Positions 1-64,000 of a stretch of DNA of 64,000 nt are shown here, one piece after another (positions within the stretch are counted from its first letter, which is position 1; each line of letters starts with the position of its first letter). Below the pieces are notes generated by a model. The model was not told where the DNA came from, did not search any database, and worked only from the letters and a program-made list of their open reading frames with translations. The position numbers and the translations under genes are program-made. The stretch comes from Zygotorulaspora mrakii (Eukaryota; Ascomycota; Saccharomycetes; Saccharomycetales; Saccharomycetaceae): positions 930,001-994,000 of the forward strand of contig NC_050720.1 in the NCBI RefSeq assembly GCF_013402915.1. Direction: 5' to 3'.

Positions 1-405
1 TGCAAGACGCGCGCGGATACACATGTTGGGAAAACGTAGCCTGTGCTGGTGATAAAAGCCATTTTTACCCGATATGGAAAAAAATTGATTTATCGAAATC
101 CTTACCCCTCATATTGTTCTAATTATAGTACATACGAAAAGGTATAGTTGAAATTAAAACAGATCATACTGTCAGTGAAAAAAGGCAAAAGAGGCAAATT
201 AAACATAATTTTAGAAACCAGTGAGAAAATGAGGATCAGTGGACAGCCGAGCTTGTTTCGGAAAACATATATAAAGGATTGGGGCGGCAGGAAGAGGGGA
301 TGCAGGAGATGGGAGTTTTCAGTTGGAGCTTTTGGGAGGACACCAAGAATAACCTTCAGTTGCTCAGATCCAGTAGAAGCCCTAAGCAATACATTCCACA
401 CAGAA
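1..405. promoter_or_regulatory. Upstream region of the HSP150-like gene
   Basis: No gene is visible here. A TATA-like TATATAAAG lies at 268-276, about 130 bases before the ATG at 406. The reading frame stays open upstream to a TTG at 148, but no ATG precedes 406 in that frame and the upstream translation is not PIR-like. I treat the whole stretch as 5' flank, cut by the window edge. Confidence 0.5.
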
Positions 406-1530
406 ATGCAATTCAAGAAGACCATAATCACAACGGCTTTTGCCGCCACAGCCCTGTCTGCTTACGTGCCAAGCGAACCATGGTCCACTTTGACACCCAC
501 CGCCACTTACAGCGGCGGTGCCACCGACCACGCCACTGCGTTCGGCATTGCCGTTAATCCGGTCGCCAACTCGTCGTCTGCTTCGCTGGCCAAGAGAGAT
601 GGTGTATCCCAGATCGGCGACGGTCAAATCCAGGCTGCCACAACCACGAGGTCCACGGCTGCGCCCGTCTCACAAATCAGCGACGGCCAGATCCAAGCTA
701 CTGCCGCTACCAGATCTACCGCTGCACCTGTTTCTCAAATCAGCGACGGCCAAATTCAAGCTACCACTGCAACCAGATCTACCGCTGCTCTTGTTTCTCA
801 AATCAGCGACGGCCAAATCCAAGCTACCACCGCTACCAGATCTACCGCTGCTCCTGTCTCCCAGATCAGCGACGGTCAAATCCAAGCTACCACCGCTACC
901 AGATCCACCGCTGCTCCTGTTTCTCAAATCAGCGACGGTCAAATCCAAGCTACTACCGCCACTAGATCTACCGCTGCTCCTGTTTCTCAAATCAGCGACG
1001 GCCAAATCCAAGCTACCACTGCTACTTCTAGCGCCGATGCTATTTCTCAAATCAGTGATGGTCAAATCCAAGCCACCACTTCTGCCCACACCACGGACGC
1101 CGCTTCTCAAGTGAGCGATGGCCAAGTTCAAGCTACTTCCACCACAAGTGGAGCTTCCCAAGTAAGTGATGGTCAAGTCCAAGCTACATCAGGTGCTTCA
1201 GCCGACAGCAGTAACCCAGTCAGAGCCGTCTCCTGTAAGACTGATGGTACTCTGGAGATGAACTTGAAAGCTGGTATTCTAACCGATAACAGGGGTAGAA
1301 TTGGTTCCATCGTTTCCAACAGACAATTCCAGTTTGATGGTCCACCACCACAAGCCGGTGCCATCTACGCTGCCGGTTGGTCCATCACCCCAGAAGGTAA
1401 CTTGGCTATCGGTGAGAATGACGTTTTCTATCAATGTCTATCAGGTAGCTTCTACAACTTGTACGATGAATCCCTGGGTGAACAATGTCATCCAGTCCAT
1501 TTGGAAGTCATTGATTTGATCGACTGTTAA
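406..1530 (+). CDS. HSP150: PIR-family cell wall mannoprotein, HSP150-like
   Basis: The protein has 374 residues and is a secreted structural protein of the cell wall. PIR proteins attach covalently to beta-1,3-glucan through glutamines in their repeats. Residues 1-18 form a signal peptide and Lys-Arg at 63-64 is a Kex2-type processing site. Ten tandem PIR repeats (SQISDGQIQ type, each with a Thr/Ser/Ala linker) fill about residues 67-265. The C-terminal domain has cysteines at 277, 344, 361 and 374, exactly the PIR spacing C-X66-C-X16-C-X12-C. The start at 406 is the first ATG and matches the MQ(Y/F)KK start of the family. It is convergent with a second PIR gene, the same arrangement as S. 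cerevisiae HSP150-CIS3. HSP150 is chosen over PIR1/PIR3 from this synteny; the family is certain, the exact ortholog less so. Confidence 0.93.
595..1200 (+). repeat. Tandem PIR repeats inside the HSP150-like gene
   Basis: Ten in-frame units of about 50-75 bp encode SQI(S/G)DGQ(I/V)Q plus a linker. Units two to seven are nearly identical in DNA. The last units carry SQVSDGQVQ and shorter linkers. Such arrays are known to change copy number between strains. Confidence 0.9.
1291..1447 (+). repeat. 157-bp segment identical, inverted, to 2032-2188
   Basis: Comparing the two PIR genes base by base, this segment and the reverse complement of 2032-2188 match at every position, synonymous sites included. 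Outside it the genes diverge: one mismatch, about 18 matching bases, then frequent differences. It encodes most of the conserved C-terminal cysteine domain. Confidence 0.9.
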
Positions 1531-1948
1531 AGTTTACACAAAAGTTTTATCCCTTCAAATTAAAAGATTTGCATAGATCAATTTAGCATACTTACCATGA
1601 ATTGATCGCATCCGTTCCTTTGCATTTTTTTGATGTTCGTTCCCCCATTCAATGGTTTAGCCGCCGAAAACATTTCGTTCGTGTAATTCATGTAGATTTA
1701 CCTTTTTTTTACATTCCTTTTCAAAATTATATATGAAAACTATTAATACTAACTAATAAACGTGAATTCTTTATGTTATAACTGAAAAAAAAACTTTTTA
1801 TCTATTTGTATACATTTCTATATATATACTCAACGTGACAATGCGTCTTCACAAATTGGTAATTTGTATAATGAATGAATGAACTTAAAAATAATGATAA
1901 CCGGGTTCATGTTGATAAAGAAAGTGTTGTGATGCAGAAACCTGAGAA
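1531..1948. other. Convergent intergenic region between the two PIR genes
   Basis: This AT-rich 3' flank is shared by two converging genes. It contains A/T runs and TATATATA-type efficiency elements near 1725-1820 that would suit yeast 3'-end formation. No coding sequence or RNA gene was recognised. Confidence 0.5.
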
Positions 1949-2722
1949 CTAACAATCCACTAGGTTAATAACTTCCAAATGAATGGCACTACATTGTGCA
2001 CCCAATGATTGGTCGTACAAGTTGTAGAAGTTACCTGATAGACATTGATAGAAAACGTCATTCTCACCGATAGCCAAGTTACCTTCTGGGGTGATGGACC
2101 AACCGGCAGCGTAGATGGCACCGGCTTGTGGTGGTGGACCATCAAACTGGAATTGTCTGTTGGAAACGATGGAACCAATTCTACCCCTACCATCGGTCAA
2201 GACACCATCCTTTAAGGAAATTTCCAAAGTACCGTCGTTTTTACAGGAGGAGGAATCTAGAGAAAGGGGCGCGGTCGGACAGACAGAATTAGATAGTGTT
2301 GTTTTGGAACTACTTGGTTCCAGAGTTGTTGTGGAGCCGGTTGGAGCTGTTGAAACAGTTGAGTGCTGAAGTTGACCGTCACTGATTTGACTAACGCCAG
2401 AGGTAGCGACTTGAGTTGTTTCAGTGGCAGCAGCAGTTTCGGATGCAGGCGTAGCAGAACTTGGAGCAGCAGTTTCACTTGCAGTTGTACTTGTCGCTTG
2501 AACTTGACCATCCCCGATTTGAGAAACAGCATCTCTCTTGGCTTTTTGACTACCAATAGTTTGAATAGCGATACCGAAAGAGGATGAATAACCAGTTGCA
2601 CCGCATGAATAGGTAGCTGTTGGTGTTAAAGTCTCCCATGGACTACCTGGGGTGTAACCTTCAGCAGATGTAGTGGCAGCTAAGGTAGCGACTGACAATA
2701 AAGTGATGTTTTTGAATTGCAT
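1949..2722 (-). CDS. CIS3: PIR-family cell wall mannoprotein, CIS3/PIR4-like
   Basis: The protein has 257 residues and is a secreted cell-wall protein with a signal peptide (about residues 1-20) and a Kex2 Lys-Arg site at 62-63. It has only two PIR motifs, SQIGDGQVQ just after the Kex2 site and SQISDGQLQ further on, then a Ser/Thr-rich stretch. The four-cysteine C-terminal domain is the same as in its neighbour. The short repeat region and the convergent position next to an HSP150-like gene match S. cerevisiae CIS3 (YJL158C). Two additional cysteines are visible, one near residue 40 and one in the Ser/Thr-rich linker. The start ATG is family-typical (MQFK). Confidence 0.92.
2032..2188 (-). 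repeat. 157-bp segment identical, inverted, to 1291-1447
   Basis: This is the minus-strand partner of the identical PIR C-terminal segment in the neighbouring gene. The two copies form an inverted repeat separated by about 585 bp. Confidence 0.9.
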
Positions 2723-3582
2723 CTTTTTCTGAGATATGTTGATTTAAAAAAACTTTTGTGCAAAATCAATTGAAGTAGAGGTAAATACAACGAAGCGAGT
2801 GAGTGTATTAATTCCTTTGTTGATCTGAAGATGGTCTTTTCAATGACAAGCTTGTTTTATCTGTGATATAGATTTTAGTTGAGAAGAGCAAGTAATTGAA
2901 TTGACATTATTCCAGGTATTATATATGTATTTCTACAGAGTTAAAGTGTTCGCAATAAGGTCTATTAAAAACGAAAACTAGTCTCGAACGAAAGCTCTTC
3001 ATTTTTTTACCTTCTATGTTTGGTTTCGTCTCATTGTTTGTTGACACTTTGACCGCGTCTTGAATATTTTCGCGTATTGGAAGCCTCTGCGGGTGGGAGA
3101 AAACTTTCCGTACGGACGCCAATTTGCCAAGGTAAGAACCCAAAACGGTTAATGATACGTCGTGAACTGTTTCAGATTCTACCGCTTGTAGATACACCTT
3201 GCAGTTAAATGACGCATTGAGCATTCTGGTGTAATTCAATAGTTACGAATTGCGGACTGTTGCTTCTAAAATGGGGCTATTGCACTTGACGACGCAAAAG
3301 CTGTTTTCCATGAACCGCTAAAAATGACCTTTACGCACTACCAACCCTTTCAGTGTAGTTCCATTGCCGGTTTGAGCACGGAAGATGGCAAGGTGGCCAG
3401 CCAGAGAAATACAAGCACGAACAGCTCAAGCTACTTGTATTTGTGGATATATTTACATATAAATGTACATCACAGGTAGTAGCGAGCGTATCAGATTAGA
3501 GGTCTATGTCCAGAAGACTGAAGTTAGAATGCTTTTCAACGTTTACGCCCGAAAGATATCTGATAGAAAGTTCAGATTTCGA
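2723..3582. promoter_or_regulatory. CIS3 upstream region and FAR1 3' flank
   Basis: About 860 bases with no convincing gene. A 106-codon minus-strand frame (2919-3239) has no recognisable motif. The part near 2723 is the promoter side of CIS3 and the part near 3582 is the 3' flank of FAR1. Confidence 0.45.
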
Positions 3583-6186
3583 TCAATTAGAATAGGAGGA
3601 ATCTGCATCGTAACTGTAAAAATGTGCTCCAGTAATACCACCAGGTTTCAAAACTTTTAGCGCCCCTTGGAAGCTTCTGTTTAATTTAATTTTCCGATCA
3701 AACCATTCCGCCACGTATTCGCGATGTTGATTAAAATCAGGTTCAGATGAGGATATCGTCATCGTTTTTTCTTCACCCGGTTGGAAATTTCCAAGTGAAA
3801 TTTTAAGGCCATTAATTGTCACTGTCAGGTCCTTGATTCTTTTATCGTGTAATGTAGAAACTAAATCATTCACAGCATTCTTGGCATTACTATCGTTGGA
3901 GCTTTCGAATCCGATGCTGGAAAACGATGGCATTTGCAGGAAATCAAATTTGTAATGCTTTTTGATAATATTATAATACTTTGAGTTACGGTTTGGTGGT
4001 TCTCCGTTTCTTATTAGAAGGACCTGTTTCAGGTATCTGGATCGGTGGCTTTCCGCAAGCATGGTATCGGACGTAGTGACGAGATGGTGACATGTTTCTA
4101 GCATTTTGTCTAGTTCCCTCACTTCTGACTGAAATACTTTGTTGGAAGTTGCTTTCAAACCATCAAATATTTCGAGCCAGCAATCCCATGTCTTACCTAT
4201 TGTGCCCGTAAACGTACCATATTCACCAATATTTCCTCTGCCATCTCTGCCTACAATTACTAACCCGAGTAAATCATCATCGTTGAGACTATTCAGGATT
4301 TTTTTCATATTATCAGCTAATGTTTTCTGCTCATTTACTCCATAGTTGCAAATACTTAAACATATTATTAGTTGGAGAGGTACATTCGATTTCTCACTTT
4401 CCCAAGGTTGCGATTTTTCAGTGAAGGAACAATTCTGTTTGAGGGTTTCGAGATGAAGATTTATGGCACTGTGAATCTCAACTGGGAGAATATGCCATGC
4501 AGTTAAAGTGATGTGTTCCAGATGTGGTAATTCAGTTCCTCCAGACATGTAGTACATCCATTTCTCCATAAGACTTTGCTTAGAATCAAATGAGCGACAT
4601 GAAAGATAAACTTCAGGAAGCACTGTACTTTTAAGGTCAATGAGTAGTGTATCTCTGTCCAGTTTCAATACTTGACAAATTTGCTTCATGGGTATTTTAC
4701 CAACTGTAGTCATCGTTTCATGATCGAAGAGTATAAGGATATCTTGGAACAAATATGCAATAATATTAGCAATCCATTGTTCACCATCAGTGGAATAATC
4801 GATTGCGTCAAATATTAAAAGAGATCCTACTTGATCACATATGTTGATCTTGTCCTTCAGGTATTCTTCCAGTTGAACTCCTAAACAAGTTGTCTCACCA
4901 CGTTCAAGCTGCGCTTCATTCGCATTGAGCTGTACCATCGCTGGAGTATAATTCCCGCTTGTCTTCACGCGAATTGTAAAGGAGGACAAATCCTCATCGC
5001 TATTTTGGCATATTTCAACCAGAGGACCGCATTGGTCGCTTGGAAGTATACCATTTAGATCCATGGGCAATTGCTTCAAGCTTGGATTGCTCAAAGATCT
5101 TTGGTTCGTGCATTGCTCTTTATCTAGGAGACCTGAAAACGTCTGGCTCCAATCATCAGGAAAGTTTATATCGAGCTCGTCACTGTCAGTACGGTTATGG
5201 GTTAGTTTCCTATCTAGGGGAGGTGTATACAACGGTGTCCTGAAGCCATTGCACGAAACATCACTTGTTTTGATAAGCTGATCCTGTGGTGTGAATAACC
5301 CAACAGCGCTAGTTGTGTGTGCTCTAGAAAAAAAATTTTGAGGTTCGATGGTATAGTTTTCATCGGAGAATCTTCTTTTTGTCAGTAAACTGGAAATCAT
5401 TTCTTCCAAGATTTCTTCGTCAACTGGCTTTACCAATTTGTGACAGATTGTACAGCATGGGTATGTTTTTTTGAAATATAAAGATTCCAGCATGGTGAGA
5501 TAACATTCATAATGGCATGCGTGAGAACAGGTCATCTCAATTACTTTTTCTCCACAAAAGATGCTGCTCATCTTCTCATCACACAATGCACATGTGCTAC
5601 TGATAAATCGTCTGTGGCCACCATTTGTTCTCACTCTGGAAATATTCTCAGATACATCACAAAGATAAGTTGGGGAGCCCTCTTCAAGAAAGGGATCATT
5701 GGCAGTTTCCGTCCAAACAATTGGATGGCCGCGGTGCCTAGGACTGATGCCTGAATTGAGACTGTATGTCGCCTCTGAATTCGACAGAATTTCCAAGTTC
5801 TTGATTTCCACCGAAGGTGCTAGCTTTATTGGTGACTCTAGTTGAGATAGGCCACTGTGGAATAAATTAGTATTGAGAGACGAGGAATAAGTTGAAGCAG
5901 ATGTTGTGCTCGTTTTTCTTAAGCTGGGTGGTGGTGTAATAGGGTGCGAAAGATTTAGTGGTTTGGGAGTACGTTTTTTTCCTGATGATAAGCTGTATGC
6001 TGGCACAAATAACCCAGTTGAATCAAACGTGTGGCACGAATTTGATTCCAGCTCTAACTGTCTTCTAAACAACTTTCCAGAAAAACTCTTGACAAGTTTT
6101 GGCCGTGCACTGTCATGTCGTTCTATGCTTGGTGGTGTATGCACTTTCTTTTCGTAACTCGCTTGGATGGGGGTCTTAACGGACAT
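3583..6186 (-). CDS. FAR1: Far1 CDK inhibitor and polarity scaffold
   Basis: The protein has 867 residues. Far1 arrests the cell cycle at G1 on pheromone by inhibiting Cdc28-Cln and directs polarised growth by linking Gbetagamma to Cdc24. Visible features are a Ser/Thr-Pro-rich N-terminus with several TP/SP sites (near residues 17, 73 and 83), a RING-H2-like zinc domain at about 199-250 with the Cys/His ligands in place, a PH-like region around 430-560, and a von Willebrand A-like C-terminal half. This Ste5/Far1 architecture, together with the CIS3 neighbour on one side and SSY5 on the other (YJL158C-157C-156C order), identifies it as FAR1 rather than STE5. It is slightly longer than the S. 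cerevisiae protein (830). Confidence 0.93.
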   Translation of the reverse strand: MSVKTPIQASYEKKVHTPPSIERHDSARPKLVKSFSGKLFRRQLELESNSCHTFDSTGLFVPAYSLSSGKKRTPKPLNLSHPITPPPSLRKTSTTSASTYSSSLNTNLFHSGLSQLESPIKLAPSVEIKNLEILSNSEATYSLNSGISPRHRGHPIVWTETANDPFLEEGSPTYLCDVSENISRVRTNGGHRRFISSTCALCDEKMSSIFCGEKVIEMTCSHACHYECYLTMLESLYFKKTYPCCTICHKLVKPVDEEILEEMISSLLTKRRFSDENYTIEPQNFFSRAHTTSAVGLFTPQDQLIKTSDVSCNGFRTPLYTPPLDRKLTHNRTDSDELDINFPDDWSQTFSGLLDKEQCTNQRSLSNPSLKQLPMDLNGILPSDQCGPLVEICQNSDEDLSSFTIRVKTSGNYTPAMVQLNANEAQLERGETTCLGVQLEEYLKDKINICDQVGSLLIFDAIDYSTDGEQWIANIIAYLFQDILILFDHETMTTVGKIPMKQICQVLKLDRDTLLIDLKSTVLPEVYLSCRSFDSKQSLMEKWMYYMSGGTELPHLEHITLTAWHILPVEIHSAINLHLETLKQNCSFTEKSQPWESEKSNVPLQLIICLSICNYGVNEQKTLADNMKKILNSLNDDDLLGLVIVGRDGRGNIGEYGTFTGTIGKTWDCWLEIFDGLKATSNKVFQSEVRELDKMLETCHHLVTTSDTMLAESHRSRYLKQVLLIRNGEPPNRNSKYYNIIKKHYKFDFLQMPSFSSIGFESSNDSNAKNAVNDLVSTLHDKRIKDLTVTINGLKISLGNFQPGEEKTMTISSSEPDFNQHREYVAEWFDRKIKLNRSFQGALKVLKPGGITGAHFYSYDADSSYSN

Positions 6187-6851
6187 CTACGCTCCTGTTC
6201 AGTGAGGCGTGCTGCTTTGAATTTGTGGACGATGACGATGTATACCTTAACAAGTATCGAAGGGAAAACCTTGACGAATTGATAACAGTGTTTCGAGAAA
6301 AACTGAGCACCATTTATGTAAAATTGAACAAGGCTCCTCAAAACATTTCTGTATCCAATCTGAAATTGAAGTATTGACTGAGTGACGGAATAGATCAATA
6401 CTCCATGTTCATGTTGAATTTTCACTCTTTTTGAGGTTTATGAGATGTCTGATCTTAAGTATGGCGTATTCGGAAATTTGGATAAGCGAAAAAATGTGCC
6501 ACACAAAAAACCATGAAGTACGCTGCATGAAACATGCATATTACATCCATAACAGGAATAGAGATTGAAAGACAAGATGCAACAGGAGTAAATGCAAGTT
6601 TGAACATGCCCACTAGAGTAACTCATATTGATCAAGGAGGAGGAATATTTCCCTTTTCCTTTGATCCAAAGGAACGGGCGTAGAGCCTGCAACTTGAATG
6701 GCTTGAACTTAGTCTGACATTTCTGACATTTAGTTTCTATTCAGTTATATGTTTTATGTTACTATAATACATTATTGCTTGAAAATACTACATTATTGCC
6801 TTTTTTTTGGGATCACACAGTCGTATGTAGCACACTTCTACGTGTGTCTCA
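6187..6851. promoter_or_regulatory. FAR1 promoter and SSY5 3' flank
   Basis: About 665 bases without a credible gene. It contains one perfect pheromone response element and a weaker TGTTTCG (6289-6295) on the FAR1 side. The short frames here carry no known motif. Confidence 0.5.
6527..6534 (+). promoter_or_regulatory. Ste12-type pheromone response element (ATGAAACA)
   Basis: The sequence ATGAAACA is the full pheromone response element consensus and lies about 340 bases upstream of the FAR1 start. FAR1 is a classical Ste12 target in S. cerevisiae. The match is exact, but an 8-mer can occur by chance. Confidence 0.5.
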
Positions 6852-8951
6852 CTACTCAATTTGTGGGTCAATGTCCCATAATACCCCTGTAACATCGTGC
6901 AAACGCTCCAATATGTCTCCTATTGGGCTGAATAATCCGAACTGTCGCTGTTCTCCGTCATATGAATGCAGCATTCCTACAACACCTAGCCCTAGCTGAT
7001 TTTCTAATTTGGTCAAAATCCAAGAGCCTGAATCACCAGCACTTGCAAATAGAGGTAGTGGTGAAGAAACGACGAACTCGCTACTTTGTAATTTGCCGTC
7101 GGCCCAATGAACCAATTTCGCCGCATTGACCTCCCCTGAAGTATAGTTTGTCGAAGCACCTATTTTGAATACGCGCATGCCAGATTTCAATTTCAAGATT
7201 TTTTCTTTTATGAACAAATTTTGAAATTTCAAAGTAGGATCGGGGACTGAGGAGAGACCAAGTCCTAAACAATTTTCACATTTGTATTTGGAATTAACTT
7301 TTATGATTGCAAAATCAGAGAGTTTTTGATTTATAATTGATCTCTCACCCCACACAACTTGACCGAATTTGTTCTCTTCTTGCCATTTGATATTATTCTC
7401 TATTCGACTGCTCTCATCGATAAATGCACTTTCTTCCTTCGAATGCTTAGGGTATCTTCTTGCCTCTTCCAATAGAGTGTTTTTGTAAGCTGTCTGCAAA
7501 ACTTTTGAAGGTATTGAAACATATGGGTAATCATGCGATTCTGACAAAACAACGTGAGAGCAAGTGATAGCAAAGGAAGCTCCTGCAAACTGTGACAGCT
7601 TGGAGCCCTTTTCAATTTGAGGAAACAAATAACCACCCAGCGTTCCTGTCATTTTTGAGCTATTGTCTGATGATAGTGACATTGAGATAGGAGGCCTTTC
7701 GGCGTCAACTGCTAGTCTGTACGGAGGCTCGAAATGAAAAGACATGGTTTTCTCAGGTGCGGAGAGGTGTGATTCCATTGGAGTTGGAATATGACTTTGG
7801 AGGATATCTGCACACGGTTTGATGTAGTCTTTGGCACAGAAGAAGTGAACATCAGGAAACAAAGTATATAACGCCTTCACGATGTCGAAATGTTCTTGTT
7901 GTGGATTCGGTATACCGAACATGACTGTTAATATACCAACTTTTCGGCTGAGGCCTCTCATTATAGGTGCAACGAAAGCACCATCCTGATCAGAAATGGA
8001 TCCCGGGTCCGACTTCGAGATTTCTTCTATTATTTTTTCTATATTTTCTATGTTCGGAAGATTTTGTTCAGAATCTATGCAGAAGTTAGACAAGCAGGGA
8101 AGAATACCTGACCCAGATCCAGCTTCATCTGATATCACAATATTTAGTTTTTTCAGGAAATGTAAATACCTTCTTAATAAAATTGATCTTGAATTGCTAA
8201 ACACTTCCGAACTGAGGAGATTATCTGAAAAATGCAGCACTATTTTTGTAATACATCTTAAAGAGGGGAATCTGTCGAATGTTACCTTGAATGGTAATCT
8301 ATCGGTACTATGTGGTAGAAATTTTTTGAAGTATTCAATGGCTTGAATAACTGCCTTTGAGATATTTGTGACGTTCTGATGAATGTCATCCATTAGGGTC
8401 ACTAGATTATCCTCCAAAATACAGAGTTCACTATTAAGTTGCTCTAATGACCCTAGAGATCGAGAGGCAGTGTCTGATGATGCATTTCCTGCATATGTTG
8501 TGAAGGACGCATTAGTATTACTTGTATCATCTACTGTTGAATCTCCCTCCGTATTTCCCTCATCTTCAAAAACAGGATTCAACAAATTAAATTTCTCAAG
8601 GTTCACTACTCTCAAAGGTTTACCGACATCTGCACTACTACCGTCACATCTCTCAGAAATGTCTGTCATATGTCTCTTACTGTTTCTGCTTCCACTGATA
8701 TTAGAAGAGGTTCCACCTGTGCTATAAGTTAGTTTACTCTTGGAGAATACAGAAGACCCAAGTGAAGACACAACTTTACTTGATCTGTCATCGTAAGCTG
8801 TTGCCTCATTCACATCATGAGATCTCACACTGTCGTTACCAGATGGCTCACTATCATTGTTGTCTTCTGAGCCTTTATTATCCCGTTGCCTCTCGGGCTC
8901 CCTCTTGCTCTTGGATAATTTTTTACTGAAACCAAAAATCTGCCTAACCAT
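6852..8951 (-). CDS. SSY5: Ssy5 serine protease of the SPS amino-acid sensor
   Basis: The protein has 699 residues, the same length as S. cerevisiae Ssy5. Ssy5 is the protease of the Ssy1-Ptr3-Ssy5 plasma-membrane sensor and cleaves the latent factors Stp1 and Stp2 when external amino acids are present. The N-terminal half is a Ser/Asp-rich inhibitory prodomain. The C-terminal half is chymotrypsin-like: the His motif ITCSHVV, the Asp motif LSDFAII and the catalytic serine in GDSGSW (Ser 641). Autoprocessing would fall near residue 380, just before the protease domain. The start ATG is followed by MVRQIFGF, close to the conserved family start. The neighbours FAR1 and FBP26 match YJL157C-155C. 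Confidence 0.95.
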   Translation of the reverse strand: MVRQIFGFSKKLSKSKREPERQRDNKGSEDNNDSEPSGNDSVRSHDVNEATAYDDRSSKVVSSLGSSVFSKSKLTYSTGGTSSNISGSRNSKRHMTDISERCDGSSADVGKPLRVVNLEKFNLLNPVFEDEGNTEGDSTVDDTSNTNASFTTYAGNASSDTASRSLGSLEQLNSELCILEDNLVTLMDDIHQNVTNISKAVIQAIEYFKKFLPHSTDRLPFKVTFDRFPSLRCITKIVLHFSDNLLSSEVFSNSRSILLRRYLHFLKKLNIVISDEAGSGSGILPCLSNFCIDSEQNLPNIENIEKIIEEISKSDPGSISDQDGAFVAPIMRGLSRKVGILTVMFGIPNPQQEHFDIVKALYTLFPDVHFFCAKDYIKPCADILQSHIPTPMESHLSAPEKTMSFHFEPPYRLAVDAERPPISMSLSSDNSSKMTGTLGGYLFPQIEKGSKLSQFAGASFAITCSHVVLSESHDYPYVSIPSKVLQTAYKNTLLEEARRYPKHSKEESAFIDESSRIENNIKWQEENKFGQVVWGERSIINQKLSDFAIIKVNSKYKCENCLGLGLSSVPDPTLKFQNLFIKEKILKLKSGMRVFKIGASTNYTSGEVNAAKLVHWADGKLQSSEFVVSSPLPLFASAGDSGSWILTKLENQLGLGVVGMLHSYDGEQRQFGLFSPIGDILERLHDVTGVLWDIDPQIE

Positions 8952-9741
8952 CCTCGATGATAGCTCTGTTGATAGAATTCAGACTTGCAAAATGCATATA
9001 CAGTGACGACGATAGCTTTCTTGATATGCCATAATCGGTCGTATTTGAGGAGCGAGAGACCTGCAAAAAAAAAAAAAACTTGAACTGTCACAATAACTAC
9101 GTGATAACTTGTCCTGAATTCAAGCTTTCGCGTTAAAGGTAGCGCTTATCGCTATTCCATGGGGCGTATTCCATCATTATGTTGAAGAATGCGGTACTCT
9201 ATGAGTTCGAGGCACTTTTGCTCAAAATGATGATGGAAGGGCTCATCCCAACTAATGGGCAAGTGAACGTTCAGCGGCATCAGTGGGGAAAGAAAAACAT
9301 ACCTAATTGATTACTGAATTGCATCAATAAGACACAAGCAATGGCATGCACACTGTGGATTGCACTCTTGACAAGTCTGAAATCTCCAGTAATGAAAACG
9401 ATCTTGATCCTACGAATATATATAATTACTACACAACACATTGAAGATATTGTATATTTCCATTTATTTCCTCATGCTTCTCAATTCACATTGATGGTGT
9501 AACTCCCCGACATACGCGGAAGAAATAATATGAATATAATAGCTATCGCATAATGACTCATCAGCTGGAAAGAAAAAGCGAAAGTGTCGGCGAAGATTAT
9601 TGCGAGCGTTAGCATAATCTTTGAGACAATTCTCGGGCAAAGACTGAGTAATGGTTTTTGCATGACGCATGAATAATGAGTATGATTGAAGCAAAAGCAG
9701 GCGAGTGAGCTTTTTCGCCTCGATTTCTTGATAGCATCCGT
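8952..9741. other. SSY5 promoter region and FBP26 3' flank
   Basis: About 790 bases. A long A run occurs near 9064-9079. A minus-strand frame at 9464-9745 looks faintly LYR-like but has no usable ATG (see rejected items). No RNA gene was recognised. Confidence 0.4.
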
Positions 9742-11088
9742 TCAATTGCCACCTTCACCAGTTAGGAGATTACGGTACTTTGTTGCATCATTAACCGACT
9801 CCCCCAACTGACTTGTCCCCTTTTCTTTATAGGTGCTTACTGCAGGGATATTTGCCTTTATTCTTTTCACTTCGGTACCGTAAGCCCTTGGTTCTAGTCT
9901 GATTAATGTGTGCAATGGAATGGACATCCAGGGAGATTCTTCTTGGGGAACATTCATGAAATAGGCGTATATGCATCGAAGAACAGCTTGATGGGTTACT
10001 ATCAGAATATTTTCCTGACGTTCTAGCTCCATAATAATGGGTTCCAACCTTATGACTACATCCCTATATGATTCACCACCAGGATACCTATATTCATACT
10101 TATCTTCGTCTCTAGCTTTGAAATCTTCAGGGTACTTTTCTTCGATTTCCTCATAGGTCATCCCATCACATACTCCGGCATCCAATTCATCTAATGCCTT
10201 CCACTGTAACTGCTTATATGGCAAATACTGAGCACTTTGTTGAGTTCTACACAATGTTGAGGTCCATACTGTTAAATCTGCATCACCTGCACTTTCTCTT
10301 ACCAGTTCCGGTAATTTAGCAGCATACTGCATTCCTCTTGGTGATAGCGAAGAGTCCCCCCCTATTTTCTTCTCAACATTGTAGATAGATTCACCGTGTC
10401 TGGATAGCCAAATGAATCGCGGTCTAATATGCAGATTCATCACGTAGAATACAATCCTACTTTCCAAATAGGTTTGTATCTGATTGACTATGACCTCTTG
10501 AGCAACATTCACCAGTTTTACAAACGTTAAATTCTTGTCATGATCAAGATCAAGCGGCTGGTATACTTTTTCGTATTTCCCAATTCTTTGCAAAAAATCA
10601 CTTGTTGCCTTCTCCGGATCTACCCCTTCATAGTCCGGTGAGCACGTCTTTACATCACTAATATTTCTTAGGATCATCTCTTGATCGTCGCACCAGCTTT
10701 CCAGAAACATAGGTTCAATAGCATTTTCTCTACAGAGCTTTAAAATCCAATCTCGTCTAGAACGGGTTGTATTGGTGGCATCCAATATGCCCACCACTCC
10801 ATTATCGTCTTCGTACCATTTCATCATATCTTCAACAGCCTGGGTGACCGCATTCTCTCTGATTCGAAATGCTTCCTCATTCTTAAAGTCGAAGAAGTCC
10901 GCGCTTGGATGGGCTGCACCTATTTGACGCCTATAGCTTCCTACATTGAAGCATTTTGCCTTAATTGATAACCATGATAGATAGCGAACAATTTTTTGAG
11001 AGATAAATGACTTGCCTCTGGCTGGCAGTCCCACCATTACTACGCAAATTCGTAAATTTTCCACGCTGGAAACTGTATAGACACCCAT
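9742..11088 (-). CDS. FBP26: Fructose-2,6-bisphosphatase
   Basis: The protein has 448 residues and hydrolyses fructose 2,6-bisphosphate to fructose 6-phosphate in the cytosol, relieving inhibition of gluconeogenesis. The N-terminal half has a 6-phosphofructo-2-kinase fold with a P-loop GLPARGKS starting at residue 20. The C-terminal half is a histidine-phosphatase domain with RHGES at about 230-234 and a second conserved His in ILIVTHQAVLR. In S. cerevisiae the kinase half of Fbp26 is essentially inactive. The length (452 in S. cerevisiae) and the SSY5/VPS35 neighbours support FBP26 over the PFK26/PFK27 kinases, which are much longer or lack the phosphatase motif. Confidence 0.94.
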   Translation of the reverse strand: MGVYTVSSVENLRICVVMVGLPARGKSFISQKIVRYLSWLSIKAKCFNVGSYRRQIGAAHPSADFFDFKNEEAFRIRENAVTQAVEDMMKWYEDDNGVVGILDATNTTRSRRDWILKLCRENAIEPMFLESWCDDQEMILRNISDVKTCSPDYEGVDPEKATSDFLQRIGKYEKVYQPLDLDHDKNLTFVKLVNVAQEVIVNQIQTYLESRIVFYVMNLHIRPRFIWLSRHGESIYNVEKKIGGDSSLSPRGMQYAAKLPELVRESAGDADLTVWTSTLCRTQQSAQYLPYKQLQWKALDELDAGVCDGMTYEEIEEKYPEDFKARDEDKYEYRYPGGESYRDVVIRLEPIIMELERQENILIVTHQAVLRCIYAYFMNVPQEESPWMSIPLHTLIRLEPRAYGTEVKRIKANIPAVSTYKEKGTSQLGESVNDATKYRNLLTGEGGN

Positions 11089-11652
11089 GTTTCGATACTT
11101 TCCTTCAATTGAGTGCTTTTTCCATGCAATAAAATGCGAAATATTGATAATTACAGCAAATCTCTGTCAGTGAACTATTACTTACGAATAACTTTTCCAC
11201 AATGAGAGATACTTTTGCCCATGCTTGTAAATAACTATTGATTTTTGAAGGGGGGAGTTGCGCCCAGTAGAAAATAAGGCGAGCCGTGTGTACAGCTTAC
11301 AATATGAAACGAGACTATAGGTCAATACAGTTGCGAACTACTAAAATAAGATTCCCAATGGTTTCAAAAGCTAAAGCTCGCTAGTAATGTATTCACAGTG
11401 CTTCCTAAGGATATGTAGGGTTGGCGAAGGGACATGCTTTTTGGTGTTTCAAATTCCTCGAAACCCAAAAGTGAGCTAATTGAGTGCAGTGAACTGATGA
11501 TCTAACTACTTTTCCAATTATATAGATTACGTGTTCCTTCCGAAGTTCTATACTATGCATTTGGCTCTAAGTTGCGACGTAGAGCCCATGTCCCCCACTG
11601 CGTAATTGACGATTGAATAGATATTAAGTTAATGAATAAAGCCAAACATCAC
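11089..11652. other. FBP26 upstream region and VPS35 3' flank
   Basis: About 560 bases between two minus-strand genes. I see no open frame of note, tRNA or clear regulatory motif. Confidence 0.4.
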
Positions 11653-14370
11653 CTAAATTACGATGACTTTGAACCTATCATCTACTTCTCGTTGATCATA
11701 AATGTACTCACAAGTTCTGTTGAAGTGTTGAATCGGTATCTGAATCATCTCGTTCAAGAAGGTTGAATTGAGTTTGGAGGTAATGGAGGGAGCGGGACCG
11801 CTCTTTTGGGAAACATTGATATATGAACCGTCCATACCAATAATGAATGTAGTGTCCAAAGGCAACGTTGGATCATCTAAATGAAGTTCAGAGAGCCTCT
11901 GCGGGTCGATATCGATATCTGTTTGCTCCATCTTTAACGATCTCAAATTCGTCTTTATCAATTCAATGAGACCATTGATGTATTTCACACTTACATGAGT
12001 CTGATGTTCGTTACCATGGATAAAATAGTAAAGACACCTATTGAGAATTTCAACCATAAGTTCACTACTCTGTACGTTGTCCATTGTGGAATCGGCTATT
12101 CTTAAAGATCTTTGTAGACATTCAAGCACCCGTTTACCTTCTCGGTAAAAATCTGTTGTGATACCTTCTTCTTCACCGATAAGGGCGATTTCTGTGGCCC
12201 ACCATAAATGAGAACACAAATAAACCGCACGGCATTGATCCTGTTTTTTTAGTAGTTTTGATGAATGTAAGGTGCATCTAACGACCAATGAATTATAATA
12301 GGTATCCTCATGTAAAGATCTAGTCTTCTGCAGAGCTTGTGCCATATAAACCAAGGCTTGAAACTGTGTTCTTGAATCATTTAAAAATTCCTCAAATATT
12401 GTGAAGGCCTGTGAAAAGAAGTCATATGCAATTTCACCCAGTGATAACTGATCTGCCAAAGAAGCACTTTGAATATTCAGCTTGTAAAGTGAGTCCGCAA
12501 ACGAAGATCCGCATATATTGAAAAGGTCATTGATACAACGAGATGCATATTTAAACAGTTGCTTGATCAAATTCTCATAGAACAGTTTTTTTTTTGACTT
12601 GGAACGTATGCTTAATAAATGACACATTCTAATCAATTTCCAAAAGTTTGTGACAATTGCAGGAAATGTATATTTGATGTTCTTACCACCCTTAAGGAAC
12701 CATGCCTTGATCGAAAATAGCAGCTCTATTTGTAACTCGATATTTTTTTTCTCCGGCAACGATTTATTTATTGACCGTATAATTAGATGACATAGTTTTG
12801 CTAATTTTTCCTGATCTGGATCTAATTTCCAAGATGATTCGTTTTCATTATTCTCTTCATTATTATTTACGAGTACTGGTTTATCAAAACTACCATTCTT
12901 GGTTCTAATTCCATTACTGTTGTTTTCATCATTTTGCGGTTTCCTCTTGTCTGCTGCTGAGACAGATGATTTATCCATGATAAAAGTCTCGCATATGGAT
13001 AGAAGACTATCCAGTTTGGTCTTTGAATCAATAACAAGGCTAGGATTAGCTTGTGTGTCTGTTTCGCTGGATGTTTGCAAAAAAATATCCAAAAGTTTGC
13101 TGACAATATTTCTTTGCAATGCAACACTTTGTATAGATAAGAGATCGCGAAATGAGTCACATTGAAGAACTATTTCATAGTAGAAATTTGCATTTAATAA
13201 ACCCGATTCATTTTCATTTTTCAAAGTTAACAAATTGAGAAACAAGTACTCCAGTTCGCTGGGTATTACTTTGCCATAATCTTTGCATTTTTTTGTTGTA
13301 AATTTGTATAATATGTTCAACTTTTGCAAATCATTTGGATACCATCTAAGCGATAGGCCTAATATACTTTCGATGAGTGGCACAAACTGTTCCAGAGACA
13401 AATCGGGTCTTTCCTCATCTAGATTTTTCAAGTAGTTCCAAAATACTTCAAACAAATTGTTATCAATTTTTTTGGAGTCATCATCCTCATTTCTGTCCAT
13501 ATATCCTTTCAACCGATCGGTCAAAGTCAGTATAACTTTATTGATCGAAACTTCCGGATTTAAATGCAAAGTTGAATTTAACAATTGATCAAGTGTTACC
13601 AAATGGAATTCATCTGGGAAAACTTGACAAATCGCATCAAGTAAATACTCTTGTGAAACAACATCTCTACATTGAACTGCCTGTTCCAATACCGTTGGTA
13701 AAATTTGATCTTTATAAAGTTGTATATTATCGTCAACGATTTGCGACAGTCTTACCAACTGTGATCCAACTAAAATTTGCAGCTCTTTCCTTTCTCTAGT
13801 TCTCTGTTCCCTCTGTCTTAACGGTCCTGTATGCTGCAAACGAACCCACAATTTATTCATCTCAATAAAATTTGTAATGACAAAATTTGCATTGAACTCG
13901 AAGAGGTCTGGTGGTAGTAGATTCTTTGTTCTTTGAGATAAGTAGTACCGCAAAAAAAGGCCCCTAATAGGATTTTGCACGCCTCGACACATTTCAATCA
14001 TATCCTTCAGGATCTCTTCTCGTGGCGAATCCGGGCATTTGAGGTAGCTCGTGCCCACAGTAATCATTAGATACAAACGTGGAATAACATTTCCAGCATA
14101 TTGCACCAGCTCGTACAAATCTGCCAAGTGATGACCTTTTGGATGATTTTCCACCAGATACGACGAAAGTATGGACAGCGAATCGAAAATCAGTATGTAA
14201 AGCTCATAATACTGTTTTGGCGATAGATCTGGTTTCCTTAGCTCTGTCAACATGATTGACGCATATTTCAGGGCATCCATTAGCTTTCTTTGTTGCAAAC
14301 AGCGCTGCATCTGAACAGCCTGATGCTTTACGGTGGAAATAGCCTGCTCCAGCGTCTCCGAATACGACAT
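11653..14370 (-). CDS. VPS35: Vps35, cargo-recognition subunit of retromer
   Basis: The protein has 905 residues. Vps35 forms the curved alpha-solenoid core of retromer (with Vps26 and Vps29) and recognises cargo such as Vps10 for endosome-to-Golgi retrieval. The family signature [10 protein letters not shown] at about residues 95-104 is present, followed by [13 protein letters not shown], the highly conserved Vps26-binding stretch. A low-complexity Asn/Glu insert sits near residues 480-510, then helical repeats continue to the C-terminus. The start is the ATG giving [12 protein letters not shown]. It is a little shorter than the S. cerevisiae protein (944). Confidence 0.96.
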
Positions 14371-15091
14371 TTCTTGACAGCCGTTGCAATTCTATATGAA
14401 GTATCAATTTCTCCGAGTATATTCAATACTGCCGCCAATGTTACAGTATTCTCTCGACCACATGGTCTCCTTTATCTGATCCCTTTTAACTGAGACATGA
14501 ACTCATTCACATCAGATACTGTCACCGTGTTTTCGCACGAAAAGATCAAAAGGAACGTAACTCGTCCGGGTAACATCGTCTACTCTATAACGTGACTAGC
14601 ACGTGCTTTTCTTGTGTCCTTGCCTGAAATTCGTTTGTCCTGACTTTTTGACAAAATTATCCCTTGACTCCTTTTTGTCTAGACAAAGAATGCAAATGCC
14701 TTTTCGGGATAAATTGTCCTCATTCGGTACTCGGTGTTTTCGGAGATGGTTTCTCGTCTCGAATAGAATTTCAGCTGGAATCATGAGATGAAAATTACTA
14801 AGTACGCTTGCCAACTCGAGATGCGCATGTACGCTGACGGTTATCGCTAACAGTCCTTCAGTAGGTGTAGACAGCCACGATACTTAATTGCTTGTGCAGG
14901 TTCCTGAAAGTTTGTGCATATACCGGGTAGGTGAGACCCCCCTTGGTGCCTAGAATCACGTTCGCGTTTACTAAGGATCAACCAGAATGACGTAGATGTG
15001 TATCTTATATATATATATGTACGTGTGGAGTTATGAGTTGGCGTATATCCTAGAAACGTCTGATTCATTACAACCACAACGTCAAAGTAAA
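14371..15091. promoter_or_regulatory. Divergent VPS35-CCP1 promoter region
   Basis: Contains a Reb1-type CGGGTAA at 14567-14573 and a CACGTG at 14600-14605. An alternating TA tract just upstream of CCP1 (about 15005-15018) could act as a TATA element. No gene was recognised. Confidence 0.45.
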
Positions 15092-16138
15092 ATGGCTACA
15101 CTAACCAGAGCCCTCTACAGGACACGTTTTTTCTTGATCGGAGCTGCTACGGCAGCTCTCACTGTCAACCTAAAGTCGACTACTGATTTCAAAAACCAGG
15201 GCAACAATAATTGGGGCTGGGGATTTAGAAATGGAGGTACACTTCTCGGCAGCGCTGCTATTGTTCATGCTGCAACGACTGAAAGTGGTAAAAAGTTTGA
15301 GGACTTCCAGAATGTTTACAACGCCATTGCAAAAAAACTAAGGGAGGAAGATGAATACGATAACTATATAGGGTACGGTCCTGTGCTTGTCCGTCTCGCA
15401 TGGCATTCGTCAGGTACCTACGATAAGAACGACAACTCTGGTGGGTCTTATGGTGGAACTTATAGATTTAAAAAAGAAGCAAGTGATCCGGCAAACAAGG
15501 GTCTGGAAAATGGAGCAAAATTTTTAGCGCCAATTCACAAAGAATTTCCATGGATTTCCTATGGAGATCTGTACACTTTAGGCAGCGTCACGGCAGTTCA
15601 AGAGATGCAAGGACCAAAAATTCCATGGAGACCAGGTAGAGTAGATACAGATGAAGAGACGACACCAGATAACGGTAGGTTACCAGATGCAACAAAAGAT
15701 GCCAATTATGTTAGAAACTATTACAATCGGTTCGGATTCGATGATCAGGAAATTGTGGCACTGTTAGGAGCACATTGTTTGGGTAAAACTCATTTGAAAA
15801 ATTCTGGATTTGAAGGTCCTTGGGGTGCTTCACCAAACATTTTCAACAACGCTTTCTATGTTAATTTATTAAATGAGGATTGGAAGCTTGAAAAAAATGA
15901 CGCTGGTCAAGAGCAGTATGATTCCCCCAGTGGGTTCATGATGTTGCCAACTGATTATGCCCTCGTTCAAGATCCAAAATTCTCAAGGTACGTCAAGAAG
16001 TATGCAGACGATGAAAGTGCTTTCTTCGAAGATTTCAAAAAAGTATTTGTCAAATTGTTAGAGAACGGTATCTCGTATGAGAAATCATCGCCAGCTTTTG
16101 TTTTCAAGACTTTGGATGAGCTAGAATCAAACGAATAG
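15092..16138 (+). CDS. CCP1: Mitochondrial cytochrome c peroxidase
   Basis: The protein has 348 residues. It reduces hydrogen peroxide with electrons from cytochrome c in the intermembrane space. The bipartite presequence is visible as a basic N-terminus followed by a hydrophobic stretch and an AAIVHAAT cleavage region near 55-62. Catalytic residues line up with the mature S. cerevisiae enzyme (offset 53): distal Arg 101, Trp 104 and His 105 in RLAWHSSGT, proximal His 228 in [11 protein letters not shown], Trp 244 in GPWGASPN, and Asp 288. The start at 15092 is the first suitable ATG; an upstream in-frame extension to 14996 is not presequence-like. Its position between VPS35 and INO1 differs from S. 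cerevisiae, where CCP1 is on chromosome XI. Confidence 0.96.
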
Positions 16139-16160
16139 AGCTTTAAATTTAGTGAACTTC

Positions 16161-16223
16161 TATATTTATTATATTTATTATATTTAGTATATTTAGTATA
16201 TTTCGTATATTTGTTATATTTAT
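16161..16223 (+). repeat. 9-bp minisatellite (TATATTTAT-like), seven units
   Basis: Seven consecutive 9-base units of the form TATATTTNN begin about 20 bases after the CCP1 stop. They lie between the two convergent genes CCP1 and INO1 and are rich in yeast polyadenylation-type elements. Confidence 0.85.
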
Positions 16224-16309
16224 TATGGTTATTTTGCTTCTTATGCTTGTTATATTTGTTATCTCACATATATTTATATTTCTGATATTTCTCATGTTTA
16301 TTGCTTCGC

Positions 16310-16336
<27 letters not shown>
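16310..16336 (+). repeat. (TA)n microsatellite
   Basis: A run of 13 TA dinucleotides just downstream of the INO1 stop. It may serve as an efficiency element for 3'-end formation of INO1 and is likely length-variable. Confidence 0.9.
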
Positions 16337-16340
<4 letters not shown>

Positions 16341-16352
16341 TATTAACATGTT

Positions 16353-17939
16353 TTACTGTAATCTTTCTTCAAATCTCAGCTCGTCGAGAGGAGGTAACCC
16401 AATAAGAATTCTGACGAAATTTTCCAGCCCAGAACGCTGCTTATTCAATCCATTTATCGCTTTGAAACCTTTTCTAGTCAAAGGAGCCTTCAGCCAATAG
16501 CTTAAAAATGATAGTACGGAGTAGAAATTATCGTATTGTTCGCTACCAACTTTCTTATAAGAGATTCTTGAGCAGAACTCAGCAATAACAATCAAATCAA
16601 TAATTAAAGGGGTAGCAAGCAATGAATCTTCACAAACATTATGAATTGAGATTCTATTATGACCCCCGAGCATCAATTCACTATAGTACTCGTCCATTGC
16701 AACTTTTGAATCTCCAACAGCATTCATGTATTTGATTACAATGCAATGGTCTATTTTGTTCCCTAATCTATCATTGTACAAAATCTGATTTGAAGCAATT
16801 ATATCATCAACAACTGATCTTTTTGAAATTTCCTTTGACTTGAATTGTCTTTCCGAACTCAAGTTGTATCCATCATTATTACCCAAATGATTGTATGAAG
16901 CAATAGAAGTCGGTCTAATTCCAGCATCAACTAAAAACTGTGCCAAAACAGATTTTAGTTTCGTTTGGCCACTCTTGAAATCATCACCTGCAATGAAAGT
17001 TTTTTCCTTTTCAGCCAGCTCAACAACACCAGGAACAAAAGTGTTCTGTGGTGAGCCGTTAATATAAGTGACTCCCTCTAATATTGAAGCTACTGCGAAA
17101 ATTGTTGATGGTGCAATTTCCTCATGATCTGCTCGGATGGCGGCTAATAGATTATCTGCTGTGTCGTTAACATTTGGCAAAACTTCGGCATATCTTTCGG
17201 TATTAGCTGTCCATAATACAATAACTTTATCCAAATCATTATTGGCTTTGAAATCACGTATATCCTTCCTAATGTGTTCAACATGAGACCATTTGCCCTT
17301 CGTTGATGATTTATCTTCCAATGATGTTCTATTGAAACAGTTGTCTGCGCGTCTGCTCTGATTTGCCGCAATGAAATCAGGATAATAAACTGATGGCAAG
17401 GGGATTACTTTTGACATGTCGCCCTTCAGTTTATTTTGTAAGTCATATTCCAGCACCTGCGATCTGACCATTGCATCATATAAGTTAGCACCATTGATAT
17501 CCCAGCCACTCACAACAAAATCATTTGGTGCAACGAAAGGTAAAACTGAATTGAATGGAACATAGCAATCAGCGCCAGATTCGTTGCATCCTATTTTTAT
17601 CGTAGAAGATTGGGTGACAGAGCCATAATAATTAGCTGCGATCAGTCCATCCTTTGTATGAAAAGCTACTTTGCTCTTGTTAGCTAATACTGCTGCCAAA
17701 AACGTAGTGCCATTGTTGCCGCCTAAACCCACGAGCATAACCCCAAGTTTGGGCGTTTTTAAATCTAACTTAAATTCGTAATCCTGAACAACCGGCTTGA
17801 CTTCGAAACAATCTGAACCTTCAATCTCACTTACTACAGGATTAACATGCGTATACCTTGTTGTAAGCTCTGTTTCCGTGTAGTGACACCTGTCAGTGGC
17901 TACTCTGATGGTTGGTTTGAAGAAGTTTGAAGCTGTCAT
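16353..17939 (-). CDS. INO1: Inositol-3-phosphate synthase
   Basis: The protein has 528 residues. It converts glucose 6-phosphate to 1L-myo-inositol 3-phosphate with NAD as an internal redox cofactor, the committed step of inositol synthesis, in the cytosol. The Rossmann NAD-binding motif GLGGNNGTT is at 71-79. The conserved blocks [13 protein letters not shown], the lysine-containing [10 protein letters not shown] and [10 protein letters not shown] are intact. The length is close to the S. cerevisiae enzyme (533). It converges on CCP1 and has CPA2 upstream. A full inositol response element was not found in the upstream 776 bases. Confidence 0.97.
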
Positions 17940-18715
17940 GATAATTACTGAAAAGAATTGATCAATTTTAGATTATATTCTGGATCAAATAGAAATAATA
18001 AAAAAAAAGACAAACGTCACAATTAGTGGCACTCTGCTGCAGAATATGCCTCCTTTTATACCTTTATTTTCCCATTCGATGACAATCCAATAAACTCCTC
18101 AATTCAGCTTCAATGAAGAGACCCTAAATAAAACTAACAACATCCAACTTCGCCAATTCGACCAATCGAATCGATTAACACTGAAAACGTTACCGTTACC
18201 GTGTTCATTTCCCGTATCCTTTTGTCAGAGCGCGTATTACTATGTCTTCTGTATTGGTTTTTCGCCGATTTTCCAGCGACGTTCTCTGTGCCAGATAATT
18301 CGCCGAAATCCAGTTTTCCTGTGGGGTTAACGGTGTGAAGCGGGCATCGCATACATATCAGAGAAAGTGCGTAGTTTCGTTATTTGCGCTTCTCAGCTTG
18401 AGACAGGGCTTTAGTGAAGCAACAGCTTCAACCAGGTTAATGCGCTGTCTGTTGCTATTTTTGTCGTCCAGCTTTGTGACAATTTACCACTTGATGATTG
18501 GATGGAACAGAAGGGCAACACCTATCAGCGTCTGTTCTCACAAAGACGTTTCACTTCCACAATTGGTGATCCACCGCAATATAATCGGGCTCGAGTATTA
18601 AAAGAATCACATGGACATCACTGCTGCAGCTTCAATTCGGAACGTTCTGAGCTTGAATGATTATTATTACACCTGATTATAAGTTTAAAAAAAGATAGAA
18701 CTACATGAGCTTGAT
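17940..18715. promoter_or_regulatory. INO1 promoter region and CPA2 3' flank
   Basis: About 776 bases. A CACATG core at 18608-18613 resembles part of an inositol response element but lies about 670 bases upstream of INO1 and matches only part of the longer consensus. A plus-strand frame at 18335-18601 shows no known motif. Confidence 0.4.
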
Positions 18716-21700
18716 TTACACTGGTCTGAAGCCAACATACTCTTCCCAAGAACGGACCTCTTCAGGGACTATTACGTCATTTGATTCCAAAATTTTGATC
18801 TTTTCGGCTAGTTTTGCTTTCAATGATTTGGCAAATAAAATAGCTGTTTGTGGTTCGTTGAACAGTGGGATTGCGAAATCAATGGCGTTCCTTCTCATAA
18901 CATAATCCTCATCCAAAGTGTTTTCGGCTCTCTTGGCAGCTAGATTGAATACAGCCTTGATATCGTATTTTTGAAAAACTTCACGCAACTTTCTCTTATC
19001 GTTTTTTGGAAATTCGATCACTGAGATGTTTTCATCAGTATAGCTTTGTAGGTACTTCTTGACCTCCTCATTGGCTACGTAGAAGTTGAATCCTAGGTTA
19101 GAGACAGATTTGATAACTTCACCCAAGAAGTCTTTCTTCACATCTCCACCAAACAAAATACCGCTAGGAGGCAATGGCACATGGAAATTCAATGTACTTT
19201 GAATTGCTGTCCAGTAACTCTCTAGAGCATTTGTACCAAACGATGCAACTTCACCAGTCGAAGCCATTTCAACGCCGAGGTATGGATCTGCACCAGCCAG
19301 TCTTGTAAATGAGAACTGTGGTACTTTAGTTGCAACGTAGTTGTATTTTTTAGCCATTAAATCAACAGGCTCGGGAACTTTATCACCGCCCAAGCATGCT
19401 TTAACAGCAATTTCGATGAAATTGACGCCCAAAACTTTCGAAACAAATGGAAAGGATCTGGAGGCTCTGATGTTACATTCAATAACTTTCAATTTATCGC
19501 CATCCTTGATGACTTGCATATTGAATGGGCCGGTAATTTTCCAGGCGTGTGCAACTCTATGAGCAATATCTTTTAATGCAGCCTTGGTCTCTTCGCTCAA
19601 TGTTTGAGGCGGTAGGATTAAGGTTGCATCTCCGGAATGAACTCCGGCGTTTTCGACATGCTCTGAAATGGCATGAACAAGAACTTGACCATTGTATGCA
19701 ACAGCATCAACATCAATTTCTTCAGCGCCTTCGATGAATTTGGACAACACAACAGGGTGGTCTGGCGAAACGTCAGATGCAAGGGTCAGTTTGTCTTCCA
19801 ACTCGTGTTCACTGTTGACAACACTCATAGCGGCACCGGAAAGAACATATGAAGGACGAACTAAGACTGGATAGGTAACTCTACGAGAAAACAATTTTGC
19901 TTCCTCAATGGAGGTTACTTCAGTCCAATCTGGTTGACCAACATTTATGGAATCCAAAATAGAAGAGAATTTGTGTCTATTCTCCGCATTATCAATATCA
20001 TTTGGATTAGTACCTAAAGTGTTACAACCATTTTCATACAGCTTTAATGCGATATTCTGTGGTAGTTGACCACCAACAGAAATAACACAACCCTCGGAGT
20101 TTTCTAGCTCATAAATATCCATAACTCTTTCAAAGGACAGTTCCTCGAAGTATAATCTATCAACCTCATCGAAGTCGGTTGAGACAGTTTCGGGGTTGTA
20201 GTTAATCATAACAGTTTTCTTTCCTTGTTCTCTCAAAGTCTTGGCTGTATTGACAGCACACCAGTCGAATTCCACGGATGATCCGATACGGTAGACACCT
20301 GATCCCAAAACAAGCATACCGTTATCATCAAATTCAACATCGCTTTTAATAGCATTGTAAGTGGTATATAGATAATTGGTATTTGCAGGGAACTCAGCTG
20401 CCAAAGTATCGATCCTTTTTACGAATGGGATAATATCAAACGATTTCCTCAATTTTCTAACTTCTAACTCCCCAACCGTTTTAGAGTCCTTACTGATTGA
20501 GATTGCAATTTGTTTATCAGAGAACCCCAATTTTTTTGCATTGCGCAATAAATCTTTCTCTAATGCATCCAAAGAATTGACAGCTTCAAGTTGCTTGTAC
20601 ATTCTAACAATGTTCATGCATTTTTGCAAAAACCATGAGTCAATCTTTGTTAGCTCGTGAACCCTTTCAATAGTGTAATTTTCGTGCAAGAGAGCTTGGC
20701 CAACGGCTAAAGCTCTTCTATCCGTAGCAGAAGCTAATGCTTCGTCCAGTTTATCACCAAATTCATTTGAACCTTGGAAACCGAGGAAAGATGGGTCTAC
20801 TTGTCTCAAGGCCTTTTGATAAGCTTCTTCGAAGTTTCTACCAATGGCCATAACCTCACCAACAGATTTCATTGCAGACCCAATATCTCTGTTCACGTAT
20901 TGAAACTTCGATAAGTCCCATTTTGGAATTTTTGCCACAATATAGTCTAATGATGGCTCGAAATTAGCAACCGTGGTCTTTGTTATGGGGTTTGGCAATT
21001 CGGGTAGAGTGTAGCCTAAACCAATCTTGGCAGCGGTATAAGCTAATGGGTAACCTGTTGCCTTTGAGGCGAGGGCAGAGGAACGAGATAAACGAGCGTT
21101 AACTTCAATTACCCTATAATCTAGACCATCGGGTTGTAAAGCGTATTGGACATTACATTCACCAATCACTCCTAAATGTCTAATGATTTTGATAGCAGCA
21201 GATCTCAACATATGGTACTCTTCGTCCGACAGTGTTTGTGAAGGTGCAAAAACAATTGAATCACCGGTATGGATACCCAGTGGATCCAAATTCTCCATAT
21301 TACATACAGTAATACAGTTATCAACTCTATCTCTAACCACTTCGTATTCAACCTCCTTCCAGCCCTTTAGGGATTTCTCAACCAATATTTGTGGGGATAA
21401 CGACAAAGATTGAGCAGCCAATTCTCTTAATTCATCTCCGTTATTCGAGAACCCAGAGCCCAAACCACCTAAAGCATAGGCAGATCTAACAATAACTGGG
21501 TATCCGACTTCATCGGCCGCCTTCAGCGCATCGTCAATGGTCTCACATGCAAAGGATGTAGCAATTGGAATATTAATTTCGGTCAACGCTTGTGCGAACA
21601 GATCTCTGTCTTCGGTCATCTCCAAAGTCTTAATTGGGGTTCCCAGAACCTTTATGTTGTATTTTTTTAGAACTCCCATTTTATCAAGTGCTACACCGCA

Positions 21701-22054
21701 ATTTAGACCTGTTTGGCCACCAAAGGTAAGCAGGATAGCATCTGGTCTTTCACGTTCGATAATATACGTGATGTATTCAGGTGTAACAGGCAGATAGTAA
21801 ATCTTGTCAGCCAGAGAGTGAGACGTCTGGTTTGTGGCAATGTTAGGATTGATCAGAATGGTTTTCTTTTTGGCCTCTTTCAATGCTTTGATCGCTTGCG
21901 AACCACTGTAATCAAATTCACCGGCCTGACCGATCGATAACCCACCAGATCCAATCACCAGCACAGACTCGACACCTTCAACCAATTGCGGCTTGTAGTA
22001 TGGTGTGTTGAAGGTTGAAATCGTCGGTTCACTAGACTTGTAGATCGATGTCAT
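18716..22054 (-). CDS. CPA2: Carbamoyl-phosphate synthase, arginine-specific, large subunit
   Basis: The protein has 1112 residues. With the small glutaminase subunit Cpa1 it makes carbamoyl phosphate for arginine synthesis in the cytosol. The duplicated synthase halves are visible. The first begins at SGGLSIGQAGEFDYSGSQ (about 38-55) with an ATP-grasp domain near 130-330. The second begins at the GSGVYRIGSSVEFDW region (about 590-604) with an ATP-grasp domain near 700-880. An MGS-like domain ends the protein. There is no fused glutaminase and no mitochondrial presequence, which separates it from Ura2 and from the animal enzyme. The length matches S. cerevisiae Cpa2 (1118). Confidence 0.97.
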   Translation of the reverse strand: MTSIYKSSEPTISTFNTPYYKPQLVEGVESVLVIGSGGLSIGQAGEFDYSGSQAIKALKEAKKKTILINPNIATNQTSHSLADKIYYLPVTPEYITYIIERERPDAILLTFGGQTGLNCGVALDKMGVLKKYNIKVLGTPIKTLEMTEDRDLFAQALTEINIPIATSFACETIDDALKAADEVGYPVIVRSAYALGGLGSGFSNNGDELRELAAQSLSLSPQILVEKSLKGWKEVEYEVVRDRVDNCITVCNMENLDPLGIHTGDSIVFAPSQTLSDEEYHMLRSAAIKIIRHLGVIGECNVQYALQPDGLDYRVIEVNARLSRSSALASKATGYPLAYTAAKIGLGYTLPELPNPITKTTVANFEPSLDYIVAKIPKWDLSKFQYVNRDIGSAMKSVGEVMAIGRNFEEAYQKALRQVDPSFLGFQGSNEFGDKLDEALASATDRRALAVGQALLHENYTIERVHELTKIDSWFLQKCMNIVRMYKQLEAVNSLDALEKDLLRNAKKLGFSDKQIAISISKDSKTVGELEVRKLRKSFDIIPFVKRIDTLAAEFPANTNYLYTTYNAIKSDVEFDDNGMLVLGSGVYRIGSSVEFDWCAVNTAKTLREQGKKTVMINYNPETVSTDFDEVDRLYFEELSFERVMDIYELENSEGCVISVGGQLPQNIALKLYENGCNTLGTNPNDIDNAENRHKFSSILDSINVGQPDWTEVTSIEEAKLFSRRVTYPVLVRPSYVLSGAAMSVVNSEHELEDKLTLASDVSPDHPVVLSKFIEGAEEIDVDAVAYNGQVLVHAISEHVENAGVHSGDATLILPPQTLSEETKAALKDIAHRVAHAWKITGPFNMQVIKDGDKLKVIECNIRASRSFPFVSKVLGVNFIEIAVKACLGGDKVPEPVDLMAKKYNYVATKVPQFSFTRLAGADPYLGVEMASTGEVASFGTNALESYWTAIQSTLNFHVPLPPSGILFGGDVKKDFLGEVIKSVSNLGFNFYVANEEVKKYLQSYTDENISVIEFPKNDKRKLREVFQKYDIKAVFNLAAKRAENTLDEDYVMRRNAIDFAIPLFNEPQTAILFAKSLKAKLAEKIKILESNDVIVPEEVRSWEEYVGFRPV

Positions 22055-22905
22055 TTCTTATCTCTTTATGCCGATCGCTGCTCTAAATGACTTACCTCTC
22101 ACAGTGAACAGGATGAGAGAGCAATAAACTACCTTGTATATATACTTGTAAGCACTTCAGACGTGCACAATATGTAACGATGACGAAATCTCTTGGACAA
22201 GTAACTATTTAGTCATAGAAAAGGTCACAACAAGATCATCGAGAGGTCTGCTCCTACAAACAGAAAAATTTTACAAAATTTTCACTTAAAAGGAAAAAGA
22301 AACGCTTCCCTCTAATCAAAGTGTGACTACAACTACAATTGTTCTCCATCAAACATGAAGATGATTTCTACTCTTCAAATAATATCAACATTTGATAATA
22401 CCATCGAGTTCTAGCAACTCTTGAGGATCCTTTGGAGTCGTTGAAGTGTCAGGTTTCCATGCTCTCTTGTAGCTGTACTTAATGGTCATCTTATTACAAC
22501 ACGGCTTTTTCTCCGTTGGTTGCCATTGAGGTCAAGACAGCCGCATAAGCTGCTGAAGAAAAAAAAATGCTGCAAAATGGAAAAAAATGCTCGGCCTGAA
22601 AGAGAGGCAGGGCACAACCATTGTTGGATGTCAGTATTCAATGCTTAGCCACTACTGCTTAGATTTGCTGACACAATTCCTAAAATATTTTCTGGCGCAT
22701 AGGTAATGATTTCTATAGATAACTGTCAGCTGCTCTTGTATGCGTTTATAGAGGAAGATATATCGTGTTCAACGAAGGGGACTCAAAATTGATCTTCTAA
22801 GTATGGTAATATCTAAGCATAATTAGTGGCATAGGGAAGAACAAGAGACCATCTTCTCGCAGAATTAAAGCGTGGATAGATAGGTCGTAATCAGAGAACA
22901 CAATA
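22055..22905. promoter_or_regulatory. Divergent CPA2-SEC17 promoter region
   Basis: About 850 bases. It contains a 34-codon minus-strand frame with good codon usage (listed separately) and a purine run near 22558-22567. No full Gcn4 TGASTCA site was seen, although CPA2 would be expected to respond to Gcn4. Confidence 0.45.
22385..22489 (-). CDS. Possible 34-residue microprotein or leader ORF
   Basis: A 34-codon ATG-to-TGA frame whose codons are mostly those preferred in yeast (ACC, AAG, TAC, AGA, CCA, TTG, GGT). The product has a basic N-terminus (MTIKYSYKR) and an acidic C-terminal half (DPQELLELDG). A 10-codon frame ending in TAA lies just upstream on the same strand. It lies about 330 bases before the CPA2 start, so it could be an independent small gene or an upstream ORF in a long CPA2 leader. 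I do not recognise a homolog. Chance occurrence is quite possible. Confidence 0.25.
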   Translation of the reverse strand: MTIKYSYKRAWKPDTSTTPKDPQELLELDGIIKC

Positions 22906-23854
22906 ATGTCCGACCCCGTGGAGCTTTTGCAGAGGGTATGTGTTTTGCCATGAGGTGACTGCGTCTACGTGTTGCAACTTTACTAACTTTCAGTTGATTC
23001 GACAGGCCGAAAAGAAGGGTACCCCTTCATCAGGGTTCTTGAAGATGTTTAGCGGATCAGACTCATATAAGTACGAGGAAGCTGCAGAATTGTGTATTCA
23101 GGCTGCCAATCTGTACCGCTTACGCAGAGAGTTGAAACTTGCCGGAGATTCGTTTCTGAAAGCTGCAGAATATCAGCTCAAGGCAAAGAATGATGATGAG
23201 GCTGCTAACACATTCGTGGAAACCTACAAATCTTACAAGAGCAGTGGAGAGTATACGAATGCGGTGGACGCCTTGGGCAGCGCTATTGAAATCTTCACGA
23301 AGAGGGGCCAGTTCAGAAGGGGAGCCAATTTCAAGTTCGAAATGGGAGAGCTGTTGGAAAATGAGCTGAGTGACTATCCAAAGGCAATCGAAAGCTATGA
23401 AACGGCCGGTGAGTGGTACGCTCAGGATCAAGCGTTGGCGTTGGCCAACAAGTGTCTGATCAGATGTGCTGACTTGAAAGCGTTGGACGCCAACTATATA
23501 GAGGCAGGCGAGGTCTATGCCAAGCTTATCAAAAACAGTGTCGGCAATAGACTCAGCCAGTGGTCTTTGAAGGATTACTATTTCAAAATGGCACTCTGTC
23601 AGCTAGCAGCCACTGATATTGTCGCCGCTACAAGGACTGTGCAAGAGGGCAAAAACACAGATGCTAACTTCGCTGATTCCAGAGAGGCTGCACTTGCTCA
23701 GGATTTAATTGAGTGCGTAAGAGAAGGCGACAGTGAAGCCCTGAGTGAAAAAGTGTTCAACTTTGATAAGTTTAACAAACTAGATAAATGGAAAACGACC
23801 ATCCTTCTGAAGGTGAAGGAAACCATCACAGAAGCTGATGACGATCTATTATAA
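22906..23854 (+). CDS. SEC17: Sec17, yeast alpha-SNAP (two exons)
   Basis: The exons are 22906-22935 and 23006-23854, giving 292 residues, the same length as S. cerevisiae Sec17. Sec17 recruits the ATPase Sec18/NSF to SNARE complexes and stimulates their disassembly after membrane fusion. Exon 1 encodes [10 protein letters not shown] and joins to [11 protein letters not shown], matching the conserved N-terminus. The rest is a TPR-like helical repeat array ([29 protein letters not shown]), ending in the family's DDLL tail that activates Sec18. In S. cerevisiae the intron is at the same place. Without splicing the main frame would begin inside the intron and lose the conserved start. Confidence 0.96.
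22936..23005 (+). other. SEC17: SEC17 spliceosomal intron (70 nt)
   Basis: The donor is the perfect yeast GTATGT at 22936 and the branch site is the perfect TACTAAC at 22981-22987. Two acceptors follow: TTTCAG ending at 22993 and GACAG ending at 23005. They are 12 nt apart and both keep the frame. The second gives the conserved junction LLQR-AEKK. The first is only 7 nt from the branch adenosine and would add four residues. Confidence 0.9.
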
Positions 23855-24513
23855 GAATCATACATTTCCATAGTTTTACTCATCGTTCTATATCTCTAAA
23901 CTTCTCATAACCCATCGGATATCGTCGGGGCTTTTGAAAACATTCGGACAAACTTCTTTTAGAAAAGCTCATCTCTCTTATTAGCCGCTTGATACTATCT
24001 ATATACGAAACATAATTATCTTTTGCGGCAGTGTGATCATCTTAAACTTGATTAGTGGTATCCAAAAATGTCCGAAGTTCAGACACAACCGTATAAGTTG
24101 TGATACTTTTGATACCGGCATAAGTGCGTGGTGTAATGATGATTATGACAGATACACACCCACTATCGTAGTAATGTTCCCTTAACTCTAAAAGTACTCA
24201 TTTTCTAGTCCCGGAGGCTATAAAAGTGTGATAGGAATGTATTGGCTGCTTCTCAACTACTGACAACAAACACGTTCAGATACATTTGCTACCAAAGAGT
24301 TTTTTTTGTTTGTGTTTGACTCGTATCATATATACACATATATATTTCATTAGTTGAGATAAGACGAAGATCTATTAGGTCATCGAAAGGGAAACAGCCT
24401 AACTTCATTGAAGGCCCGCTGGATAAGGAGGGGTGTTAACATCAAAGAGCAAGCAGCAGGAGACTTATCCAGTTGGGATTTGCTTAAACTGAGTAGGCCA
24501 CATATACTGTATC
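23855..24513. promoter_or_regulatory. SEC17 3' flank and MOH1 promoter
   Basis: About 660 bases. A TATAAAAG occurs at 24219-24226, and an AGGGG stress-response-type element at 24429-24433 lies 80 bases before the MOH1 start, in keeping with the known stationary-phase induction of MOH1. No gene was recognised. Confidence 0.45.
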
Positions 24514-24987
24514 ATGGGGTTGCGTTATTCTGCTTATATTGAGAGCCCATCCCCACATTCTGAGGTTGATTCCTCAGACTATCTGAGAACAAACAGCAGT
24601 TTGTACCATTTGTTAGCGGATTCCCGTCGGATGCATTTTAGTCACAGTTCGCAGGGTAGGTGCCACAGGGAGTGTTCCAATTCAAAGTTCATCACTTACG
24701 GTTGCCGGCGTTGCAGAACGCATTTGTCCAGTTCCACTCAAATAATGTCCAAGGATTACAGGGGCAAGACAGGTGATGCGTATCTTATGGGTGAGGTCGT
24801 TAATGTCATTCAGGGTGAAGTTGAAACACGCCCGATGATTACAGGCGATTATATTGTGTGCGACATTCTTTGTCATTGGTGTAAAAGTTTATTGGGTTGG
24901 AAATATCTGGAGAGTGAGAGAAAGGATCAGCGGTATAAGGAGGGCAAGTACATTTTGGAACTACAAACTATTTGTAGATGTGAATAA
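24514..24987 (+). CDS. MOH1: Moh1, Yippee-family zinc-binding protein
   Basis: The protein has 157 residues. MOH1 encodes a Yippee-like protein linked in S. cerevisiae to survival in stationary phase; its biochemical role is unclear. The start MGLRYS is that of the S. cerevisiae protein. Two CXXC pairs form the Yippee zinc site: YGCRRC near residue 70 and CHWC near residue 120. They are followed by LLGWKYLES, the typical GWKY block. A Ser/His-rich insert near residues 30-55 makes it slightly longer than S. cerevisiae Moh1 (138). It follows SEC17 as in S. cerevisiae (YBL050W-049W). Confidence 0.93.
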
Positions 24988-25550
24988 GTACTATCTTCCC
25001 ACTCTTCTTTTTCATTTTCAGTCCCATATTTATTTCTGGAGTTTCGTTTTTTCGCTTCTACGTCTGTTTTCATTTCTACTTCTTTTCAACTTCTCTTTCT
25101 ATTTCTATTTGGGTTTTTAAAGGTATTTCTTCCACTTGGGTTTACTCAGCAACTATCATATCCGGTTTTTCTAAGCGCTTCAGTTGCCTTATTGTTACAG
25201 ACACACGCACCCACTTCTATATAATGGTCCGTAGATATATAATTCTTCCTTTTTTGAATATATTTACATCAGGTAACTTCTGATCACCCGTTGCGACAGT
25301 ATAATATGGATTGTCATTTGCCACTTTTTGATCTCTAGCGTTTGTTCGTATTCTATCGCGACACTGTCGTTTCAATTGAAGCGTCACGGTTCACGTGACG
25401 CTTTTGTTCATGTTGGCAGCAGAACAAGTAAAGGAGGAATTCTATAGTACTTTACGAGATATGTAGCCTTTATTTTGAATCTAATGCCTGTTTGAGGTGA
25501 TTGAGACTTCTCCCGCCTTATTTTTTAGCAGGTGGGCCAAAGTGGCAAAC
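24988..25550. promoter_or_regulatory. MOH1 3' flank and YMR1 promoter
   Basis: About 560 bases. A strongly pyrimidine-rich stretch on the plus strand covers about 25000-25125. A palindromic CACGTG element is listed separately. The in-frame ATG at 25497 would add 18 residues not seen in the family. Confidence 0.45.
25381..25401. promoter_or_regulatory. Inverted repeat around a CACGTG box
   Basis: GCGTCAC at 25381-25387 and its inverse GTGACGC at 25395-25401 bracket a TCACGTGA core (25391-25398), the recognition sequence of basic helix-loop-helix factors such as Cbf1. It lies about 155 bases upstream of YMR1. Confidence 0.5.
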
Positions 25551-27581
25551 ATGGAATACATTAAAATTGCTAAGGTTGATGATGTTCTGCTGCATAGGAA
25601 AGGAAATGTCATTAAGGGAAGTTTGCATTTGACAACACACCACCTGATATTCACTTCGACTTCCTTGAATAGAGAGTTCTGGGTCTCATATCCGACCATT
25701 GGATCAGTTTTCAAAAATCATGGCAGTGCATTGTTAGCAAAAATGGATAAGATGGAGCCCTCAGGAATTACGAACAGCTACACCGATTACTATAAAGAGG
25801 AGGATCTATGGTCTTTCACTAATATTAAAATAGTCGGTAAAGACTATACTGTATTTTCAATAGATTTCTGTGATGCCGTGGAGGCAAGAGGGGTTTATGA
25901 ATCACTTATCAAACTGACAGTGTTGAATGATATAACGCAGCTATATGCATTCATATTTAAACCAAATAATGCAGAAAAAAACATAGATAGCTGGCGAATA
26001 TACAATGTTGTTAAAGAGTTTGAAAGACAGGGCCTAAATTTGGATTTCGAGGGTGGACCCTGGAGAATTTGCAACATAAATGAGGATTATAGATTTTCAC
26101 CTACATATCCGAGTAAAATAATAGTTCCCAGTCAAGTTTCAGATACTCTTTTGACACATGCTGTGAAATATCGATCACAAGGTCGTATTCCTGCCTTAAC
26201 GTATTACTACAAAAAAACCGGCTGTACCATAACAAGATCTGCCCAGCCGTTAACGGGTCTTACGAAGCAGCGTTCGGTCCAAGATGAGAGACTCGCATCA
26301 GAAATCTTTCAAGCATCCCGAGTAATCGCAACGGAATTTGCTACTCAGCAAAAAAATATTATTGTAGACGCAAGGCCTATCACTAATGCAATGGCGCAGG
26401 CAGCTCTTGGAGGTGGTACGGAAAGTATGGAAAATTACAACTTCAACAAAACCTGTAGCCGAACATTTTTGGGTATTGATAATATCCACGTCATGTCAGA
26501 AACTTTAAATAATGTGGTTGATAACTTTTTGGTGGATGGCGATTTGAATATACCAATTGACAAAGTGCTACTTAACTCTGGAAAATCTTCAAATTGGCTA
26601 AAATATGTAAAACTTCTGTTATCATCAACCGACAAGTTAACAAAATCAATAATTTTCAACAATTCTAATATTTTAATTCACTGTTCTGATGGTTGGGATA
26701 GAACGGCTCAAGTCTGCTCCCTTGTACAGATATGTCTCGATCCGTATTATAGAACGATGGAAGGCTTCATGGTTTTGGTCGAAAAGGACTGGCTTTCATT
26801 TGGACATAGATTTCAAGAGAGGACAGGTGTTTTGAGCTCTGAGAGCATTTTTCATGACAATACGGTGGGGTTCAGTGGTGTCTCAAACCCCTTATCTCAA
26901 TCGAACACCACTGATTTTAATTCGAGCAGTACATTATTCGGGAAGGACGGCAATGAATTATCAGAAATGGAAAGCACGATAAATATTTCACCTAGCAGTG
27001 TACTGAATACGGATATTGTTAATAAAGTGTCAGAACATTTCAAAAGAAAAAAGAAAAATAGGAAAATCATGAAGTTCACCTCACCGATTTTTCAACAATT
27101 TTTGGATTGTGTATATCAACTGTTGCATCAGAATCCAGATCTTTTCCAGTACAACGAGAGATTCCTTAGAAGACTCGTCTACCATCTGTACTCTTGTCAA
27201 TATGGAACATTCCTGTATAACAGCGAAAAGGCACGAGTCGAAGGTGACGCATTTATAAAAACCAGGAGCGTATGGGATTACTTCAGATCTAGAAAAGAAG
27301 AGTTTACTAACAAAAACTATTCGCCTGAAATTTCGTTGAAGTCTGAAAATGATGCAGAGGTTGTCGAAGATTGGATTCTTCCCGATCTGCAAAAGATACA
27401 GTGGTGGTCTCAATTATATGGGAGGAAGGATTCGGAAATGAATGGTATTGCTGTGAAGGATGATTCCAGTCATGGAAGTATAACCAATGCAATGGGGAAC
27501 GATCAAGTAAAAAAAGAAGTCTCTAGAAGTTCAGGAATCAAATTTCCTACCTTTGGATTTGATTTCTTCGGCAAAAAGTAG
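25551..27581 (+). CDS. YMR1: Ymr1, myotubularin-type phosphatidylinositol 3-phosphatase
   Basis: The protein has 676 residues and removes the 3-phosphate from PtdIns3P on endosomal and vacuolar membranes. An N-terminal PH-GRAM domain covers about residues 1-120. The phosphatase domain carries the catalytic HCSDGWDRT loop (CX5R). The conserved VDARPITNAMAQAALGGG and RRLVYHLYSCQYGTFL blocks also match. The start at 25551 is chosen because MEYIKIAKV is the start of the S. cerevisiae protein. The length is similar to S. cerevisiae (688). It precedes PXP2 and NNF1, the YJR110W-111C-112W order. Confidence 0.96.
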   Translation: MEYIKIAKVDDVLLHRKGNVIKGSLHLTTHHLIFTSTSLNREFWVSYPTIGSVFKNHGSALLAKMDKMEPSGITNSYTDYYKEEDLWSFTNIKIVGKDYTVFSIDFCDAVEARGVYESLIKLTVLNDITQLYAFIFKPNNAEKNIDSWRIYNVVKEFERQGLNLDFEGGPWRICNINEDYRFSPTYPSKIIVPSQVSDTLLTHAVKYRSQGRIPALTYYYKKTGCTITRSAQPLTGLTKQRSVQDERLASEIFQASRVIATEFATQQKNIIVDARPITNAMAQAALGGGTESMENYNFNKTCSRTFLGIDNIHVMSETLNNVVDNFLVDGDLNIPIDKVLLNSGKSSNWLKYVKLLLSSTDKLTKSIIFNNSNILIHCSDGWDRTAQVCSLVQICLDPYYRTMEGFMVLVEKDWLSFGHRFQERTGVLSSESIFHDNTVGFSGVSNPLSQSNTTDFNSSSTLFGKDGNELSEMESTINISPSSVLNTDIVNKVSEHFKRKKKNRKIMKFTSPIFQQFLDCVYQLLHQNPDLFQYNERFLRRLVYHLYSCQYGTFLYNSEKARVEGDAFIKTRSVWDYFRSRKEEFTNKNYSPEISLKSENDAEVVEDWILPDLQKIQWWSQLYGRKDSEMNGIAVKDDSSHGSITNAMGNDQVKKEVSRSSGIKFPTFGFDFFGKK

Positions 27582-27699
27582 ATAACATCGATAATCTCGT
27601 TCCATATGGAACTTTAAAAAATAGAAGATTCAATATAAAGACATATAAATAGTAAAGCAGGATTATGATTCATGTAGCATTCTCATTGGATTTATATTT

Positions 27700-28551
27700 T
27701 TATAATTTTACAATTTCACCCTTCCAGGACACACCGCACCATTGAGATATAAGTACCGCTAACGCTCTCACAGCTTCGATGGTATTAGGATCGCAGCCAA
27801 TATTAAGCGCACCCTTCAAATGGCCACGTAGCTGGGGATTGACATCCTGCGGTACCAACGATGCGATAACTATGAAGCTAGTTTCCTGCTTAGAAAGAAT
27901 GTCATCACATGAAAGTAACGGACCGTAAACATGTTCCATTATGTAATACCATAAATCCGGACATGCTGAATTAATGTTGTTGACAATTCTTTTGGAGACT
28001 TTGGTGTACAAATGATTCCAATGCTCAATGCCTTTCAGATCTCTTTCCTTACTCTTGTTGGAGTCAGCAGCATGAATCTCCATAACAGAATCTGAGTAAA
28101 GAGGTCCCTCTCCCCGCTCAGCTTTGAAAGGATCTATCTCTTGACTAGACGGTAGCAAAGCAGTGGGAGTCACGTCTCTTAAGTTAGAAAGCACATTTAT
28201 TGCTTTTGGGAGACCTGCGAGAGGTCCAGTTTTTAGTAGAGCCTCCCTAAACTTTTCTGTTAGCTGTCTTTGAAGCTGCGTAGGTTGAGGAAACTTTTCA
28301 TCAATGACCTTCCTCAAATTCATGCGGTCATTCTGTAAAGTCTCTATCGTTCTATTAGCCAAAGTAGATGGATCATGGTGGTCGGAATTATTGTTGTTGA
28401 GTAACATAACATAATGATAGATCTTGGGAATTTCCTGCGGTTGATTACACACGCTGAATGTTACTGCGGCTACTAAGTACCATATATTTTGCAGCTTAGG
28501 ATGAAACTGCGATACCTGCACGAGTCTCTGTGCATTCAGAAGCTGATTCAT
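27700..28551 (-). CDS. PXP2: Pxp2-like peroxisomal protein
   Basis: The protein has 283 residues, the same as S. cerevisiae YJR111C/Pxp2. The family is alpha-helical and related to carboxymuconolactone decarboxylase/AhpD-like proteins; its reaction in yeast is not established. The C-terminal region (LRGHLKGALNIGCDPNTIEA, then a helix to the end) has the AhpD-like shape but no CXXC redox pair. The C-terminal tripeptide VKL resembles a weak type-1 peroxisomal signal. The gene lies between YMR1 and NNF1 in the expected order. Confidence 0.88.
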   Translation of the reverse strand: MNQLLNAQRLVQVSQFHPKLQNIWYLVAAVTFSVCNQPQEIPKIYHYVMLLNNNNSDHHDPSTLANRTIETLQNDRMNLRKVIDEKFPQPTQLQRQLTEKFREALLKTGPLAGLPKAINVLSNLRDVTPTALLPSSQEIDPFKAERGEGPLYSDSVMEIHAADSNKSKERDLKGIEHWNHLYTKVSKRIVNNINSACPDLWYYIMEHVYGPLLSCDDILSKQETSFIVIASLVPQDVNPQLRGHLKGALNIGCDPNTIEAVRALAVLISQWCGVSWKGEIVKL

Positions 28552-28689
28552 TCGCCTATGGTGTTCCTTTCGTATGCCTTAGTTGATCAACTAGACGACT
28601 CTTTTTTTGTTGAATCCTATTAAAATAATGAATATGAAAAGCAGATCTTCAAAGTGCGGAGATGAAAACAAATGCAATAGAGATACGCT

Positions 28690-29292
28690 ATGGTTGAGGC
28701 ACAGCATATCAGGTTCTTAAGATTGAATCAAGTATTCAACAAGGCACTTTCTCAATCAGTAGCAAAACTAGAAAATTGGGAGAAGCTCTGTTCTTGTTTT
28801 CCGGAGTACTGTGCAACAAAGGAAGGTGCTGCCAATTTAAGTAACTGTCAGAGGCAGGTCATAGAGTTTTGGACCGAACTATGCAAGAGGGAATTCGAAG
28901 ACATATTGGTGGAAAGGGATGTTAAGGCAAAACTGGATGACCTTGATGACCTAGTCTTTGAGGCGAACGAGCGCCTGCGAACCACATCAACAGGAGACGA
29001 GCCCCATTGCACACCCTTAGATAAGTTATCCAGTGAACAATTAGTTGCATGCACTGTGTATGGGGAGAGGCGTGCAGCCGTTGAAGAGTTGCAAGAGAGA
29101 TTGAATACTATAAATTCGCTCAATAAAGGCTTACAGGAAGAGTTGCAAGAGCTTGAGCAAAATCTCAACGCTGGACGTAAAGATATAGAGGTCCTATGTG
29201 ATAAATACCTTGGTAAAACAATTGAAAGTCCGCTGGATGAGACTTTAGTGCAAGGTCTGAGTGACATGCTTCTCGAATTGCGCGATGCATGA
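28690..29292 (+). CDS. NNF1: Nnf1, MIND/Mis12 kinetochore complex subunit
   Basis: The protein has 200 residues (201 in S. cerevisiae). Nnf1 pairs with Mtw1 in the MIND complex that links the inner kinetochore to Ndc80. The N-terminal segment VEAQHIRFLRLNQVFNKAL and the following helices match the family. The C-terminal half is a coiled coil rich in Glu, Leu and Gln (about 120-180). It is convergent with EDE1 and downstream of PXP2. Confidence 0.92.
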   Translation: MVEAQHIRFLRLNQVFNKALSQSVAKLENWEKLCSCFPEYCATKEGAANLSNCQRQVIEFWTELCKREFEDILVERDVKAKLDDLDDLVFEANERLRTTSTGDEPHCTPLDKLSSEQLVACTVYGERRAAVEELQERLNTINSLNKGLQEELQELEQNLNAGRKDIEVLCDKYLGKTIESPLDETLVQGLSDMLLELRDA

Positions 29293-29442
29293 TGGGCCAC
29301 AATATTTGTTGTTGCGTGACCCTCATAACCTTACTTGATCTAGGATTCCAACATTTAAAGGATAAAATGTAGAACTATGTACATTAAAAGTTTAATTTAA
29401 TTCATTCACAGCTGAGAGATAAACCTGAAGATGATTGAAAGC

Positions 29443-32400
29443 TCAGGCGCTGTCCAGTAAAAAGTTTGTAGCGGCCTCCAAATCCCACTTGCATTTTTCG
29501 AGAGCACTATGTGCTTCCTCTTCTGTAAAACCCATGCCGCTTAATTCCTCTACAGCCAAAGATTTAGGAGTTGTGGCAACCTTTCGATTAATAGGTGAGT
29601 TCGCGCTGATCTTGCCTGGCTTCGTACCGACTGGTTGTTGAACTTCAAGACCAGATGAGGTAGTCTTACCTGTAGGTTGTTTTGAATTACCGAAACCTGC
29701 AAAAATTTCATCCCATTCATCATTTGTTACATCTTCTGTTGTAGTAACGTGGGGAGCAAATCCTTCCATGGTACCAGCATGAGTTTTAGCATTTGAGTCG
29801 TTCCCTAGAGATGTTCCTGTAAAGCCATTGTGTTGCAGTTCTTCGTCTAAATCTTGGTGCTCAATCTTTTCAAATTCTTCCATTGAGCCCTCATTCTGGT
29901 CCTCATCACCAGCAGAATTGAAATCTTCTTCATCTGCTGCTTGTTCTAGTCCAGCAAAAGCATCGTCAAATTCGTCTTTGGTAGTCACAGGAACAGTGGG
30001 GTTGACAATAGTGGCAGCATTATCATTAGGTATATGATCCTTGGTATCTTCGAACTCTTCCTCAGAAGAAGAGGAATCACTTTCATGGATATCTAATTCT
30101 TTTATTGGAGGAAACTCTTCGTCAATATCATCTGTATTTGTTGGTGTCCTAAAATCTTGGCTGTCCGGTAAATCGCCTCCATGAGGGACCGGACTAACAA
30201 TCAAAGGAGATTGCTTTATACTGTCCCCAGATGAATTCGGATTTTCGTCCTGAGCACCATCATTTTTCAACGTTTCCATCTTCGATTGTTGGTCAACCTG
30301 CCTTTCACCCACGGAGCTATCCCATTGCCCTGGTATTTGAGGATAAGTCTTGCTGTCACCCTTAATTGCATTGACATTTTGACCGGCAGCCTCCTCTAGT
30401 GTTTGGGGCAATTCTATATCATCTACTACAGATTGAGGAGCATTGTTGGCTACTGAAGACGTTAAGGACTGCGTTCTTGGAATACCATACTCATTCAAGT
30501 CGCCTTCAAATCTATCAGCTAAATTTACGGCTCTTTCGGTTTCATTGATGCGATCTGCCGCTTCAGAATCGTCATCGGCTTCAGTCTGTGATCCCGTTGT
30601 AGGCACATCTTTATCGAAAACCTCACTTTCGGGTCTTTCCTCCTCATCGTTCTGCCCACGCCCTAATTTCGAATTTACGACACTGTCTTCAACAAATTTG
30701 GAAACTTCCCCTTCATTCAATCCATGATTAGCTGTTTCTTTCTCCCTACTATTCGAATTTGAAATGGCAGCTTCTTCAGGTATTTCACCCATTCCAATCC
30801 TTATCTGATTTTCAGTAAGCGATTGTATATTTCTAGCGTACTCAATATGCTGTTGCTTCAAATCTTCTTCAGCCGCATCTAGTGTATTTTTTCTTTTAGT
30901 CAGGTCTTCAAACATGGCTTGCAACTGAGAAACATGTTGCTCGTAAAGCTTTTCTTGTTCTTCAACTTCTTGATTTCTTTCATCTAGGGCTTGTGTACGT
31001 GCATTTAAATCATTATTCTTGGCTTCCAATTCTTTGTACTTAGCTTCTAGTTGAGAATGTTGCTCCTCTACCGTCTTCTGATAATCATTTAATTCTTTTC
31101 GTTTGGTGAGATAAACTTCTACCTTCTCCGTTAACCCTTGGATTTCACTCTCAAGGTTTGCAACAGTCAGCTGGCTTACTTCCAATTGCTTGGTGTTAAC
31201 ATCAACTAATGACCTTTGTTGTTTGACATCCTGTTGTTTTTCGCTTAATTGTGTCTGCATACCAGCAGCCATCGTGTTCAACCCACTTATTTGCTCTTTC
31301 AATTTGGCATTCCTTTGCTGCGCTTCATCTAATTCGGAAGAAAGTGCAGAAAGCTTTGACTCAGTAGCATGATAATTTCCCTCGGTCACACTCAACTGTT
31401 GATTCAAACTTTCTGTCGTTCTGTTGGCTTCCACGAGTTGTGCTTCCATTTGTTCGGTTTTTTTAACATTGTTTTCATGAGTGTTACGTAAGGTAGCCAA
31501 TTTGTTTTCTATCGATGCTTTCATTTCATTTACACGTCTGAGTTCTTGTTCTGCTCTGTTCTTCTTATCGTTGGTGATTGTAGCCTGTTTTGATAAGGAG
31601 TTTACTTGATTAGATAAATTTGCCATTTCAGTCGTTGCTGATGAAAGTTGTGCGGATGCTTCCGAATCCGCAAATAAATCTTGGTTGTTATTCTGGGTTT
31701 GTCTGTGTAAACCGCTAGTCACAGACCCGATCGCACCGCCTACAAGACCGCCCACTGCCGAAGCTGCAGCCATCGGCATATTGAGTGAAGCAAAGTTAGG
31801 AACGGAGGACAAATTGACTGAGGATGTTCTTGGTGCCTGCTGAGGAGCAGAGTTTGACTGCATAACAGACTGAGCTTGCTGCTGTTCTGGTAAAGCTTGC
31901 TGTGGTGCCTGTTGTGGTACTTGCTGTGGTGCTTGCTGTGGTACTTGCTGTGGTACTTGCTGTGGTACTTGCTGTGGTACTTGCTGTGGTACTTGCTGTG
32001 GTACTTGCTGTGGTACTTGCTGTGGTATTTGTTGTGGTGGCTGCTGATGAAAAGCCAAATCTTCGTCAGCTTCCTTAATAGCGTCTTGACCCCAGTCTGG
32101 CTGTCCGGGGTAACTTCTCATCGCGGAGTGATTTCCTAGTGCACTGGGAGTCGATCCAACGGAAAGATCTTGATTTCCACTAAATGAACTATGACGCTGT
32201 TGAAGCTGGGGTTGAGTTGGAGAAGCAAAAGAGCTGTTCAAGGCCAACAAATCACTTAAAGATCCGTTGTTTGAGTTGTTGCGAGTTTGCTGTGGGCGTT
32301 GCTGTGGATGTTGTTGCGGAGATTCTTGGAAAGACGGTTTGGTGTCTCTGGAAGGAACAGCAATATGAGCAGGTTGTTGCTGCGTGTATAAACCCAAAGC

Positions 32401-33486
32401 TGGTGATTGCAAAAGCTGGTCAGGTATAACATCAGGTAGTTGAACTCCCGCATTTTTTTTCTGAATCAGGAACATTGCTATAGCGAACTCGACCTTAGAG
32501 AATTCCGCATTATTATGGATATCGGCTAAGTCCCAAATACTTGCTAAGGTTTCTTGATTCAATCTTGAAGAAAGAAAGAATGGTACCAAAACCTCAGAAC
32601 TTAAGGCACCTGCTCTGGACTTGTCCAATGAGTCATAAAAGGCATCAAACTGTTGTTTTTTTTCAGGAGTCAATAACCAGTCGGTGGAAGCATTTGTAAA
32701 AACACCTGAAGATAAGCGTGTTATCGTGCCCTGCCTTGCCAAAGAGGATCTGCCAGTGGAGTTAGCGCTCAAAGGGGTAGCAGGAACAGCAATATTGTTC
32801 GCCTCTACGGAGCTCCAAGCTTGTGGGGAAAGAGAACTTGGCAATGGATTAACAGCTGGATTGTTGGTCATCAACAGTTGAATTAGATGCATCGCCATTA
32901 TGAACTCTGGCTTATCCAATGATCCCGACGCGTTTCTATCACATAAACCCCAAACACTTCCCAGGACCTGGTTTGGTAGTCTTGCCTTCAAAAAAATTTC
33001 CTTTGCTTTATCGCCTGCCAATGTCGGAGCTCCATTTGCAGCTCTTTCATATAATTGAGAGAACTTGGAAATATCCTGACCAGAAACAGCTGGAATCTGT
33101 CCGGGAGCTTGGGCTGCGGAAGTTGACAAATTAGCGGTGGGTGTCTGAACCAACGGTGGTACCGATCCATTCAAAACTAGTAGCCTCGGCGAGGGTTGTG
33201 CGTATAAATCAGCGGTCACTGGCAAATTAGGATATTGCTGCAAATGGGCCATCGTCCGTAAGGCTGCACTAAATTCATCTTGATTCAAAAAGCCCTTATT
33301 ATTGATATCAACGAGTGCCCAAATCTGTGATAGTATTTGAGCTGACAATTTTGAAGCTGCAAATAGCGGTTTGGCAGCCTCACCTGTAACGATCCCTAGA
33401 TCTTCCTTATCTAATTTTCGAAACTCATCCACAAAAAACTTGGACTCATCTGATGTGAGCGGCGTCTTAAATGTAATAGAGCTCAT
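29443..33486 (-). CDS. EDE1: Ede1, Eps15-like endocytic scaffold
   Basis: The protein has 1347 residues. Ede1 is an early-arriving endocytic scaffold that starts clathrin-coated sites at the plasma membrane. Three N-terminal EH domains bind NPF motifs (about 10-100, 125-225 and 265-365, each with an EF-hand-like loop such as DINNKGFLNQDEF). A Pro/Gln-rich linker with a PQQV tandem repeat follows. A coiled coil spans about 590-870, then an acidic region, and the C-terminal 40 residues are a UBA domain (MGFTEEEAH...LEAATNFLL). The start MSSITFKTPL at 33486 matches the S. cerevisiae start; an in-frame codon 27 bases upstream is less likely. Confidence 0.96.
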   Translation of the reverse strand: MSSITFKTPLTSDESKFFVDEFRKLDKEDLGIVTGEAAKPLFAASKLSAQILSQIWALVDINNKGFLNQDEFSAALRTMAHLQQYPNLPVTADLYAQPSPRLLVLNGSVPPLVQTPTANLSTSAAQAPGQIPAVSGQDISKFSQLYERAANGAPTLAGDKAKEIFLKARLPNQVLGSVWGLCDRNASGSLDKPEFIMAMHLIQLLMTNNPAVNPLPSSLSPQAWSSVEANNIAVPATPLSANSTGRSSLARQGTITRLSSGVFTNASTDWLLTPEKKQQFDAFYDSLDKSRAGALSSEVLVPFFLSSRLNQETLASIWDLADIHNNAEFSKVEFAIAMFLIQKKNAGVQLPDVIPDQLLQSPALGLYTQQQPAHIAVPSRDTKPSFQESPQQHPQQRPQQTRNNSNNGSLSDLLALNSSFASPTQPQLQQRHSSFSGNQDLSVGSTPSALGNHSAMRSYPGQPDWGQDAIKEADEDLAFHQQPPQQIPQQVPQQVPQQVPQQVPQQVPQQVPQQVPQQAPQQVPQQAPQQALPEQQQAQSVMQSNSAPQQAPRTSSVNLSSVPNFASLNMPMAAASAVGGLVGGAIGSVTSGLHRQTQNNNQDLFADSEASAQLSSATTEMANLSNQVNSLSKQATITNDKKNRAEQELRRVNEMKASIENKLATLRNTHENNVKKTEQMEAQLVEANRTTESLNQQLSVTEGNYHATESKLSALSSELDEAQQRNAKLKEQISGLNTMAAGMQTQLSEKQQDVKQQRSLVDVNTKQLEVSQLTVANLESEIQGLTEKVEVYLTKRKELNDYQKTVEEQHSQLEAKYKELEAKNNDLNARTQALDERNQEVEEQEKLYEQHVSQLQAMFEDLTKRKNTLDAAEEDLKQQHIEYARNIQSLTENQIRIGMGEIPEEAAISNSNSREKETANHGLNEGEVSKFVEDSVVNSKLGRGQNDEEERPESEVFDKDVPTTGSQTEADDDSEAADRINETERAVNLADRFEGDLNEYGIPRTQSLTSSVANNAPQSVVDDIELPQTLEEAAGQNVNAIKGDSKTYPQIPGQWDSSVGERQVDQQSKMETLKNDGAQDENPNSSGDSIKQSPLIVSPVPHGGDLPDSQDFRTPTNTDDIDEEFPPIKELDIHESDSSSSEEEFEDTKDHIPNDNAATIVNPTVPVTTKDEFDDAFAGLEQAADEEDFNSAGDEDQNEGSMEEFEKIEHQDLDEELQHNGFTGTSLGNDSNAKTHAGTMEGFAPHVTTTEDVTNDEWDEIFAGFGNSKQPTGKTTSSGLEVQQPVGTKPGKISANSPINRKVATTPKSLAVEELSGMGFTEEEAHSALEKCKWDLEAATNFLLDSA
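31894..32037 (-). repeat. EDE1: 12-bp coding minisatellite in EDE1 (PQQV repeats)
   Basis: Twelve tandem 12-base units encode Pro-Gln-Gln-X, with X mostly Val, otherwise Ala or Ile. The seven consecutive Val units are nearly identical in DNA, which suggests recent expansion. Prion-like Q-rich linkers of this sort in Ede1 are linked to condensation of the protein. Confidence 0.92.
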
Positions 33487-33726
33487 GGTGGCACAGTTAC
33501 AAGTACTTTTCAATCAATCGGAGATAGTTGATATTAAACCTTACCAAAACTGTCTATAATCCATTTATTTCGAGAAATTGAGCATATCCTTTTACTTTCC
33601 TTCTTAGAACAAGTAAAGGGGGTCCGTACGGTATGATGAGGTAAGCGATCCATGAATAGTCCTGTATTTTTGGTGAAGGTCTCAATTACAATAAACGATG
33701 TAATCTTGAAGTATAGCACTGTCAAA

Positions 33727-34165
33727 ATGCTTTGGAGTTTGAATAAAAAGTTCTTGATTATATTTTCTGCATCTTCGTTAGTATGTCTATATCTTAGGCG
33801 TCTCTACGGATTCTAAATACATCAGCAGTATCAACGAACACGACAAGATTCTGCATCTGGTTTCGTTTCTAATCGAATCCTTGCTGTTTGTGAAGCTATT
33901 TGACGGTGAAAATGTTGTAATCGTGAACCCCATGTGCCCTTCTGAATTTGATCTCAATAGTGGACAGCTTCAACATCGAAGAAGAGTTGAAATCAAAAAA
34001 TACAAGCTAGCATTTATCGTCTGTACTGTGAGTGCGGCCATAGGCAGCGAGTTTCTGCAGAGCATTGTTTCTTCTGGCAAAAGAGTGTTTGATTATAAAG
34101 ATATCTTGTACAATATGCTAGGTAGCGCATTGGGCATTACTCTTGCGCGTTACCAGGAACGCTGA
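33727..34165 (+). CDS. VanZ-like membrane protein, probably made by +1 frameshifting
   Basis: Two overlapping frames together encode a complete small VanZ-family membrane protein. Frame one runs from ATG 33727 through 23 codons to the CTT at 33793 and stops at TAA 33814. The next frame, entered at GGC 33797, runs 122 codons to TGA 34163. The joined product has 145 residues. It has four hydrophobic segments: FLIIFSASSLVCLYL, then one following the VanZ motif DKILHLVSF, then LAFIVCTVSAAIGSEFL, then LYNMLGSALGIT. The second VanZ motif (E..Q near residues 99-102, then FDYKDILYNMLG) is complete. The first ATG inside the second frame would miss the DKILH motif. The location next to NNF1/EDE1/RSM7 suggests the ortholog of S. 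cerevisiae YJR112W-A. Splicing from a GTATGT at 33781 is the alternative, but no good branch site or family-preserving acceptor is present. Confidence 0.8.
33793..33799 (+). other. CTT-AGG-C programmed +1 frameshift heptamer
   Basis: CTTAGGC in the zero frame is identical to the minimal Ty1 site, also used by ABP140. The peptidyl tRNA-Leu(UAG) slips from CUU to UUA while the rare AGG codon stalls the ribosome. Here the shift skips A33796 and continues with GGC at 33797. The shift must fall between the upstream TAG of the second frame (33779) and the TAA of the first (33814); the heptamer lies inside that window. Confidence 0.75.
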
Positions 34166-34250
34166 TTGATGAGTCTTCATATTTATATATACAAGAGTAG
34201 TTTCATAGTAAGGTATATATGCATTTATATGTCAGGCAATACCGCTCAGA

Positions 34251-35048
34251 TCATTTTAACCTGATGTAAGACCTATGTGCAATTGCAGTCTTATGTAATT
34301 GATCTCTCTTCTCGAAACCAGAACTATTACCTTTGTATACAGAAACTAGTTCTTCGCCCAATCTCACTGCAAAATCGCTTGAGGCTCGTTTCTGTGTACC
34401 TTCGACGATCCATTTCCAAGCTATTCTGTGCCTTTGCTTTTGATTTAACGGGACAGGGATAACGGCTGCCTTTGCGACACCAGTATTGAATGTTTTCACC
34501 ATCATCAGTGGAGCTAAATCGTCTAAAGCTTTCTTCAATACTTCGACGGGATCTTTCCGGATTTGGCAAAATACTAAATACAGTGCTCTTGATAATATCT
34601 TTTCTGCACGCTGCTTCTTGCCGTGTCTCATTATCATGTTCGTAATATGTCCCAGGATGGCGTCATGTCTTTCTGGGATTGCGAAATCCTTCAGACTTTC
34701 CAATTCCTCAAGTTGTTCCTTAGTGGGCTCGAATTGCTTCCCTTTTGACATTACTTCATCAACTATGTCTATCCTCGATTGACCTGGTGGTGCTAGTGAG
34801 GTCTCAGGGAGAAATGCTTGTTCTGAAAACTCAGCCTTCAAAGATTGAATAGCAGCAAGCCACTTTTCAACCTCTGAATCTTCCAAGTGAGAAGTCCTTT
34901 CTTGTTCTGTCGTGTCATTATTTGCAGTATGGGTACTCTGAAATCTGATTCCCACAGCTCCCGCAGTGATTGGACGGACATGGCATTGTCCTATGTTGCG
35001 CACCACAACCCTTTGCAGTAGATTTATTCTCGATAGTCGCCACATCAT
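34251..35048 (-). CDS. RSM7: Mitochondrial small-subunit ribosomal protein uS7m (Rsm7)
   Basis: The protein has 265 residues. It is a homolog of bacterial S7, which binds the head of the small-subunit rRNA. The N-terminal 35 residues are basic and hydrophobic with few acids, a mitochondrial presequence. The uS7 domain covers the C-terminal 150 residues: [20 protein letters not shown] is the conserved S7 helix, followed by [11 protein letters not shown] and a basic C-terminus. Two adjacent ATGs (35048 and 35045) are possible starts. The order EDE1/VanZ-like/RSM7 fits YJR113C. Confidence 0.94.
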
Positions 35049-35345
35049 GCAACGGAAAGCCCCGGCCGTATCTTTTGGTCTTGTGAGATGGTTTGAATAT
35101 AAATGTACATTTTTTTTTCAATTTCAATTTTTCGAACTATATAGAAGGCGCTCCCGCATTTTTCGAAATAGAGAAATGACCATCGACGAGTAACAATTGA
35201 ATATAGACCTTCTAACCTTATCAAAAAGAGCCTCAGAAGGTTTAACATCCATTTCCTTGAGGCCAGTAAGATATATTTACGAAAATTGCATTTCCAGGGC
35301 GTGTTGAAAATTCGCAGCTTATCAAGAAGAAGAAAGAGCATTACC

Positions 35346-36668
35346 ATGAGAGATATGACGTTGCCTGGACCGAAACTAGAAGGGAGTGTGAGTGATGTTG
35401 ATATCAATATGATGGGTATCAAGTCACCACAGTTGTATCATTTTTTAAAGACGGTTATAGAGGAGAGGGGTTTGGAAGCTCTACAGAAAGTCAAAGCTAA
35501 TGAGATTTTGCCGGACTTGGTTCATCATATGTCTGTAACAATTCCAAATGATATTTTAGGAAATTATAGTAATAGGAATGAGAACGATTTCCGACATTTA
35601 AAGGAAACATTGGCTAAATTTGGTGAATATTTATTAAAGAATTTTAGTGTGGAACAAAAATATCCATTTACTATTCTTCGAATTTGCGAATTATGTTATG
35701 ATCCACTGAAATATTATAAAATTCATGAATTGAGAAAATTTGTCGGAGCGATAAGTAAGTGCTGTATTGTTAGGTCAAGTTGGCAATACTTTGAAGAATC
35801 TGATGGATTTTACACTGATCGAGAAAACGATGAGGAACAGGGAGAAGACGTTTCGCTGACAAAAATACCCTGGGTTGATGAAGAAGCTGAAAAGGAGCTC
35901 GCTCCATTTTTGAAAGAGATTGATGCGCTTGTGAGTCCAAACTTAGGTTATGAGGAGGATGAAGAGGATGAAGATATGGATGTAGATACCAATGACTCAA
36001 CAAATGGAAGTGGGGATTTCAGAATTGAAGAATATTACGAAAATCTACCCCGAAGCAGTAATGGTGTAGCTGATGACGACTTTGATGATGATTATGATGA
36101 TGATGATTACGATGATGATTACGTCGAAACCCCAACATCAGATGATAATGAACAGTGGACTGAAGATAGTATAGAAGAGAATCTCAATGAGCTTGATGAT
36201 AACAATGAGGACGAACGAGATAATTGTCATGAAGATACAGGTAGTGAAGTTGTTGCTTCAGGATTCAACGATCCAGTTGAAGAATCAGATAATATACCAC
36301 CGTCTAAAAGGAAACCCACAGAATTAGATGACTTCGAATACAAAGAATCACCAAATGCAGTAGAGACTCATCTACTTGCAACGCCTAAAAAGGTAAAACA
36401 TGATAAAGGAAATCGTATATTAGAATCTCCAAGTATAATAGACTCAGATAATGATGAAAATACTACACCACTACAATCACAAGAAACACTACCCGATAAA
36501 AGGTCACGATCGCAATCACCAAGTTCCGAACATCACGTCCCCATATTGGTATCGCCAAGGGAGAATTATGATGATAAACAAGTTCCACAGGAGGGGAAAT
36601 TACGTGATTTAATGGACGAAACCTACGATAGAGACACTGGTAGTCCCTTAAGTAATAAAAATAGGTAG
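35346..36668 (+). CDS. PSY4: Psy4, regulatory subunit of the PP4 phosphatase
   Basis: The protein has 440 residues (441 in S. cerevisiae). Psy4 is the PPP4R2-type regulatory subunit that, with Psy2, directs the Pph3 phosphatase to gamma-H2A during checkpoint recovery. The N-terminal PPP4R2 domain covers about 15-155, including LVHHMSVTIPNDILGNY and PFTILRICELCYDPLKYY. The C-terminal half is very acidic, with Asp/Tyr runs near 240-265, then Ser/Pro-rich. The start at 35346 is the first ATG in frame; the longer open frame begins at a TTG. RSM7 is divergent upstream and COR1 follows, as YBL046W-045C in S. cerevisiae. Confidence 0.92.
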   Translation: MRDMTLPGPKLEGSVSDVDINMMGIKSPQLYHFLKTVIEERGLEALQKVKANEILPDLVHHMSVTIPNDILGNYSNRNENDFRHLKETLAKFGEYLLKNFSVEQKYPFTILRICELCYDPLKYYKIHELRKFVGAISKCCIVRSSWQYFEESDGFYTDRENDEEQGEDVSLTKIPWVDEEAEKELAPFLKEIDALVSPNLGYEEDEEDEDMDVDTNDSTNGSGDFRIEEYYENLPRSSNGVADDDFDDDYDDDDYDDDYVETPTSDDNEQWTEDSIEENLNELDDNNEDERDNCHEDTGSEVVASGFNDPVEESDNIPPSKRKPTELDDFEYKESPNAVETHLLATPKKVKHDKGNRILESPSIIDSDNDENTTPLQSQETLPDKRSRSQSPSSEHHVPILVSPRENYDDKQVPQEGKLRDLMDETYDRDTGSPLSNKNR

Positions 36669-37018
36669 TCTTTGTATTATATATCGGATTATATGAAATT
36701 AATAAAATACTAACCATTATAATAAATATAATATGTTTGTTAATTCTACTCAAATACGTGGAAATTGATTTTTATTATTTTTTTCTCAGAAAATCCTGTT
36801 TCTCGTTCGTCTTTTTATTTTAGAATATTGAATGAAGCTTAAAGATGACATGCGAACTGCATATTTACAGTAATAAATAAATGTCTTCTATTTCCTGTTT
36901 CGTGGTGAAAGTGAGGCATATATTGTTTTTTATAGGTTTTCGATTTCGTTAGAAGCCTGAAAATGATAAAGTTTCAGAGAAGGATAAAAAAAAGATGACA
37001 AACATATACTAAATCTCA
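36669..37018. other. Convergent intergenic region PSY4-COR1
   Basis: AT-rich 3' flank between converging genes, with several TATATA-type and AATAAA-like elements. Nothing else was seen. Confidence 0.5.
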
Positions 37019-38368
37019 TTACCATCTCATCATGGACATATCGTTTCTAATTCTGGCATAGTCTAACAACCCTTCAATTTGACCGGAGCCAGAAATAGCA
37101 ATATCTTGATCCCATAATCTCTTACCAGCCCATTGTTTGACATCCTTAACGGTCAAACCATTGATCTTTGCAAATACTTCATTGTAATCAAGCTGAGGAA
37201 ATTTGGCTAAGGTAGCGACACCTAAATGTGTTGCAATAGAAGAATTATCAGTAGCCTCAGATGCCAATTTCAATTTTAATAAAGCCTTAGCACGAGAAAC
37301 TTCAGTTTCAGTAATTGAGGTAGTTAACCTATTCCATTGTTTCAATGTGAAATGTACAAGGTCATCAATACTTGTGATGTTACTAGTAACGGTGGAAAAG
37401 CCCCATAAACCAGCGTCCTGATACGATAAGGAGAAATGGTTGAAAGAATCACATATTTGATACTCTTGCACTTCATCAATTAGTTTAGTACCTTGTAATC
37501 TTGAGGATGGCTCAAAGGAGTTGTAGGTGCCAAAAATTTGGGCAGCTAATTGTGCAGTAAAGAAATCCGGCGAAGTAACTGGCTCACCTTCAACAGCAAT
37601 CGAGATCCAAGCCTTTGGTAAAGTATCATCTCTCAATCTCACTTCCGAACCTAAAAAGCTTGATGGCGCTTTTGGATAAAGTTTTGAACCCGATTGTAAA
37701 GAGATTTGTTTTTCAACAGATTTGACCAATTCGTCATGTTCCAAATTACCAGAACCAACCACGACAGCATTGGCAGAGGAAAAATGTTGTTTGGCAAAAG
37801 CTTCGAGATCAGATTTAACCAAAGTTTCCAAAGTTTCCGTAGTACCTCTGGTTGGCAAAGACAATGGAGTGTTTTGGAAAGCAGTTGCATGTAAATGCTC
37901 CATTACACGGATAGCATGGTCGTTCGTTTCAAATTGTCCAACATTTCTCAAGACTATGCTTTTTGTAGTTTCAAAACTTTTGTCAGACAACGGAGCAGAA
38001 ATTTTAGATTGCAAGAAATCTAAAGATTTAGCAACCTTACCAGGGGTCGAATTAACGATGTATGACTGATAGTCTCTGCCAACAGCTGATTCCAGCGAGA
38101 ATCCCAATTTTTCAGCTTCAGCTAAATTGCCAGAGCTTGTGAAAGCACTCGACAAAATATTCGAGACACCATTGTTGTAAGGATTTTCGGCTGTGGACCC
38201 AGACCCAAACACAATACCGACCGAACTGGTCAAAGATGCCGCGTTTGGTTTAGTCGCAACAACGATACCGTTGGAGAGCTCTGTAATTTGGGCTTTGGGA
38301 GCTGCTTGAGTAGCGATAGATCTTTTCAGCAATTGAGAAACGGATCTCAAATTCGAAGTTCTCAACAT
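37019..38368 (-). CDS. COR1: Core protein 1 of the cytochrome bc1 complex
   Basis: The protein has 449 residues. Cor1 is a matrix-facing core subunit of respiratory complex III and is related to the mitochondrial processing peptidase. It begins MLRTSNLRSV with a presequence ending near residue 25 (KRSIATQAA). The M16 fold is complete: SVGIVFGSGSTAENPYNNG, FLGSEVRLRDDTLPKAWI, and the C-terminal LWDQDIAISGSGQIEGLLDY. The HXXEH protease motif is not preserved, as is usual for Cor1. The start at 38368 matches S. cerevisiae; the upstream frame begins at a TTG. Confidence 0.96.
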   Translation of the reverse strand: MLRTSNLRSVSQLLKRSIATQAAPKAQITELSNGIVVATKPNAASLTSSVGIVFGSGSTAENPYNNGVSNILSSAFTSSGNLAEAEKLGFSLESAVGRDYQSYIVNSTPGKVAKSLDFLQSKISAPLSDKSFETTKSIVLRNVGQFETNDHAIRVMEHLHATAFQNTPLSLPTRGTTETLETLVKSDLEAFAKQHFSSANAVVVGSGNLEHDELVKSVEKQISLQSGSKLYPKAPSSFLGSEVRLRDDTLPKAWISIAVEGEPVTSPDFFTAQLAAQIFGTYNSFEPSSRLQGTKLIDEVQEYQICDSFNHFSLSYQDAGLWGFSTVTSNITSIDDLVHFTLKQWNRLTTSITETEVSRAKALLKLKLASEATDNSSIATHLGVATLAKFPQLDYNEVFAKINGLTVKDVKQWAGKRLWDQDIAISGSGQIEGLLDYARIRNDMSMMRW

Positions 38369-38691
38369 CGTGCGTAGGAAAAAGACTGTGTTGTATCTAA
38401 TCACTCTTGATTTGGATCTCAAAGACGATTCTCAGAACCAATAGATTCAGTGGCAAGAGACGGAATAATATTCAAAAGGAGTCTTGGATCCCCAGTCGAA
38501 TTGATATAGCGAGAAAACCGTGCAATACCGTTCCAACTGGATGAATATAATAAGAGCAGTTTATTAAAGACCGATATCAACGCCAGAGCTGAACAGCAGC
38601 ACCGTAATAGTGCGAAAAGCCCAAACAGAGAAAAAACTGAAATTTGTTAGCACAGAATCATGTCCTACGACCGCGTCGCAATGGACAACTC

Positions 38692-38699
38692 TTATTGGT
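38692..38699. promoter_or_regulatory. Hap2/3/4/5 site (TNATTGGT) upstream of COR1
   Basis: TTATTGGT matches the TNATTGGT consensus of the Hap complex exactly, about 325 bases upstream of COR1. Activation of complex III genes by the Hap complex in respiratory growth is established in S. cerevisiae. Confidence 0.5.
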
Positions 38700-38739
38700 C
38701 AAAGGGGAAAACTTGGAAAAGGGACCACACCGCACGGGT

Positions 38740-38767
38740 CACGTGTCTGTCACGTGCTCAGCACGTG
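38740..38767. promoter_or_regulatory. Three CACGTG boxes at 11-bp spacing
   Basis: CACGTG starts at 38740, 38751 and 38762, so the three boxes are spaced exactly 11 bp apart on one face of the helix. Cbf1, Pho4 and Tye7-type factors bind CACGTG. The cluster could serve COR1, the ECM13-like gene, or both. Confidence 0.6.
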
Positions 38768-39824
38768 ACATCGTGCCCTCGCAGGTCTCGTGTTGCAGCC
38801 GCCTGAATCGCCTGAGCACATGGCCCTTTTTAGCCGCCGAAATTTGCCAGCCGGCGCGGTCCCGGAGCCCGCTGCTTACGTCCGACGGAACGCGGAGCAC
38901 CGTGGAACGTGATCTCGCGCAGATCCTGCGTCACGCAGATCCCACTCGTTTATGTCCGCTCTCCGCCTGGAAACTGCTCAGCGGCTACAATGTGTAGACA
39001 CATCAGCTCTCAGTGACGGGTAATAACGATCGTGGTTGCACCCCAGGCGGCAACCTGTGATCAGATCAAGGAGTGCTTGCTTGCCTTGCCAATCTGCCAC
39101 TGCTGTGCCACCTCTACCCTCCCGGACGGTCGTCATTTTCGGCCATCACAAATAAGAGCGGCTATAAACACAACAGAACATACGACGCCGGAACACCAGC
39201 ATGGCGACACCGCGTTGCAAGAATTCCATCCCTTTCCACTCACCCAGGCTGAACAGGCGGCATACCCACGACGTACGTGCGGCAAAACAGCAGGATGATC
39301 CACGTCCGTGCACGTCCGTAACCGAGCTGTAACCTGTGTTTGTCATGCTGCAACGGTTTCGTTTTTCTAATACCCGTTCAGCAACTTTTGCTTCATTTTT
39401 GCTTGAATCGCAATCGGCCGCGGAATCGGCTTTTTCTTCCGTGGGCGGAATCCCGCTTTCCGTAATACGCGCAAAGGAGAGAGCAGCCCGAACCACGCGA
39501 TGCGCGCGGTTCGGAGTGCGTTGACTAATAGAACATGCAAAAAAGAACAACTGAACAAAAAAGAACTTTTGTTTCCTTCAAAATGATCGAAATGCGCTCT
39601 TGGGCAGAAACGAGACGGATCACCTCGGAAATACGCATTTTATGACTAAAAGACTCTCACGTAATGTGATCGGTTCGTGTAGGATACATTTTCTACTAAT
39701 ATCGTATTTAAGTAAGTTGTTTTCAATTCCAAATAGGCTCAGTCCGGTGGGTTCGGTTGATCAGCCAGCAGTCTGAAAAGTACTACACAAACGGATTAAA
39801 ATATTGACGATCTTACTAGAAGCG

Positions 39825-40502
39825 ATGAGCGCGACAGTGTCTATTTCGCAACAATACCTGCTCGCCAGCAAGGCGAGAGCTAAATTGATGAGATGTGCGG
39901 CTACGGATAGCAACAAGGACTACAACCTGAGGGTGCTAGTAGGCCATGCAAATCTGCTGGACAGGGTGATGGAAAGTGTTGATTCTTACAATACCAGGAT
40001 TACAAAGAGTTCGATGTGCCAGGGTCATTCTGTACGTTCGCGTTCGGACTCAGGCCACAATGATGGAAGAACGCAGGTGGATTATTTTTCGAGCGATGAC
40101 GATGATGACGACTACTCGTCATCATCTTCGGATAGTGAGTACGACGACGATGATGACAGCTCGGCGTCCGATTCCGATTGTCGCGAGGATGAGTACGATT
40201 TCAGTCAGCCTCCCAAGTACATCCACTCCTCTAGCGCTACGCGACCACAACAGCCGGCTGTGTCGGTGGTGACGGTGACCATCGACCAGTGCTTGGACGA
40301 CAAAGATTACGATGATTACAACAGCGACACAGACAGTGACTCGGAAGGGTCTCCCATATCGTCAAACATGGAACAGGATCTGTCGATGATGCCGCTCACT
40401 TTGCAAGCGAAGGTAGCGCACGAACATCCTCGCCACTACCACATCTTGCACACTTCATTGGACAATCACGAATTGGGCGAGGTTACGCCCATTCAAGTAT
40501 GA
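39825..40502 (+). CDS. ECM13: ECM13/YJR115W-family protein
   Basis: The protein has 225 residues and its function is unknown. The N-terminal block [17 protein letters not shown] is the conserved start of the S. cerevisiae paralogs Ecm13 (YBL043W) and YJR115W. A second block, [17 protein letters not shown], follows. The middle is very acidic and Ser-rich (about 85-125) and the C-terminal [16 protein letters not shown] is also family-like. The start is the ATG at 39825; the open frame extends 7 codons upstream to a TTG only. It sits between COR1 and FUI1 as YBL043W does. As a single pre-duplication gene it would be the parent of both paralogs. Confidence 0.8.
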
Positions 40503-40863
40503 GGAGTGTTGACAGCACACTCTATGACATTTACGATTTAATGACGTACGACTTAATGACCGATTTCACCTAATGATAATAATATTCCTTACCCCACCAC
40601 ATCTGCGTTTGTACTGAACTTTATAGTTTTTTTATGCAGTTCCTAATTTTTCTCTTTTTTCGTTATTCTTATCAGTTTTCCGCTATTACCTTGGTTTTGT
40701 CAACTTTCAGGGCGGTTCGGTTCTCTTATCCCGATTGATGCTGGCAATGTACGAAATACTCCAAAGATATTTATGTATATATAAAAACAGACGCAGATGC
40801 CACCGCATTGCGAAGACCCTTTCTGGTTAAATAGAGGATCCAAACGTGTGTATCTGGACGCTT
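40503..40863. promoter_or_regulatory. ECM13-like 3' flank and CPS1-like promoter
   Basis: About 360 bases. A TATATATAAAA stretch near 40774-40784 lies about 85 bases before the carboxypeptidase start and is a plausible TATA box. Nothing else was recognised. Confidence 0.45.
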
Positions 40864-42603
40864 ATGGAGGAAAAAAGTGATCTATCTCCACTAGATGGAA
40901 AGCCGTATCGCAAAGATGAGGGAAAAAAGTTAGTGCTTGTGAAGATGGCATTGCTTGCGGCAATCCTTTTTCTGGTCCATACATTTTTCTGCCAGACGTT
41001 GAATAGTCACAACTACAGCGGCGAGGTGGAACTGTTCAAATGCCAAGAATTTGAGAGCGTATTTGGAGCCTCGGCGGAAAACATTTCAAATATTATCTTT
41101 AATGAAAAGTTGCAGAATGAGACTATGACAAAGTTAGCAAATGCAGTTCGAGTTCCGACTGAAATTTATGATACATTCCCTAATCCACAGGATGAAGCTG
41201 AATACGCTGGATGGCAACCATTTATTAAATTGCACAAACAGCTTGCAAAAGATTTTCCTCTTGTTTGGTCCAAATGTAAAATCGAACATGTGAACCATTA
41301 CGCACTTTTAATCACCTGGGAAGGCTCGAACAATGACTTAAAACCAGCATTATTTGCAGCACATCAGGACGTCGTCCCGGTGGACAGAAAGACGTGGGGC
41401 TCCTGGAAACATGAGCCATTCGGTGGAGAATGGGATGGTCAATTCTTGTGGGGCCGTGGTTCTTTTGATGACAAAAACATGTTAATTGGAATTTTACAAG
41501 CTTTCGAATATATTATACAAAATGAACCTGATTTCAACCCAGAACGCAGTCTCCTTCTTGCCAGTGGCTTCGATGAAGAAGCATCTGGAGTTTACGGTGC
41601 TAGATACCTGAGTGATGTTCTTGTTGAAAGATATGGCCACGACGGTATTTATTCTATTATTGATGAAGGTGTTGTCGGTATTAAAGAAGTGGAAGGTGTC
41701 CTAATTGCAGCACCAGGTACAGGAGAAAAGGGTTTCATCAATTTAGTATTCGACATTCGTACACCTGGCGGTCATTCATCTGTACCACCAGATCATACTT
41801 CTATCGGTGTCGCAGCCAGTATTATTCATGATATTGAGGGTGAAAAATTTCCTGCTCAATTTACTCCAGAGAATCCTGTCACTCAGTATTATCAATGTAT
41901 CGCTCAGTATTCTGAAACAATGGAAAATGACGTCAAAATTGACTTCTTAAAGGCAATGGATGATGAAAAGGCAAATAAAAGGGTCTTGGATTACCTCTTT
42001 GAGCATGGTGGTAAGAAAACTGAATATCTATTTCGTTCTACTCAAGCATTTGATATTATTAATGGTGGAATTAAAGCTAATGCGTTACCAGAAAGTGTCT
42101 CATTTTTGTTGAATTCAAGGGTATCAATAGAATCAAACGTGAACAAAACCCTTGAAAAGTTTTCTGAAAGTTCTTGCAACGTTGCTAAAGAATATGGTTT
42201 GGGTTGTATACTGGATGGTGAAGTGATATTAGAATCTACCAATAAGGGGACCGTCTATATGGATGTACAAAGAACATTAGAGCCTGCACCAGTTTCACCA
42301 AATAATGAAGTTTGGAGAGAATTTGCCGGCTCAATTAAAGGATTTTACGAAAGTGTTGTGTTCCCAAAAAAATTTGGTGATGAGCAGAAATCTTTAGTAG
42401 TAGCGCCATCAATTATGACTGCGAACACTGATACTTGTCACTACTGGAGGTCCTCAAAAAATATTTACCGTTATCAACCAGGTTTTGCAATGGATGACAC
42501 CTTGAGCACGATTCACTCCGTAAATGAACATGTCGATGCCGAGACCGTCATGCATGTTGTCGGTTTCATATATAACTACATTCATTTGGTGAATAAACTG
42601 TAG
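40864..42603 (+). CDS. CPS1: Vacuolar carboxypeptidase S-type M20 metallopeptidase
   Basis: The protein has 579 residues. Carboxypeptidase S is a zinc enzyme of the vacuole that frees C-terminal amino acids from peptides. It enters the vacuole as a type II membrane precursor. A single N-terminal membrane segment (about 22-43) follows a short cytoplasmic tail with lysines. M20 ligands are visible: His 167 in AAHQDVVPV, an Asp near 202 in GRGSFDDKN, the Glu pair of DEEASG at 238-239, and His in the C-terminal TIHSVNEHVD. It is somewhat divergent from S. cerevisiae Cps1 and could equally be the YOL153C-type paralog. In S. cerevisiae CPS1 is elsewhere (YJL172W), and ECM13 is next to FUI1. Confidence 0.85.
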   Translation: MEEKSDLSPLDGKPYRKDEGKKLVLVKMALLAAILFLVHTFFCQTLNSHNYSGEVELFKCQEFESVFGASAENISNIIFNEKLQNETMTKLANAVRVPTEIYDTFPNPQDEAEYAGWQPFIKLHKQLAKDFPLVWSKCKIEHVNHYALLITWEGSNNDLKPALFAAHQDVVPVDRKTWGSWKHEPFGGEWDGQFLWGRGSFDDKNMLIGILQAFEYIIQNEPDFNPERSLLLASGFDEEASGVYGARYLSDVLVERYGHDGIYSIIDEGVVGIKEVEGVLIAAPGTGEKGFINLVFDIRTPGGHSSVPPDHTSIGVAASIIHDIEGEKFPAQFTPENPVTQYYQCIAQYSETMENDVKIDFLKAMDDEKANKRVLDYLFEHGGKKTEYLFRSTQAFDIINGGIKANALPESVSFLLNSRVSIESNVNKTLEKFSESSCNVAKEYGLGCILDGEVILESTNKGTVYMDVQRTLEPAPVSPNNEVWREFAGSIKGFYESVVFPKKFGDEQKSLVVAPSIMTANTDTCHYWRSSKNIYRYQPGFAMDDTLSTIHSVNEHVDAETVMHVVGFIYNYIHLVNKL

Positions 42604-43073
42604 TCGCAGAAAAAATAAAAGAAACTGAGACATTTCACAAATAATTTAGCGAACATGTCAAAACAGACATGAATATGGTTCTTGGCTTCTGTTTATTTTA
42701 AAAGCTCCATCAGTTTGTCAACACAGGGTGTTTCACGAAACGAAAAAATCAATCGCATCGATGAGAAATATGTTCCCTCTTTTAAATGAAACTATGTACA
42801 CTATCATGGTTTCCGCAGAGTGCCCATTCTCTTCTCCGATGACGCATTTTTTCTGTTTAATATTTATATTTTTTCAAGAAACTGACGATATAATAGAATT
42901 GTCGTTGCGATACAAAAACATAAAAAATGCAACATGAAAAAAATAAAAAGGGTTGAGACAAATATAACTGATATAACATGATTCAGTAGATATGAAATTG
43001 AAAAGCATAAATGAAGAAAATGACAATATATCCCCAAGCTAGGGAAATTACGTAAGATAATAATACAAGCCTT
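42604..43073. other. Convergent intergenic region CPS1-like/FUI1
   Basis: AT-rich 470-base gap between two gene ends. A 69-codon plus-strand frame (42728-42937) has no known motif. No RNA gene was seen. Confidence 0.45.
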
Positions 43074-44918
43074 CTAAGCAAATTTCGGTTCTTGATAAGA
43101 AAGAGAATTGAAATTTTTCTCAAATTGTTCTCTTTCATAAGCAAAGTCCTCCACTTCTACCCATTCTTCTAGCCATACCTTATCGGTAATTTTTGGATTA
43201 CCGGGAATACCATTCACGGGGAAGAAATAAACTAGGGTGACATAGGTTATAGCCGAGATCAAATAGCCGACAAAATAGTTGAGATAATAAACTCGCATAG
43301 CTCCAATTGGGACGCTGAGACCAACCGAACCTAAAAATCCGGGAAAGTTTGGTACAATACCAATAACATAGGAAACAACAGCTCTCCAGTTTGTACCATA
43401 TCTATTGTACATGTAAAATGTCCCGGGTAAATTTGAATAGCAGTGATAAATGTTAACGTAGCCTTTACGAACAATGTAGTAATCAGCAAAGATAACACCG
43501 GCAATGGCAGATAAAAAGACCGCATAAGCGCTCAATGCAGTAGTGAATTTTGATGAGGATGCTAGTAAATTCCATGGGCAGATAGCCAAAGAAATGCAGG
43601 CACAAATAAAAGCACCACGTCTAATATTGATGAATTTTGGTAAAATTGCCGTCATATCAGTACCTGCGGGAATTGCATTATTTGATAAATTGGCACCCAA
43701 TTGATCAAAGGCAAATGAGAAGGCAATAAGGAACACACCAGCACGATCACCCTTGGAGAATCCGCCCAAGAAACGAGACAATATATCTAGAGGGCTCCAG
43801 TAGTTGATGCCATACAACGTATAAGCAGCGGAAACACAGATAATACCCAATAAGGAAATGACGGCAAAGCAGACAGGTATAACAATGAATTGAGACAGCA
43901 TGGAAGATCTTGGGGTCTTACCGAAACGTGAAAAATCAGGTGCGTTCAAGACCAAAGTTGAAAAATTGTCCATAGAACTCATAATCGATCTAATAACAGC
44001 CCACGCCGTTGCAGCTTGATTCATCCCAGAGTTATCATTCAATGCACTCATTGATAAAGTGCCGTTGCATTTCCTGACACACCAAATTAAAAATGCAAAA
44101 GCACCAATTGGCGTGATAAAGGACTTGGCAGCAAAAAGATAACGAAGCGAGTGTGGAGGGAACCATAAGAAAGGTAAAGAAACTGCCCAAAACAAGATGA
44201 AGCACATCAATTCAAAATTAGTCAAGTTTTCACTTGGAATGGTATCACCCATTCTTTGATTCAGATTATTACCAAAGATTGACCTGAAACACAATTGTAA
44301 ACATATACCACCCAAATACGCCTGTGTCGAGTACCAGACGCACGCCATGACCACTCTATTCAACACAACCCAAACAGAGAAATATGTACCAAATGCGACA
44401 CGACACGAACTAGGAAATGATAAATGGTACATGTTACCAACACGAGATGCCAACACAATGAACACGGCAACACACAAGTAACCAACCCAAATACAGATCC
44501 AAGTTTGCCACCAATTCAACCCCAACTGCAGACCTGTAGCAGAGATCTGCCAGGTGTTAACGTTGAAAGTACCAGAAATCCAGAAGAAAACATATTGCTT
44601 CCAGCTCCATTGTCTCCTCTTTGCTTCCACTGGTGTTAATTCACCATTATAGACAAATGATTCTAACACACTTTTGGATGCGACCCTTCCTTCACCATCA
44701 GGATGCTTAACTTCAATGAGATCGATGATTTTATCCCAAGCAGTCTTGACCTTACCCTTTTTCGATACGTCGCTACAGACGCTGTCATTGTCATCATTCG
44801 AATTAGTTTCGCTACTGACACCGACCACTTGCGCTTTTGCTGCGCTTGGAAACTTTTCACCGGTATATTCGTCGCTTGAACCGTTTGTCCGCCTCAGGGA
44901 CGACGACGTAATTGACAT
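43074..44918 (-). CDS. FUI1: Fui1, uridine permease (NCS1 family)
   Basis: The protein has 614 residues. Fui1 is a plasma-membrane uridine-proton symporter. An acidic/Ser-rich cytoplasmic N-terminus of about 95 residues is followed by about 12 membrane segments. NCS1 landmarks are present: SGTFNVNTWQISATGLQLGLNWWQ in membrane segment 1, then SFPSSCRVAFG, NAPDFSRFGKTPRSS, and ANLSNNAIPAGTDMTA. The position next to ECM13 and PRE7 (YBL043W-042C-041W) selects FUI1 over FUR4 and DAL4. S. cerevisiae Fui1 has 639 residues. Confidence 0.92.
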   Translation of the reverse strand: MSITSSSLRRTNGSSDEYTGEKFPSAAKAQVVGVSSETNSNDDNDSVCSDVSKKGKVKTAWDKIIDLIEVKHPDGEGRVASKSVLESFVYNGELTPVEAKRRQWSWKQYVFFWISGTFNVNTWQISATGLQLGLNWWQTWICIWVGYLCVAVFIVLASRVGNMYHLSFPSSCRVAFGTYFSVWVVLNRVVMACVWYSTQAYLGGICLQLCFRSIFGNNLNQRMGDTIPSENLTNFELMCFILFWAVSLPFLWFPPHSLRYLFAAKSFITPIGAFAFLIWCVRKCNGTLSMSALNDNSGMNQAATAWAVIRSIMSSMDNFSTLVLNAPDFSRFGKTPRSSMLSQFIVIPVCFAVISLLGIICVSAAYTLYGINYWSPLDILSRFLGGFSKGDRAGVFLIAFSFAFDQLGANLSNNAIPAGTDMTAILPKFINIRRGAFICACISLAICPWNLLASSSKFTTALSAYAVFLSAIAGVIFADYYIVRKGYVNIYHCYSNLPGTFYMYNRYGTNWRAVVSYVIGIVPNFPGFLGSVGLSVPIGAMRVYYLNYFVGYLISAITYVTLVYFFPVNGIPGNPKITDKVWLEEWVEVEDFAYEREQFEKNFNSLSYQEPKFA

Positions 44919-45842
44919 GTTGAGTTACTGCTTGGAGGGGAAGGAGGAGGAGGAGCGAAGCAAACGACTACTTACTCACTCTCTTACTTTTTGCTTACTG
45001 TAAGACATCAGAAACGAATAAGAATGCATTCAAGAAACACAATAAACTCAAAATATACTCTTAAATACAGAATACACGTTATCAGGAATTCAGAACAGTT
45101 ATGGAAGAGTTGCTTGAACCATTAGATAAAGCCTTCAACATTTAAACCTCCGCAGGAGAAAATTTTTCGCTATCAGTACACTAGGACAATGTCAGAAAGT
45201 AGCAACCCTGTAGCGCAAATACCAACGGCTGAACGGCGTTGTATGCTATTTCTTTGACACATCACTGCACCAGTGTAAGAGCCATCTACCCATATATGCC
45301 ATACAGATACTTCTGCCTCTTTGCCTCATCGGCTCGAGCCGTTTTTCCTTTTTTCGTCCTGTTTTTTTTTCATTTTGTTTTCCGCCGGTAATAAGTTCGG
45401 AAAAAGTGACAAACGTTCGAGATAAAGGCAAACCAAAGCCTCACTTGTCTCCCTAGGAACCACTTACATTACATAATACAAATCATTTTTTTCAAAATTG
45501 CGTAAAACATGACTACCTTCTTATCTAAAAGGGAATGTACTCAATGGACAACTGCTAAGCCCTGACTACTAAGCCCAGATTACTCAAATAGATTTCTTAT
45601 CTTAGTATTCGTGCTTGGCGGCTTTGCCTAAATCCCTGCTGGGGGCGGGAGATTTGAGTAATCGCAGTCGAGAATGACCGCTAATAACGTATCGTACAAA
45701 GGTACTGTTACCTTTCTAGGCCTTGATCGATAGGCCTGACACATTGTCACGACCGACGCTCCCTCTGTTTCTTTTCTGTGTGTACACAGCAAGAAAAAAA
45801 GTAAAAAAAGCATATGTCCGGGACGCCATCCGGACAGATAGT

Positions 45843-45887
45843 CACGTGATCTCCAGGGCCCTCCATCACGTGAGAGGAGATCACATG
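45843..45887. promoter_or_regulatory. Cluster of E-box elements upstream of PRE7
   Basis: CACGTG at 45843-45848 and 45867-45872 and CACATG at 45882-45887, all preceded by T or AT. These are Cbf1-like recognition cores, about 180-220 bases upstream of PRE7. Confidence 0.5.
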
Positions 45888-45962
45888 ATCTCTAATTGGG
45901 TTTCACTCTGGCTGATTGTTTAAGGAAGTAATCCGTGAAATGGTAGAAATGGGATGGTCGCT

Positions 45963-45971
45963 GGTGGCAAA
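45963..45971 (+). promoter_or_regulatory. Rpn4 proteasome-associated control element (PACE)
   Basis: GGTGGCAAA is the exact PACE consensus and lies 95-103 bases upstream of the PRE7 start. Rpn4 controls proteasome subunit genes in S. cerevisiae through this 9-mer, usually at this distance. Confidence 0.8.
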
Positions 45972-46065
45972 AGATTGGTTCAAGAAGTAGGCTTTCTCGG
46001 GATAAGTGAAGAGCTAGGGATCATCTCGTTGCACTCCAAGACAGTTATAACACACCAGGTATACA

Positions 46066-46794
46066 ATGGCTAGTACAATTGCATCAGAATATTCTTCTGA
46101 AGTAGCAAGCACACCGATTGAGCATCAATTCAATCCATACACCGACAATGGTGGTACAATCCTGGGAATTGCGGGCGAGGATTTTGCTGTGTTGGCCGGA
46201 GACACAAGACACACTACAGACTACTCGATCAACTCTCGTCATGAGTCCAAGGTGTTTGACTGTGGTGATAACATAATAATGTCGGCAAACGGATTTGCAG
46301 CCGACGGTGAAGCGTTGGTTAAGAGGTTTAAAAACAGTGTCAAGTGGTACCACTTCGATCATAACGACAAGAAACTATCGCTATCATCGGCGGCAAGAAA
46401 TATCCAACATCTTTTGTATGGTAAGAGATTTTTCCCCTATTATGTGCACACAATCATTGCAGGACTTGACGAGGAAGGAAAAGGGTCGGTGTATTCCTTT
46501 GACCCAGTAGGATCATACGAAAGAGAGCAATGTAGGGCAGGTGGAGCTGCAGCTTCTTTGATAATGCCGTTTTTAGATAACCAGGTGAATTTCAAAAATC
46601 AGTACGAACCTGGCACAGATGGGAAAGTCAAGAGGCCTATCAAATACTTGAGTCTTGAAGAAGTCATCAAGTTGGTAAGGGACTCATTCACCTCAGCCAC
46701 AGAAAGACACATTCAGGTGGGTGATGGCTTGGAAATACTCATCGTGACCAAGGATGGAGTCAGGAAAGAGTACTACGACCTAAAGAGGGATTGA
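46066..46794 (+). CDS. PRE7: Pre7, 20S proteasome subunit beta6
   Basis: The protein has 242 residues (241 in S. cerevisiae). Pre7 is a non-catalytic beta subunit of the 20S core. The beta-type fold is clear: NGGTILGIAGEDFAVLAGDTR at about 29-49, then an LYGKRFFPYYVHTIIAGLDE block and GSVYSFDPVGSYEREQ. The short N-terminal propeptide ends before the NGGT motif; no catalytic N-terminal Thr is expected in beta6. It has a PACE element upstream and converges with ERD2, as YBL041W-040C. Confidence 0.96.
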   Translation: MASTIASEYSSEVASTPIEHQFNPYTDNGGTILGIAGEDFAVLAGDTRHTTDYSINSRHESKVFDCGDNIIMSANGFAADGEALVKRFKNSVKWYHFDHNDKKLSLSSAARNIQHLLYGKRFFPYYVHTIIAGLDEEGKGSVYSFDPVGSYEREQCRAGGAAASLIMPFLDNQVNFKNQYEPGTDGKVKRPIKYLSLEEVIKLVRDSFTSATERHIQVGDGLEILIVTKDGVRKEYYDLKRD

Positions 46795-46969
46795 GCGGGC
46801 CGTACATGGATCGCAAACTCACATAAAGATGTGCACAGACATACGAATATGTATGTTATGCGCACCACAAGAATTAGTCCGGTAAAGCTCATTTACGTAG
46901 ATAACTTTTTGATCTTTGACTCATATAAAGATGTACATATATATGTTATGCGTATCTCATGAAGATGCT

Positions 46970-47629
46970 TTAGTGCAGTAAATCTGCTCCCTTGCGTTTG
47001 ATGACTTTTTGATAGTAGATATAAAAGAAATCTGAGTAAACCAGTGTCTGTATCACACCTGTTAAGAAAGCCAGTTTATCAAATTTTGATTCTGCAAAGT
47101 ATCTCCAAACCCAATTAGGAATGTAAAGCGTTCTATAAAGACCCAACGCAAAAATATAATGAATGGTTAAAGACTTTGCCTTTCCAGATTTTGATAGCAT
47201 GAACAATTGTGGTAAAATGGCCACGCTTTCAAGCCACACAGAAAAACTCCAGAATATTTCAATGATGGTGAATTCTCTGTTGAAGACAAGTGCCAGTATC
47301 ACACATGGAATAAGTAGGTATCTTATGTTAAAATTATCCCTCAAAAGCATCTCTTTGTAGGCAATGCGGTTCGTTGTCTTCGTTCTTTGCAATAGTTGAA
47401 GTATATATATTGATGATGCTATGAAGAAGATTTTCATGACAAAAATGTACAAAGAAACCCAATGCAGTACCAATAAATCCATGTAACGACTTAGGAAGAC
47501 CAAAACATATAATGCTTGTGTCTTCAATGACATCCCTTCAATTGAATTTGATGTTCTGATGGTATGAATAAGAATGAGTATGCTTGCTAAGTGGGACAGA
47601 TCCCCCAAGAATCTAAACGGATTCATCAT
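46970..47629 (-). CDS. ERD2: Erd2, HDEL receptor (intronless here)
   Basis: The protein has 219 residues from the first ATG, or 218 from the second. Erd2 is the seven-helix Golgi receptor that retrieves ER proteins ending in HDEL. The start (M)MNPFRFLGDLSHLASILIL and the core blocks YMDLLVLHWVSLY, WSFSVWLESVAILPQL and LYIPNWVWRY are family-typical. The tandem ATG ATG is at 47629 and 47626; the S. cerevisiae protein starts MNPFR. S. cerevisiae ERD2 has an intron a few codons after the start. Here the frame is continuous from ATG with no GTATGT or TACTAAC in the first exon region. Confidence 0.95.
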   Translation of the reverse strand: MMNPFRFLGDLSHLASILILIHTIRTSNSIEGMSLKTQALYVLVFLSRYMDLLVLHWVSLYIFVMKIFFIASSIYILQLLQRTKTTNRIAYKEMLLRDNFNIRYLLIPCVILALVFNREFTIIEIFWSFSVWLESVAILPQLFMLSKSGKAKSLTIHYIFALGLYRTLYIPNWVWRYFAESKFDKLAFLTGVIQTLVYSDFFYIYYQKVIKRKGADLLH

Positions 47630-47876
47630 ATCTCCACACTATTTTGCGGCGCAACGGTACAATTGGTGCTTCCTATTCAGAGTTGTCAATTATATTGCCG
47701 TGAACACAATCAACAGCTTGTCATTTCGCTTTTAGTTCCTTTCTTTCAGATGTCAAAACTGAAAAAAAAACGTTTTTTGCATTAGTTCGGGTAATTAACT
47801 GAAATCGCATAATATTACATAACTTTACATGGCGTTTTAAAAAAACGCTAAAAATACCTGGGCATAATCATAGCTG

Positions 47877-48917
47877 TTACAAATCATTTATAGCGTGGGA
47901 AATATACTCCATGTCCGATTCATCTTCATGAATTTCATAAGCCTTCCCAGCAGCGTCATTAACCTTTTGTTGCATATCTTCCAGAGATGGGTATATGCTG
48001 ATGGAATGGAAATCGGAGACAAAATTTGACAGCGCAGTTTGGTCGCCATCGATACAGAGTTTGGTAAGTCGGCGAACAGTTTGAATTTCCTTTTTCAACA
48101 GTTCGCTATCATACTGATGAAACTCGATGCGCACTACAGTCGAATTTGAACCACCGCAATTTCGGGGCAAGAGCATCAGACTGGGGAAGTGAGACACCCT
48201 GAAGAGATTGGTAAGATGTGATGTTGAGCGCTGCGAACCATCGATGTCAAATGTTTTCAACTTGTCGTCGAAAAACTGTGAATTCTGTACCAACAACGAA
48301 GACGGCCGAGAAGATTGGAATAGTTCCTGATAGTAGAAATCCATCCAAGGGGATGTAAACGACAAGATATTTACCAAACTTGCACCCGACGTCGCGTCCA
48401 AATAATCCAGGGAGTCCGAGTCTGCGTGTGGGCCCAGCTTGTCCAACTCAATAATATTTTCATGGACCGGCTGCGGCAAGGCGGGTGTCTCCCCCGTCAA
48501 TTGTGTCAGGTAGTGCGCCATGCGATAAACGTCGCCCGCACCGTGGTATACACCCTTGAGCAGATTTTTTGGTGTCAATTCCGGCTCGACCTGAAACCCT
48601 GCCAAATTCTCTTTCGCCTCGAAGAGCATCAGATACGGATACGTATCCACATTGAAGTCTTTATCGAGAATCCTGCATTTTCTGCCGTCAATCATAATAA
48701 AGTTCAGCGCCCCGTTAAAGAAACTAGACAGCATCTCGAATTTAGGCATCAGCTCCTTACACCAGGGGCACTTGGGAGAATAGATATATACGAACGAATA
48801 CCTGTCAGTACTGAGCAACTCGCCATACAGGTCCTTCGTAGTGCTGAACTCGTGCAACATACCCGCTGCGCACTTCACCGCCATAACTAGCACCATCCAC
48901 TGGCACATCAGTCTCAT
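47877..48917 (-). CDS. Secreted/ER thioredoxin-fold protein (PDI-like), CPWC
   Basis: The protein has 346 residues. It has a signal peptide (about 1-19), then a thioredoxin domain with an active-site-like C50-P-W-C53 (YIYSPKCPWCKELMP) and the cis-proline motif DTYPYLMLF near residues 95-103. A second region, about 185-300, looks like another thioredoxin-type fold without the cysteine pair (SFTSPWMDFYYQELF). The C-terminus is acidic and ends INDL, not HDEL. It resembles protein disulphide isomerases in layout but does not match S. cerevisiae Pdi1, Eug1, Mpd1, Mpd2 or Eps1 by length or active-site sequence as I know them. Likely an ER oxidoreductase or chaperone; the substrate is unknown. It lies next to ERD2. 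Confidence 0.75.
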   Translation of the reverse strand: MRLMCQWMVLVMAVKCAAGMLHEFSTTKDLYGELLSTDRYSFVYIYSPKCPWCKELMPKFEMLSSFFNGALNFIMIDGRKCRILDKDFNVDTYPYLMLFEAKENLAGFQVEPELTPKNLLKGVYHGAGDVYRMAHYLTQLTGETPALPQPVHENIIELDKLGPHADSDSLDYLDATSGASLVNILSFTSPWMDFYYQELFQSSRPSSLLVQNSQFFDDKLKTFDIDGSQRSTSHLTNLFRVSHFPSLMLLPRNCGGSNSTVVRIEFHQYDSELLKKEIQTVRRLTKLCIDGDQTALSNFVSDFHSISIYPSLEDMQQKVNDAAGKAYEIHEDESDMEYISHAINDL

Positions 48918-49225
48918 CTTCGTCCGCGTACCTACCTGCGTGTCTTGCCAAGAAACCGCGAGTCCGCCAAGCTTCTGTATCTATATTTGTTGGTGAATTA
49001 TACGGCTTCATTTCCCACATGCTAGATGGAAGGAAAGGGACCATGCAAGGTGTGCAGCGAATTCCTTCTCCATTCTCATCATGTACGTCGCGCCCTGCGG
49101 CCAGTCTCCAGGTAAGAATGGCGAAGTTGACTTTAGGAAAAACAAGCGACATTCGTGACAAGAACCTGGTCCATCTACACAGCAACCACAGCAGCAGAGC
49201 AGGGGCCACATCGCAGCTTTCAAGA
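48918..49225. promoter_or_regulatory. Divergent promoter, PDI-like gene and YBL039W-B-like gene
   Basis: About 308 bases, GC-rich near 49060-49225. The open frame of the microprotein extends back to 49019, but that part is not conserved in the S. cerevisiae relative as I remember it. Confidence 0.45.
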
Positions 49226-49402
49226 ATGGGCTTTTTCGTCGATAACCCTTTAATCGAGTTTTTCCACAGGATAGTGCGCAAACCGAGCACTATCATGATG
49301 TGGCTATTCACATCTGTGATAGTCGCAAGCACAACGTATCTGATGTTTCTGCCGGGAGCCAAGCAGCAGCCCCGCCCTCCCAGCCAGGATGACAACATGT
49401 AG
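49226..49402 (+). CDS. Small membrane protein, YBL039W-B-like
   Basis: The protein has 58 residues. MGFFVDNPLIEFFHRIVRKP is followed by one hydrophobic segment (about 20-42) and a polar tail. The first 20 residues closely resemble the S. cerevisiae microprotein YBL039W-B, which lies in the same place next to ERD2 and URA7. Function is unknown; a single membrane anchor near an amphipathic basic helix suggests an organelle membrane. The start is chosen by that similarity; an earlier in-frame ATG (49019) would add 69 non-conserved residues. Confidence 0.72.
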   Translation: MGFFVDNPLIEFFHRIVRKPSTIMMWLFTSVIVASTTYLMFLPGAKQQPRPPSQDDNM

Positions 49403-49629
49403 CACGCATCCGGCGTGTACCGCAAGCAGCCGCTGCACGGTGCTGGCGTGTCTTATGTATCGTATATACCACATGTGTGTATGTGCTATGTCGCGTGTAT
49501 CCCCCCCTACCCTAACAGTCACCCTACCCTTTTGCCACGAGTAACGCAGGAGCAGGCCTGTAAGCGCATACGCGCTTAAAATGCCGGCCAGGCACGCCAA
49601 GCGAAAAACAACAAGACATCGCAAAAGGG

Positions 49630-49636
49630 TTACCCG
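49630..49636 (+). promoter_or_regulatory. Reb1-type site (TTACCCG)
   Basis: TTACCCG is the Reb1 core. A second, inverted copy lies 47 bp further on. Reb1 clears nucleosomes from promoters and can also terminate transcription from the upstream gene. Confidence 0.5.
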
Positions 49637-49682
49637 ACCCTCGGATCAGCTACCCGGCCTAACATGGTTACCCTGAGCAGGC

Positions 49683-49689
49683 CGGGTAA
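49683..49689 (-). promoter_or_regulatory. Reb1-type site (CGGGTAA), inverted
   Basis: CGGGTAA is the reverse complement of the Reb1 core and faces the copy at 49630-49636. The partial cores TACCCGG and TTACCCT lie between the two. Confidence 0.5.
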
Positions 49690-50086
49690 CCGGCCTGCCA
49701 CCTGATTCAGACTGTCGGCGTAAAAAGGGGACCGATAAAAGTCGAATAAGCGCTGGCCAGCCCCTGTCACCCGGCCGTGGCCATATCCCTACTTACGTAA
49801 GATTGCGAAAGGGCTGCTTTCTTCTTAGCTGATGATTAGGCGATCTTCGGCAATGCTGGGTGGCAATTGGTGGCGGTTGTTGGCTTGAGGTGCAAGGAAG
49901 GGTACTAGCGTCAACACATCCAAAATTAGCTATATATATAAGGATTGTTTTATTTTGCTCATCTTTCACTTCGGGCGATTCGATTGGATTTACTTTTTCT
50001 GAGTAAATAGGTGCTGTATCGACTCAAAGAGCAATATATATATATATTGATCTTGAAACTCCTATAAGGTATATTTTAAATTAAAA

Positions 50087-50551
50087 ATGGCTAAGGCAGT
50101 TGCTCTTCTAAAGGGAGACTCAGGTGTTTCCGGTGTTGTCTACTTCGAACAAGAGAAGGAGGAGGATTTGACCAACATTTCATGGGAAATTACGGGTAAT
50201 GATGCAAACGCTTTGCGTGGGTTCCATATTCACGAATTTGGGGACAACACCAACGGTTGTACCTCAGCGGGACCCCACTACAACCCATTTGGCAAGACTC
50301 ACGGTGCGCCAGAAGTGGAGCAGAGACATGTCGGAGACATGGGTAACGTGTCCACGGACGCGTCTGGTGTCGCCCGCGGCTCGATGAAGGATCGTTTGAT
50401 CAAGTTGATCGGTCCTACTTCTATCTTGGGGAGAACCGTCGTCATCCACGGTGGCCAAGATGACTTGGGGAAGGGCGGCAATGAGGAATCACTGAAAACC
50501 GGTAATGCGGGCGGTAGAAACGCCTGCGGTGTCATTGGTATCACCAAATAG
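50087..50551 (+). CDS. SOD1: Cytosolic Cu,Zn superoxide dismutase
   Basis: The protein has 154 residues. It dismutates superoxide to oxygen and peroxide in the cytosol and intermembrane space. Metal ligands are in place: His 47, 49, 64 and 121 for copper and His 64, 72, 81 and Asp 84 for zinc. The disulphide cysteines 58 and 147 and the active-site Arg 144 are also present. There is no N-terminal extension, as expected for the cytosolic form. It converges on the CTP synthase gene, as SOD1 and URA8 do in S. cerevisiae (YJR104C/103W). Confidence 0.98.
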
Positions 50552-50665
50552 ACTGCATGAGAAATGGGAATTGAGCGCAAAAACAATTGTATTTCGTGTG
50601 AAAGGTAGCTGAGGAATCTCAAAATTATTTATATATAAGCATATATGACGACTAATTATAATATT

Positions 50666-52396
50666 CTAAAAATCAGCCTTGCCGTGGAACTCGAATTCTC
50701 CATTGTACAAGCGGTCCAGTACGCCAGCGGACGCTGCGACAAGACCAACGAACGGACTCGATGGGTCCAAAACCTTGGAAGTGTACTCTGGATGGTACTG
50801 AGTAGCTACGAAATAAGAATGATTCTTCAATTCTAATATTTCGCAACGTTCGCCGGACTCGTCCTTTCCAACGAATATCAAACCTTCCTTCTCCAACTGA
50901 GGAACTAATTCTGGGTTTATCTCGTAACGGTGACGGTGCCTTTCTTCGACAGATGATCTGTTGCCATATAATTTTTTGATCTGACTCCAATCACAATCGT
51001 CTTGGAAATACGTTGGTCTCAAACCTAATCTCATTGTACCACCCATCTTATCCTTATCGATCTCCGGCATGTAAACCACGACTTGATCGCTTTCTGGTAG
51101 ATCCGGTAAGAATTCACTGCTATTACCGTTCTTAATACCGAGAACATTACGTGAAAATTCAATTGTTGCAATTTGTAAACCAAGGCAAATACCAAGGTAT
51201 GGTACATTGCTTTCCCGTGCCCATTTGGCGGCAAGGACCATACCTTCAGTACCTCTAATACCGAAGCCACCGGGAACTAAGATACCATCAGCAGTGCTGA
51301 CTTTATTCCAAGCGTCATGAAATTTCGTCTTATCAGTCTCTTGAGAATCTGGTTCCAGGTCACTGGCTTCAACCCAAAGAATTTCCAATTGCGTGCGACA
51401 TTTCATTGACGAATGTTCTAATGCTTTAATAACAGACAGATATGAGTCTTTCAGATTTGTATATTTACCGACCAGAGCAATCTTAACAATTTTATCAGAT
51501 TGTTCAATATTAACCGTCATCGATTTCCATTTTTCTAGTAATTCTTCACCTCTTTGTTTATCTTCAGCAGTTAAGGTAATGTTATCCAATTGTAATCTTT
51601 TCAATAAATAATTCATCATTTTTTGTTCCAATAATAATAACGGTATGTGATAAGTAGACTTAACATCGTAAACGTTAACAACTTGCTCAGGACCCACATG
51701 GCAAAACATGGCGATTTTCGAAATGGTTGGATCTTCCAATTCCTCGCTACACCTACATGCTATCATATCAGGCGTCAATCCTAGCTGTCTCAAGTCTTTG
51801 ATTGCAGCTTGAGTTGGCTTCGTTTTTTGTTCGCCATGAATCACTGGGACCAATGAAACGTGAATCAAAGCAAAGTTCTCCTTTCCAACTCTGAATTGAA
51901 ACTGTCTTAATGCTTCAACAAATGGTGCACTTTCAATATCACCGACGGTACCACCAAGTTCAATTATGCAAACGTCAGGTTCTAAACCCGTGTCATCAAC
52001 TGGAATACGAGAAACACGCTCAATCCAATCCTGAATTGCATTAGTCAAATGAGGAACAATTTGGACTGTTTTACCCAAGTAATCACCTTTCCTTTCTCTT
52101 GCGATGACATGGGAGTAGATTTTACCTGTAGTTATATTATGATCTTTCGTCAACGTCACATTCAGATAACGTTCATAGTTACCCAAATCTAAATCAGTTT
52201 CACCGCCATCATCCAACACAAAACACTCACCATGCTCCAATGGTGACATTGTACCTGCGTCAATGTTCATATATGGATCGATTTTAATCGAGGTCACTTT
52301 GAGACCGAAGGTCTTCAACAGCATACCAGTGGATGAGGCAAGAACCCCCTTACCAATACCTGAGATAACACCACCTGAAACAACAACGTACTTCAT
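50666..52396 (-). CDS. URA7: CTP synthase
   Basis: The protein has 576 residues. It aminates UTP to CTP using glutamine, the last step of pyrimidine nucleotide synthesis, in the cytosol. The N-terminal synthetase domain starts KYVVVSGGVISGIGKG (P-loop). The C-terminal glutaminase domain has the nucleophile Cys in YLGICLGLQ and the His/Glu pair in QYHPEYTSK. S. cerevisiae has the duplicate pair URA7/URA8. Here it lies between the SOD1 neighbourhood (URA8 side) and YBL039W-B (URA7 side), so it probably stands for both. Confidence 0.96.
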   Translation of the reverse strand: MKYVVVSGGVISGIGKGVLASSTGMLLKTFGLKVTSIKIDPYMNIDAGTMSPLEHGECFVLDDGGETDLDLGNYERYLNVTLTKDHNITTGKIYSHVIARERKGDYLGKTVQIVPHLTNAIQDWIERVSRIPVDDTGLEPDVCIIELGGTVGDIESAPFVEALRQFQFRVGKENFALIHVSLVPVIHGEQKTKPTQAAIKDLRQLGLTPDMIACRCSEELEDPTISKIAMFCHVGPEQVVNVYDVKSTYHIPLLLLEQKMMNYLLKRLQLDNITLTAEDKQRGEELLEKWKSMTVNIEQSDKIVKIALVGKYTNLKDSYLSVIKALEHSSMKCRTQLEILWVEASDLEPDSQETDKTKFHDAWNKVSTADGILVPGGFGIRGTEGMVLAAKWARESNVPYLGICLGLQIATIEFSRNVLGIKNGNSSEFLPDLPESDQVVVYMPEIDKDKMGGTMRLGLRPTYFQDDCDWSQIKKLYGNRSSVEERHRHRYEINPELVPQLEKEGLIFVGKDESGERCEILELKNHSYFVATQYHPEYTSKVLDPSSPFVGLVAASAGVLDRLYNGEFEFHGKADF

Positions 52397-52758
52397 GTTT
52401 TGATATATTATTACTACTACAGTTTTTTTGTCTTACTACTTTATTATTTGAAGTAGAAAAACTTTGACCAGCCTATTCCTTGGTGTATCTTGAAGCTACG
52501 TTACGCTAACAAACTATAAGCAAGTAGTTGAAAAAGGCTGGGGTGAACTAAGAAGTGAAATACAGCAAAATAAGAATAAATTAACCAAGATTTATAACAC
52601 TAGATGGTGTAAATGAGATGCGATGAGGTTGGCACAGATTCGAAAACTGCGCGAAGATACCAAATTTTCAAAAATCCTTTATATCAAAAAAATTTTTTCA
52701 GGCCGCTATAAAAAAGAAACGATATTAAAACTGAAGTTATGACTGAATCCATTGTTAG
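52397..52758. other. URA7 promoter region and MCM16 3' flank
   Basis: About 360 bases, AT-rich, with several A/T runs near 52680-52715. No gene or clear motif was found. Confidence 0.45.
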
Positions 52759-53394
52759 TCATATGAAGGGATCGTAACCAGCGTGTATCTTTAGCGCTAA
52801 TAGCAGTTGCCGAAGTGTTTCATTTTGATTTATGATGATTTGCTCATCAACCTCATCAACCTCATCAACTTGACCAGCTTTATCAACCTGGTCGCCCTGA
52901 CGAGATTGATGAGATTCATCAGTGGAATTTGCACTAAGGGATGCGTTGTCGCTTTTTGGTCCAGATTGATGCTTTACATGGGCACACACTTGCCTGTATT
53001 GCTGAACTGAATTCAAGTATTTAACTTTCTCTTCGCGAAGTTCGGTTGCCAATTGCTGCTCTAGAGCGAGAGATTCCTTGACCTTATAATCAATTTCGTA
53101 GTTCTCCTGCATAACTTTGACCAGTCGGTCGGCAAGGATGTCCTCTGTCGATACCCTCTGTGGAATTTCGTTTCCATCTTCATCCACTCTCGCTGCCACT
53201 CTCTCTATAGTTCTGAGTATTGAGGCACTCTTCTCTAAATTTACTTGCAGTTGTCTTCTTATTTCGAGGGTCTTCTTCATTTCAGGAGTAACTGTACCCA
53301 AGTCATTGTTCAAAAGATACAACGTGTCTAAAGTTCGTAGCAGTTCATTGTATGCTTGTACGTGTTCCTGCTCCAATGCAAAGGCCCTTTCCAT
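52759..53394 (-). CDS. MCM16: Mcm16, CENP-H ortholog of the inner kinetochore
   Basis: The protein has 211 residues. Mcm16 is a subunit of the Ctf3/CENP-I complex at the centromere. The N-terminal helix (LEQEHVQAYNELLRTLDTLYLL), the block LEIRRQLQVNLEKSASILR and the C-terminal NETLRQLLLALKIHAGY match S. cerevisiae Mcm16 in order. The middle is coiled coil, and a short Gln-Val-Asp/Glu repeat (about 172-186) precedes the C-terminal helix. The start at 53394 is the only usable ATG, since a stop lies four codons upstream. S. cerevisiae Mcm16 has 181 residues and is on chromosome XVI. Confidence 0.88.
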   Translation of the reverse strand: MERAFALEQEHVQAYNELLRTLDTLYLLNNDLGTVTPEMKKTLEIRRQLQVNLEKSASILRTIERVAARVDEDGNEIPQRVSTEDILADRLVKVMQENYEIDYKVKESLALEQQLATELREEKVKYLNSVQQYRQVCAHVKHQSGPKSDNASLSANSTDESHQSRQGDQVDKAGQVDEVDEVDEQIIINQNETLRQLLLALKIHAGYDPFI

Positions 53395-53531
53395 ATGCTG
53401 CACTTACAAATAGCTGTAAATGTGTTTTCTTTCCATAGGGACGTGAGCGTAAAAATGTTTCTACGCTGTTACGCTGATCATTTGAATACATCAATCACTG
53501 TGCCGAAAGAGAAAGTTGCATAAATCGAAGC

Positions 53532-54128
53532 ATGTCCTCTTCTGCCACACTTCCAGCTATTTACTCATTCCCTCCATTCTTCACAAGGCAACCAAATGCT
53601 CTTATTAGAAAGCAGCAGATCACCTCATGGATAGAGGTGATCTTACAGTATTGTAAGCTGAAGAAATGTTGGAGCATGACTGTGGAAGGCAGTCCAGTCG
53701 AGGGTAACCCGAATGATAGCAATATTAATCCACTCACTGGTGGTACTGATAATAGCATCTTCACTAATTCAGAGATACAAAGAAGTGTGCCGCAGGTGTT
53801 CGTCGAAGAAATATGGTGCCAAATGTGTGAAGAAAACAAAGCTGTTGGTGCAGATCAGGGTCCAAAGGACTCATCTAGATATTACATATTGTGGAGGAAC
53901 TTTGATTCATGGGCATCACTGGTATTGCAATGGTTCGAAGATGCTGGCAAATTAAACCAGGTTGTTACTATATATGAATTGACTCAAGGCGATGAAACAA
54001 TGACATGGGAGTTTCATGGAATGCCGGAACAATTGATGGCATATTGTTTGAAACCCTTAGAGCAGCGAAATAGGGCTACCCTAATCAATGACGAACGGGG
54101 TAAACCAATTGCTGTCAAGGTTGTATAA
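53532..54128 (+). CDS. VPS25: Vps25, ESCRT-II subunit
   Basis: The protein has 198 residues (202 in S. cerevisiae). Vps25 is the two-winged-helix subunit of ESCRT-II that binds Vps20 to start ESCRT-III assembly on endosomes. The N-terminal YSFPPFFTRQPNALIRKQQ is the conserved PPXY-like motif that binds Vps22 and Vps36. The second winged helix contains LVLQWFEDAGKLNQVVTIYEL and ends in VKVV. It lies between MCM16 and RSM26. Confidence 0.95.
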   Translation: MSSSATLPAIYSFPPFFTRQPNALIRKQQITSWIEVILQYCKLKKCWSMTVEGSPVEGNPNDSNINPLTGGTDNSIFTNSEIQRSVPQVFVEEIWCQMCEENKAVGADQGPKDSSRYYILWRNFDSWASLVLQWFEDAGKLNQVVTIYELTQGDETMTWEFHGMPEQLMAYCLKPLEQRNRATLINDERGKPIAVKVV

Positions 54129-54198
54129 GTTTACCAAATACAGAATCTATGTACATGAAATGAATGATAATTTATACCAAAGAAAAATATTGTGGTCA

Positions 54199-54972
54199 TT
54201 ATGATTGATCTGAATATTGTCTCTTGTTAACAACAGACCAATTCAAATTATTCAAAGCATTCTCGACATATTTTGATCTATTTTGTACGCCATAATCGTG
54301 TAAATAAGCCTGATCCCATAGATTTACGCATATTAATGGAATGGTCCAATCCTCCAACTTCTTTTTCCCACTTTGGTTGATCATTTTTTTGATCTCCTCG
54401 AGATGGGAAAATTCCTCTAAGGTCAGAGCCGAGTTCAAATCGAATAACTGATTTCTTGGGAAATAATAAGGTGTCCCGTTATTTTGGATTGTCAAAATGT
54501 GGAGTTCTTTGTTACTGTTCTCCACTAGAAATAGCCAGCCTTGCCCCAATACGTCGGCTTCCGCACGGCGTACCATTTCAGTCTTTAATGTTTCCCAATC
54601 GAAGCCAAAAGATTCTTCAATACTTGATAAAAACAAACGGGATGGTTGGGTAGTGGCAGAATTAGTAGCCGGCAGTATATTTTCGATAAATATATGATTA
54701 TTATGAGCTGCTGATGCCAGATTGAAAACGTGAGTTAAAAATGGTTTTTTGGCCGTATTAAGTATTAAATGGAAGGGCAGATATGACTCCAGACTCGTAC
54801 CGCTGGTTGCCACCGTAAGTTTATCACAAATATACTTCTGGTGTTGATCCCATGCCACATTGAGTCCAGCTGGGCTTAGAACATTAGGAATACCTTGTTG
54901 CCTCAATTGAGCAGCATTCGGCAACTTGGGTACTGTATGGATACCTCTCTTGCTCAAGAGTGTACGCAACAT
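54199..54972 (-). CDS. RSM26: Mitochondrial small-subunit protein Rsm26 (mS42)
   Basis: The protein has 257 residues. It is a mitoribosomal small-subunit protein with an iron/manganese superoxide dismutase fold that has lost the metal site. The N-terminal [18 protein letters not shown] is a mitochondrial presequence that keeps the SOD-like start. The [12 protein letters not shown] block corresponds to a SOD helix, and the [18 protein letters not shown] region (here [16 protein letters not shown]) keeps the fold signature. The next gene downstream is VPS25, as in YJR102C-101W. Confidence 0.94.
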
Positions 54973-55147
54973 TATTTCACAGTTACTATCACAAACGTGA
55001 GATCACCCACCCTATTTTACGCTAAATATGTTCACAAGTATGTTTAAAAGTGAAGTTATTACACCTGTTTGATTCATTCGACCTATCTTCTCTACTTACG
55101 ATGAAAAAAGCATTAAGAATGAAAAAAAATTATAAAAATTAAAAAAA

Positions 55148-55247
55148 TGAGAGCTAAGGGATTCGAACCCTTGCATCCGAAGATATCAGAGAATTTAACT
55201 TGATAACAACCTAAATCTGACGCCTTAAACCACTCGGCCAAACTCCC
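55148..55247 (-). tRNA. tL(UAG): tRNA-Leu (anticodon UAG) with intron
   Basis: Reading the minus strand, the acceptor stem GGGAGTT pairs with AGCTCTC and discriminator A. The D arm, variable arm and T arm (GGTTCGAATCC, B box) are all typical of yeast tRNA-Leu. The anticodon is UAG at 55211-55213. An 18-nt intron lies at 55192-55209, one base after the anticodon; its removal restores the loop TTTAGGC. A run of seven T's follows the 3' end on the minus strand, the Pol III terminator. Mature length is 82 nt. The same tRNA is intron-containing in S. cerevisiae. Confidence 0.95.
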
Positions 55248-56697
55248 ATACAATGTATATTATCTTACATTTAACACACATGTATATAGGTTAGGAAATC
55301 TGGAGCTCAAATCTATCTTGCGTCTTGATCGAAGATTCTCCTTCACCCCGTTTGGAACATGTGTGCATTCAAATCATTGAGATATATATTGGTATCCGTT
55401 GACGTCAGATGTATTTAGAAAGAATGTTTTCTTCGGCGTTGTCGATAGTAACTTGGTTTGACATTGATGATAATGCTATGATATTTAATTATAGAGATAT
55501 ATAATTCCTTGGTTTCTATATCATGAATTGAGATAAAACTAATTGAACTTGGATTAATATCTGGAAAATACTTCAGGATTTATACCCAGCAATTCGCACC
55601 TATTGAACCATAAGAGAGGACGACGGGTGAAGAATTTTGATCGTCATCACACCATTTCTAGTTCCATAGAATTCACAGTACAACTGTTATTTCATGTTCC
55701 ATGCCATAGACTCCTTCGTAGTCAGACTCCTGAGTTGTAAACGTCTCGTGATAGATTATCATCCGATATCTTTCCAGTATCGATTGACATTCTGTTAGGG
55801 TTTCATCTGACTTCGTTTATTTTGTTTTACAGACCAATTGTCTCTTTCTGATTCTTATAAGTCATCTCTTTAATGTATCTTACAATATCGATTTATATTT
55901 CAACAATTATATCACATTCTAGAAATGGTTTGGTGACAGGCCGCGTTATGACTTTAGAAAATGAGATTCCTTCGCTCCCTTTTACGCCTTGTGCCACAAT
56001 AGGTGTTACTCTTCGGTGTAAGTACCAACACTTTTTCCAGGCATCTCATTTCGTTCAGCTCATCATTTAATTTCATGCCATAGACAAAGAAGTGCTTCTT
56101 TATCTCAATAGTTCAACATAACAGTAAAAGTAGCAATACTTTTCCTAATGTGTTCCAGGAATTGTGATAAAGACCCCATCGATAGTTTACGAGCCGAAAC
56201 AATTTCTATGAACCACGTCCTATAAACCACTACGTCAGAATCGCTTGGGGTAATATTCAGATAACGAGCAAAACAAGTTTATACGCAGAGAGCATGAATT
56301 TGTGAGTCAGGTATCCTGTTATGATTGATCGAGAAGAGCGCATGACAATTGACTGCCTGATGACCATGAACATCACTTTTCTCTCCTAATTCGGTGTCCG
56401 CACTACGTCAATGTCTTTGGTCTACATCCATTGAAATCTCTGAGTCCAGTTACGAGTAACATCGTCATATGGATCTCAAACGGGAGGCTAACAGGTTTGA
56501 AAGTTAATTTGGAAATTCTCATAACTGCCTTCAAGAGCAGCAGATGACCGGAAGATCCCATCATGATCATACCGTTTTTTGAAGATGGCAGTTTGAAGAA
56601 ACATCATATACCACGAATTTGCCATCAATACATTTGCAAGCAAGAATCAGGCTCCCCCCTTGGTTAGATGAATTATCCCTGCTAATAGATTCCCATT
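55248..56697. other. Long gene-free region next to a tRNA gene
   Basis: 1.45 kb without a convincing gene, adjoining the 5' end of the tRNA. Sequences upstream of tRNA genes are preferred Ty insertion sites, so LTR remnants might be expected. I looked for TGTTG...CAACA ends and for clear repeats and did not find a convincing pair. A 12-mer, CATGCCATAGAC, occurs twice (near 55704 and 56074) without extended similarity. Confidence 0.4.
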
Positions 56698-57714
56698 ATG
56701 AGTTTGACCGGTACAATTAAACGAAGCCTTTCGAGCTTCACACATAATGCTGTTAAAAATGGGGCATTTAGGAGGCTGGCGGCAAAAAAGGCTCAACCAA
56801 CAAGAATAGTACGACCATGGGAATCCCCTGAAAATAGTAATACAGAAACTACTTTCATTCAACCGCACCATCCTATTGCAACCAGAATTTTGAATGAACC
56901 CACAATAATTGTAGAACGTCAGCTGGAAATGATGAACGTTTTTCTTGGGTTCGAGCAAGCAAATAAGTATGCAATATTGGACGTTATGGGGAATAGGATA
57001 GGCTATATGCAGGAAAGAGACTTCTCATTTATGAAGTCGATAATGAGGCAAGTATACAGATTACACAGACCATTTACAGTTGATGTTTTCGACAATTGGG
57101 GAAATGTGATTTTGACCATCAAAAGGCCGTTCTCCTGGATCAATTCCCACATTAAAGCATTTTTACCACCAGTAACCACAGTTGAGCAGAACTACTTGGA
57201 ATCCCCTGCTAAATCGAGCGCTGTGTCGAGCAAAACATTTGGTGGCTCCAGTGGTGTGCCAATACCACAGGTGATTGGTGAGTCAGCTTCCGAAGGCATC
57301 CTTGTGGGTGAATCTATCCAAAACTGGCACCTGTGGAGACGTAGGTATGAGCTGTTCCAAAGGGAGAAAGGCTCAGATGGTTCATTCTCAGAATTTGGCC
57401 AAATTGATGCCCCATTTTTGTCTTTTGATTTTCCTGTGTCAGACGAGAAGGGAAAGATCATTGCAGGTGTTGATAGAAATTGGGTTGGTTTGGGCAGAGA
57501 AATGTTTACTGATACCGGTGTTTATATTGTCAGGTTTGACTCAAGTCAGAGCTTCGATGGAGTTCATCCGCCAGAAGTTATTGGCGACTCTGTGCTAAAC
57601 TTGGATCAAAGAGCAGTCCTGTTGGCAAACGCCCTCTCGATAGACTTTGATTACTTTTCAAGACATTCGGGTCATGGCGGAGGACTGCTTTCTTTTGGCT
57701 CGTATGATGACTAG
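56698..57714 (+). CDS. AIM25: Aim25, phospholipid scramblase-related protein
   Basis: The protein has 338 residues (327 in S. cerevisiae). Aim25 is a mitochondrial protein of the scramblase/Tubby-like family, implicated in mitochondrial function and stress tolerance. The basic N-terminus SLTGTIKRSLSSFTHNAVKN looks like a presequence. The scramblase beta-barrel core begins near 75 (PTIIVERQLEMMNVFLGFEQ) with the FTVDVFDNWGNVILTIKRPF strand pair. It ends with GHGGGLLSFG. It is divergent from the tRNA and RSM26 and upstream of THP3. Confidence 0.93.
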   Translation: MSLTGTIKRSLSSFTHNAVKNGAFRRLAAKKAQPTRIVRPWESPENSNTETTFIQPHHPIATRILNEPTIIVERQLEMMNVFLGFEQANKYAILDVMGNRIGYMQERDFSFMKSIMRQVYRLHRPFTVDVFDNWGNVILTIKRPFSWINSHIKAFLPPVTTVEQNYLESPAKSSAVSSKTFGGSSGVPIPQVIGESASEGILVGESIQNWHLWRRRYELFQREKGSDGSFSEFGQIDAPFLSFDFPVSDEKGKIIAGVDRNWVGLGREMFTDTGVYIVRFDSSQSFDGVHPPEVIGDSVLNLDQRAVLLANALSIDFDYFSRHSGHGGGLLSFGSYDD

Positions 57715-58056
57715 CAGTGCTATAATCTGTAAATAATTTCGCGCTCATGTCGAAACATATATATGCAACAGACGTCATATTATATAAAAATAATGTAAAT
57801 CAGCTAAGAGAGAATGCGCAGTAATATTATGAGGGCCATGGATTCGTAATGGCTGCTTGAAGAGATGAACTGTAAGCAAAAGGCTTGAACAGGTTGTGAT
57901 ATACTTTACCGGGTTGCATAATCACGTGACCGAAAGCTTTGAAGGTAAGAATTTGAAGATGTTCTACAAGTCCCCGATATTATAATATGAAAGACTTAGA
58001 AAATTGAGCACCATAACTTTTGAATACTCTGAAGAGCTCTGGATTGTTGTGAGAGC
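57715..58056. other. AIM25 3' flank and THP3 promoter
   Basis: About 340 bases. TATATATGC and TATATTATATAAAA occur close to the AIM25 end, and a TCACGTGAC-type CACGTG at about 57924-57929 lies about 130 bases before THP3. Nothing else was seen. Confidence 0.45.
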
Positions 58057-59610
58057 ATGGGAAGTACATATAATGAAGTTTCTCCATTGGCCTTGGGAAA
58101 ATCAAGAAATCAAAGACGCAGTAAAGATCAAAAGACAAGAGATGATGATAGTTCCTACGTGCCAGCACCTCCACCAGAGTCACCACCGCTACGAGTGGAG
58201 CCACCTGGATTTAATACAGCTTCAATAATGGGTGGGTCAGATCCACTTCAAACAGCGCCAACTAAAAGAAACCGTAATGGAATCAACAATGCCACCAGTT
58301 TTATGGCATCAGTTCCCGCTTTTAGCTTACCAAATGCACAACTTCAAAGAAGTTTACCGATACCTAGCGCTTCTGGTACCATTTTGGAGCCACAGGCAGG
58401 AAAGTCGATGAATATATATGGGGGTGCCGGACCCCTCATGAGTTCAACAAAGGCTGCAAACAATAAGTTTCAAGTACCACTCGACTCTTCGGTTGAAACG
58501 AGGGAAAATTTTGGGCTGGCCCGTGTTCAAGAAGCTCATTTGATCAAAGGTAACAATAAGAAACGCAAAATGAGTAATAATATGAAGTCTTCCAAGCAAT
58601 TGAAGGAAGATGCTTCAGCAAGTTCCATAGAGGAGCAAGAAAGAAGAAAAAAAAGAGCAGAAAAGTTCAGGACTTCAAGAGATAACAGCAACAACTATAA
58701 TTTTGACAATGATGAGAATTTTGCTAATTTGAATGCTATTAGTACGAAATCACATAAATTTGATAAGAATAATCGTATTATTGGACTTTGTCAGGATCTA
58801 GAAAAATCTTACTTAAGATTAACCTCTGAGCCAAATCCTAATCTTGTAAGACCTTTGACAGTGCTGAAAAAGACATATGCGCTGCTCATGAACAAGCACA
58901 AAAAGAAGAAGGCAAGCTATCAGTATTTATGTGATCAATTCAAATCAATGAGACAAGACCTCAGGGTTCAAATGATTGAAAATCAGTTCACTGTAAAAGT
59001 TTATGAATCCCACGCCAGAATTGCACTAGAAAATGGCGATATTGGCGAATTCAATCAGTGCCAAAGCCGGCTGATCGTATTGTTTGAATTATCCAGTATC
59101 AAAGCATCTTTTCTTGAAGAGTTTACAAGCTATAGAATTCTTTATTATACGCTAACCGAAGACAATGGTAACATAAACATGCTGAGACTAGAACTTATAA
59201 AGAAAAATCCAGCTGTTTTCAGTAATCGAATGGTAAAAACAGCTTTTGATTTAGCGCATGCAAGATTGATGGGTGACTATCATAATTTCATGAAAATATA
59301 TGTTTCGTTGGAAACTCTAGGTAAAAAGCTAGTCGATGCATTCATTGAAAAGGAATATTTAAGATCCTTAGTAACCATTTGTAAAAGTTACAATCAAATC
59401 AATTTGGACTTCCTTGTGAGTGAATTAAAATTCGAAGACAAAGAAGCATTAATAGAGTGGTTTCGAAAAAGAGAACTGAACAAATTCCTCCATATAAAAA
59501 ATCAGGGTGAGGAGAATGAATATCAACTCCTGGATACGAAGGCCTGCAGGCACGCTATTGTACGACAGTATTCCGGCTCCAAAGCAATCGATATCAGAGG
59601 TCAGCAATAG
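58057..59610 (+). CDS. THP3: Thp3, SAC3/GANP-domain protein
   Basis: The protein has 517 residues. Thp3 binds Csn12 in a complex linked to transcription elongation and mRNA splicing. The N-terminal 230 residues are low complexity, Pro-rich then Asn/Lys-rich with a basic helix (about 180-210). The SAC3/GANP domain begins near 245 (IIGLCQDLEKSYLRLTSEPNP) and continues through LRVQMIENQFTVKVYESHARIAL and GEFNQCQ, the core signature of the family. It ends with a PCI-like winged helix. S. cerevisiae Thp3 has 470 residues and is next to MCM16 on chromosome XVI. Confidence 0.88.
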   Translation: MGSTYNEVSPLALGKSRNQRRSKDQKTRDDDSSYVPAPPPESPPLRVEPPGFNTASIMGGSDPLQTAPTKRNRNGINNATSFMASVPAFSLPNAQLQRSLPIPSASGTILEPQAGKSMNIYGGAGPLMSSTKAANNKFQVPLDSSVETRENFGLARVQEAHLIKGNNKKRKMSNNMKSSKQLKEDASASSIEEQERRKKRAEKFRTSRDNSNNYNFDNDENFANLNAISTKSHKFDKNNRIIGLCQDLEKSYLRLTSEPNPNLVRPLTVLKKTYALLMNKHKKKKASYQYLCDQFKSMRQDLRVQMIENQFTVKVYESHARIALENGDIGEFNQCQSRLIVLFELSSIKASFLEEFTSYRILYYTLTEDNGNINMLRLELIKKNPAVFSNRMVKTAFDLAHARLMGDYHNFMKIYVSLETLGKKLVDAFIEKEYLRSLVTICKSYNQINLDFLVSELKFEDKEALIEWFRKRELNKFLHIKNQGEENEYQLLDTKACRHAIVRQYSGSKAIDIRGQQ

Positions 59611-59690
59611 TTTCCCTATAAGTACTTTGATGTCTATAAATGTTTAATTAAAGCATATATGTGAAATTTCTTCTTAACTAACCCTTGTCC

Positions 59691-60428
59691 TTAGTCCCAG
59701 GATGGCGCCAATCCAAGCAGAGAAAAATTAAGCTTACTATCCTCGTCAGCATTTTCCATATACCACTGAACTCTATCTATAACGGATTGTTGACCAATGA
59801 GGTCGGTAGCTGGATCTGTTCTTGAACTTATTAGATGGGCACCATCTGCTCTCCTTCCGTCTAATTCATAAACTTCTCCTTCCTTTCGAACAAATGTGAT
59901 AAAATGAAGGTTGACATCATCCACCGCATCTGGAGCAACTGTTTGACCCAAACTGAATTTATCTGAGTGCTTTTCGCTGAGTTTTACGACAAAATCATCC
60001 GTCAAAGAATCGCAATACTTATTGTCTTCCCTTGGTTCCGCTTTTAAAAACTCCAGAAGTTTTGACTGTTTACTTAATAGATCCGCATTATTGCATAGCG
60101 AGTGCAACAAACCGTAAAGTCCACAAGCATTTCTTATGGTTTGTTTAAACCAAACCGGTTGGTCATTTGTTGTCGCCTCACCGCGATTATCTTCGCTGTC
60201 ACCTTTGTTAGCAGGTGTTTTATTCTTGGAGTCCTCGAAAAATGCATTCAACGGGAAAAGAAGTATCAGAGCTTTGACGGGCCTGGGAACAAACCCAAGA
60301 AGATCGCGGTCTGTCAATGAATATACATCAATGAAGGAATAGTTTTCATTCAGTCCTAAATCATGGGCAAACTCCGTGAAAATATCTGGATTTGATTCTA
60401 ATGGGACAACCGAGCGTTCGCTGCTCAT
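59691..60428 (-). CDS. YUH1: Yuh1, ubiquitin C-terminal hydrolase
   Basis: The protein has 245 residues (236 in S. cerevisiae). Yuh1 cleaves small adducts from ubiquitin and matures the ubiquitin-like Rub1. It is a peptidase C12 enzyme. Gln 96 and the catalytic Cys 102 lie in WFKQTIRNACGLYG, the His in VNLHFITF (about 175) and the Asp in YELDGR (about 190). The start at 60428 gives MSSERSVVPLESN, matching the S. cerevisiae start; the longer frame begins at a TTG. Confidence 0.95.
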   Translation of the reverse strand: MSSERSVVPLESNPDIFTEFAHDLGLNENYSFIDVYSLTDRDLLGFVPRPVKALILLFPLNAFFEDSKNKTPANKGDSEDNRGEATTNDQPVWFKQTIRNACGLYGLLHSLCNNADLLSKQSKLLEFLKAEPREDNKYCDSLTDDFVVKLSEKHSDKFSLGQTVAPDAVDDVNLHFITFVRKEGEVYELDGRRADGAHLISSRTDPATDLIGQQSVIDRVQWYMENADEDSKLNFSLLGLAPSWD

Positions 60429-60844
60429 TCCGATTTGATATATGTTCAATTTAGCTGAGTTTCCGTTCGCGTTTTAGGTTATAGGTAGATGTAATGATTA
60501 TTTTTTTTTTTTGAATTATCATACAAAAAAGGGTAAATGAAAACACCGAGAGTAAAGCAAGTATACTGATTTACCGCACAATTCTTTCAAAGCAAGGCCA
60601 CAATAATATCACTTTCTATAACTAGAACCAGTGACTATTTCAAGATTTAGTTGCTGTGTTTTGCAGATAAGTCTGATACTTCTTATTATTTATGCAAGCG
60701 AGACGGTGATGTTTTGGCTTTCGATTTTTTCGAAGGTTTTAAAAAGTTTCGCTAGGTCAAGAATGTAGTCATTTCATGAAAATTTAGAGTGTAGAATAAT
60801 CAATAATGATTCTATTATATACTGTTTTTGGTTTGAATAACCGA
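60429..60844. other. YUH1 promoter region and reductase 3' flank
   Basis: About 415 bases with a run of 13 T's near 60499-60512. The orthologs of YJR097W and YJR098C, which lie between these genes in S. cerevisiae, are absent here. No other feature was recognised. Confidence 0.45.
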
Positions 60845-61705
60845 TCATGGTGCATCAGTGCACTCCCAGTCTGTAGGTTGATAATCTTCCGGGTGTTCAA
60901 TGGCCTCCATTTGCTGAGGACTTAGCTCAAAATTGTACACATCTATGTTACCAGGTAGCCTATCTGGGTTTTTTGTCTTGGGCAGTGGTAGATATCCTTT
61001 TTGTAATGACCATCTAATTAGAATCTGTCCCGTATTGCGGCCAACTTCATGAGCCACTTTGACCAGTTCAGGGTCTTTTAACTTATATCCATGAGTCAAA
61101 GGAGCATAATCTTCGACTATAATGCCCTTGCTCTGACACCACGTTGCCAATTCTTCTCTCATACACCAAGGTGAGATTTCAATTTGATTGACGACAGGTT
61201 TGTATACCAAGTCTTTCCAGGATAGAAGTTCTTCAATATGATGTTTACCGTAATTGGAAACACCTATGGATTTCACCGAACGCATTTCAACAGCTTCTTG
61301 CATTGCTTTGTAGGTTTCCAGTCTTTTTTGAGGGCCACTCAATGGTGAATGAATCAGTAGCAGATCAATGTAACCTATTTTTTTGATTTTGTCCAGACAC
61401 TCAGCGATCCCTTTTTTGGCTTGTGTGTAACCATTCTGAGAGTTCCAAAGTTTGGTAGTATAGAAGACGTCTTCTCGCTTGTTATTGACAGGATCTTCTT
61501 TCAGCCATCTGTAAATCCCTTCACCAACCTCCATCTCATTTCCATAAAGCACTGCTGTATCGAAGTGGCGATAGCCACATTTTAAAGCTTGATAGACAAT
61601 ACTTGCTGTAGAATTACGTGGTATATCATACGTACCCAAGGCTAGGCTTGGCACTTTGACTCCATTTGAAAATTTATAGTATCTTGGAACTGACGACATC
61701 TTCAT
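60845..61705 (-). CDS. Aldo-keto reductase, YJR096W-like
   Basis: The protein has 286 residues from the first ATG or 284 from the second (61699). The S. cerevisiae ortholog YJR096W is an NADPH-dependent reductase active on xylose and arabinose. The AKR tetrad is visible: Asp 49 and Tyr 54 in FDTAVLYGNE, Lys in TTKLWNSQNG (about 90) and His in LLLIHSPL (about 122). The C-terminus DWECTDAP is identical in kind to the S. cerevisiae protein. It is downstream of SFC1 on the same strand. Confidence 0.93.
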   Translation of the reverse strand: MKMSSVPRYYKFSNGVKVPSLALGTYDIPRNSTASIVYQALKCGYRHFDTAVLYGNEMEVGEGIYRWLKEDPVNNKREDVFYTTKLWNSQNGYTQAKKGIAECLDKIKKIGYIDLLLIHSPLSGPQKRLETYKAMQEAVEMRSVKSIGVSNYGKHHIEELLSWKDLVYKPVVNQIEISPWCMREELATWCQSKGIIVEDYAPLTHGYKLKDPELVKVAHEVGRNTGQILIRWSLQKGYLPLPKTKNPDRLPGNIDVYNFELSPQQMEAIEHPEDYQPTDWECTDAP

Positions 61706-62404
61706 ATAAATTGTGTGTAATCATTTATCATTTGATAAGCGCGCTTTAGAAAATAAGATTCTCGTTCCCTTTATATATCCTAATTTTTGAATACCATCCC
61801 ATCGCACATTTTCGTTTGCTATTAAAAAAACTCCGAAGAAAAACTTACACTCAATTCTGGAAAAGGAAAATGGAAAGGCCACAAGAATTCAAATTGACCA
61901 ACGACTGGACCCATTCCTGAATCCAGCAATGGTTATTCTCTCCCAAGACACACGTTTTCAGCTACTTTGGCTATGCAGTTCGGTAATCCTCCTTAATTCT
62001 TCGTTACCGAAGGATTGAAAGGTTTAAATGTAGCCTTAGTCGAAATACTTAAGGCTTTATCAACCGTGCTATGCTGATTCCCAGTAAAAACAGATTGAAA
62101 GGTTAATAGGGCTATCTAGAACAGATGTATTGGATTCTTAGTTCTGCGTGCATGTTCCTTTACCTGTAATTGCCAACGCAGACAGGAAAATGTATTCTGT
62201 AATGGATCAATGGCCATCCTTCGAACGAATCAAAGGAACATTTACAAGTGACGAATGAATAATGACTTTTCGTATTGAGATTATACATTTGAAGATACAG
62301 TTTCTAGTGAAAAAAGGAAGAGACGAGAGAGAAAGTAAAAGGAAATGCTAATAGGAATAAAGAAAATGAGGCAAGCTAAGAGATACGCTCTGTGCCGGTA
62401 TTTT
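61706..62404. promoter_or_regulatory. Reductase promoter region and SFC1 3' flank
   Basis: About 700 bases. A TATATA element near 61773 lies about 70 bases upstream of the reductase gene. No gene was recognised. Confidence 0.45.
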
Positions 62405-63358
62405 CTATTTCAATGGTTTCGGTGGGTCCTTTGGGGTGAAAACACCCAAATCTTCCAGCTGTCTTCTTACAAACTCGTATACTGTGAAAGTAACGGCCTG
62501 TCCCGGCGCCACTCTCATGACTCTTGGTGTAATGCCCTTATAGAGTGCTCTAAAACCCTCTTCTTTGACCAATTGAGCTCCAATAGAAGCAATTCTCTTC
62601 CAACCAGAATCGGTCGAGGCAGATTTATCCTTTTGTAGTCTCGTCTTAATGGTGTCCAGGGGAGCATTAGAAAATGGTCCGATTGCACCAGATATTAAGC
62701 CAATACAGGAAGTCTCCCAAGAAGGCAGTACATCAGTTTTATGATAATCTTGCAAGAATTCTTTTAATTTGGAGTATATCGTGAAATTAGCACCTTGATT
62801 TGTTGCTTGCCTTGCTGCGGTCAATGAAACGCCTCGATACAATGCACTGATACCTTCTTCTTTGACGATTGTGTAGCAGGCATGAACTGCATTGCGATAT
62901 TTTGGGCCCATTCCAGGCTCTGCTGGACTTAAATGTTGTGCTTGCAATCTAATCTTTACGACCTCCATTGGATTCACAACCAAAACGGCCTCCGAAATAC
63001 CTGCACCCACACCTGCAATAAAAGTATTACCTGTTGAAACTGTTCCTGTTTGTTTGTCAGCCAGCAAAGTCCTGTAAAACTCATAAGTTGAGAATCTTAT
63101 GGCCATTTTCGGAATTATACCAATCACGACAGCTCCCAGTCCCTTGTATAGGGCAAGAAAACCTTCTTCAGAATATATGTTCTTACCAGTTTTGATAAAT
63201 CCAGGTGGTCTGGTACCTGAGTCTGCCACTCTCCTGTAAATTTGCATCCTCACCTTAATGGTATCCAACGGATGGCAGCACAGGGCCTCGAAAAGACCTG
63301 CTGTTCCACCCGCTAAAAGGTTCACAACTGGATGGGAGGCTTTCTTCTTTTGGGACAT
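62405..63358 (-). CDS. SFC1: Sfc1, mitochondrial succinate-fumarate carrier
   Basis: The protein has 317 residues (322 in S. cerevisiae). Sfc1 exchanges cytosolic succinate for mitochondrial fumarate and is needed for growth on acetate and ethanol. Three mitochondrial carrier repeats are present, each with the PX(D/E)XX(K/R) signature: PLDTIKVRM (about 30), PMEVVKIRL (about 130) and PLDTIKTRL (about 232). The conserved CCHPLD start block is typical of this carrier. A CSRE lies upstream. The start MSQKKKASHP is the first ATG. Confidence 0.95.
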   Translation of the reverse strand: MSQKKKASHPVVNLLAGGTAGLFEALCCHPLDTIKVRMQIYRRVADSGTRPPGFIKTGKNIYSEEGFLALYKGLGAVVIGIIPKMAIRFSTYEFYRTLLADKQTGTVSTGNTFIAGVGAGISEAVLVVNPMEVVKIRLQAQHLSPAEPGMGPKYRNAVHACYTIVKEEGISALYRGVSLTAARQATNQGANFTIYSKLKEFLQDYHKTDVLPSWETSCIGLISGAIGPFSNAPLDTIKTRLQKDKSASTDSGWKRIASIGAQLVKEEGFRALYKGITPRVMRVAPGQAVTFTVYEFVRRQLEDLGVFTPKDPPKPLK

Positions 63359-64000
63359 GTTCTTCCGTACTTAATCAATCGATAGCTCAAAGTCAATTTA
63401 ATTCGTAATGAAACTATTTGAAATCGACCATATGAATTAAAGCACTAATATATATAGATATATATATTCGATTATAACGTACAACTGACGAAAATACGTT
63501 ATTATATTATTTGTTCCATTCATGCTTGCTGTCTTTATACCGCCGATTTCCACTATACCCGGAGTTCACCATATAAACCGAATAAAGCAAGGTAAAAGCC
63601 CTTAATGCACGAGTTGGGTGATTTGTATAGCAACACGGTGCGGTTAAAAGGTCATTAACAAAATGTACATCATACAATTTTCAAAAAAAATTACTGAATG
63701 AAAACGCTCGCAATTATGGAAGAGTGTCACATTGTTTCAACCATTGAATTATTATGGGGATTCGGGGCCGCGGGGGAACATGAGGAATTCTGTCACTTGT
63801 ATACTGACATCTAAATCTTTTTTTTTGGAATTTGTCCGAGGTGACTGAAATCTCCATTCAACCGAGACGTTCATCATGACAATCACAACAATGCTATAAT
63901 CCGGAGCACGAATCGCTCATATCACATGTATGTCTAAGTTTCAATACTCCTAAGTTACTGAGTTCACTCGAGTTCAGTTTTGAGTTTCAATGATTGATTT
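63359..64000. promoter_or_regulatory. SFC1 promoter region (to window end)
   Basis: About 640 bases, cut by the window edge. TATATATAGATATATATA occurs at about 63449-63468. A CSRE is listed separately. No gene was recognised. Confidence 0.5.
63853..63864 (+). promoter_or_regulatory. Carbon-source responsive element (CSRE) upstream of SFC1
   Basis: TCCATTCAACCG matches the Cat8/Sip4 consensus YCCRTYNRNCCG at all positions, about 495 bases upstream of SFC1. SFC1/ACR1 in S. cerevisiae is a known Cat8-dependent gene of the gluconeogenic programme. Confidence 0.65.

Follow-up and report, generated by a model that had tools for sequence, protein, structure and literature searches.

How a complete protein can be made from a gene whose start codon and conserved domain lie in different reading frames is the question raised by a small locus of Zygotorulaspora mrakii. 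In the window (the whole stretch of 64,000 nucleotides that was analyzed), the zero frame of this locus opens with an ATG at position 33727 and, in our reading of the window's open reading frames (ORFs), ends after 29 codons with a TAA at 33814-33816. A TAG at 33779-33781 closes the +1 frame, which meets no further stop from 33782 to 34162 (127 codons) and ends with a TGA at 34163-34165. Because of the +1-frame TAG and the zero-frame TAA, positions 33782-33813 are the only stretch that allows a passage from one frame to the other. The first ATG of the +1 frame is at 33932 and its only other one at 34115, both downstream of its DKILH motif. The initial annotation had claimed that a complete protein requires the two frames to be joined within this stretch; the claim holds on a check of the frames, and the annotated frames, stops, joinable stretch and heptamer were all placed correctly. 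Translation most likely starts at ATG 33727, whose context looks better by eye (GTCAAAATG). Another ATG in the same frame, at 33652, is an alternative start, and three out-of-frame ATGs (33633, 33636 and 33698) are also found upstream. The joined product has 145 residues, and its single-sequence fold has a mean pLDDT of 39.8.

The proposal that the gene is VanZ-like is borne out by the Pfam VanZ model, which matches the +1-frame protein with 33 bits (curated cut-off, 30.1), whereas the score for the NCBIfam model vanZ_1 is below its cut-off (16.1 versus 20). With the two frames joined, the Pfam score is 33.2 bits. Joining barely alters the score because the match sits wholly in the second, +1-frame part, and the domain score alone is therefore no proof of the joint. 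A scan of viral contigs with the +1-frame protein revealed no relative, and a comparison of the LLP1 protein with PDB sequences gave no match. The gene is surrounded by NNF1-, EDE1-, RSM7- and PSY4-like genes (Table 1), which fit an orthologue of S. cerevisiae YJR112W-A/LLP1. In S. cerevisiae, YJR112W-A is flanked by NNF1 and RSM7 on chromosome X, and EDE1 and PSY4 are adjacent on chromosome II; both expected neighbors, NNF1 and RSM7, are represented here. The merging of the NNF1/RSM7 and EDE1/PSY4 orders suggests a lineage without the whole-genome duplication. Judged by its domain and neighborhood, the gene is the orthologue of YJR112W-A/LLP1 and is predicted to encode a small VanZ-like membrane protein. 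The neighboring EDE1-like protein contains 12 consecutive four-residue repeats (PQQV, PQQA and PQQI; 31894-32037, minus strand). In PMC12419801, YJR112W-A typifies the fungal clade of the VanZ-2 lipocone family, whose members, like the protein described here, have a small standalone VanZ domain. The motifs that we recognized by eye (DKxxH and DxxDxxxN) are similar but not equal to those given there for VanZ-2 (RKxxH and DxxxD).

Table 1. Features of the LLP1 locus and its neighborhood (window positions) and shift sites of other +1 genes in the genome (contig:position)
Feature	Position	Strand	Remarks
NNF1-like gene	28690-29289		Pfam Nnf1
EDE1-like gene	29443-33486		EH/UBA protein; Pfam
ORF1 of LLP1 orthologue	33727-33816	+	Zero frame, ATG to TAA; start and first hydrophobic segment
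GTATGT	33781-33786	+	5′ splice-site-like, without consensus branch point downstream
Joinable stretch	33782-33813	+	32 nt; overlap of the two frames
CTT-AGG-C	33793-33799	+	Ty1/ABP140-type +1 heptamer; CTT and AGG are zero-frame codons; skipped base A 33796
ORF2 with VanZ-like domain	33797-34165	+	+1 frame, ends with TGA; DKILH, SEFLQ (ExxQ) and FDYKDILYN, motifs by eye
TTCTAAA	33811-33817	+	Nearest to TACTAAC (2 mismatches); 30 nt after GTATGT
RSM7-like gene	34251-35048		Pfam Ribosomal_S7
PSY4-like gene	35346-36668		Pfam PPP4R2
EST3 shift site	C6:564056		CTTAGTT
OAZ1 shift site	C3:264673		GCGTGAC
BIR1 shift site	C2:1012871	minus	CTTAGGC

Inside the overlap of the two ORFs lies CTT-AGG-C in the zero frame, the arrangement of Ty1/ABP140-type shift sites. 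The joinable stretch offers 10 usable zero-frame positions rather than the roughly 11 counted in the initial annotation. The accompanying estimate that the heptamer would rarely occur there by chance (about 0.0007) still stands, with probabilities of 6.1e-4 under equal base frequencies (4^-7), 4.5e-4 under the base composition and 1.8e-4 under the codon usage of the window. The codon-usage model was built from 32 of the 34 window ORFs of at least 170 amino acids, two overlapping ORFs being left out. CTTAGGC occurs once on the two strands of the window (shuffle mean, 4.36). The codon pair CTT-AGG is absent from the 32 ORFs, with 1.6 expected, numbers too small to claim avoidance. We also scanned both strands for five +1 heptamers that could connect an ATG-containing frame ending within 150 nt to a +1 frame 60 or more codons long, and the site at 33793-33799 alone does so. 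A second candidate was a pair of ORFs that overlap at 47877-49398 (minus strand). Their overlap contains GCGAGTT (48823) and GTATGT (48862), and the upstream 197-amino-acid frame has no Pfam match; because the pair failed the heptamer scan, we regard it as due to chance. The sites of Ty1, ABP140 and YFS1 have the same heptamer in the same zero-frame register and involve the same rare AGG tRNA, in different genes. ABP140 also has an upstream stem-loop, a counterpart of which is not established here from RNA folds made without a shuffled control.

The tRNA genes of the genome (10.45 Mb in 9 contigs) fit such a site. Our tRNA counts are lower bounds, as they come from exact patterns or from the matches listed. 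The exact pattern for tRNA-Arg(CCU) has at least one match in the genome, read as Arg(cct) by ARAGORN, and 30 loci that were read include at least seven for tRNA-Arg(TCT) on nuclear contigs. At least three intron-containing genes for tRNA-Leu(UAG) are present, since three of the six UAG-pattern matches were read as Leu(tag); the other three are a match read as Ser(GCT) and two with the same matched sequence. No nuclear tRNA-Leu(AAG) was recognized among the 12 AAG-pattern matches found genome-wide. ARAGORN read two of them as Ser(TGA) and Ser(AGA), and seven more agree fully in matched sequence with one or the other. Of the rest, two are in contig C9 (Leu(TAA) was read at one) and one does not look like a tRNA; 10 of the 12 were thus judged by identical sequence, by position or by eye. 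The single GAG-pattern match in the genome was not read as a tRNA. Within these pattern searches, the genome combines scarce tRNA-Arg(CCU) with the presence of tRNA-Leu(UAG) and the absence of tRNA-Leu(IAG). PMC12719033 links shifting at CUU to an abundance of tRNA-Leu(UAG) and absence of tRNA-Leu(IAG). The CUU of the shift site would be decoded by tRNA-Leu(UAG). One intron-containing tRNA-Leu(UAG) gene is located in the window itself (55147-55248, minus strand) and is detected by ARAGORN only if introns are allowed. From its tRNA set, we infer that contig C9 (37,644 bases) is mitochondrial. Its tRNA matches are repeated at a distance of about 27.1 kb (e.g., 4429/31572 and 5354/32497), a pattern that would fit a circular molecule of about 27 kb read beyond its own start.

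Known +1 genes were sought by family in the same genome, and one locus each was found for EST3 (PF10341), OAZ1 (PF02100) and BIR1 (PF00653). All three need a +1 shift, and each has one of the known heptamers in the register that such a shift requires (Table 1). ABP140 provides weaker evidence, because CTTAGGC helped to pick its locus. This candidate is the best-scoring methyltransferase locus (12 loci read, 17 matches); it lacks an upstream ATG in its own frame, and a CTTAGGC at C1:1169400 joins the methyltransferase frame to a first frame of 170 codons, so that the locus is likely to be ABP140. YFS1, another gene with CTT-AGG-C, was not found in the genome with PF10544. Together with the tRNA genes, these other +1 genes support the mechanism that we propose below for LLP1.

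Splicing is the only serious rival to a frameshift: the frames would be joined by a very short intron, such as the one annotated in S. cerevisiae. A perfect 5′ splice-site hexamer, GTATGT, begins at 33781, but the shortest frame-compatible intron that starts there ends at 33847 and would cost the protein everything between Val-Cys and the DK of DKILH, both included. When donors (GT or GC, 33730-33815) and AG acceptors within 500 nt were enumerated, the frame-compatible introns included one of 49 nt, from GTTAGT at 33777 to AG at 33825, and one of 52 nt, to 33828, which would yield proteins of 129 and 128 amino acids, respectively. The annotated YJR112W-A intron of S. cerevisiae is likewise 49 bp long, and the gene is counted in PMC4202332 (2014) among those with divergent orthologous introns. 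Yet the 49-nt intron, although it would spare more of the protein, would have to use the non-consensus donor GTTAGT and a TTCTAAA branch site at a donor-to-branch distance of 34 nt; neither TACTAAC nor CTAAC nor CTGAC occurs within 33641-34170, and no consensus branch point lies between donor and acceptor. As a positive control, a SEC17-like SNAP gene elsewhere in the window has a canonical intron, with GTATGT at 22936 and TACTAAC at 22981. (The first exon of this gene, which spans 22906-23854, is 30 nt long.) In S. cerevisiae, moreover, the last bases of the annotated 49-bp intron are not AG, and RNA-seq coverage is described as uniform across it (PMC12661321). We rejected splicing at LLP1 because a consensus branch point is lacking and the motif would be lost, and we consider it very improbable; GTATGT is most likely coding and specifies Val-Cys.

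The least credible of the explanations is that the heptamer is there by chance, the frame having been broken by an indel of sequencing or assembly or the gene being a recent pseudogene. The sequence does come from one assembly only. Against this reading, the chance of the heptamer is just 1.8e-4 to 6.1e-4, VanZ is matched by a +1 frame that stays open for 127 codons, the architecture recurs in other +1 genes of the genome, and a +1 split of LLP1 is published for other species (PMC12661321, PMC3737163 and PMC5433688). A +1 shift at CTT-AGG-C, as the initial annotation had suggested, remains the best reading: the heptamer is unique in the window, and the other +1 genes and the tRNA genes fit.

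The initial annotation also implied that a +1 gene of the VanZ family would be new, which does not survive a comparison with the literature. In Ashbya, ABR148CA is included in a list of genes whose translation apparently crosses a +1 frameshift, and YJR112W-A itself is termed a frameshifted gene (PMC3737163, 2013). Both LLP1 copies of Zygosaccharomyces (Z.) parabailii need a +1 shift at CTT-A-GGC (PMC5433688, 2017). In S. cerevisiae, the annotated intron of YJR112W-A stays in the mRNA and the coding sequence consists of two ORFs combined via +1 frameshifting (PMC12661321, 2025), on the evidence of ribosome profiling, RNA-seq and a reporter shift of about 40%; the heptamer is described as universal in Saccharomyces. 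The initial annotation had guessed that the intron annotation of YJR112W-A conceals a +1 shift, and the conclusion of PMC12661321 bears the guess out. The same article cites an independent discovery (JCB 2025), in which the protein is named Llp1 and termed in the title a pyrophosphatase in dolichol-linked oligosaccharide homeostasis and quality control; YJR112W-A is mentioned also in PMC3226532. LLP1 of S. cerevisiae, Z. parabailii and Ashbya belongs to the same family and needs a +1 shift, as here, and a CUU-A-GGC near the 5′ end is common to the genes of Zygotorulaspora mrakii, S. cerevisiae and Z. parabailii. The Zygotorulaspora mrakii gene differs in being adjoined by EDE1- and PSY4-like genes besides the NNF1- and RSM7-like ones, and the shift of about 40% is the S. 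cerevisiae value. The +1 shift of LLP1 is already known, and Zygotorulaspora mrakii would be one more case.

We propose, with high confidence from the sequence, that the LLP1 orthologue is read by a +1 frameshift at CTT-AGG-C, by tRNA-based slippage. Ribosomes would start, most likely at ATG 33727, and soon reach CUU-AGG-C, where the AGG codon would wait for the scarce tRNA-Arg(CCU). During the wait, tRNA-Leu(UAG) in the P site would slip from CUU to UUA, so that GGC would be the next codon. Such slippage in Zygotorulaspora mrakii is what the site and the tRNA genes point to. The product, by analogy with S. cerevisiae Llp1, may act as a pyrophosphatase in dolichol-linked oligosaccharide homeostasis and quality control. 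It is plausible that the output of the shift would depend on the supply of tRNA-Arg(CCU), another proposal of the initial annotation.

The search for other +1 genes also yielded a closer look at BIR1, a gene that is essential in S. cerevisiae. The Zygotorulaspora mrakii orthologue (C2:1012181-1014308, minus strand) has two BIR domains in an open frame of 494 codons; CTTAGGC occurs in it with 30 nt left to the stop, and another 229 codons follow in the +1 frame. With 35 zero-frame positions in the joinable stretch, the heptamer would occur by chance with a probability of about 0.002 (4^-7). The vicinity of the joint contains no consensus donor or branch point, and the one GTGAGT begins 236 nt past the heptamer start. 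Pfam gives no match for the +1 part, the best PDB match of which (E = 0.015) is an unrelated-looking protein. The site, CTT-AGG-C, differs from that of Z. parabailii, where BIR1 is reported to shift at CTT-A-GTT (PMC5433688). PMC2876123 lists BIR1 of C. glabrata and Z. rouxii as pseudogenes with no other homologue in their own genomes. Among the open papers searched, these two were the only ones found to mention BIR1 together with frameshifting, EST3 and ABP140. The BIR1 genes of C. glabrata and Z. rouxii may be shifted genes and not pseudogenes.

In this lineage, the unrelated genes LLP1, BIR1 and the likely ABP140, and EST3 with a related site, would share slippery CUU-AG sites, three of which would be read by one scarce tRNA-Arg(CCU), BIR1 having been added to this set through its CTT-AGG-C. 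We mention as a long shot that the supply of this tRNA could jointly tune quality control of lipid-linked sugars, actin binding and tRNA methylation, and chromosome segregation. For BIR1, our findings give a reason to recheck the gene in C. glabrata and Z. rouxii, where it has been called a pseudogene. For LLP1, they add one more species, from sequence alone, in which a gene that has long carried a tiny intron in its annotation would be read by +1 frameshifting, and whose genome combines the shift site with the tRNAs that are presumed to drive shifting.
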